Origin: a virus
Strand: one strand, 5' to 3'
IMG/VR virus record: IMGVR_UViG_3300009183_005312
Coordinates: 1 to 28,486 of that record
DNA length: 28,486 nt
The translations under genes and the position numbers were made by a program. Below are positions 1 to 28,486 of this stretch, piece by piece (the first letter of the stretch is position 1; the number at the start of each line of letters is the position of its first letter). Under the pieces are notes generated by a model. It saw only the letters and a program-made list of their open reading frames with translations. It ran no database searches and was not told where the DNA came from.

Positions 1-887
1 GCAGTACAACGACAATTAGGGTGGGCAGGTGGCATTTGGTCGCCTGTACTAAAATTCATAGTCCACGAAATTTCCAAACCGTTCATTGGTCCGCAAACAT
101 CACAAGTTCTTTCATCTCTTGCAGTAATCCAACGCTTAGTACTTCCAATTGGTAATAGGTCTCTTGCGTCTGCTTCTACCCAACTTAAATAGCGACCAGC
201 ATTAGTAGCGGCAGATATTTCAGTTCTAGCAATTCGTATGGCTCTTTGTTTTACTAACCTAACTCGGTATTTATTGCCTTCTTTCTCGGCTTTGGCTGCG
301 GCTTCTTCATAAGTCATACCGTCTTCTAAATACTTATTTAATCTTCTTTCGTAAAATGTTCCTAATGCTCGGCTTTGCCTTTTATCTAAACCTACTGTCT
401 GCCTTAACTGAGCAATTATTTCTTCTCTGCTTAACTTAGTACGCAACCCATCAGATATAAGGTTGGCAACGGCTTGCTGAGTTTCTAAAGTTATTCCTTG
501 TATTCGTTTACCTGCTTGAGTTTGCGCCCATGCAATAGCCCTAGGGTCTTTCGCCTCGAACTCATACTCGTAACGTATTTTTCTTGGTAAGTTCTTTGCA
601 TGAAGGTTAGCCATTGCAGCAATTTGCTTAGATAAGGTAGGAACTGTTTTATCTAATGAGATAATGAAGGTGCGCCAATTTAAGGCGTTAGGGACTTTAG
701 CCGCACTATTGGCTTTAAGCGCGTCAATGATGTCGTCTAATACTTTTTTATCACCTAGTTGGTTACGAACATCATTAAGAGCCTTGCTATAGATATCGTA
801 AATTACTTTTTCATACTTAGTTAAACCTGCATTAGGCTTTCTTAAGTTTGGGTCGCTTAGAGGCCTCGCTTTGCGGACGAAGGGCAT
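1..887 (-). CDS. MuF-like (SPP1 gp7/Mu gpF family) head morphogenesis protein, C-terminus cut by window edge
   Basis: Partial gene running off the left edge; about 295 residues can be read without a stop. It starts at ATG 887, sharing a TAATG stop/start overlap with the portal gene. The N-terminal 200 residues are helical and charged. The visible C-terminal part has the hallmark of the phage Mu gpF/SPP1 gp7 family: an ARTEI...N.GR segment, then DERTCDVCGPMNG and finally PPAHPNCRC, with paired Cys and His that would bind zinc. These proteins are minor capsid components that act with the portal in procapsid assembly and DNA ejection. The position directly after the portal gene is the usual one. 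Family call is confident; whether a toxin or other domain follows cannot be seen. Confidence 0.88.
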   Translation of the reverse strand, partial: MPFVRKARPLSDPNLRKPNAGLTKYEKVIYDIYSKALNDVRNQLGDKKVLDDIIDALKANSAAKVPNALNWRTFIISLDKTVPTLSKQIAAMANLHAKNLPRKIRYEYEFEAKDPRAIAWAQTQAGKRIQGITLETQQAVANLISDGLRTKLSREEIIAQLRQTVGLDKRQSRALGTFYERRLNKYLEDGMTYEEAAAKAEKEGNKYRVRLVKQRAIRIARTEISAATNAGRYLSWVEADARDLLPIGSTKRWITARDERTCDVCGPMNGLEISWTMNFSTGDQMPPAHPNCRCT

Positions 888-2257
888 TACAAATTAAATC
901 CAGCGCCAGAATCAGGCTCATCCATATTTAAGCCGTCATTGTTCGCTTGTCCATCTCCTTCAGTTGCAGGTTGAGTAACATTAGCGTTATCGTCAGATGG
1001 CATTGGAAGTCCAGCAAGTCCGCGCAAGAATTCTTCCAACTGTGCATCAGGAGTCATAGCGCCTGAACCGATTAGTTTGCTTACATATTCACTAATCTCG
1101 GTCAAATCTACGCTACTTACCTCTGAGTACATCAGTTCGGGAGTTGTTCCAACCTTCATGCCGTTAAGTTTCAATAGGCGCGGAATTGCGTGTTGGTTAA
1201 CAACTTCAGCAATAGACTTACAGATGGCTTCTACTGCCATTGTCCATAAATCTATCTTTGATGACCCTAGAGCAAACGAACCTACTCGTTCATGCCCTAG
1301 AAGAATAAAGTCAGATAAAACGCTCATAGCCATACGTTGGTCGTAACGGCTAATTACTTTATCTGTATCGAATTGTCTAGCACCGCCTGCAGATAACAAC
1401 TGCAAGTCAAACATTTTGTTACCTTTTTCATCAAATACTAATGGGAATACAATTCCTTCTTGTTCATTTCGCTTTACATTTTGAACGATACTAACAATAG
1501 AATCTCTTACTGCTATTTGGTCTGCGGTGGCGGTAGAACTTAAATACTCAGGTGGAATATAGGCAATTGGTAATCCTGCTAGGTCGCGCTCAATTCCAAT
1601 GGCTTCTATTTCTTCTATACGGCGTTTGAAATACCAAGGGCGGTAAGCCGTTCTTAATAAAGATTTGCCTTCAGGGTTATTTTTTTGAGTTGAAGTTCTA
1701 AATAGCAAAGCCTTATCAATAGGAATTCTATGTAGCCCTGCACCATAAGGGTCAACCTGTTCAAAGCCTTGTATGCCGCCATCTTCATCAAATAGCCAAT
1801 TGTTATGAGTTTCTTGGGCGCGTACTGGCCACTTGCGCCAGCCAACTTTGCCGTCATTAAATTTACTTCGCTTAGTTGGGTCGTCAGTGTCAAGCCCTCC
1901 GCGAATTTTGTAAACTATTTCTTGGAAAGAATAACCATAGACAAGCATAGAAAGTATTTGAGAAAGAGTACTATCCCAACTATCGCTCATATCGTATAAG
2001 CATTGTTCAATAAATTCTGCGGCTTCGCGGTCAGGACCTTCTTCTGCGGCTGATTCAATTCGCCACTCAAGGCGTAAGATAATTTTTTCTATGGCGTAAA
2101 GAATTGAACCGATAACAGGGTCGTTCTCGGACATTTCTCGATAAACTTGTGCGCCGCGGCGACCACGAAGGGATACTAAAAACTCCTCGTAAACTGTTCC
2201 GCCAGTTCTGCGTAAACCAGTGCTACCAATTTCTTTTAGGTCAGGGCGTGGTGCCAT
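887..2257 (-). CDS. Portal protein (Mu gp29/DUF935-like)
   Basis: 456 residues, a typical length for a portal. The portal forms the dodecameric ring at the capsid vertex through which DNA is packaged and ejected. Supporting features are the NDPVIGSILYAIE segment near residue 45, the LVYGYSFQEIVY segment near residue 105 and GKSLLRTAYRPWYFKRR near residue 200, all resembling the Mu-like and DUF935 portal group, and the acidic low-complexity C-terminus. It follows a 62-aa gene with a TAATG overlap and is followed by the MuF-like gene, also with a TAATG overlap, so the three are probably translationally coupled. Identification rests on family resemblance and on the neighbouring MuF gene; the terminase genes lie elsewhere, at 7.9-9.6 kb. 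Confidence 0.85.
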   Translation of the reverse strand: MAPRPDLKEIGSTGLRRTGGTVYEEFLVSLRGRRGAQVYREMSENDPVIGSILYAIEKIILRLEWRIESAAEEGPDREAAEFIEQCLYDMSDSWDSTLSQILSMLVYGYSFQEIVYKIRGGLDTDDPTKRSKFNDGKVGWRKWPVRAQETHNNWLFDEDGGIQGFEQVDPYGAGLHRIPIDKALLFRTSTQKNNPEGKSLLRTAYRPWYFKRRIEEIEAIGIERDLAGLPIAYIPPEYLSSTATADQIAVRDSIVSIVQNVKRNEQEGIVFPLVFDEKGNKMFDLQLLSAGGARQFDTDKVISRYDQRMAMSVLSDFILLGHERVGSFALGSSKIDLWTMAVEAICKSIAEVVNQHAIPRLLKLNGMKVGTTPELMYSEVSSVDLTEISEYVSKLIGSGAMTPDAQLEEFLRGLAGLPMPSDDNANVTQPATEGDGQANNDGLNMDEPDSGAGFNL

Positions 2258-2445
2258 TATTCGCCTTCCATTTGAATATCAATATCGTTCTGCTTAATAA
2301 TCATCTTACTCGTTAGGTAAAGTGCTTGGTTCTCTGTAAACCCAGCCGTGCGTAAGTTTAGATACATTTGGTGCAAAGCGGTAGCCAACTCGAACAAAGG
2401 ACCCATGTCGTTTCCGAACATGTTTTCGAACTCTTCATTATCCAT
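2257..2445 (-). CDS. Small acidic protein upstream of portal
   Basis: 62 residues from ATG 2445. A longer reading would begin at a TTG at 2460, but the ATG is preceded by a clear GAGGA Shine-Dalgarno sequence that lies inside that extension, so the ATG is preferred. The protein is acidic at its start (MDNEEFENMFG) and otherwise looks helical. No family is recognised. Its stop overlaps the portal start (TAATG), so it belongs to the head gene operon and may be a minor structural or assembly factor. Function unknown. Confidence 0.7.
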   Translation of the reverse strand: MDNEEFENMFGNDMGPLFELATALHQMYLNLRTAGFTENQALYLTSKMIIKQNDIDIQMEGE

Positions 2446-2477
2446 TAGTCCTCTTTTCAACTAAGACAGTATATCTC

Positions 2478-2777
2478 TTAATAGTCAATAGTCGTTTCTC
2501 TAGAAGGCGGTTTAACTAAATTATCTAAGTACATAGGTTGAGCCTTAATTCCTAATTTTTTTCTAATCCCTCGGCGCTCGCGCTCTGTAGTTGCTCCCCA
2601 TATACCCATTAGGTCGTGATGAAGGGCGTAAGTTAAACACTCTTCCTTCCAAGGACATTTACGGCACAAAGACTTAGCGGTCTTACCTGTTTGACTTTCA
2701 GCAGTTGGGAACCAAAGTTCAGGGTCTGTTTGAGCGCACAATTGCGAGCCATCAAATAATGGGTATCTATCGTCCAC
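2478..2777 (-). CDS. WhiB-family iron-sulfur transcription regulator
   Basis: 99 residues from a GTG start. The four cysteines of the WhiB fold are at C14, C38, C41 and C47 (C...CRKCPWKEEC) and would hold a [4Fe-4S] cluster. The GIWGATTERERR motif near residues 58-69 is the usual G[VI]WGG turn followed by the basic DNA-contacting helix. WhiB-like proteins bind the host sigma factor and redirect transcription. They are restricted to Actinobacteria and their phages, so this gene is the best host indicator in the window. It lies just downstream of a 62-aa gene (stop at 2781) and upstream of the portal block. It is one of two WhiB-like genes here. Confidence 0.93.
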   Translation of the reverse strand: MDDRYPLFDGSQLCAQTDPELWFPTAESQTGKTAKSLCRKCPWKEECLTYALHHDLMGIWGATTERERRGIRKKLGIKAQPMYLDNLVKPPSRETTIDY

Positions 2778-2780
2778 AAG

Positions 2781-2969
2781 TTAGACCAGTTCTGGCTCTT
2801 TAGTTTTCAACGCTTCGACTTCTCGACTATAAATCTCTAGCGTAACTGCGTGATTGCCCGAAGAAATTAAGTTCCTTATCTGTATCAGTTCCTCATCGGT
2901 GTAAGAAAGCATCTTATCTCGGACGAGTTTTAAGGCTCGCTCAAATTCTTTGATTATTACTCTCTCCAT
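2781..2969 (-). CDS. Small helical protein, unknown
   Basis: 62 residues, ATG at 2969 with an AAGG element just upstream. Predicted all-helical and rich in E, K and L; no recognised family. It is the first leftward gene after the divergent gap 2970-3026, so a promoter for the WhiB-portal direction may lie in that gap, though no convincing -35/-10 pair is visible. The next gene, the WhiB-like regulator, begins 4 nt after its stop, which suggests co-expression. Confidence 0.65.
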   Translation of the reverse strand: MERVIIKEFERALKLVRDKMLSYTDEELIQIRNLISSGNHAVTLEIYSREVEALKTKEPELV

Positions 2970-3026
2970 GCCTTAAAGTGTAGGGCATAAATAGTGATAT
3001 TGTAACGCCCTAGGCTAGGAGCATGA

Positions 3027-3377
3027 ATGTTTGAGTATTTAGCGAAAGTAGAAAAGGTTATAGACGGCGATACGATTGATATTGCGATTGATTTAGGCTT
3101 CTCTTTGCATTACAAGACCCGAGTTAGGTTAGCAGGAATAGACACGGCTGAAAAAAATACTGATTTAGGTAAGCGTACGAAAGAGTATGTAAAAGGCATA
3201 CTAGAAGGTAATTCATATAGAATTCAAACAACTAAGCCTGATAAGTATGGGCGAATCTTAGGGGAGTTATTCCTTCCTGATAACAGTAGTTTTAATAAAT
3301 CTTTAATCGCGCAAGGCTTAGCGAAGGCCTATGGCGGCGGAACTAAAACAGTATGGACCGAGACCGAACTTAAATGA
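3027..3377 (+). CDS. Thermonuclease-like (SNase family) nuclease
   Basis: 116 residues. SNase signatures are in order: VIDGDTIDIAIDLG (residues 11-24), VRLAGIDTAE (33-42) and the KYGRILGEL motif near 73-81 with its catalytic-type Arg. The family cleaves DNA and RNA using calcium; here it could degrade host nucleic acid or act in DNA metabolism. There is no signal peptide, so it would be cytoplasmic. The start is ATG 3027 with AGGAG about 7 nt upstream; an ATG at 3023 in another frame stops at once. It opens the rightward island and overlaps the next gene by 4 nt (ATGA). Confidence 0.9.
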   Translation: MFEYLAKVEKVIDGDTIDIAIDLGFSLHYKTRVRLAGIDTAEKNTDLGKRTKEYVKGILEGNSYRIQTTKPDKYGRILGELFLPDNSSFNKSLIAQGLAKAYGGGTKTVWTETELK

Positions 3378-4039
3378 AGATAGAATTTTGGGCAGGTAGC
3401 CAAGTCGTACAGGATACTGTTCCTATGCCTGCTCCAAGTCAAAAATTTATTCCTGATTGGTATAAGCAAGTTCTTCCTATTCGAGGTCATAATGGAAATA
3501 TAAAGGCTTGCATGCCATTTTTAGACGCTTTAACTAATGGCTACATACAGGAAACTTGGGCAGATATTTTAATTGAAGATAGTCCTGAGGGTGTAAGAGT
3601 TTCATCTAATCACGAATTACAAATAGTGGGTTGGCGCGAGCGCAACGATTTGCCCGAGATAGAAGGCTATGAGCATACTCAATTTATATGGCAGAAAAGA
3701 TGGGCTCCAATTTTCCCTGATAACTTTTCAGGTTTAATTACTCACCCGTTAAATAGAATCGACCTTCCTTTTTATACCTTTTCAGGAATCGTTGAGTTTG
3801 ACCGCTTTAATCACGAACCTGTAGGAAACTTACCTTTCTATCTTAAAAAGAACTTTAGGGGTATTATTCCGAAGGGAACGCCAATGTTCCAAATTATCCC
3901 CTTACCGAGAGCGGACTGGGAGGCTTCAATGAAAAGTTATGATGAGGCGGAATGGCAACAAAGAAAGGCTGATAAAGTCGCTGAGTCTGAGTTCTATAAA
4001 AGAAAAATATGGCAAAAAAAATCGTTCAAGGGAGTTTAA
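3374..4039 (+). CDS. Conserved-looking phage protein of unknown function
   Basis: 221 residues, ATG overlapping the SNase stop (ATGA). It has no signal peptide and no membrane segment, but many aromatic residues and Pro-rich turns. Segments such as PSQKFIPDWYK near residue 22 and IKACMPFLDALTNGY near 43 look like a defined fold, and I recall similar proteins in aquatic phages without a known function. The C-terminal 40 residues are very charged (Lys/Glu). It is followed immediately by the SpeE-like gene at 4041. No function is assigned. Confidence 0.75.
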   Translation: MKIEFWAGSQVVQDTVPMPAPSQKFIPDWYKQVLPIRGHNGNIKACMPFLDALTNGYIQETWADILIEDSPEGVRVSSNHELQIVGWRERNDLPEIEGYEHTQFIWQKRWAPIFPDNFSGLITHPLNRIDLPFYTFSGIVEFDRFNHEPVGNLPFYLKKNFRGIIPKGTPMFQIIPLPRADWEASMKSYDEAEWQQRKADKVAESEFYKRKIWQKKSFKGV

Positions 4040-4040
4040 T

Positions 4041-4703
4041 ATGTTTGATCTAGCCACAGTTCCAAATATCATAGTAAAAGAAATGTCTTACAAGGAAATA
4101 GATATTGTCCGTGATATTAGAAGACCTAAAACCTATCGCCTGTTTAACAAAGGGGTGCGCCAAAATGTTCACGACCAGTTCGTCAATAGAGAAATTAAGG
4201 AAATGTATTCGCAATACGATATGGCGTATGGAGATGTGCTTTTAACTGGCTTCGGTTTCGGCGTATTAGCGCAATGGGTGGCTTCAAAGCCTGAAGTAAA
4301 GTCCGTTACAGTAATTGAATTAGAGAAAGATATTTATGATATTTTCCTTATGCATAACAAGTTACATGAAAAAGTGAACGTTATTTTTGAAGATGCCACT
4401 ACTTATACAACTGATAAACACTACGACTGCCTTTTTTTAGACCATTACGAGCATAATATAAATGAATGGGTATTCCGAGATATGCGTAGAGTTGTCCGTA
4501 ACATACCTAACCACGACCTTTTTTGGGCATGGTCTTTAGAGCAAAAAATAGCCGAAGTTGCTTATGGTCTTGAGGCTCACGGTCTTTACAATGCTCTATT
4601 GCACGATAACTATATCGATTTTTATCAAAAGTATGATTTCTTCAAAGGAAGCGTCTGCGGAATTCTCACCCTACCTGACTTAACTCCCGCAAAGATAAAC
4701 TAG
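4041..4703 (+). CDS. SpeE-like Rossmann-fold SAM/dcSAM-binding protein
   Basis: 220 residues from ATG 4041, chosen because GGGAG lies 5-8 nt upstream; an in-frame extension to 3939 would sit inside the previous gene. The central part resembles spermidine synthase and related methyltransferases: DVLLTGFGFGVLAQWVA (glycine-rich loop I), VTVIELEKDIYDIF (acidic end of strand 2), VIFEDATTY and DCLFLDHYEH. Canonical aminopropyltransferases have GGGDGG and a D-S-S-D-P type loop; here these are TGFGFG and DHYEH. Substrate and reaction are therefore uncertain. The very next gene is SpeD-like, which supports a link with decarboxylated SAM or polyamines, but a plain methyltransferase cannot be excluded. 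Confidence 0.75.
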   Translation: MFDLATVPNIIVKEMSYKEIDIVRDIRRPKTYRLFNKGVRQNVHDQFVNREIKEMYSQYDMAYGDVLLTGFGFGVLAQWVASKPEVKSVTVIELEKDIYDIFLMHNKLHEKVNVIFEDATTYTTDKHYDCLFLDHYEHNINEWVFRDMRRVVRNIPNHDLFWAWSLEQKIAEVAYGLEAHGLYNALLHDNYIDFYQKYDFFKGSVCGILTLPDLTPAKIN

Positions 4704-4747
4704 TATGTATACACTGCTTTCGATAAATTAGGATATTCTGCTGCTCT

Positions 4748-5128
4748 ATGATTTTTCATAAACACTTACTAATTAACGCCAAAGTTAATAACCCTATGAA
4801 GTCTGAAGATGAGGCTATCGAGTTTTTAACTGATTTAGTTAAAGCGATAGATATGAAGATTATCAAAGGTCCTTTTGCCTCTTATGTTGATGTGGAAGGC
4901 AATAGAGGCTTAACGGCCATAGTAATGATTGAAACTAGCCATATTGCGTTCCATATTTGGGACGAACCTACACCTGCCTTATTACAATTCGACCTTTATA
5001 CTTGCGGAATGTTAAACCAAAAGGCTGTATTAGATACGATTAAGTCTAAGTTCGCAGTGGCTCAATTCGATTATATGTTGCTCGACCGCGAGAACGGCTT
5101 TGTTACAGAAGAACAGGGATTTGAGTAA
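4748..5128 (+). CDS. S-adenosylmethionine decarboxylase-like (SpeD, class 1b) pyruvoyl enzyme
   Basis: 126 residues, the usual length of class 1b AdoMetDC proenzymes. Conserved landmarks are the HKHLLINAK start, the self-cleavage region TSHIAFHIWDE with Ser64 (future pyruvoyl) and His69, and the FDLYTCG segment with Cys86. The residue before the Ser is Thr63 where the family normally has Glu, so the cleavage bond would be T-S. In bacteria the enzyme makes decarboxylated SAM for spermidine; some SpeD homologues have become arginine or ornithine decarboxylases. speD genes are known auxiliary genes in aquatic phages. The gene follows the SpeE-like gene after 44 nt and overlaps the next gene by one base (TAATG). 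Confidence 0.85.
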   Translation: MIFHKHLLINAKVNNPMKSEDEAIEFLTDLVKAIDMKIIKGPFASYVDVEGNRGLTAIVMIETSHIAFHIWDEPTPALLQFDLYTCGMLNQKAVLDTIKSKFAVAQFDYMLLDRENGFVTEEQGFE

Positions 5129-5319
5129 TGGTCGCTTGGGTGGCCTTGATTCTAAGTTTCTTCGCCTTTAGTTTCGCTTTGGCTGCTTTTCTTTTCGCCG
5201 CCTATATTTACTTTAGAGGTCCTAGAGTTAGAGAATTAGACCCTGACGAGTTATTTGATTTACTTCTAGAGCAGAATGATGCTAATATCCTTTTCCGAGA
5301 AAGGCCTTTTGACGAATAA
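5128..5319 (+). CDS. Small single-pass membrane protein
   Basis: 63 residues. A long hydrophobic stretch (residues 2-29, rich in Ala, Phe and Leu) is followed by YFRGPR and an acidic cytoplasm-like tail (ELDPDELFDLLLEQND). Either a single transmembrane helix with the charged C-terminus inside, or an uncleaved signal anchor. Start and stop overlap both neighbours by one base (TAATG on each side), so it is translationally coupled to the SpeD-like and 2OG oxygenase genes. No function can be given. Confidence 0.7.
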   Translation: MVAWVALILSFFAFSFALAAFLFAAYIYFRGPRVRELDPDELFDLLLEQNDANILFRERPFDE

Positions 5320-5828
5320 TGGATAAGATAGTCGTTTTAGATAACTTCATCGATAATGAAACTTGCGACCGTATGGTGGCGTTTTATGACGAGGCTTTCG
5401 TTAACAAGGGCGCTATAACTGATGGAAGAAGAATCTTTCGCAACCCTCAATTCCCTGAGGCCGTATCTTTCCTTGAAAAGTATCTACCTGAGTTTCGGTC
5501 TAAATTGGGCGCCAAGTATTATATTCGCGAAGTCTTTCTTTCTTTATATGGGAAAGGCTCGTACGCTGCCGCTCATTTAGATTCCTATGAGGAAGAATTA
5601 AAAGACTCTTTAGTCGTTCTTTTTTACTTTAATGACGACTACGAAGGCGGAGAGATTTACTTCACAGAACTGAATAAAAGTTACACACCTATAAAAGGTC
5701 AAGTAATTTATTTTCCTTGTAATGACCCCCTTTACATGCACGGAGTCTTAAAAATACTAGAAGGTAAACGTTATATCTTGCTTATGGAACTCAACTTAAA
5801 CGAAGAGTTGAAAGTTTACGATATCTAA
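5319..5828 (+). CDS. 2OG-Fe(II) oxygenase, prolyl 4-hydroxylase type
   Basis: 169 residues forming one double-stranded beta-helix domain. The iron ligands His86 and Asp88 (AAHLDSYEEE) and His141 (MHGV) are present, and Arg151 (GKRYILL) is in place to bind 2-oxoglutarate. The YEGGEIYF segment and KGQVIYFPC are typical of the P4H family. Such phage enzymes hydroxylate proteins, or in other families nucleobases; the substrate here is unknown. It ends the rightward island and its stop lies 3 nt from the stop of a second 2OG oxygenase on the other strand, with no terminator hairpin between them. Confidence 0.88.
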   Translation: MDKIVVLDNFIDNETCDRMVAFYDEAFVNKGAITDGRRIFRNPQFPEAVSFLEKYLPEFRSKLGAKYYIREVFLSLYGKGSYAAAHLDSYEEELKDSLVVLFYFNDDYEGGEIYFTELNKSYTPIKGQVIYFPCNDPLYMHGVLKILEGKRYILLMELNLNEELKVYDI

Positions 5829-5831
5829 GAT

Positions 5832-6350
5832 TTACCACTCGATATAATTAAGATTTATTAGTATCCGCGCTTGTTGGTCTGTACAGGAAGTACCAGCGTG
5901 TTGCATGTAAGAGTCAAATACGACTAAACGGTTCTCTTGGCTCGTTGCTTGCTCTCCAGTTTCAAACAAAGTCGCTCCATTGTTAGTATTGATATAGAAC
6001 ACGGCTGTTTTTAACGGCGCCGACTTAACGTCGAAGTCAGTGTGGTATCCGTACTGAATAATTTTATCTGTTCTTGTATTTAAGTTCGCCTTTATGCGGC
6101 ATAGAGCCAATGGGCTTATTCTTTTAACTAAGGTGTCTAAAATCGAGAAATAATTAGACCGCGGACTATTGTTTCCATAGAACAAATGGCTAAAGTAAAA
6201 GCGATTCAAGTCGGGAACGGAATTCTCATCGGGCTCTTTATCTATGTACTGCTGGTAGAACCAAGGGAAGTCTGGGCCTGTTAAAATGTTTTGTAAGGCA
6301 GCGAAATCCTCTTCAGGTAAGAAGTTATCATAAACTTTTACTTCGCCCAT
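5832..6350 (-). CDS. 2OG-Fe(II) oxygenase-like protein, cyanophage-type
   Basis: 172 residues. His103 and Asp105 (GYHTDFD), His151 (MQHAGT) and Arg162 (ARILINLNY) give the HxD...H...R set needed for Fe(II) and 2-oxoglutarate. The start is the ATG directly after the TAA of the preceding 43-aa gene, with GGTGGAAG as ribosome-binding site. It is a different subfamily from the neighbouring oxygenase on the plus strand and shares little sequence outside the ligands. The role is unknown; protein or nucleic-acid hydroxylation are both possible. It is the last gene of the long leftward block. Confidence 0.85.
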   Translation of the reverse strand: MGEVKVYDNFLPEEDFAALQNILTGPDFPWFYQQYIDKEPDENSVPDLNRFYFSHLFYGNNSPRSNYFSILDTLVKRISPLALCRIKANLNTRTDKIIQYGYHTDFDVKSAPLKTAVFYINTNNGATLFETGEQATSQENRLVVFDSYMQHAGTSCTDQQARILINLNYIEW

Positions 6351-6482
6351 TTAATACTTCCACCATTTATGCGCCACAAAAACAATATAAAACTGCATTA
6401 ACTGAAAAGTTAGGCTTTTGTCCCAACAGCAGTAAGTAATCTCAATGCCCCAACTATCTGCCTTACCTTTGAATACTCTCAT
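6351..6482 (-). CDS. 43-aa hydrophobic/aromatic small protein
   Basis: Short open frame that I read directly: it begins MRVFKGKADSWGIEI and ends HKWWKY, with a hydrophobic middle (LMQFYIVFVA). Its ATG overlaps the stop of the DUF2061-like gene (ATGA) and its TAA abuts the ATG of the 2OG oxygenase, so it fills the gap exactly. This tight coupling is the main argument that it is real. The hydrophobic stretch is short for a transmembrane helix. Unknown function. Confidence 0.6.
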   Translation of the reverse strand: MRVFKGKADSWGIEITYCCWDKSLTFQLMQFYIVFVAHKWWKY

Positions 6483-6688
6483 TTATGCTTCCTTCCCCAT
6501 TTAATCTTATCCCATATTCTTTCATGCCAATAGTAGATACCCACCTTCAATACTGTTTCCCAAAAGGCTATCAGGGCTGACAACTTAGCCTTACCTGTAA
6601 TGACGTAAACAACGACAAATGAACTTAGAGTTCCAAATATCCGATAACTTAAAGACTTTGTAAATGAGCGAGCGCGAGTTACTTTCAT
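6479..6688 (-). CDS. DUF2061-like small membrane protein
   Basis: 69 residues. It matches the DUF2061 pattern: RSFTKSLSYRIFGTLSSF at the start, a first hydrophobic segment (VVVYVITG), KAKLSALIAFWETVLKVGIYYWHERIWDKIKWG. DUF2061 proteins are small two-helix membrane proteins seen in bacteria and in many aquatic phages; some carry an adjacent APS-kinase-like gene. Here the next gene upstream (6685-7431) is exactly such a kinase fusion, with a 4-nt ATGA overlap. That pairing suggests a shared role, perhaps in sulfur or nucleotide metabolism, but no biochemical function is known to me. Confidence 0.85.
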   Translation of the reverse strand: MKVTRARSFTKSLSYRIFGTLSSFVVVYVITGKAKLSALIAFWETVLKVGIYYWHERIWDKIKWGRKHK

Positions 6689-7431
6689 ATGCCTAATTCT
6701 TTACGCTTCTCAGTAGCAGAAATAGCATGAATCTCAGCGCCTAAATCTACTTGCTCAATCTTGTAACCAACATCCCTTCCGTAAACTATGTTGGTAATGT
6801 TAGGAACTTTTATAGTAAATGGTCTGGGTACTCCGTTGCTAGAAATGAATTCCACCACTTCTTGATAAGACAGCGGGTCTTTCTCGGAAGTTCCTTGAGT
6901 GTGTCGAACCGCGATAACTGTTTGCCCTGTTCGTTCATCTGCTTTCTCCTTAAGTGCTTGGTGCCCTTCGTGCCATGGTTGATACCTGCCAAGAAGCAAT
7001 GTTGTTGGCGCTTTCCAATCATATAAGCCAAATCTTTCCATTACTATGTCAACTTCTTCCTCTACTGTTAGTCCAGTAGCGAAATACATATCAAAATCAT
7101 CAGGGTCTTCCCATAGTTTATTGCTATCTTCGTATCTTCCTTCTTTTATTCTATTGACCCAAATTAAAGCATCAGGCTTGCCAAATGCTTTCCTCGTTTC
7201 ATTAGTAGGGCAAATAAAGTCCACGACTACAATTTGATTTTTAAGCAATCGCGCTAATTCGCCTAAGCGTCTTGCGTTTTCAGTACGGTCTTCTATAGTA
7301 AAACCTAAATCCTTATTTAAGCCCGCTCGCACCTCATCTGCGTTTATATGGATAGCGTTAATACGGTCTGCGAGCGCAGTTGCTAATGCTGTCTTACCTG
7401 AACCCGCTTGGCCGATAATTTGTATAATCAC
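6685..7431 (-). CDS. Fusion of APS-kinase-like P-loop kinase and HxGH nucleotidyltransferase
   Basis: 248 residues with two domains. Residues 1-135 resemble adenylylsulfate kinase: Walker A GQAGSGKT (7-14), HINADEVRAGLNKDLGF, then RTENARRLGELARLL and VVVDFICPT. Residues 140-248 are a nucleotidyltransferase: LLLGRYQPWHEGHQAL is the GRFQPxHxGH signature of NMN adenylyltransferase and cytidylyltransferase relatives, and ISATEKRKEL near the end is the second ATP-binding motif. The order differs from NadR (adenylyltransferase first, kinase second). Substrates cannot be named: a sulfate-activation or NAD-salvage role are both possible. It overlaps the DUF2061-like gene by 4 nt. A Shine-Dalgarno GGAGG lies 5-9 nt before the ATG. 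Confidence 0.85.
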   Translation of the reverse strand: MIIQIIGQAGSGKTALATALADRINAIHINADEVRAGLNKDLGFTIEDRTENARRLGELARLLKNQIVVVDFICPTNETRKAFGKPDALIWVNRIKEGRYEDSNKLWEDPDDFDMYFATGLTVEEEVDIVMERFGLYDWKAPTTLLLGRYQPWHEGHQALKEKADERTGQTVIAVRHTQGTSEKDPLSYQEVVEFISSNGVPRPFTIKVPNITNIVYGRDVGYKIEQVDLGAEIHAISATEKRKELGI

Positions 7432-7453
7432 TTACGCCTCCTTTTTTTATTTT

Positions 7454-7591
7454 TTAGCAAGCAGTGCAATAGTTGGTGACTCGTAAATTTTCAGATTTCA
7501 ATACAATAGTTCGCCCGCAATGCCCGCACATAGTTTTGATCACAGCGGGTTCTTGCTTAAGTAATTTAACTTCTAAATTAAGCAGTTTCAT
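7454..7591 (-). CDS. 45-aa zinc-ribbon protein
   Basis: Short frame read directly from the sequence: it begins MKLLNLEVKLLKQEP and carries MCGHCGRTIV followed by NYCTAC at the C-terminus. The two Cys-x2-Cys pairs about 20 residues apart make a plausible zinc ribbon. The ATG follows the TAA of the DUF6378-like gene without a gap, with AGGAAGG upstream. Small zinc ribbons of this kind are frequent in phages and usually bind nucleic acid or a protein partner. Function unknown. Confidence 0.65.
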   Translation of the reverse strand: MKLLNLEVKLLKQEPAVIKTMCGHCGRTIVLKSENLRVTNYCTAC

Positions 7592-7894
7592 TTACTCACC
7601 TTCCTTCCTATTTCCTAAATTCCTTGCGGCTCTTTCCTCCTGAACCATTGCTAAGGTTAAGAAGTATCCTATTCCGTCTACAACATTATCCACCTTAGGG
7701 CTATTAGTTTGCCGACTAATTTTAATGCCAACCATGCATAAGGCCACTTGCTCGGCACTTACAGGAACTCCTAAAATCGCTTCCCATATCTTTCCTGCTC
7801 TAGTAAAATCATCTAAAGGGTGGCCATAACTATCTTGCCTATCACCTGTTACTAACTTAGCCGCATATGCCGCAATATCTCTTGGGTCGTTCAT
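7592..7894 (-). CDS. DUF6378-like phage protein
   Basis: 100 residues from ATG 7894, which overlaps the TerL stop (ATGA). An alternative TTG at 7912 lies further inside TerL and is less likely. The pattern [34 protein letters not shown] and [17 protein letters not shown] is that of the DUF6378 family, common in tailed phages, often near terminase or replication genes. No activity is established to my knowledge. The conserved His, Asp and Lys residues suggest a binding pocket. Confidence 0.82.
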
Positions 7895-9204
7895 AATCTT
7901 GGAATGCTCCAATCATTTGTTTGAGTAAGGGACATAGGAACTATCCCTGCTGGCATATCTTTGCCACCGCTTAATTCGGTAAGCGCCCATACTAGCGCAT
8001 CTAATCGGTCTGGAGAATCATTTGAATCGGGAGTCCAAATAACTAATTGATCTTCTAACTTAGGAAAGGCTCCAACATGGTGAACTCTACCTTGTTCGTA
8101 AAGTGCTGATACTGGTTCTGCTCTTACATGTTTACCTCTTGAGGCCGTTACTTTTTTAACAGGCACGTTAGCGTCTACTTGTTTTAGAACTAAGAGCACC
8201 ATATCGCCACCGTTGTTAGTTTCAGCAACTATCTTGTCTGCCTTCCAATCTGTATAAGCATTTACGGCTTGCCTTGCCCAGTTATCAGGACTTGCCCTTA
8301 AAGTCCTATCATCTAAAATGTAATAATGTTTATCTCGACTAATACCTGCTACAACTATTCCCGTTTCATCGCTATCTTCACCTGAAGTTACTGCTGGGTC
8401 AATAGCAACAACTATTCTTTGTAAGTCAGGCAAATCTTCTTTTCTAATTCTAGTTTTCTCTATCATGCCTCTTGTCCATAAAGCACCCTCTACTTCTTCA
8501 AGCATTTCACCATATAACTCTTGGCGGCCCGTTCTAGTTCCTGCATATCTATTTTCTAATTCTGCGAGCGCGGCAGGTGCTAAGTTAGCGGCATTATCAA
8601 AAGTACTTCCGCGAGTAACTACGACTGAACCGTCTTTACGAGTTAATAAATCTCTTAGAAGGTTAGTAGGTTTAGGAGTTGTTGTAATAATAGTTCTTGG
8701 CTTATCACCTAAACGCAGGCCGAATTGTAATTGAGTCCATACATCGTCATATCTAAAAGAGGCTAACTCATCTACCCATGCCCCATGGTGCTGAGGTCCG
8801 CGAAGGCGGTCAGGTTCATCACCTGAAAATAACTTAATGCGGCTACCATTCGTTAAATTGATTTCGCCTTTAGTTGAGTTATAGCCACCTTTTATTTTAA
8901 GCATCTGATATCGCTCGGCTACCTTCAGTAATCCTGATTCACCTTCAGCGCAAACATCTCGAGCATCACCGAAAGTAGGGGCTAATACTGCCCATCTTGT
9001 GTAATCGTTCTTACAGGCTTGATAAATTAACCACTCGGCGGCGGTTCTAGTCTTTCCTGCTCCGCGACCTGCCATGAAAAGCCAAGTGTTCCATAAACCG
9101 TCAGGCTCTAATTGTGCTGGCCTTGCCCAAGTATCACTCCAGAGGTATCTGGCTATCGCCTGCTCGTTCGGCAAGGACTTTTCTGAGTTCTTCAACGGCC
9201 GCAT
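7891..9204 (-). CDS. terL: Terminase large subunit (TerL)
   Basis: 437 residues, near the normal length. The N-terminal ATPase has Walker A GRGAGKT at residues 46-52, a Walker B WVDEL, and the coupling motif IITTTPKPT. The C-terminal RNase H-like nuclease has [19 protein letters not shown] and [10 protein letters not shown], providing the acidic metal ligands. The enzyme pumps DNA into the procapsid through the portal and cuts concatemers. The start at ATG 9204 is chosen because GGAGG lies 8 nt upstream; a TTG at 9207 is adjacent. This start makes the gene overlap TerS by 71 nt, which is unusually long but leaves both frames intact. Confidence 0.95.
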
Positions 9205-9586
9205 CAATGTCCCCTCCGCCTGTGTAAATGGTCATTTCTGACTTACTATCAATCTTAGTAGGCGCGTCTAAGCCTAGTAGTTTCGCTCTGCGTTCCATAA
9301 TTCTTAATGTGGTGGACGCACTCTGAGGATTACCTGTGCGAATAGCGTCATTGTAAAATCGAGTCATCATACGGTCTAGGCGCTCTAACTCTTGTTGCCT
9401 AATTTCATCTGCTGGCTCTCTTAAGGTTCGGACTAAAGCCCTTGAGTAAGCGTTATAGGCGGCTCCTGCACTCGCATAGCCGACCTCTTTGGCAATAGTT
9501 TCCCAAGGCAGGCCGAGTAAGCGAGCCTCTAAGACTTTCCGCTCTCGTTCTATTACCTCAGGGTCAATTCCCTTAGTGTTTGCCAT
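9134..9586 (-). CDS. terS: Terminase small subunit (TerS)
   Basis: 150 residues. An N-terminal helix-turn-helix (LGLPWETIAKEVGYASAGAAYNAYSRAL, residues 28-55) would recognise the packaging site. A helical middle (EIRQQELERLDRMMTRFY and ASTTLRIMERRAKLLGLDAP) matches the oligomerisation part of many TerS proteins from actinophages. The C-terminus is charged. It lies immediately upstream of TerL. ATG 9586 has AGGAG 8 nt upstream. The 40-nt gap to folE carries no visible promoter or terminator, so packaging and base-modification genes may share a transcript. Confidence 0.88.
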   Translation of the reverse strand: MANTKGIDPEVIERERKVLEARLLGLPWETIAKEVGYASAGAAYNAYSRALVRTLREPADEIRQQELERLDRMMTRFYNDAIRTGNPQSASTTLRIMERRAKLLGLDAPTKIDSKSEMTIYTGGGDIDAAVEELRKVLAERAGDSQIPLE

Positions 9587-9625
9587 TCGTTTTTACTCCT
9601 ATGGTTTTAGTAATAGTATCAAAAA

Positions 9626-10183
9626 TCAATCAGAAATCAATTTTAGGAACTCGGCGCGTGTTTCAGGTTCAGCCCTAAAACTACCAAGCATTACTGAGGT
9701 GACCATCTCCCCAGTTTTCTTTACTCCTCTATTGCTCATACAGGTATGGTGCGACTTAATTACAACTCCTACTCCTGAGGCGTCTACATGGTCTTGAATA
9801 GCATGGGCGATATCGCTTGTAAGCCTTTCTTGGACCTGTAAGCGTTTAGCGAAGGTATCAACCACTCTAGCCAATTTACTAAGTCCTACGACCCTTCCTA
9901 CAGGGATATAGCCCACTGCGGCAGTTCCTCTGAACGCCAACATATGGTGCTCGCACATACTTACAAAAGGGATATCTTTCAGGATTACCATTTCATCATA
10001 GGGAACATCAAAGGTCGTGCCTAAAATAGTCTTAGGGTCTTCTTGATAACCTGTCGTCATCTCTTTGAGGGCTTTGATGACTCGCTTAGGAGTATCTCTT
10101 AATCCATCTCGGTCAGGGTCTTCCCCTAATGCCCTTAAAATCATTTTTACGCCGACTATGGCATTATCGTCTAGGTGTTCCAT
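9626..10183 (-). CDS. folE: GTP cyclohydrolase I
   Basis: 185 residues, complete for bacterial FolE. It converts GTP to 7,8-dihydroneopterin triphosphate, the first step to preQ0. Visible motifs are DRDGLRDTPKRV (residues 19-30), SMCEHHMLAF (zinc Cys and His), GYIPVGRVVGLSKLARVVD, RLQVQERLT and SHHTCMSNRGVKK with the second zinc Cys. All catalytic His and Cys positions appear present. ATG overlaps the queE stop (TAATG). It is the last gene of the preQ cluster and is followed by TerS. Confidence 0.96.
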   Translation of the reverse strand: MEHLDDNAIVGVKMILRALGEDPDRDGLRDTPKRVIKALKEMTTGYQEDPKTILGTTFDVPYDEMVILKDIPFVSMCEHHMLAFRGTAAVGYIPVGRVVGLSKLARVVDTFAKRLQVQERLTSDIAHAIQDHVDASGVGVVIKSHHTCMSNRGVKKTGEMVTSVMLGSFRAEPETRAEFLKLISD

Positions 10184-10902
10184 TAGTGCCCCCTACTTTG
10201 TCCCCATGCAATTACATGGAGTCTTGTTGATAAATTCCAGCCTTTTTCTACTACTGCGTCAGCCAATTTAACTGTGTTGTTTAGATGAGTTTGAGGGTCG
10301 GCTCCTTCAGGCATAATCCAAATGGCTTCTCTTGGAATTTTATAGATACGCGCTATATCTAAAACTTCATTGAGGTCGGAAGGCTTTTGGCATACGAACT
10401 TAAATACTGCTTTGCCGTCCCAAGCCAACTCGGAATAAGCGTTCATCGCCTCTAATTTAATTCTGTCCTTAAAATCGTCTCCAGCATGACCTAACTTCGG
10501 GCTGATAGTAAAAAGATTTACCGCTTGGACATAATCCTCTCTAGGAGGCAAAGTTCCATTACTTTCTATTTCGAACTCGACCATTGGCATTAAGGTCTTT
10601 AGGTAAACAATTCCGCGCTGCTGTAAAGAAGGTTCGCCACCTGTAACGATTAGGCGGTCTACCACCATCTTGTCTATCTCTTCAGCAACATCAGAGCATA
10701 AAATTCTTTTACTTTCTTCCGCTTTATCGTATTTAGTCCAATCCCAAGAGTAAGGCGTATCGCACCAACTACAAGCCAAGTTACAGCCCGCTAATCTTAA
10801 AAAGCCTACTAGGCGACCTGTATGAGGTCCTTCCCCTTGAATTGTTGGTCCAAATATCTCATTAACATTTAACGAGCGGACTTGTTTTGCTTCTTCTGTC
10901 AT
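10183..10902 (-). CDS. queE: 7-carboxy-7-deazaguanine synthase (radical SAM)
   Basis: 239 residues. It makes CDG from 6-carboxytetrahydropterin, using a [4Fe-4S] cluster and SAM. Features are the N-terminal NEIFGPTIQGEGPHTGRL, the CNLACSWCDTPYSWDW cluster motif (C-x3-C-x2-C) near residue 40, and VTGGEPSLQQ near 90. The substrate-binding Thr/Asp of CDTPYSW are kept. It overlaps queD by 4 nt (ATGA) and folE by one base, so it is co-translated with both. Confidence 0.96.
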   Translation of the reverse strand: MTEEAKQVRSLNVNEIFGPTIQGEGPHTGRLVGFLRLAGCNLACSWCDTPYSWDWTKYDKAEESKRILCSDVAEEIDKMVVDRLIVTGGEPSLQQRGIVYLKTLMPMVEFEIESNGTLPPREDYVQAVNLFTISPKLGHAGDDFKDRIKLEAMNAYSELAWDGKAVFKFVCQKPSDLNEVLDIARIYKIPREAIWIMPEGADPQTHLNNTVKLADAVVEKGWNLSTRLHVIAWGQSRGH

Positions 10903-11345
10903 GGGCGATAAATAGCCGAGTTGGAGCCGTGCTCTGCTACTTCAACCTCTATCACTCGACACCTAGGTGAGAAGCCTTGCTCCTCTAAAGTAGTTTTGGC
11001 TAATTCATACGCCACCTCTGCGAACTTTTCGCAGCCAACATCTTTTAGAATCATTAAATCGAGCACACCTGCTTGGTGTAAGCGCGAGAAAGCATCTAGT
11101 TCAGGGTCGTCAGAGGCTACAACAGTTTTATGGTCGAAAGTATTTTCAAGTCGTTTTTTTAATGCTTTCAAGCCACCAAAATCAACTACCCAATTCCGTT
11201 CATCTAGTTCGTCAGCCTCAAAAGTAAATTTGAACGCTAAAGAGTATCCATGTAAAAAATGGCAATGACTATCAAAGGCTTTCCATTGGCGAAAGGCACA
11301 ACTTAGGCCGACTTCATGGCCATATCGCTTTGTACTTCTAAACAC
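10899..11345 (-). CDS. queD: 6-carboxy-5,6,7,8-tetrahydropterin synthase (QueD)
   Basis: 148 residues from GTG 11345, which has AGAGG 4 nt upstream and overlaps queC by 8 nt; a TTG at 11360 is the alternative start. It converts dihydroneopterin triphosphate to 6-carboxytetrahydropterin. The family's first zinc region is divergent: instead of an F-x-A-A-H motif it reads LSCAFRQWKAF, followed by SHCHFLHGYSLAFKF with Cys, His and HGY. The C-terminal EVAEHGSNSAIY keeps the usual catalytic His/Glu area, and KALKKRLENTFDHKTV matches the DH motif. Context with queC, queE and folE makes the assignment firm. Confidence 0.92.
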   Translation of the reverse strand: MFRSTKRYGHEVGLSCAFRQWKAFDSHCHFLHGYSLAFKFTFEADELDERNWVVDFGGLKALKKRLENTFDHKTVVASDDPELDAFSRLHQAGVLDLMILKDVGCEKFAEVAYELAKTTLEEQGFSPRCRVIEVEVAEHGSNSAIYRP

Positions 11346-12054
11346 TTTGCCTCTTCTCAATTTCTCCTAAAGCGAACTCTATACCGCTTTCATATTCAGT
11401 AGGGTCAGTTACACCTGCCACTAGAAAGGCTTCAATTCTTTCTACGCAAGTACCGCACCTACCGCAATGGACTTCTCCACCTTTGTAGCAAGACCAAGTA
11501 AGTTCATAAGGAACTCCTAAATCATCACCTAACTTAGCAATATCGGCTTTGGTCTTTTCGATAAAAGGTGCTTCTAAATGGAACGCAGGATTGGCATGTC
11601 CTGCATTTCCTTTTATGAAAGCCTCAGATAAAGGTCCGAAGAACGCAGGACGGCAATCAGGATAGATAAAATGGTCGCCTGAATGAATTCCTGTTGCGAC
11701 TACTTCAGCCCCTTCAGCGATTCCAATAGCGGTAGTAATGCTTAACATCATGGCATTTCTGTTAGGCACAACTGTGATACGCATAGTTTCTTCCGCGTAA
11801 TGCCCATCAGGCACCACAATATCCTCAGAAGTAAGGGAACTTGTTCCAATTAAATGTTTAATTTGGCTTAAGTCAATAATAGTTACAAGGGCTTTCAACT
11901 GCTCGCCAATTTTATGCAAACTATCGAGTTCTTTTGAATGCCTTTGACCATAGTCAAAACCAACTAAATGAAGGTCATAGCCTTTAGATTTGTAGTAGTA
12001 AGCCATAGTTGCGGAGTCCATACCGCCACTAGTTACTAATGCTGCTTTAGCCAT
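11338..12054 (-). CDS. queC: 7-cyano-7-deazaguanine (preQ0) synthase
   Basis: 238 residues, full length. It ligates ammonia to CDG with ATP to form preQ0. The ATP pyrophosphatase loop is LVTSGGMDSATMA at residues 6-18, followed by GFDYGQRHSKEL. The C-terminal zinc site is WSCYKGGEVHCGRCGTCVERIEAF with four cysteines. NRNAMMLSI near residue 97 is also conserved. No glutamine amidotransferase-like domain is fused, so it is a standard QueC rather than a Gat-QueC. It follows the QueF-like gene by 7 nt. Confidence 0.96.
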   Translation of the reverse strand: MAKAALVTSGGMDSATMAYYYKSKGYDLHLVGFDYGQRHSKELDSLHKIGEQLKALVTIIDLSQIKHLIGTSSLTSEDIVVPDGHYAEETMRITVVPNRNAMMLSITTAIGIAEGAEVVATGIHSGDHFIYPDCRPAFFGPLSEAFIKGNAGHANPAFHLEAPFIEKTKADIAKLGDDLGVPYELTWSCYKGGEVHCGRCGTCVERIEAFLVAGVTDPTEYESGIEFALGEIEKRQSV

Positions 12055-12061
12055 TTTTGTA

Positions 12062-12448
12062 TTAACCTCTCACAGCAACAGAGGTCATTTGTAATCCGCC
12101 TCTTACTTGCTGAACTGTGGTTACTGTTACTGTCTTAGGCTTAATGGCTTCGAAGAAATCGTCGGCAATTTTAGCAGTGATAGCCTCACCAAACATACCT
12201 GTATTTCTAAAACTCATTAGGTAGAGTTTGAAAGATTTACTTTCAACGCAACTTTCATTAGGAACATAAGTAAGTTCCAATTCATAAATGTCGGGCTGAT
12301 TAGTAACAGGGCATAGCGCACACAGTTCTTGCGTTACAAAACTAACTGCCTTTACATTTGGCGCTGGGAATTTTTCTAACTGGTCTGCTGAAATCGAGCC
12401 ATCTACTTTATTTCCTAAGATGGTTAAGTCTTTAGTTAAATCGGTCAT
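12062..12448 (-). CDS. queF: NADPH-dependent preQ0 reductase-like protein (unimodular QueF)
   Basis: 128 residues from ATG 12448, which overlaps the yhhQ stop (TAATG); a GTG at 12472 is less likely. QueF reduces the nitrile of preQ0 to the aminomethyl of preQ1. The catalytic Cys46 and Asp53 are in ELCALCPVTNQPD, and the NADPH-binding QueF motif ESKSFKLYLMSFRN is at 69-82. The next motif, normally FHE, reads FGE here (Gly87, Glu88), so a His that lines the active site is replaced. A retained QueF motif argues for a reductase, not the archaeal amidinotransferase QueF-L, but the substitution leaves room for altered chemistry. Confidence 0.88.
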   Translation of the reverse strand: MTDLTKDLTILGNKVDGSISADQLEKFPAPNVKAVSFVTQELCALCPVTNQPDIYELELTYVPNESCVESKSFKLYLMSFRNTGMFGEAITAKIADDFFEAIKPKTVTVTTVQQVRGGLQMTSVAVRG

Positions 12449-13098
12449 TAGTCTTGGCCTTTCATGGTCCACTCGTATTTTGGTTTGATTACATAAATTA
12501 AAGGGGCAGTTACCACGGAAGTCAAATACTTAATCCAGCAGTTAGCCCAAAAGATACTAATTACAACAGCAGGCGGCAATGCTCCGCTAAAAGCAATTAA
12601 GGCAAATAAGGCTGAGTCAATAGGAACTGAGATAGCGTTACTTGCTAGCACTCTTCCATATTGATATTTTTCACCGAACTTTATTAACCATAGGCGGTAG
12701 CCTTCAGTATCTAATAGTTCAGCAATAGTCATAGCAATAATCGAAGCGGCAACTATTCTCCATGAAGGTGATAAAACCGTCGCCCATTCGTTTTGCTCTC
12801 CAACTCCCATATCAGGTGTCATGCGAGCAACAATCCAAAAAATTCCCGCCATTAAAATGTTAACTGCTGCTCCAACGAGAATAACTACTCGGCTAGCGAA
12901 GGTTCCTACTACTTTATGAACTAAATCTCTTAATGTAAAAGTAAGAGGATAGATTAAAGTTCCTGCGTCAATGGATAATCCAAATAGAGTTACAATCCGT
13001 AATGAAGCGACATTTGAGATTAGAGTACAGGCAATATAAAAACCTATTACTCCGATTAGTAAAGCGACCCAAGTTCTATTTATAGAATTGGTTTTCAT
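12448..13098 (-). CDS. yhhQ: YhhQ/VUT-family queuosine-precursor transporter
   Basis: 216 residues with about six hydrophobic segments (first at residues 10-30). TLIYPLTFTLRDLVHKVVG near residue 47 is the signature of the COG1738 family, whose E. coli member takes up preQ0 and preQ1. Further motifs are ASIIAMTIAELLDTEGY and ASNAISVPIDSALFALIAF. It would sit in the host membrane. ATG 13098 has AAAGGAGAAAGA upstream. That Shine-Dalgarno sequence is the 3' end of the preQ1 riboswitch described below, so translation is likely shut off when preQ1 is abundant. It is first in the yhhQ-queF-queC-queD-queE-folE run. Confidence 0.9.
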   Translation of the reverse strand: MKTNSINRTWVALLIGVIGFYIACTLISNVASLRIVTLFGLSIDAGTLIYPLTFTLRDLVHKVVGTFASRVVILVGAAVNILMAGIFWIVARMTPDMGVGEQNEWATVLSPSWRIVAASIIAMTIAELLDTEGYRLWLIKFGEKYQYGRVLASNAISVPIDSALFALIAFSGALPPAVVISIFWANCWIKYLTSVVTAPLIYVIKPKYEWTMKGQD

Positions 13099-13103
13099 TC
13101 TTT

Positions 13104-13140
13104 CTCCTTTGTTTTGTTAATCGGGGTTCGGCGACCCGAC
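13104..13140 (-). promoter_or_regulatory. preQ1-I riboswitch (class I) controlling yhhQ-queFCDE-folE
   Basis: On the minus strand the 48-nt gap between parB and yhhQ holds a 5-bp stem, UCGGG (13139-13135) with CCCGA (13125-13121), a loop UCGCCGAAC, and the A-rich tail UUAACAAAACAAAGGAG. As I remember the Thermoanaerobacter tengcongensis preQ1-I aptamer, the tail UUAACAAAACAA, the UCGC loop start and the C before CCC are identical, and the loop is one base shorter. The tail ends in the AAGGAG Shine-Dalgarno of yhhQ, which fits the known translational mechanism: ligand-bound pseudoknot hides the ribosome-binding site. Position and gene context both agree. Confidence 0.9.
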
Positions 13141-13145
13141 TACTT

Positions 13146-13817
13146 TTACTTACTCTCTAACAACTCTTTAATTAACAGACCTGCTGCTACTTTTGAATCG
13201 CTAGGGAATTCTTGTTTCTTTAACGCCATAGCATTTTGCCATTTTTGTTGTGTTTCAGTATCTAGAACGGCTACAACTTTATACCCTTCTTCTTCTTGCG
13301 TATAGAGTTCTTCGCCATCAATAGGGGTTTCTAATTCAGTCCAGTCGAATTTAGCAATATCTAAAATCTCGTTTAACTGTTCAGGGGTATAAGGCAGACC
13401 AATAATTAAGTTTTCACCTAATTCAGGGGATAACTCTGCTAATAAAGTTCCAAGAGAAGTTAAGTCGGCTCTTCCGCGAGTTTCGTTCATAATTACAGTT
13501 AATCGTTTGGCTCTAGCCTCATCTATAGATAAAATAATCGCAGGAATTTCTTTATTTTCTAGCAAAGTAGGAACATTGCCTTTGCCTTTTTTATTTTCAA
13601 CCGCAATTTGTTGTAAGGCCTTCCACCTATGCTCTCCATCAACTATTTCATAAAAGCCTTTTTTATCAGGGTGCTTGCGAACAATAATTGGCATAACAAA
13701 GCCGTTATCGCAAATAGATTCCATTTCAGCCGCGTATTGACGCTCTGTTTGTTTATTAGGGTTCCAAGGATTAGGGGTTACTTTTGTAATCGGTAAATTC
13801 GTTACTGCTAATTCCAT
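13146..13817 (-). CDS. ParB/Srx-fold protein, DpdB-like candidate
   Basis: 223 residues. The N-terminal ParB-like nuclease domain spans about residues 5-115: LPITKVTPNPWNPN, NGFVMPIIVRKH, and EIVDGEHRWKALQQ with the DGEHR motif at 60-64. The C-terminus is helical and acidic. No helix-turn-helix of chromosomal ParB is apparent, so it is not a partition protein. In the bacterial dpd system, DpdB is a ParB-like protein that acts with DpdA to place preQ0 into DNA. The location here, between que genes and dpdA, suggests the same partnership (inference). ATG 13817 has AGAGG 6 nt upstream. Confidence 0.85.
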   Translation of the reverse strand: MELAVTNLPITKVTPNPWNPNKQTERQYAAEMESICDNGFVMPIIVRKHPDKKGFYEIVDGEHRWKALQQIAVENKKGKGNVPTLLENKEIPAIILSIDEARAKRLTVIMNETRGRADLTSLGTLLAELSPELGENLIIGLPYTPEQLNEILDIAKFDWTELETPIDGEELYTQEEEGYKVVAVLDTETQQKWQNAMALKKQEFPSDSKVAAGLLIKELLESK

Positions 13818-13859
13818 AATGCCTCTTTTCTCATGGGTTCAACCTACCAAACTTGACTT

Positions 13860-14318
13860 CTAATTGATAGCGCTAAGCTTAGTTTCCATAACCCATAGTT
13901 TCCGTGTCTTGGACTGCTCTACCTCTATTAGGCTAAAGCCGTGTCTTTGGTAGAACTTTATAGCGTTTTCGTTATCTTCAGTAACTTTTAAGCGTACTCC
14001 TGCGCCTATTTCCCCTGCCACTGCAATAAGTCCTTCTATTAAAAGCCCGCCGATGCCATATCTCCTAGCAGGTTTTATCACTGCGATTTTATGAATAGTC
14101 CATTTAGGTTTAGTAACTGCCCCGAACTCCACAAAGCCATAAACTCGTTTATCATCCGCCGCTACTAAAATATGACCTTTTTCAATTGCGTTCTTGAATG
14201 CTGCAGTAGGTAGCCAGCCTAATAAGTCAATATCTTCCCTAGCAATAAAGACTACCGACTTCAAATGCTTTAACTCGGCTTGAATAACCTCTACATTGCT
14301 CACATCAATGCCTACCAT
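13860..14318 (-). CDS. GNAT-family N-acetyltransferase (copy 1)
   Basis: 152 residues. The acetyl-CoA site is IAVIKPARRYGIGGLLIEGL (motif A with R-R-x-G-I-G) and motif B is ENAIKFYQRHGF near the C-terminus. Its ATG overlaps the stop of the neighbouring GNAT gene by 7 nt. The two proteins share the block W-T-I-x-K/R-[IL]-x-V-x-K-P-x-R and similar length, so they look like diverged tandem paralogues. The target is unknown. Lying between dpdA and parB, it may act on the aminomethyl group of preQ1 rather than on protein (inference). Confidence 0.88.
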   Translation of the reverse strand: MVGIDVSNVEVIQAELKHLKSVVFIAREDIDLLGWLPTAAFKNAIEKGHILVAADDKRVYGFVEFGAVTKPKWTIHKIAVIKPARRYGIGGLLIEGLIAVAGEIGAGVRLKVTEDNENAIKFYQRHGFSLIEVEQSKTRKLWVMETKLSAIN

Positions 14319-14743
14319 GAACTGAGGCGTTCCATTACATAATACAATTTATTGTTGGCATCGCGCTGAACTTCTTTAGTCGTAAAATGATTTTTAATAT
14401 AAAAGTCGACTATCTTATCGTCTTCATTACTGACAGTTACCTCTACTCTTTTGCCAATGCTTTGGGCTTCGTCAATTAGAGCGCTTACTAAGTGGCTACC
14501 TATTTTATGATTTCGCACTGGCTTGGCCACGACTAACCTTTGAATAGTCCAAGTTGAACGGTGAAAGATTTCGAACTCTATGAAACCAACCATCAAGTTA
14601 TCCAATAGTCCTACAAATAATCTACCTTCTGCAATACTTCTAATAGTTGTGTTGGCTGGGAAAGATAAAGGACTTTTTGAGCATAACTTCATTACTCCCC
14701 GCATGTGTTTCATATCAGCAGGAATTATTTCTAGTCCCGCCAT
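14312..14743 (-). CDS. GNAT-family N-acetyltransferase (copy 2)
   Basis: 143 residues from ATG 14743, which overlaps the DpdA stop by 13 nt and aligns with the start of copy 1 (MAGLEIIPADMKHMRG against the equivalent region of copy 1). A TTG at 14797 would extend it deep into dpdA and is not preferred. The acetyl-CoA motif reads LVVAKPVRNHKIGSHLVSAL, with the canonical Q/R-x-x-G-x-G/A reduced to R-N-H-K-I-G, and motif B is DDKIVDFYIKNHF. The weaker pyrophosphate loop might lower activity or make it a partner of copy 1. Function inferred only from family and context. Confidence 0.85.
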   Translation of the reverse strand: MAGLEIIPADMKHMRGVMKLCSKSPLSFPANTTIRSIAEGRLFVGLLDNLMVGFIEFEIFHRSTWTIQRLVVAKPVRNHKIGSHLVSALIDEAQSIGKRVEVTVSNEDDKIVDFYIKNHFTTKEVQRDANNKLYYVMERLSSW

Positions 14744-15558
14744 TTCACACCACGCTTGAACCACAGATTCTGGTTGCTCGTTCCTATGTGTCTCCAATTT
14801 CGTAATCCTTCCCTAGTCATTAAGTTCATTATCTTTTCTGCTTCTTTGCCGCGTGGATTTTTTGGGAACGCAGTTTCCATGCGAACAAATCTTCCATCTT
14901 CATTTATGAACCGCCCCCACATGCTAGGGCTCATCCATGAACTACTATCAACAGAATAATAAGGGAAAGTTCTCATCAAGTTAACTGCTGTTACTGCGAG
15001 TCCGTGCATACGAGGTAAATTAGTAGGACCATATCTCTCACATAAATGCCTTAACACAGCGTTCTGCCATTTTATCTTTTCGTTTTGGTGCACATCATTA
15101 CGCGGGCTTATACATAAAATTCCGCCAACAGGCAATCTATCGCATAAAGTATCTAAAAAGACTCTCGGTTCATCTTGGTGGAACACTTCCATAACTTCAA
15201 TACCACGCCCTCTTAAATAGTCCGCGTTCTTAAGACTATCTTTCATGCCTTGGGCTCTTTCTTTCTTAGTTGAAGTTCTACCAACTTCGCCCGGAATTAC
15301 ATCTAAGTTAACTGCTTTCAAATCAGGAAACTTTTCTTTTCTTTGCAACACATATTTAGCATACTTTTCTATCTCAACTTGCTTGCCGATATTCCAAGCG
15401 GTGAATGCTCCCGAATCTATAATTAAATAATCAGGAATGTAATCTATGTTATCTAATCCTTTTGGGTAAGCAAATGAACTTAGTATGTTGGGATACTTTT
15501 CGCTGTTAATAACCGACAAAGCAGGACCTGAGGTGCCAATCGCCGCAACAATTTTCAT
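14731..15558 (-). CDS. dpdA: DpdA-like DNA-guanine transglycosylase
   Basis: 275 residues from ATG 15558, preceded by GGATAGG. An ATG at 15627 would add 23 residues (MRTAQSATEQVSD...) but has no clear ribosome-binding site; it remains possible. The protein resembles phage DpdA, a TGT-fold enzyme: YLIIDSGAFTAW (Asp48), AVNLDVIPGE (Asp86), EVMEVFHQDEP, GGILCISPRND and RMHGLAVTAVNLM, the last two matching the barrel strands that bind the deazaguanine. The enzyme swaps guanine in DNA for a 7-deazaguanine. Together with FolE-QueD-QueE-QueC-QueF it defines a complete base-modification route. Confidence 0.87.
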   Translation of the reverse strand: MKIVAAIGTSGPALSVINSEKYPNILSSFAYPKGLDNIDYIPDYLIIDSGAFTAWNIGKQVEIEKYAKYVLQRKEKFPDLKAVNLDVIPGEVGRTSTKKERAQGMKDSLKNADYLRGRGIEVMEVFHQDEPRVFLDTLCDRLPVGGILCISPRNDVHQNEKIKWQNAVLRHLCERYGPTNLPRMHGLAVTAVNLMRTFPYYSVDSSSWMSPSMWGRFINEDGRFVRMETAFPKNPRGKEAEKIMNLMTREGLRNWRHIGTSNQNLWFKRGVKWRD

Positions 15559-15638
15559 AAACCTATCCAACCACATTGGATTCCATATATCTGAAACCTG
15601 CTCAGTTGCGCTCTGCGCGGTTCGCATAAAATCTTGAT

Positions 15639-15781
15639 ATCTCAGTAACCCCTACCTAGAGAATCGCGTGAGAACGCGCTCTCAGCGGTGTCTATAGGTA
15701 GAGGGTATTGAGATAGAGGAACAGGGTTCTATCGCGTTAGAACGCGGTCTCTGCGGTCTGAGGCGGTATCTATAGAACTCG
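15639..15781 (-). repeat. Hairpin-forming repeats upstream of dpdA
   Basis: Non-coding gap of about 160 nt between the zinc-binding gene and dpdA. A 27-nt sequence occurs twice in the same direction with 3 mismatches (15663-15689 and 15731-15757). Each copy contains its own inverted repeat: CGCGT-GAGA-ACGCG (15665-15678) and CGCGTT-AG-AACGCG (15733-15746). Both copies are enclosed by larger arms. 15639-15662 pairs with 15691-15714 (20 of 24 positions), and GTTCTAT (15726-15732) pairs with ATAGAAC (15772-15778). This could be a structured 5' leader of dpdA, a protein-binding array, or an origin-like element. Confidence 0.75.
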
Positions 15782-15785
15782 GTGG

Positions 15786-16154
15786 TTATAGGTAATCGTT
15801 GTTTTCTCTAGGTGATATCCAAAGGCGAATTTGTCCTTGCCAATACCACCAAATAGGTTCACAAACTTTCATAGGACAATCTTCTTTACGCCACGGCTTG
15901 CCAGTGCTCTTAGCCATGCCTTGACTTAAAGTGCGCCGCCCATGGTCGCAATAACCTGCTTTGTTTTGGTCTTTAGGCTCGAGGGCTGTGGGTAATTCTT
16001 CTCGCCTATCCTTTTCTAAACAATTGAAGCACTTAAAGATAATCTCTTCGTTAAAAACATCTTTAGTCATTTTGCCAGTATGAACTGCCCCGTATTGTTG
16101 GCAATAGTCACAAATGTCTAATTTAGCATTGTGAATAAAATATAACTCACCCAC
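15786..16154 (-). CDS. Cysteine-rich zinc-binding phage protein
   Basis: 122 residues from a GTG at 16154, overlapping the preceding stop by 8 nt. Cys-x2-Cys pairs (CDYCQQYG, KCFNCLEKD) are followed by the segment YCDHGRRTLSQGMAKSTGKPW and a last Cys pair (DCPMKVC). The DHG...G.SK..GKPW pattern recurs in phage proteins of unknown function that I have seen near SSB and RecA-type genes. It probably binds zinc and single- or double-stranded DNA, but there is no direct proof. It is the last gene before the repeat region. Confidence 0.75.
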   Translation of the reverse strand: MGELYFIHNAKLDICDYCQQYGAVHTGKMTKDVFNEEIIFKCFNCLEKDRREELPTALEPKDQNKAGYCDHGRRTLSQGMAKSTGKPWRKEDCPMKVCEPIWWYWQGQIRLWISPRENNDYL

Positions 16155-16296
16155 TTGTGCGGTCTTTCTGTTCTTCTACTTCGTTACTTTCTTGAGCAGG
16201 TTTATCTCCGTAATAAACAGGCACACCTAACATCTTACTTAAATAATCCAAAGCCTCAGGACTATCTAAAGGTACTGACTTTCTTTTTACTCCCAT
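16147..16296 (-). CDS. 49-aa protein of unknown function
   Basis: Short frame read directly: it begins MGVKRKSVPLDSPEALDYL, continues KMLGVPVYYGD and ends in an acidic and polar tail. It starts inside the end of the HNH gene (10-nt overlap) and ends 8 nt inside the next gene, so the reading fills the gap well. The body suggests one helix and one strand. No family recognised. Confidence 0.6.
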   Translation of the reverse strand: MGVKRKSVPLDSPEALDYLSKMLGVPVYYGDKPAQESNEVEEQKDRTSG

Positions 16297-16580
16297 GAGT
16301 GTTTACTCCATCCTTCTTCGTGGGCTATTGCTGGGTTTTGGGTAATAAAAGTATGGCAAGTCCGACATAAAGCCACACAATTATCGGGGTTAGTAATTGA
16401 ACCCCCGCGAGCGCGAGATTTAATCTCATGGATATCTTGCGAAGGATTTCTCTTACATCTTTTACAACGCGGATTACTAGCAAGCATTTCCGCAACCAAT
16501 TGGCGCCTCGAAGTCCGATACAACTTTTCTCTTTTTTTAGAGCGGTGTCGTATCGGCTTCGAACGCTTAGCAGAGTTCAT
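16287..16580 (-). CDS. HNH endonuclease
   Basis: 97 residues from ATG 16580, which overlaps the stop of the transglycosylase gene (TGATG); an upstream ATG at 16613 lies inside that gene and is less likely. The N-terminus is very basic. The HNH core is CKRCKRNPSQDIHEIKSRARGG (residues about 39-60), then NPDNCVALCRTCHTFI with the second Cys pair and final His. Phage HNH proteins of this size often assist the terminase, or act as free-standing nucleases. Here it is next to SSB and away from terL. Confidence 0.92.
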   Translation of the reverse strand: MNSAKRSKPIRHRSKKREKLYRTSRRQLVAEMLASNPRCKRCKRNPSQDIHEIKSRARGGSITNPDNCVALCRTCHTFITQNPAIAHEEGWSKHSWE

Positions 16581-16984
16581 CAGTAATAAAATTCCCTCTG
16601 CCAGAAAGCCCATGCGTTACAAGCGGTGTCGTAACGATGTTCGATATATTCATACCCGCGAATAATTTGCTGTTCAGGGGTTAAGTTTTCAGAAAGCCCT
16701 AAGATTTGGGGTATCCCATAGGCCGTTGATTTTTTATTATCAGCCAGCCATCTCCAATTACTCTCTTTCAACCATAACTCTTTTACGCATTGAAATTGGG
16801 TTTCATTCCAATTTCTTTCTTTCGCGAGTTCCTTTCCTAATTTAAGAGCCGATTCAGGAGTAGTTCCTCGAAGATTAACAATCATTTCTGACTTATCTTC
16901 TAAAACTACCCTTACTGGCTGTTCATCTAGTCCTGAGAATTCCGCTGGTATAAACGGAAGGGGAAGTATCAGAACTATCCGCAT
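16580..16984 (-). CDS. Lytic transglycosylase-like (SLT fold) exported protein
   Basis: 134 residues from ATG 16984; a TTG at 17014 lies inside ssb. The N-terminus (MRIVLILPLPFIPAEFSG) is hydrophobic and could be a signal peptide or anchor. The C-terminal half has the goose-lysozyme/SLT pattern seen in actinobacterial phages: FQCVKELWLKESNWRW with the catalytic-type Glu near residue 74, then STAYGIPQILG, QIIRGYEYIEHRYDTACNAWAFW. It would cleave glycan strands of the host wall. It is unusual for such a gene to sit between ssb and an HNH gene rather than in a lysis cassette. Confidence 0.82.
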   Translation of the reverse strand: MRIVLILPLPFIPAEFSGLDEQPVRVVLEDKSEMIVNLRGTTPESALKLGKELAKERNWNETQFQCVKELWLKESNWRWLADNKKSTAYGIPQILGLSENLTPEQQIIRGYEYIEHRYDTACNAWAFWQREFYY

Positions 16985-16995
16985 TAGTATTTGGC

Positions 16996-17421
16996 TTAAA
17001 ATGGGGCAGTCCAATCATTTGGTTCGTCGGCTTTATCCGACCTGCTCGCGCCTTTTGCAACTTTCGAGCGCGTTAGTTGAGCGGAATTAAACTTGAGAGA
17101 AACTCCAAGGGCGTCCGCTGAAACCTCATAAGAGGTTCTAGCCTTACCTTCTTTGTCTTCCCATTTCCGCTCTTTTAGTTTTCCTACTACTACAACTCTG
17201 TCGCCTCGTTGGAGAGAATCGGCGGCATTTTCCGCCAAGCGATACCAAGCCATTACGGTTAAGTAAGTCGGTTCGCCGTCTTTCCACTCGCCTGTTGCAT
17301 TATCTTTTAATCGCTCATTAACTGCGATTCGGATATTGGCCATGGCTACATTAGTTTTCGTAAATTTGAGAACAGGGTCATCAACTACCACTCCCTCAAA
17401 TGCGGTCTGTATCGTATTCAT
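16996..17421 (-). CDS. ssb: Single-stranded DNA-binding protein
   Basis: 141 residues from ATG 17421, which has GGAG 6 nt upstream and overlaps the WhiB stop (ATGA). An OB fold covers residues 1-105: TAFEGVVVDDPVLKFT, VAMANIRIAVNERL, TYLTVMAWYRLAENAADSL, GDRVVVVGKLKER. The acidic C-terminal tip DEPNDWTAPF is the type of tail that recruits replication partners. It coats single-stranded phage DNA during replication and recombination, next to ERF and RusA. Confidence 0.94.
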   Translation of the reverse strand: MNTIQTAFEGVVVDDPVLKFTKTNVAMANIRIAVNERLKDNATGEWKDGEPTYLTVMAWYRLAENAADSLQRGDRVVVVGKLKERKWEDKEGKARTSYEVSADALGVSLKFNSAQLTRSKVAKGASRSDKADEPNDWTAPF

Positions 17422-17873
17422 ATTTCTCCGTTTCCTTTTATACATGTGGGGCATTGCGGTTGGTCATAACACCAATTGCCGCAACTGCTACACCTGTTTA
17501 TTTTATGGTCTATTGGTAATGATTCTATGTCAGTTACCCCTACTTTTTTCAAGTACTTTTTAACGCCAAAATAGTTAGCGTAAGGCCTCAAGTCGTCTCT
17601 TAAGGCTAAAAACTCCTTAATTAAAGCGCGACCATTGAACCATAAGAACCCACCTGCGACCCCATCAAAGGCAGCGCGGGCTGGATTAACTATTTCTAGG
17701 CAAATGTCTTTAACAGGACAATTGCGACATATCTCTAGCGCAGGAGCATTTAACCAATTAGTTGTATCAAACGCCTTCGGGTGTTCATTAGCGCATAGAG
17801 CATCTCGTAAACTTCTATTCGATTTCTCGGATATAGAAGTAGATTCGCTTTGTACATTTAACATCGGGCTCAT
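17418..17873 (-). CDS. WhiB-like protein with C-terminal zinc ribbon
   Basis: 151 residues, ATG at 17873 (a second ATG at 17864 is an alternative). The WhiB cysteines are C27, C49, C52 and C58 (CRNCPVKDIC), followed by FDGVAGGFLWFNGR, matching the G-[VI]-W-G-G turn with AGGFLW. Residues 82-110 look like a helical link, and the end carries CSSCGNWCYDQPQCPTC, an extra Cys cluster that most WhiB proteins lack. It may hold zinc and add DNA or protein binding. It overlaps rusA by 59 nt and ssb by 4 nt. Two WhiB genes in one phage suggest distinct early and late roles. Confidence 0.88.
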   Translation of the reverse strand: MSPMLNVQSESTSISEKSNRSLRDALCANEHPKAFDTTNWLNAPALEICRNCPVKDICLEIVNPARAAFDGVAGGFLWFNGRALIKEFLALRDDLRPYANYFGVKKYLKKVGVTDIESLPIDHKINRCSSCGNWCYDQPQCPTCIKGNGEI

Positions 17874-18180
17874 CTATCTTGGGCATCATAGGCTCTAAGT
17901 AAAGCGGATTATCGTCAGGAATAACTTTGGCATCCACTAATCCATCTTCGATAGGTTTAAGAAGTGCGACTAAATTAAGAGGGTCGCGCCGCCTTTTATC
18001 TCTCGGACAGTAATGAAGTTCAACAGTTATTTTACGAAGTGGAGGCACCTTTGCGTGTCTTGCTAAAAGTGCCGTCCACTCCCTAACTTGCTTTACCTTC
18101 TTAGCCTTAACCGCCCAATGCTCCCGATGGTTGAGGTTCAAGGGCTTCGTTAACGGTAATACTATCTCCCAAGTTCTCAT
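17815..18180 (-). CDS. rusA: RusA-family Holliday junction resolvase
   Basis: 121 residues from ATG 18180; a GTG at 18198 is an alternative. RusA features are the N-terminal PLTKPLNLNHREHW and the acidic core CPRDKRRRDPLNLVALLKPI, followed by EDGLVDAKVIPDDNPLYL, providing the Asp residues that bind magnesium. RusA resolves four-way DNA junctions formed during recombination-dependent replication. It is grouped with ERF, SSB and the transglycosylase-like gene. It overlaps both neighbours by more than 50 nt, a degree of packing repeated at several places in this block. Confidence 0.92.
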   Translation of the reverse strand: MRTWEIVLPLTKPLNLNHREHWAVKAKKVKQVREWTALLARHAKVPPLRKITVELHYCPRDKRRRDPLNLVALLKPIEDGLVDAKVIPDDNPLYLEPMMPKIDEPDVKCTKRIYFYIREIE

Positions 18181-18712
18181 TAGGTAAGTATTCCACACTT
18201 TTCAGTTCACCAGGAAGACTAAACAGCGGTCTAATTACTTGCTCTAGTTCACCTCTGTTAAAGGCTTCGGCAACTAATTCGCGCCCATCTTTCTTGAACC
18301 TTAAAGTAAGGCGAGAAGCAGAGTTAGTAAATACTACTCCGTCGATTATCTGCCCTGTTTTTATATGAACAGCCTCTCCTTGCGGATTAACTTGCTCAGT
18401 ATTTTCAAGTAAAACCTTCTTGAAAGTAGGTCTTACCGTCTGAACTATTTCTGTTGGAAAGTTTTCAGCCACCCATCTAGTAAAAGCCATTTCATTAGTA
18501 ACTACAGGTTTAGGTTCTGAATTACCAATAGAGGCACTCGCTACTTTTTCACCATCAGGCAAAGTTATATCGAGTTGCTTAACTCCTAGCGTTTGATTAG
18601 CGTCTAATAACTCGCTAGTTAAAATGACTCGCTCGCTATCAATTACTACATCAATAGCATCACGAAGGGCAGTTAATACGGCTACCCGAGTCGATAACTC
18701 TTTAAGCGCCAC
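18107..18712 (-). CDS. Conserved-looking protein, unknown, in recombination block
   Basis: 201 residues from a GTG at 18712, with GAGGTGG just upstream. It begins with a helical segment (ALKELSTRVAVLTALRDAIDVVIDSERV). A middle part rich in beta-type residues (EAVHIKTGQIIDGVVFTN, LTLRFKKDGRELVAEAF) suggests a small mixed fold, and the end is acidic and flexible. Related proteins sit beside ERF or RecA-like genes in actinophages, but none has a known function to me. It overlaps ERF by 11 nt and rusA by 74 nt. It might be a recombination mediator (inference from position only). Confidence 0.7.
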   Translation of the reverse strand: MALKELSTRVAVLTALRDAIDVVIDSERVILTSELLDANQTLGVKQLDITLPDGEKVASASIGNSEPKPVVTNEMAFTRWVAENFPTEIVQTVRPTFKKVLLENTEQVNPQGEAVHIKTGQIIDGVVFTNSASRLTLRFKKDGRELVAEAFNRGELEQVIRPLFSLPGELKSVEYLPNENLGDSITVNEALEPQPSGALGG

Positions 18713-19352
18713 TAGCCACCTCTTCCTTGACTGGCGCCAAGAACGAAGCGCGAGTCTTAAATAGAGCGTCTAATGTGCTTCCGTCAATTAAAGTTTGCGC
18801 TAAGAAAGGCTTATTAGCCGCGTAAACTTCTCTTAACTTCTCAACAGTTTGAATAGCGCCCACTTCTAAAGCAAGGCTATCTAACTGGGCATCAGTTAGC
18901 ATTTTTATAGGAGCCGACCTTTCATAAGTATCATGGTCAGGGTCTGCTTCATCAGTTGGTAAAGCAAGAGATTGAAGTAAAGCAATACGGAAGGCTACGC
19001 TCATAGCCTTTGCGGTTGCTTTATCTCCTGAGTCCATCGCTTCGCTAACTACACAAACAGTTAAAGCGTCGCCCATAGGACCGTGAAAGGTATATTCGAC
19101 AGTTAGCCGAGCATGACCCATTTGAGTTCTTTTTATTCCTACTTCGACTGTGGAATAGTCGTACGCGATTACATTAGGCGTAACAATTACTCCATATTTT
19201 TTTAGAGCAGGTGAAACGGCATTTACTACCGAGTCAATTCCTCTAAAGTTGAAGTTCTGAGCCACATTGCGATCTGTCTTAGCAACTGGCTGAACCTCTT
19301 TCATTACTTTATTTAATAGAACCGTTATCGGCTCTTTGGTTATTTCCGTCAT
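18702..19352 (-). CDS. erf: ERF-family single-strand annealing protein
   Basis: 216 residues. ERF-family pattern: FNFRGIDSVVNAVSPALKKYGVIVTPNV (residues 28-55), then DYSTVEVG, ARLTVEYTFHGPMGDALTV, and SGDKATAKAMSVAFRIALLQSLALPT with the conserved G-D-K-A-x-x-K-A. The protein anneals complementary single strands and circularises or recombines phage DNA. RusA and SSB nearby complete a recombination set. The start has GGAAACGGAGC directly upstream, part of the recurring start sequence described in the findings. Confidence 0.93.
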   Translation of the reverse strand: MTEITKEPITVLLNKVMKEVQPVAKTDRNVAQNFNFRGIDSVVNAVSPALKKYGVIVTPNVIAYDYSTVEVGIKRTQMGHARLTVEYTFHGPMGDALTVCVVSEAMDSGDKATAKAMSVAFRIALLQSLALPTDEADPDHDTYERSAPIKMLTDAQLDSLALEVGAIQTVEKLREVYAANKPFLAQTLIDGSTLDALFKTRASFLAPVKEEVASGA

Positions 19353-19482
19353 GCTCCGTTTCCTTTCGGTTGATTGCGCTTGAGAATAAATCGGCTATCT
19401 GTTTAGCCAATTCAGGGGTATATCCAGTCGTTATGAAAGAAGTTATTAGGTCTTCTTTATCTTGAGGGTTCCTAATATCCAT
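19309..19482 (-). CDS. 57-aa protein overlapping the start of erf
   Basis: Short frame read directly: begins MDIRNPQDKEDLITSFITT, continues PELAKQIADLFSSAI and ends with a charged tail. ATG 19482 follows AGGAG by 5 nt (a second ATG is 3 nt upstream). It overlaps the upstream membrane gene by 11 nt and the erf start by 44 nt. The good ribosome-binding site and helical character support it, but it is short and no family is known. Confidence 0.55.
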   Translation of the reverse strand: MDIRNPQDKEDLITSFITTGYTPELAKQIADLFSSAINRKETEHDGNNQRADNGSIK

Positions 19483-19666
19483 CATTTCTCCTAATTACTG
19501 TAAGTTCATCTTCTGCTAATCGCGACCAAGCAAAGCGCTCTCTGCGCTCAGTTGCTCGCTTTAACTCCTTCCATCTCAAATAATAGACAAAGGAACTGAC
19601 CAGCCCAAAGATTGCTACGATTAAAAGCCAACTTTCCAAAGGGGACATTGGTAGTAAGGTATCCAT
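19472..19666 (-). CDS. Small single-pass membrane protein
   Basis: 64 residues. Residues 12-30 (SWLLIVAIFGLVSSFVYYL) form one transmembrane helix, followed by a strongly basic and charged stretch RWKELKRATERRERFAWSRL expected to stay in the cytoplasm. The start has TAGGAG 7 nt upstream. No family recognised; such proteins in phages include holin-like and superinfection-exclusion proteins, but nothing here decides between them. Confidence 0.7.
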   Translation of the reverse strand: MDTLLPMSPLESWLLIVAIFGLVSSFVYYLRWKELKRATERRERFAWSRLAEDELTVIRRNDGY

Positions 19667-19737
19667 CTTAAATCTCCTAACTTGTAGTTTTTTTGTTTTC
19701 CTATTAACCTTTGCTTACCCATTAAGTAGTTCCATCC

Positions 19738-19777
19738 ATGGAGCGCCCTACGAATTTCCGTCCGTAGTGCGCTCCAT
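19738..19777 (+). terminator. Strong 15-bp hairpin followed by CTTTTTA on the plus strand
   Basis: Arms ATGGAGCGCCCTACG (19738-19752) and CGTAGTGCGCTCCAT (19763-19777) pair at 14 of 15 positions around a 10-nt loop, and the plus strand continues CTTTTTA. That makes an intrinsic terminator for rightward transcription. All genes here run leftward, so it would end antisense transcription. On the minus strand it lies about 12 nt after the DUF932 gene stop but has no U-tract, so it would act only as a structured 3' end. Confidence 0.55.
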
Positions 19778-19788
19778 CTTTTTATGGA

Positions 19789-20775
19789 TTACTTAACTAG
19801 TAATTTCATTGCACGGTTCTTAATTACATCCGCGCCACCAGTCATCGTTCTAATTGCTCGGGCATCACTCTCAGAGATTTTTTTAGTTAATCTCATCGCC
19901 ATACCCCAATCAATATATTCAACGACGGCGTTGTAAGCAGCCCAACGAGTTCCCTTTACATTCGCCTGAGTAGGCGCGTTCCAAAGGGCTTTAACTTCTT
20001 CTTGGACTTTCTCGGTGCGAGTTTCTTGCTTCTGTGAAGTTCCTTTTACAGCGTATAACTTTTCAATGTAAGAATTAAATTCCCCATTAGTCATAGGACT
20101 GTTAATTAACTTCTCAACCTGCTTCTCAAACTCCTCAACATAAGCAAAAGTTAATCCAAGGGCATCTCTAGCCTCAGTAACTCTTGACTTAACATTACGA
20201 GTGTGCTTTAAGTTGATAACTCGCTTATGATTTCCTACCGCCATTGCTAAGGTATTAGCACATACAACGCGGATAGGAGTAACCATCAACTGAAAAGCGG
20301 TTGATGAATCGTGAGAGTTGCTCGCCAAAATATACAAATCAACATTATCTTGGCCATCAGCAAACTTTAAGGTATTAGGTAACTTCATACTTATGAATAC
20401 GCGCTTGCCTTGATATAAAGAGCCAGCGGTTTCATAAACTGCACCTGAATCATCTCTGATAGCGTCTAAGATTTCAAACGCTTCCATATTCTGAACAGGC
20501 ACATATTGATTACCCACCACGCCTAACGCTGAGTAGCCAGCCTTAGGGTGATTACGAACCGTTGCAAACTTATCTTTAACTTCTAAATAAGTTCCGTCTT
20601 CTAACTTAGTATAAATTGGTCGCTTTTCTACTAACCAATCTTGCTGGGCAGTAGTAATTGCTTCTTGTGCAGTTAAAGCCCCAGCCGTAACTGTTCCTAA
20701 TTTATGCCAAGGTAACTCGCGGGCAGAAAAGAACGCGCTTGTTCCGTCCTCGAATTGCTCTATTTGATGTCCCAT
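19789..20775 (-). CDS. DUF932 (phage/plasmid-like TIGR03299) protein
   Basis: 328 residues, the usual length. Family landmarks are the start MGHQIEQF, FFSARELPWHKLGTV (residues 14-28), FATVRNHPKAGYSALGVVGNQYVPVQN, VFISMKLPN and TPIRVVCANTLAMAVGN. The family is widespread in phages and plasmids, particularly of actinobacteria, and its role is not established. The gene is preceded by one of the two homologous two-hairpin leaders (20803-20852) and followed by the strong hairpin at 19738-19777, so it may be a separate transcription or translation unit and could be highly expressed. Confidence 0.92.
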   Translation of the reverse strand: MGHQIEQFEDGTSAFFSARELPWHKLGTVTAGALTAQEAITTAQQDWLVEKRPIYTKLEDGTYLEVKDKFATVRNHPKAGYSALGVVGNQYVPVQNMEAFEILDAIRDDSGAVYETAGSLYQGKRVFISMKLPNTLKFADGQDNVDLYILASNSHDSSTAFQLMVTPIRVVCANTLAMAVGNHKRVINLKHTRNVKSRVTEARDALGLTFAYVEEFEKQVEKLINSPMTNGEFNSYIEKLYAVKGTSQKQETRTEKVQEEVKALWNAPTQANVKGTRWAAYNAVVEYIDWGMAMRLTKKISESDARAIRTMTGGADVIKNRAMKLLVK

Positions 20776-20802
20776 TTTTTGTTCCGTTCCTTTGTTCGGT
20801 TA

Positions 20803-20852
20803 GGCAAGCACTTTGCTTACCATAACCGCGCTCTACCTTTCGATAAAGCGCG
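20803..20852 (-). promoter_or_regulatory. Two-hairpin structured leader A (upstream of DUF932 gene)
   Basis: On the minus strand, CGCGCUUUAUC-GAAA-GGUAGAGCGCG (20852-20827) forms a continuous 11-bp stem, with G-U pairs, capped by a GAAA tetraloop. It is followed by GGUAAGCA-AAG-UGCUUGCC (20821-20803), an 8-bp stem with a 3-nt loop. The DUF932 start codon is about 25 nt downstream, after AAAGGAACGGAAC. The same architecture occurs in leader B. The region upstream of it lies in the 40-aa gene. Confidence 0.8.
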
Positions 20853-20862
20853 ATTAAAGTAA

Positions 20863-20985
20863 TCAAGCAGACCTTTCGGTCTCTTTACTTTCTACTATCC
20901 AATACTTAATGCCGTAAAGATTTAGAGCGTCTTTCAACTCCCATAGCGCTCTATCTTCTATTACTAATTTGACTTCGGTTTTCAT
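20863..20985 (-). CDS. 40-aa protein, unknown
   Basis: Short frame: it begins MKTEVKLVIEDRALWELKDAL and continues as a strand with LYGIKYWIVES, ending in ETERSA. The ATG overlaps the stop of the 59-aa gene (ATGA). The pattern strand-helix-strand is compatible with a small folded protein. The last codons overlap a short hairpin, AGACC-GAAA-GGTCT (20882-20869), just before leader A. Function unknown. Confidence 0.55.
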   Translation of the reverse strand: MKTEVKLVIEDRALWELKDALNLYGIKYWIVESKETERSA

Positions 20986-21161
20986 GATAGAACCTTTCCA
21001 GCCACTACAGGTTCATTATCAACCCAAAGTAATTTCGGGTAAGTAGTCCAATTAGTCGCACATTCAAGGCAGACATGAATCGCCTTAAAAGTACCTGCGG
21101 CAAAAGTACAGGTGTTAACAATTTGTATCTGATTACTTCCGCACCTCTTGCACATATTCAT
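20982..21161 (-). CDS. 59-aa zinc-ribbon protein
   Basis: Short frame read directly: begins MNMCKRCGSNQIQIVN and carries a second pair CLEC at residues 31-34, so four Cys that could bind zinc. The ATG at 21161 follows AAAGAGGCTACGGA, and the frame joins the next gene by an ATGA overlap. A second ATG is at 21155. Probably a small nucleic-acid or protein-binding factor. Not assigned further. Confidence 0.65.
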   Translation of the reverse strand: MNMCKRCGSNQIQIVNTCTFAAGTFKAIHVCLECATNWTTYPKLLWVDNEPVVAGKVLS

Positions 21162-21183
21162 TCCGTAGCCTCTTTTCGTTTAA

Positions 21184-21519
21184 TTAAACGCTAGCAGTCG
21201 CTAGGGCGTTTTCTAACTTTTTCTTAGTTCGGTTCGCTTGGATACCTACTAAGCGATTTCTTTCTGCCTTTTGTAAAACTTCATCAAGGCCAGCATGGGC
21301 GCGATATAACTCATTAACATCAGCCAAAAAGAGTTTCATTTCTTCTACACCTAAAAGAATTCTCGATTGGACTCCGCCACCTCTGCTAACAGTTCCGCGC
21401 TCGTCAAACGCTTTAGCCAAACTATTTCGCACAGGGTCCGTACTATGCCTATGAGATTTAATTGCGCCTTCTAACTGCTCGGCTAATTTTCCGCCGAAAG
21501 CAATCTTAAAGTTTCCCAT
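21184..21519 (-). CDS. Helical protein downstream of leader B, unknown
   Basis: 111 residues. Sequence is mainly helical (KLAEQLEGAIKSHRHS, VEEMKLFLADVNELYRAHAGLDEVLQKAERNRLV) with a Gly-rich turn GTVSRGGGVQSR in between. No known family. The ATG at 21519 follows GAACGGAAAGGAAAACA and lies about 22 nt downstream of structured leader B, so it may be translated very efficiently or be subject to RNA-level control like the DUF932 gene. Confidence 0.7.
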   Translation of the reverse strand: MGNFKIAFGGKLAEQLEGAIKSHRHSTDPVRNSLAKAFDERGTVSRGGGVQSRILLGVEEMKLFLADVNELYRAHAGLDEVLQKAERNRLVGIQANRTKKKLENALATASV

Positions 21520-21540
21520 TGTTTTCCTTTCCGTTCAATT

Positions 21541-21588
21541 GGTAAGCAATCTGCTCACCATAGCAAGGCACTACCTTTCGATAATGCC
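21541..21588 (-). promoter_or_regulatory. Two-hairpin structured leader B (upstream of 111-aa gene)
   Basis: On the minus strand, GGCAUUAUC-GAAA-GGUAGUGCC (21588-21567) is a 9-bp stem with a GAAA tetraloop, then GGUGAGCA-GAU-UGCUUACC (21559-21541) an 8-bp stem. CTACCTTTCGATAA (plus strand) is identical in both leaders. Second stems differ at two positions that keep pairing (A-U/G-U and U-G/U-A changes), which supports selection on structure rather than on sequence. Confidence 0.8.
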
Positions 21589-21630
21589 CCACTAAAGCGG
21601 TCAGTCATTAGAATAGCCTCTATCACCGAC

Positions 21631-21656
21631 AGGACTTAAGACATTTACTAAGTCCT
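21631..21656 (-). other. Inverted repeat after the 110-aa gene
   Basis: AGGACTTA (21631-21638) and TAAGTCCT (21649-21656) pair perfectly around a 10-nt loop. The hairpin starts 2 nt after the stop codon of the leftward gene. No U-tract follows on the minus strand, so it may protect or terminate the transcript only weakly. It may separate the leader B unit from upstream genes. Confidence 0.5.
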
Positions 21657-21657
21657 T

Positions 21658-21990
21658 TTAAGCATCCTTACAATTATTGATAAGTTCACCAATAACGCAG
21701 GCATAACCAATTGCGTCAAGTCCTGACATATCTACGCGGACTAATATGAGGTTGCCTTTAGTAAGTACTATGCGGACAGGGTTAAGCGGTAGAGATGTAT
21801 TAACGCTAAACAAAACTTCAATATCAGTTTTAGTATGTATCCATCTCTCTTCTCTTAGGTTGATATTCATTACCACTTCGTCCCATGAATTAGGCATATA
21901 CATATTCATAAGTGCCTCTCGAACTTCGCGAGGACTTACATACATAGCCTCATACTTGCCTTGCTTATTTAGTACTAGCGTTGTAGTCAT
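21658..21990 (-). CDS. Unknown protein, 110 aa
   Basis: Mixed alpha-beta protein; LNKQGKYEAMYVSPREVREALMNMY near the start, ILVRVDMSGLDAIGYACVIGELINN at the end. No recognised family and no membrane or zinc motifs. The start (ATG 21990) has CTAAGGAGACGGAA upstream, one of the stereotyped start sequences. The next upstream gene (22006) ends 15 nt away. Confidence 0.65.
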   Translation of the reverse strand: MTTTLVLNKQGKYEAMYVSPREVREALMNMYMPNSWDEVVMNINLREERWIHTKTDIEVLFSVNTSLPLNPVRIVLTKGNLILVRVDMSGLDAIGYACVIGELINNCKDA

Positions 21991-22005
21991 TTCCGTCTCC
22001 TTAGG

Positions 22006-22581
22006 TTAGTAACTTGCTTCGTATCTGAATCGCCATTCGTCAGGAAGACTTAAGGCTTTATCAACTATGTTGATAGTTTCTCTCAACCCATCGTAATACC
22101 AATCATCTTTCTCGGTACTTCCAAAAAAGAATCCTGATGTCGGTCTTAGAGGGTCGTTATCATTTGAGTTATTAAATTCGGCACTATGGGTTTCAGCCAC
22201 AATAAGGTCTTTAATTGCCCCAAATGGATTATCAGTTTCAATGCTTACAGCCGTTCCAATAGAAGCAGGAACTTTGCTTGGCATTTTAAGTAAAGCCACC
22301 GCACAATCGTGCTTAAGTTTATTCAAGTGGTCTTTACTTACATACATGCTTACATCGTTGTCTTCGTCTCCACAATGGCGAGCGAACCAACCATGCACAG
22401 CATTCATTTTTCGCCAATAGCCGACTGTAAAAGTTACAGTTGCGTAAGGCGATTGCCTATCAGCCCAATGTTGAGAGCCGACCGAGTTCATTAACTGCTT
22501 GAACTCTTTTTTTCTTTCAGGTCCTTCATAGTCGTAGCCACTAAAAGAGCGAGTGGCGTTTAGGTACATATCTAGCCCCAT
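22006..22581 (-). CDS. MGLDMYL-type phage protein of unknown function
   Basis: 191 residues. The N-terminal MGLDMYLNATRSFSGYDY and VGYWRKMNAVHGWFARHCG near residue 53 match a widespread phage family that I recognise only by these motifs; the Trp-rich and His/Cys part looks like a binding site. The C-terminus has DNDPLRPTSGFFFGSTEKDDWYYDGL. Published annotations of the family are unreliable, and no activity is known to me. The start has AAGGAGACGGAAA just upstream. Confidence 0.75.
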   Translation of the reverse strand: MGLDMYLNATRSFSGYDYEGPERKKEFKQLMNSVGSQHWADRQSPYATVTFTVGYWRKMNAVHGWFARHCGDEDNDVSMYVSKDHLNKLKHDCAVALLKMPSKVPASIGTAVSIETDNPFGAIKDLIVAETHSAEFNNSNDNDPLRPTSGFFFGSTEKDDWYYDGLRETINIVDKALSLPDEWRFRYEASY

Positions 22582-22592
22582 TTTCCGTCTCC

Positions 22593-22802
22593 TTATTTTT
22601 TAGAGGGAGTTACCCAGCCAGCAGATAAAACGTATCCGCAACTTAAGCAACTCCCATTTCGTATATCAATATCGCTTGCACAAATACAAGCGACAGGCCT
22701 TACAGTCGGTTCACCTGCATGAAGGGTTGATTCATGCAACATACGCTCCCATGCTTTAAGAAATATCTTTCCGCAATCGAAGCATTTATATTTCTTTGCC
22801 AT
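22593..22802 (-). CDS. C2H2-like zinc finger protein
   Basis: 69 residues. CFDCGKIFLKAWERMLHESTLH (residues 7-28) is a C-x2-C...H-x4-H finger, and CICASDIDIRNGSCLSCG is a second Cys site. The overlap of 17 nt with the next gene's end and the good spacing suggest a genuine co-expressed pair. Likely nucleic-acid binding. A true C2H2 finger is uncommon in phages of bacteria but not unheard of. Confidence 0.7.
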   Translation of the reverse strand: MAKKYKCFDCGKIFLKAWERMLHESTLHAGEPTVRPVACICASDIDIRNGSCLSCGYVLSAGWVTPSKK

Positions 22803-23010
22803 TTTTACTCCCTTGGATTAGCGACAAAGCCATCGTAAGCGTTTCTTTATCAATTGGTCCGCTATCGAACCACGCTTGGATTTCTTCCTCTGATATAACC
22901 CGCTTACGGCAGTAATGGCAGAAGTAAGTCAAGTTATAGTTAAGGTCATAAACCTCAACTGCTTCTCGCTTACAGCCCTTACAGGTCGGCGATTTAGTAA
23001 CGTTAGACAT
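22786..23010 (-). CDS. Small zinc-ribbon protein
   Basis: 74 residues: TCKGCKREAVEVYDLNYNLTYFCHYCRKRVIS with two Cys pairs (residues 10-13 and 31-34) about 20 apart, then an acidic helix (EEEIQAWFDSGPIDKETLTMALSLI). Overlaps the upstream gene's stop by 8 nt. Together with its neighbours it makes a run of small zinc-binding early proteins. Function unknown. Confidence 0.7.
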   Translation of the reverse strand: MSNVTKSPTCKGCKREAVEVYDLNYNLTYFCHYCRKRVISEEEIQAWFDSGPIDKETLTMALSLIQGSKNGKEI

Positions 23011-23524
23011 TTAGCGCCGTCCTTTTCATGCTTGCCTTTTCTTGCTCAGTAATTGGAAAGACTTCTACCTCGGGAGCATCAGAAATCTCCTTGCGAAGTT
23101 CTTCTTTATCCTCAACTGAGATATGGAATGTAAAGTTTCTGATTCCATTTAATATAAATCCAGGAGAGCAAGCGCAAGTACAGCCAGCATGCTGACTCCA
23201 ATAAGCGGATTTATACTCTTCTTTTTCTATACCAGCCTTACTTAAGGCCATTTCTAGAATCATTTTGTATATCTTTGTCGGACGATTTCTACGGTCCATC
23301 AAGTTATCCCATAATGATTCATTTCTTACAAATACATAAGCCCTAGACTTTCTACTTCTTTCTCGATAGTCAGGCTTTTGTACTGTTAAAGTTACTTCAG
23401 AACCAAAGAATTGAAATTTAATTGGCTCCACTTTTCTTTCTTCTTCGCCATAGAAACTAGCACCTTGGGTCTGCTTGTAAAGTTCCCATAACTTGTCTTC
23501 CGTCTTTACCGTGTTATATTGCAT
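23003..23524 (-). CDS. Phage protein with CTCACSPGF motif, unknown
   Basis: 173 residues. A beta-rich middle (KFQFFGSEVTLTVQKPDYRERSR) and SQHAGCTCACSPGFILNG near residue 110. Cys-rich C-x-C-x-C-S-P-G-F-[IL] segments recur in hypothetical proteins of actinophages. The cysteines might bind metal. The start (ATG 23524) has CTAAGGAGACGGAAA upstream. No function assigned. Confidence 0.7.
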   Translation of the reverse strand: MQYNTVKTEDKLWELYKQTQGASFYGEEERKVEPIKFQFFGSEVTLTVQKPDYRERSRKSRAYVFVRNESLWDNLMDRRNRPTKIYKMILEMALSKAGIEKEEYKSAYWSQHAGCTCACSPGFILNGIRNFTFHISVEDKEELRKEISDAPEVEVFPITEQEKASMKRTALNV

Positions 23525-23540
23525 TTTCCGTCTCCTTAGT

Positions 23541-24170
23541 TTATTTACTTAACTGACGAAGGATTTTCCTAGCGTCATTTCTAGATTTACTTCCAACCTC
23601 GCCTAACATGCCTGACTTAACTGCTCGCTCAAAATAAGTTCGCAGTATCACCAAAGCCGTTTTATCAAGGGCTTGCGATTTATATTTTCTTCTTTCCGTT
23701 TCTTGCTTTCTTTCGCTAATGAATTGAGGGCTCGGTATTGCCTTTCTATTCATTCGCACTTTATTTTCTTTGAAAGAGGCTTTTAACTTTAAGGCCTCTT
23801 CTTTACCCATTACTTGCTGGACTAAATAATGGAACACTCCAGCGAACTCAGGACCATGGGCGGCGGCGTAGGGGCTAGAACGAGGAACTAAGTTATGGGC
23901 TAGTTCATGAAGTATTACTGCTTCACACCTAGCCCACTTTCCTAAACTTATTCCGCCTATTCCGCCTCTGGCTCCTTTGCCAGATTTAACATTTACATGT
24001 TTAACCATCCACCTTCTACTAAACCAAGCAGTTTTAAGTATGGCATCTACATACTCTTGGCAACTTGGAATAGAACCGTCTAAGTATTTGGCATACTTAT
24101 CAGATTGGCTCTTACGAATTACTGACTCGGCTTTATACAACCGCGTCCTTTGATTATCTCTATCTCTCAT
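23541..24170 (-). CDS. Putative zinc metallohydrolase (TIGR04338-like)
   Basis: 209 residues. RDNQRTRLYKAES at the start and the zinc site CEAVILHELAHNLV (HExxH, residues about 89-95) followed by AAAHGPEFAGVFHYLV with the third His and Glu. This layout fits TIGR04338, a putative metallohydrolase family of actinobacteria and their phages. Fold suggests a SprT/minigluzincin-like peptidase. Substrate unknown. ATG 24170 overlaps the neighbouring stop (ATGA) and is preceded by AAGGAGACGGA. Confidence 0.85.
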   Translation of the reverse strand: MRDRDNQRTRLYKAESVIRKSQSDKYAKYLDGSIPSCQEYVDAILKTAWFSRRWMVKHVNVKSGKGARGGIGGISLGKWARCEAVILHELAHNLVPRSSPYAAAHGPEFAGVFHYLVQQVMGKEEALKLKASFKENKVRMNRKAIPSPQFISERKQETERRKYKSQALDKTALVILRTYFERAVKSGMLGEVGSKSRNDARKILRQLSK

Positions 24171-24595
24171 TCCGTCTCCTTATTTTTAGGTATGAGTTTA
24201 TTTAGAGCCGCATATTCCCTTTTGTAGTTATCAGGGTCTATATCATCTCTAATCCAACTATCTTCATGGAAAGGCGTTCTTTGCATATCGGCAGTTTGAT
24301 AAAGTTCATACCAAACTGAATCGCCTAACCATTCACAAACATCATCTAACCAAGTAATGACATCTGTTTCATATTTAGCAGGAACTTTTAATGAAAATTG
24401 GCGAGCAGTAAAGTCAATTACTTCGTCACATTCCCATAAATTTCCTTTATCAACATATACGGCCCAATGTTCGCGTCCTGAGTATTCATAACCAGTAGCG
24501 CGAATTAAACCTAACTTATGCTTCTTAGCATACTTTTCGGCTTCTATTAGACACATGCCCCATGCTTTCAAGGGGTCTTTGATACCTTTACTCAT
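24167..24595 (-). CDS. Unknown protein, possible papain-like/transglutaminase-like fold
   Basis: 142 residues from ATG 24595 (MSKGIKDPL), preceded by AAAGGAAACGGA; an ATG at 24610 lies on the Shine-Dalgarno region. Some residues are reminiscent of small papain-fold proteins: Cys in WGMCLIEAEKYA, His in GREHWAVYV, and VIDFTARQFSL which in such proteins follows the His. This is a weak resemblance and does not establish an activity. The C-terminus is charged. Confidence 0.6.
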   Translation of the reverse strand: MSKGIKDPLKAWGMCLIEAEKYAKKHKLGLIRATGYEYSGREHWAVYVDKGNLWECDEVIDFTARQFSLKVPAKYETDVITWLDDVCEWLGDSVWYELYQTADMQRTPFHEDSWIRDDIDPDNYKREYAALNKLIPKNKETE

Positions 24596-24649
24596 TCCGT
24601 TTCCTTTCATTAGGTAAGAGCCTTTTTAAGTCATGCTCAGGACTATTTA

Positions 24650-24940
24650 TTATTTACCTAGTCGAGTTTGGAACTCTTTAGGCACTTTCTTTATACATTC
24701 ACTTCCAACTGCCCACCAGCCCATATAGCCAGCGGCATATTCTTTTATTTCTTTTTCATTATCTTCAGGGTGGATTATCGAACCGCCACCATCACTAACA
24801 ATTACGCCAAGGCCTTTATTTTGTTGGCTTGTCTTTTTGCCACAAACCGTACACCTTTCACCTTCTAAGTGCTCTTTGGCTTGATACTTCGCGCTCCATA
24901 ACTCAATAATGGAGGCCTCTATCTTTCTTACTTGTCCCAT
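24650..24940 (-). CDS. Cysteine-containing unknown protein
   Basis: 96 residues. CTVCGKKTSQQNKGLGVIVSDGGGSI near residue 29 has a Cys pair and a Gly-rich turn; VGSECIKKVPKEFQT follows near 80. I recognise this as a common phage hypothetical pattern with VGSEC and KKxP, without a known function. Only one Cys pair is visible together with the single Cys80, so metal binding is uncertain. Confidence 0.65.
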   Translation of the reverse strand: MGQVRKIEASIIELWSAKYQAKEHLEGERCTVCGKKTSQQNKGLGVIVSDGGGSIIHPEDNEKEIKEYAAGYMGWWAVGSECIKKVPKEFQTRLGK

Positions 24941-25146
24941 GCTTCCGCCTCTCGGTTGGCTTGACTTAACGCCATGCCTAATTGCATGGACAACTTACGG
25001 CACCCAAAACATCCGCAACCATCTTGCATTGCGTTAATAATGTTGAAATAATCTTCAATATCTATCTCGATATTTAAGGTGTGGCGGTCATTACGATATC
25101 TTTTAATTTTCGGCGCTCTTATCGCACCTGTTTCTTTATCTAACAT
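24928..25146 (-). CDS. Small protein with CGCFGC motif, unknown
   Basis: 72 residues. Basic N-terminus (KIKRYRNDRH), two strands (TLNIEIDIEDY) and a QDGCGCFGCRKLSM segment at about residues 42-55. Three Cys in C-x-C-x2-C spacing could bind metal. The start (ATG 25146) has CTAAGGAGACGGAAA upstream, and a pair of short hairpins lies a little further upstream. Unknown role. Confidence 0.65.
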   Translation of the reverse strand: MLDKETGAIRAPKIKRYRNDRHTLNIEIDIEDYFNIINAMQDGCGCFGCRKLSMQLGMALSQANREAEAWDK

Positions 25147-25187
25147 TTTCCGTCTCCTTAGTTTAAGTAAAGCCTGAACTCGTCAGC

Positions 25188-25218
25188 ATTGGAATAACCA
25201 ATGGACGCCCGAAGGCGT
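25188..25218 (-). promoter_or_regulatory. Two short hairpins upstream of the CGCFGC gene
   Basis: On the minus strand ACGCC-UUCG-GGCGU (25218-25205) is a 5-bp stem with a UUCG tetraloop, followed by AUUGG-UUAUU-CCAAU (25202-25188). The gene start lies about 40 nt downstream after CTAAGGAGACGGAAA. No U-tract follows the first hairpin. They may be a leader element analogous in position, but not sequence, to leaders A and B, or a processing site between two genes. Confidence 0.5.
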
Positions 25219-25228
25219 TTCGTTCTAT

Positions 25229-25570
25229 TTATTGTTGGCTTAATAAGTATTCATTAGCGTCAAGAGCAAAGCCAAAATCGCTACATACATACTCGCTCTT
25301 TATTGGATATTCTTTATCGCTTCTAAGAACGACTCGGTCTCCAACACTTAAAGCAGTATGGCTTCGGTTGCGGGGCAAATTATTTTCTAATTGCCTCCAA
25401 ATATAACCGCTATACAAATTAGTAGACTCGAAGATACCTTCAAGGATTTGCATATCAGTTACGCCTTCTGCTATCTCGATATTAAAAACGCACTCGGCGT
25501 TTCCAATCTTTCCTAGTCGCTCTAAGCCTTCGGAATTTTGGAAGGCAGTCCATTTTATTTTTATTTGCAT
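25229..25570 (-). CDS. Unknown protein downstream of the large structured RNA
   Basis: 113 residues from ATG 25570, chosen because CTAAGGAGACGGAA immediately precedes it. An in-frame ATG at 25699 exists, but those 43 codons overlap conserved-looking RNA hairpins and lack a ribosome-binding site. The protein is a mixed alpha-beta type (MQIKIKWTAFQNSEGLERLG... and LSVGDRVVLRSDKEYPI). No known family. Being directly downstream of the ncRNA candidate, it may be expressed from the same transcript. Confidence 0.65.
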   Translation of the reverse strand: MQIKIKWTAFQNSEGLERLGKIGNAECVFNIEIAEGVTDMQILEGIFESTNLYSGYIWRQLENNLPRNRSHTALSVGDRVVLRSDKEYPIKSEYVCSDFGFALDANEYLLSQQ

Positions 25571-25584
25571 TTCCGTCTCCTTAG
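25571..25584 (-). repeat. Stereotyped start sequence CTAAGGAGACGGAA (one of many)
   Basis: This 14-nt sequence precedes ATG 25570 and recurs with little change before ATGs at 25146, 24170, 23524, 22581 and 21990 as AAGGAGACGGA(A). Related versions with AAAGGAAACGGA or AGGAACGGAA precede 24595, 27615, 19352 and 17421, and shuffled ones precede 20775, 21519 and 21161. The AAGGAG part is a Shine-Dalgarno sequence; the ACGGA part is conserved beyond it. It is comparable in position to the start-associated sequences described in some mycobacteriophages. Confidence 0.7.
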
Positions 25585-26157
25585 TTTCGAATTGATTACC
25601 ATTTAGGCAACCAGCACGATACTTGACCTCATAAATCAAGTACCGCACAAGTGGTCTAACTTTAGAATTATTCGCCATACTCTCGTCACTTTTATTCACG
25701 TTGCGCTAACTTCGTAATCGTCACTCGCTCGGGTTCCCCGTCATCGCGTTACTAAGTACGGCCTCTACATCTGAGGCGGGCGTCGCTTTATTTTGTGGAG
25801 TAATTAAGGTTCTTAATTGTTACTCATTTCAGATACCTTGGCTAGGCAATCGGCCTAAGGATTTAATCGCCTTAATTTGGCTACATATTCTCTACTATTT
25901 AATTACGTACCTGTCTGTCGTAACTCACCCTAGGTCCTCATCGAGGTCGGACTTTCGTCCTATACCTAAGTTCACGTCCGTCTCGGAACTTACGCTTGGC
26001 TTTTTTCACTGATTGCCTTCGCCTCTTGGGCTAGTGCCTCGCCGTGTTGCCATAGCCAATTTTAATGGCTTCCAGACTTAAGTTCCACCACCAATATGGC
26101 AACGAGATACAATGGTTTTACTGCGGTATATCTATTGCCTATGCAGAATCCGCGTTT
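25585..26157 (-). ncRNA. Candidate large structured non-coding RNA with pseudoknot
   Basis: About 570 nt without a plausible gene on either strand, between the stop at 26158 and the start at 25570. Minus-strand stems include: GUUGCCAUA (26103-26095) with UAUGGCAAC (26054-26046), 9 bp. GGAACUUA (26086-26079, inside that stem's loop) pairs with UAAGUUCC (25992-25985), 8 bp, making a pseudoknot. A three-way junction lies at 25920-25975 with GGAC-GAAA-GUCC and CCUC-GAU-GAGG. AAUUAAG-AAC-CUUAAUU lies in 25798-25825, GCCUC-loop-GAGGC at 25761-25777, and a 10-bp stem at 25617-25645. This density of structure is the reason for calling an RNA; the exact ends are not known. Confidence 0.72.
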
Positions 26158-26526
26158 TCACAGTTTCTCTGCAGGTGCGCTCTCTGAGTCCTCTTTATAT
26201 CTCTTTGCTAACAATTCTTCGCGCCCTTTGTTAATAATGTTTTGTATTTCAGGAGTTATTTGTATTTTATTATTTTCTATTTGACTAAACCATGTTTGGT
26301 CTTTGTTTCTCTCTCTAAAGGTTCGCCAAGGGCTATTAAAGTCTGCTGGCATAACTGGTTTAGTATTGTTAGCGTAATGCTTAATCATAAGGCCTCGAGC
26401 GAACTCTAAAGTCATATCGCTATCCAAAATGGCTGACCATGCTTCTATTCTGGCTTCATCAGGGTCGAACCTATCATCAACAGAAGCGATACCTGTTAGC
26501 AGTATTGCTACTTCTTGTTTATTCAT
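26158..26526 (-). CDS. Replication-associated small protein (primosome/loader-like), tentative
   Basis: 122 residues. Begins MNKQEVAILLTGIASVDDRFDP followed by AWSAILDSDMTLEFARGLMIKHYANNTKPVMPADFN. This helical start and the HYA...PADF pattern are seen in small actinophage proteins encoded next to DnaD-like winged-helix replication proteins. Function is thought to be helicase loading or primosome assembly, but I cannot verify it. It lies 1 nt after the 232-aa winged-helix gene start region in the operon, and is followed by the structured RNA. Confidence 0.6.
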   Translation of the reverse strand: MNKQEVAILLTGIASVDDRFDPDEARIEAWSAILDSDMTLEFARGLMIKHYANNTKPVMPADFNSPWRTFRERNKDQTWFSQIENNKIQITPEIQNIINKGREELLAKRYKEDSESAPAEKL

Positions 26527-26527
26527 T

Positions 26528-27226
26528 TCACTCCAATTCCCAAATAGGATTTTTATTTTGGTTTAACGCAATCACGTTACTAAGCCCTCGGTTAAGTCTT
26601 TCTTGTCGGGCTGATAGTGGTCTTACATTTCTTAGTGCTTTGTCCATTTGTTGCATAGAGGGAACTACTCCAATTTGGTTTAAGGCAATTAAGATTTGTT
26701 CTTCGGTATAGCCTCTAACCTCAGCCGCCTCACAAACTTTTACTAAGGCGAACCAAGCACCTTTTCCTAAAGGTCTTGGAGTTTGATTTTCCCACCATTT
26801 TTTTGCCGCTGCTCCTGACGGCTTGTCCGTCTCTAGGGTTGTATCTTTTAGGGTTGTATAAGATGGTTGTTCCGAAGCAAAGTTGGGGAGTAACGGTCCA
26901 AAGTTGTGGAGTTCAACATCTATTGTTGGGGGGTCGTCGTTTTGAGTAACCCCAACTGTGTTGGGGAGTTTTAGTAAGCGATATTCAGTCGCCCGTCCTC
27001 GGCTATGGCCTTTTTTAACTATTTCAACACAAGCATCACTTACCATCTTTGCTACTGTTTGCCTTACATATTCGACTGAGCATCTACTCTTTTTGGCTAA
27101 TGAAGTTTGGCTTATGAAAAACCAACCAGTTTCGTTTGCGTGGTCTGCCATACCTAAATGGATTAACAAGCGAGCGCCCTCGTATGGGGATTTATCCCAT
27201 ACATGGGTCATCCATCTAATGCTCAC
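26528..27226 (-). CDS. Winged-helix replication initiation/primosome-like protein
   Basis: 232 residues. The N-terminal winged helix is clear: YEGARLLIHLGMADHANETGWFFISQTSLAKKSRCSVEYVRQTVAKMV (residues 16-63), then the wing with GRATEYRLL. A flexible middle is followed by a helical C-terminal part (RGYTEEQILIALNQIG) like DnaD-type phage proteins. It would bind origin DNA or load the host helicase. The ATG overlaps the preceding stop by 4 nt, and the protein has only one base between it and the next downstream gene. Confidence 0.8.
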   Translation of the reverse strand: MSIRWMTHVWDKSPYEGARLLIHLGMADHANETGWFFISQTSLAKKSRCSVEYVRQTVAKMVSDACVEIVKKGHSRGRATEYRLLKLPNTVGVTQNDDPPTIDVELHNFGPLLPNFASEQPSYTTLKDTTLETDKPSGAAAKKWWENQTPRPLGKGAWFALVKVCEAAEVRGYTEEQILIALNQIGVVPSMQQMDKALRNVRPLSARQERLNRGLSNVIALNQNKNPIWELE

Positions 27227-27615
27227 AAATTACCTCCACAATGCGGACAACATTTAACCTTTTGCTTTTGATATTCAACTATTCTGCCATCTACATAATT
27301 TGGCAAAACATAAATCTTGCAACCATTTCGTTTATCTTTCAATCGCGAAATATAGCCTGTTTTATGGAGAACACTTAACACTCCTGAAACTGTTCCATGA
27401 TGGAGTTCTAACATATCTGCCAATTCTCGCCAAGTAACTCCGCGACCCCTTTGAAGTTCTAGCCAATACATAACTCTGCGCTGTAATGCAGCAGTCGTTC
27501 CTTTTCTATCTTGACTTATTGCTCGTTCTTTACTTGTGTCTGTTCCGCTATGCCCTGAGGTTCCAGCGTATGGCAATACAGGCATTCCGTCGTCAAATAA
27601 ATCCGCTTGTCCCAT
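27223..27615 (-). CDS. Winged-helix DNA-binding protein with C-terminal zinc knuckle
   Basis: 130 residues. A central helix-turn-helix with wing (QRRVMYWLELQRGRGVTWRELADMLELHHGTVSGVLSVLHKTGYISRL) spans residues about 45-92. The tail KVKCCPHCGGNL supplies a Cys pair. It is a likely regulator or replication accessory. The ATG at 27615 follows AGGAACGGAA. It overlaps the 232-aa gene by 4 nt. The first 30 residues are flexible and acidic. Confidence 0.75.
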   Translation of the reverse strand: MGQADLFDDGMPVLPYAGTSGHSGTDTSKERAISQDRKGTTAALQRRVMYWLELQRGRGVTWRELADMLELHHGTVSGVLSVLHKTGYISRLKDKRNGCKIYVLPNYVDGRIVEYQKQKVKCCPHCGGNL

Positions 27616-27623
27616 TTCCGTTC

Positions 27624-27830
27624 CTATTCTTTGATTAGTTTTTTGGGTTCAACTCCTAGAATCTCAGCAAGTTTAATAATCGTTGAAAACTTGGCGGGTT
27701 TTCCCTTTTCCAAACGGCATAGACTTTCCGCCCTGATACCTGCCCTCTTAGCCAGTTCGCTTTGAGTTATCAGTTTGTCTTTCCGTAACTGTTTTATCAG
27801 TTCGCCATTGACTACTGCTGTTGCTGACAT
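27624..27830 (-). CDS. XRE/Cro-family repressor-like protein
   Basis: 68 residues, nearly all helix-turn-helix: IKQLRKDKLITQSELAKRAGIRAESLCRLEKGKPAKFSTIIKLAEILGVEPKKLI. The recognition helix is about residues 29-40. Such proteins regulate the lytic/lysogenic or early/late decision. It is the first leftward gene after the divergent intergenic region, with AGGAG 5 nt upstream of the ATG. An inverted repeat TAGCC-N7-GGCTA lies at 27860-27876, and longer palindromes further up, that may be its operators. There is no integrase in the window, so temperate life is not shown. Confidence 0.88.
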   Translation of the reverse strand: MSATAVVNGELIKQLRKDKLITQSELAKRAGIRAESLCRLEKGKPAKFSTIIKLAEILGVEPKKLIKE

Positions 27831-27852
27831 TGTTCTCCTAACTTGTGATGGA

Positions 27853-27881
27853 ATTGTAATAGCCTTTACATGGCTAACCTT
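27853..27881 (-). promoter_or_regulatory. Putative leftward early promoter with operator
   Basis: On the minus strand TACAAT (27858-27853) is a good -10 about 23 nt before the XRE start codon; the -35 (AAGGTT at 27881-27876) is poor. TAGCC (27860-27864) and GGCTA (27872-27876) form an inverted repeat in the -10/-35 spacer, a position suited to autorepression by the XRE protein. CCTTTACATG at 27863-27872 recurs at 28062-28071. Confidence 0.4.
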
Positions 27882-27902
27882 AGCATTGAATATCCACGGC
27901 CT

Positions 27903-27938
27903 TTCCTAAGATATATGTCTAGGAACTTAAGCGCTTAA
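27903..27938. promoter_or_regulatory. Palindromic operator-like cluster
   Basis: TTCCTA (27903-27908) and TAGGAA (27920-27925) flank an AT-rich near-palindromic centre; a perfect 12-bp palindrome TTAAGCGCTTAA (27927-27938) follows at once. They lie between two divergent genes (XRE and the 57-aa gene) and are good candidates for repressor binding sites. No claim on which protein binds. Confidence 0.5.
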
Positions 27939-27960
27939 TCCTTTGCTAATATATTATTCT

Positions 27961-28050
27961 CCTGCGCAACTCCGTCACAGCGCAGGGCTAAGGGCGAGAA
28001 AGTGGCCACTCTATCTCAGAGTAAGTGCCTGCTCGCTCTTAGTTTTTTTG
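27961..28050 (+). ncRNA. Rightward small RNA or attenuator with intrinsic terminator
   Basis: CCTGCGC (27961-27967) and GCGCAGG (27980-27986) form a perfect 7-bp hairpin. It is followed by a long hairpin: CTAAGGGCGAG pairs with CTCGCTCTTAG at all 11 positions (one G-U), with an inner ACTCT/AGAGT stem. T7 follows directly (about 28043-28049), a classic intrinsic terminator for the plus strand. Upstream lie TAATAT/TATTAT (27947-27957) as a -10. The 57-aa gene begins about 70 nt later, so this may be an independent small RNA or its attenuating leader. Confidence 0.6.
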
Positions 28051-28120
28051 ACTAGACACGCCCTTTACATGTTGCTTAAATGGACTTGACTTGCCATACT
28101 TATAGCCAAAGGGAGGGACT

Positions 28121-28294
28121 ATGAGCAAAGCCGAACAAGTTAAGTATGTTTACAGCGTGTTAGATAAGTTGCTAGATATTGACCAACAAATCAACATGCT
28201 TGATTCTGAAGTCGATAGAGAGCGTATTGCACTCCTACGCGAAGAATCTTTACGAATTCAGTTAACTGCTGATAAAGAACTAGAAACTATTTGA
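28121..28294 (+). CDS. 57-aa helical protein, rightward
   Basis: Short frame read directly: begins MSKAEQVKYVYSVLDKLLD, then DIDQQINMLDSEVDRERIALL and ends DKELETI. Almost entirely helical with heptad-like spacing, so a coiled coil is likely. GGGAGGG is 4-10 nt before the ATG, an excellent ribosome-binding site. A possible promoter is TTGCTT (28072-28077) and TACTTA (about 28097-28102). It is the only rightward gene besides the 3-6 kb island and ends overlapping the convergent endolysin gene by 8 nt. Function unknown. Confidence 0.65.
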   Translation: MSKAEQVKYVYSVLDKLLDIDQQINMLDSEVDRERIALLREESLRIQLTADKELETI

Positions 28295-28486
28295 ACTTTG
28301 GTCTTCCAAAGCCAACAATAGCAACTGCTAAGTTAGGTTTTAACTTACTGCGGTTCTTTTTCTGAAATGCTCTAACTTTCAAACAAACTTCGCCACCGTT
28401 CCTTTGGTCACCTTTTTTATCGGCAGCCGTATTGCCTTCTACAGTAGTTACAGTTCCATCTAAATTATCTTTTACAACAACTCCAA
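28287..28486 (-). CDS. C-terminus of an endolysin-like (CHAP-type) protein, cut by right edge
   Basis: The last 66 residues of a leftward gene. The visible part has NTAADKKGDQRNGGEVCLKVR and LKPNLAVAIVGFGRPKFK at the end. The EGNT..., NGG-E/V and VGFGRP pattern is that of the C-terminal half of CHAP-type or related cysteine/amidase wall hydrolases of phages, where EGNT carries a conserved active-site-like Asn. The catalytic Cys would lie upstream, outside the window. Its stop (TAG) is inside the end of the convergent 57-aa gene. Confidence 0.7.
   Translation of the reverse strand, partial: GVVVKDNLDGTVTTVEGNTAADKKGDQRNGGEVCLKVRAFQKKNRSKLKPNLAVAIVGFGRPKFK

Follow-up and report, generated by a model that had tools for sequence, protein, structure and literature searches.

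A probable Tte-like preQ1 riboswitch ahead of the 7-deazaguanine supply genes in a phage genome

Does the short hairpin in front of yhhQ in this phage genome sense the base that the phage supplies to its own DNA? The hairpin lies in the 28,486-nt stretch analyzed here (the window; IMG/VR virus record IMGVR_UViG_3300009183_005312, positions 1 to 28,486), where an earlier note, made from the sequence alone, had proposed a preQ1-I riboswitch feeding back on the phage's own DNA-modification operon. From the sequence, P1 pairing and covariation, pocket bases, Shine-Dalgarno position, gene content, and recurrence in phages, we hold with high confidence that minus-strand positions 13102 to 13144 form a preQ1 riboswitch of class I, type II (Tte-like), carried by the phage itself and most likely a translational OFF switch that would limit the supply of the base inserted by DpdA.

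The record, an uncultured contig, encodes a terminase large subunit together with the gene set of a phage DpdA-type 7-deazaguanine pathway (a dpdA homologue plus FolE, QueD, QueE, QueC, and QueF). Downstream of the hairpin, all on the minus strand, stand yhhQ, queF, queC, queD, queE, and folE; upstream are a ParB-domain gene, two acetyltransferases, and dpdA. The genes are as follows:

12448..13098, minus strand: yhhQ, preQ0/preQ1 transporter of 216 aa (PF02592, 3e-32; TIGR00697, 92.1 versus 50.95 bits)
12062..12448, minus strand: queF, preQ1 synthase (nitrile reductase; PF14489, 9e-23; TIGR03139, 107.2 bits versus a cut-off of 86.9)
11338..12054, minus strand: queC, preQ0 synthase (Pfam, PHROGs, NCBIfam)
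10899..11360, minus strand: queD (PF01242; phrog_2389, 8e-41)
10183..10902, minus strand: queE, radical SAM (Pfam, PHROGs)
9626..10183, minus strand: folE, GTP cyclohydrolase I (Pfam, PHROGs, NCBIfam)
13146..13817, minus strand: ParB_N-domain gene, directly upstream of the aptamer and not gated by it (PF02195, 2.6e-13)
14731..15627, minus strand: gene for a dpdA-like DNA transglycosylase; like the ParB_N-domain gene, it is upstream of the aptamer and not gated (phrog_887, 1.5e-31; 49.5% identity to the Mufasa8 enzyme)

These Pfam, PHROGs, and NCBIfam matches bear out the earlier assignment of the downstream genes to making or importing preQ0/preQ1. The start codon of queF overlaps the yhhQ stop (TAATG), and QueF carries the NADPH motif ESKSFKLY. 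The proposed feedback on the modification operon survives in part: import and synthesis (the supply half) lie behind the hairpin, whereas insertion does not, with dpdA and the ParB-like gene placed upstream. Relatives can carry smaller sets, namely, yhhQ-queF-queC (L084 and L085), yhhQ alone beside dpdA (L083), or queF without yhhQ (L046), and the aptamer still precedes whichever supply gene comes first. A ParB-domain gene accompanies dpdA in the relatives of the window, in Arthrobacter phage Mufasa8 (L044), and in Fusobacterium phage phiFN37 (L121); its product may work together with the transglycosylase.

The gap between the stop of the ParB-domain gene (13148-13146) and the yhhQ ATG (13098) comprises 47 nt, one fewer than previously counted, and reads AAGUAGUCGGGUCGCCGAACCCCGAUUAACAAAACAAAGGAGAAAGA on the minus strand; with the parts set apart, the minus strand here runs 5'-AAAAG-UAG-UCGGG-UCGCCGAAC-CCCGA-UUAACAAAACAAAGGAGAAAGA-AUG. 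Its predicted parts are as follows:

13102..13144, minus strand: putative class I, type II preQ1 aptamer with Shine-Dalgarno, full covariance-model match (R1, 42.2 bits, E=3e-10; RF00522, 17.2 bits, sub-threshold)
13135..13139, minus strand: P1 5' strand UCGGG, extendable to eight pairs (UAGUCGGG) in the window lineage (sequence, covariation)
13126..13134, minus strand: loop UCGCCGAAC (sequence, alignment; base roles from PMC11625349, PMC3905878)
13134, minus strand: L1 U, within the loop
13131-13129, minus strand: P2 5' strand C-C-G, within the loop
within the loop, minus strand: L2 AA, shortened (sequence)
13127-13126, minus strand: specificity cytosine C13126 and the A before it, the type II "AC" (sequence; PMC11625349)
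13121..13125, minus strand: P1 3' strand CCCGA (covariation)
13135/13125, minus strand: pocket-floor pair G13135-C13125, invariant (covariation analysis)
13111..13120, minus strand: A-rich tail UUAACAAAAC, corresponding to L3, in which C13111 would pair with G13129 in P2 (alignment to Tte-type aptamers)
13104..13109, minus strand: yhhQ Shine-Dalgarno, AAGGAG, which shares bases with the 3' end of the aptamer and forms the expression platform

The elements listed in the earlier note all occur, and in its order: a loop beginning with UCGC, a single C ahead of CCC, the UUAACAAAACAA tail, and, at 13109-13104, the Shine-Dalgarno. Type II aptamers are defined by AC before the P1 3' strand, the C being the specificity base (PMC11625349), and here A13127-C13126 precedes CCCGA; the U at the start of L1 (U13134), the G-C floor, and the A-rich L3 are likewise all present. 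The Tte switch (the Thermoanaerobacter/Caldanaerobacter queT switch) and the window share GGGUCGC..G..AACCCC..UUAACAAAACAA(A)GG, the AC before the P1 3' strand, and a Shine-Dalgarno at the 3' end. They differ in setting, the window site lying in a phage genome before yhhQ-queF-queC-queD-queE-folE and the Tte site before queT, and in detail: in the window, L2 is one base shorter, an extra A precedes GG, and A10 of Tte is C. The first two of these departures recur in bacterial leaders before queF (L020) and before queT (L026 and L035). In P2, which in Tte consists of two Watson-Crick pairs plus G8-A31 and A10-A32, the positions of G13129 and C13111 would allow them to pair, and neither varies among close relatives; the extra A displaces the Shine-Dalgarno Gs, and, with A10 changed to C, P2 geometry may differ from that of Tte. 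There is thus strong support for identifying the site as a phage-borne, Tte-like class I preQ1 aptamer that precedes yhhQ and the genes for preQ0/preQ1.

The earlier note had made a covariance search with RF00522 its test. The Rfam 15 gathering cut-off of this model is 39 bits, a curation threshold rather than a structural feature. The window site scores 17.2 bits with the full model aligned (1-45 of 45), and at the gathering score there is no match in the window and none in the own-genome family search. The earlier note would have counted such a miss as a refutation, but positive controls of the same subtype also fall short: RF00522 gives 22.7 bits for the queT leader of Caldanaerobacter subterraneus and 23.7 to 24.4 bits for Thermoanaerobacter leaders, including one (L032) whose core equals the published Tte aptamer. 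The RF00522 cut-off thus misses the whole subtype, Thermoanaerobacter/Caldanaerobacter type II aptamers included, and the miss at the window is uninformative.

A second model, R1, was trained exclusively on bacterial leaders, eight in all, of which four precede queT, three yhhQ, and one queF. Searched against the whole window with filters off, R1 finds the aptamer as its sole significant site (42.2 bits, E=3e-10; second-best site, 10.7 bits, E=0.22), and it matches all six genomes known to carry such a leader. The training leaders were collected by a sequence pattern resembling the window site, so that the core letters are partly selected and the scores of close relatives are inflated; the evidence from relatives, covariation, and controls does not depend on those letters. 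With the aptamer as query and 50,697 phage records as targets, a short blastn search returned partial, chance-level matches only, and no isolate with the element turned up in the phage collection. ViennaRNA folds P1 at -9.6 kcal/mol with a z of only -1.59, such that hairpin stability alone proves nothing.

Pairing is better judged from covariation. Across 14 phage sequences, all 70 of the 70 P1 cells are paired, and four of the five pairs show compensatory changes; the remaining pair, which forms the pocket floor, is always G-C and is invariant in all 20 sequences once bacterial leaders are added. In alignments fitted to the model, which favors P1, the covariation score is 0.760 for the phage set (versus 0.161 shuffled and ≤0.075 slid) and 0.754 for the full set (versus 0.147 shuffled). 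P1 ranges in length from five to eight pairs; in both sets it is 100% paired and shows compensatory changes, and its letters vary widely (UCGGG, UGGGG, GGGCGG, AGGCUG, GGGCAG, and CGGGG). P2 is invariant among close relatives and has no covariation support of its own; in L046, a loop UAG could pair with a tail CUA, as read by eye. The eight-pair P1 extension of the window lineage would consume part of L3 and compete with docking.

The same element occurs at thirteen further distinct phage loci, and all 14 distinct phage R1 matches with an E of ≤0.03 have their 3' ends 2 to 21 nt before the start of yhhQ, queF, or queT, on the sense strand. Among distinct yhhQ-bearing phage records, as sampled through their proteins, 12 of 25 have an R1 match and 13 do not. 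Relatives of the window (L001, L002, L003, and L046) score 39 to 49 bits; the first three are IMG/VR contigs whose YhhQ is 85 to 88% identical to that of the window, and the fourth, fetched through DpdA, lacks yhhQ and has the aptamer directly before queF. Divergent phages fetched via YhhQ or DUF6610 proteins, and hence independently of the RNA pattern, score 17 to 29.5 bits: the aptamer precedes yhhQ in L061, L062, L063, L064, L071, L106, and L115 (the last with UC in place of AC before the P1 3' strand, a type I signature) and, in L098, a protein that resembles QueT by eye and has no NCBIfam match. L005/L006 was recovered by both searches. Together with the R1 score and P1 covariation, this recurrence upholds the identification of the site as a Tte-like preQ1-I aptamer.

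Several candidates were set aside. Four matches from the first viral pattern search (L009/L011, L010, L012, and L013) are unrelated hairpins lacking the gene context, and a pattern match in L015 falls inside a phage structural region, has no P1, and is a chance match. A plausible hairpin before yhhQ in L067 was left out, at 14 bits and with U at the specificity position. A 31.9-bit match before queT in "Enterococcus phage" Efs 1-1-1 was not counted, as the assembly is unverified and its neighbors resemble host chromosome.

Could the aptamer be present by descent and no longer regulate, as a relic carried with genes of bacterial origin? Every P1 change among relatives is compensatory, as in the swap of C-G (window) to G-C (L001/L046), the pocket bases are retained in phages whose YhhQ is only about 50% identical, and the element persists before queF after yhhQ loss in L046. 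We consider such a relic improbable, even with the sub-threshold RF00522 score, the change of A10 to C, and the altered P2 spacing, all of which it would accommodate, and with regulatory function being a prediction. In the Tte switch, which belongs to the same subtype, partial occlusion of the Shine-Dalgarno reduces translation (PMC11625349, PMC3905878); the window site has its Shine-Dalgarno placed as in Tte and has no sense-strand terminator, making a translational OFF switch the natural reading.

That the RNA binds preQ1, that binding turns expression off, that the later genes are coupled to yhhQ, and that the base ends up in DNA are inferences. Under the proposed mechanism, free preQ1 would rise through YhhQ import or FolE-QueD-QueE-QueC-QueF synthesis and would pair with C13126 above the G13135-C13125 floor. 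The A-rich tail would then dock and P2 would form (G13129-C13111 plus contacts to the Shine-Dalgarno Gs), leaving the yhhQ Shine-Dalgarno less accessible. Translation of yhhQ would drop, lowering import first; queF, which starts inside the yhhQ stop, and the head-to-tail genes queC to folE would probably follow by translational coupling. The switch would thus restrict how much base is available to DpdA, encoded upstream, for insertion into phage DNA; as dpdA lies upstream of the aptamer, insertion itself would not be gated.

The modification product is probably preQ1, since QueF passes the preQ1-synthase cut-off (TIGR03139) and Streptococcus phage Dp-1, with a comparable gene set, has DNA carrying dPreQ1 (PMC6884629). 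QueF is better evidence here than the aptamer, from whose ligand the earlier note had argued for preQ1 over preQ0: the Tte aptamer favors preQ1 only 17-fold (PMC11625349), which makes it weak evidence for the product. That modest discrimination also bears on what the switch itself senses. Sensing of another 7-deazaguanine, preQ0, or of guanine, in place of preQ1 would fit with preQ0 being the preferred cargo of YhhQ (PMC10622847) and with element-bearing phages that have no nearby queF (e.g., L083), yet every pocket base named for class I preQ1 is present and the window QueF is predicted to remove preQ0 by reduction; we judge it less probable still than a relic. Least credible of all is a DNA element, either an operator or binding site for the upstream ParB-like protein or a terminator, to which an inverted repeat adjoining a ParB-domain gene and a terminator-like plus-strand stretch at 13124-13137 (such matches being at chance level in number) might point, because the conserved features are an asymmetric loop, an A-rich tail, and fixed Shine-Dalgarno spacing rather than stem letters, the same element in bacteria precedes queT, yhhQ, and queF, and the site has neither a U-tract 3' on the sense strand nor a plus-strand gene found ending there.

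A preQ1 switch sensing the phage's own supply would join two lines of work. In bacteria, preQ1 control of yhhQ (PMC5372724) and of yhhQ, queT, and que operons generally (PMC5372724, PMC11625349) is known, and phage 7-deazaguanine DNA-modification pathways have been described (PMC6884629). Bacterial yhhQ leaders (Peptococcaceae, L021; Syntrophomonadaceae, L029; Clostridiales, L033) share the aptamer subtype and the first gene with the window but are chromosomal and serve tRNA queuosine. Dp-1, Enterobacteria phage 9g, and Mufasa8 share dpdA, FolE/QueD/QueE/QueC, and QueF with the window, Mufasa8 in the same gene order; unlike the window, Dp-1, MS1, and Mufasa8 have no preQ1 aptamer in the loci searched, nor do the searched loci of phiLM21, phiFN37, HCTV-1, and RHph_N3_2. 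The account of phage 7-deazaguanine pathways (PMC6884629) makes no mention of riboswitches, and class I preQ1 reviews make no mention of phages. As in the earlier note, we found no published phage-borne preQ1 switch for DNA modification in an incomplete search of the literature. As far as could be found, then, this is a known RNA subtype (type II preQ1-I) in a new setting, a phage, before DNA-modification supply genes. The window also has a WhiB-like gene, and the phages matched by its terminase include many actinobacteriophages, though not these alone, so the host is possibly actinobacterial; in that case, the switch was probably not recently acquired from such a host, as R1 matched 0 of 296 Actinomycetota genomes at an E of ≤0.001 under strict filters.

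Some of the phages recovered carry a different gene beside the switch. In phages with no detectable dpdA (L079:8837-10027, L086:1305-2537, and L088:13948-15243), the gene immediately upstream of the aptamer and yhhQ encodes a ParB_N-DUF6610 fusion, and a DUF6610 gene whose reading frame lacks the ParB part occupies the same position in L064 (87-989). Most DUF6610 genes found in viral contigs adjoin queF, queC, or yhhQ. In L098 (2488-3042), the gene for the small membrane protein resembling QueT, with its preQ1-type aptamer directly before it, adjoins a ParB-DUF6610 gene. In a DUF6610 phage, L107, a sub-threshold SAH riboswitch match (4548-4622; 26.3 versus 37 bits) separates queF from queC and is probably due to chance.

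The AlphaFold model of DUF6610 (pLDDT 82.5) has tRNA-guanine transglycosylases as its best Foldseek matches (E 1.2e-4). Its Z of 13.9 to the Zymomonas TGT with preQ1 is close to that of an unrelated barrel, PdxJ (13.5), so that the model points to a fold class more clearly than to a family, and profile comparison found no sequence similarity between DpdA and DUF6610. From this model and its clustering with que genes in many viral contigs, DUF6610 is possibly a new 7-deazaguanine DNA transglycosylase. In Mycobacterium phage Rinkes (PQ449568.1, L127), an isolate, ParB-DUF6610 is gene 1 (1-1302) and is followed by a QueF-like gene, dpdA, queC, queD, queE, and folE; since both coexist there, DUF6610 may be a partner of DpdA rather than its replacement. 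Rinkes thus offers a cultivable system for testing DUF6610.

The switch probably allows this phage to shut off base supply when it is sufficient. More broadly, and here we lean somewhat against rather than for, many unrelated phage lineages may set the supply of their modification base by preQ1 switches before yhhQ, queF, or queT, with the inserter in part of them being not DpdA but the ParB-DUF6610 fusion directly upstream, an unrecognized branch of the transglycosylase fold. If true, a metabolite switch would belong to the regular equipment of phage DNA hypermodification. That field has been studied mainly through its enzymes, and little is known of how a phage sets the amount of a modified base, for which guanine and host tRNA queuosine are competitors. 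The aptamer would serve as a simple marker, by covariance search, for phages handling preQ1, and a preQ1 switch before the supply genes would make control of base amount directly testable with a well-understood riboswitch.
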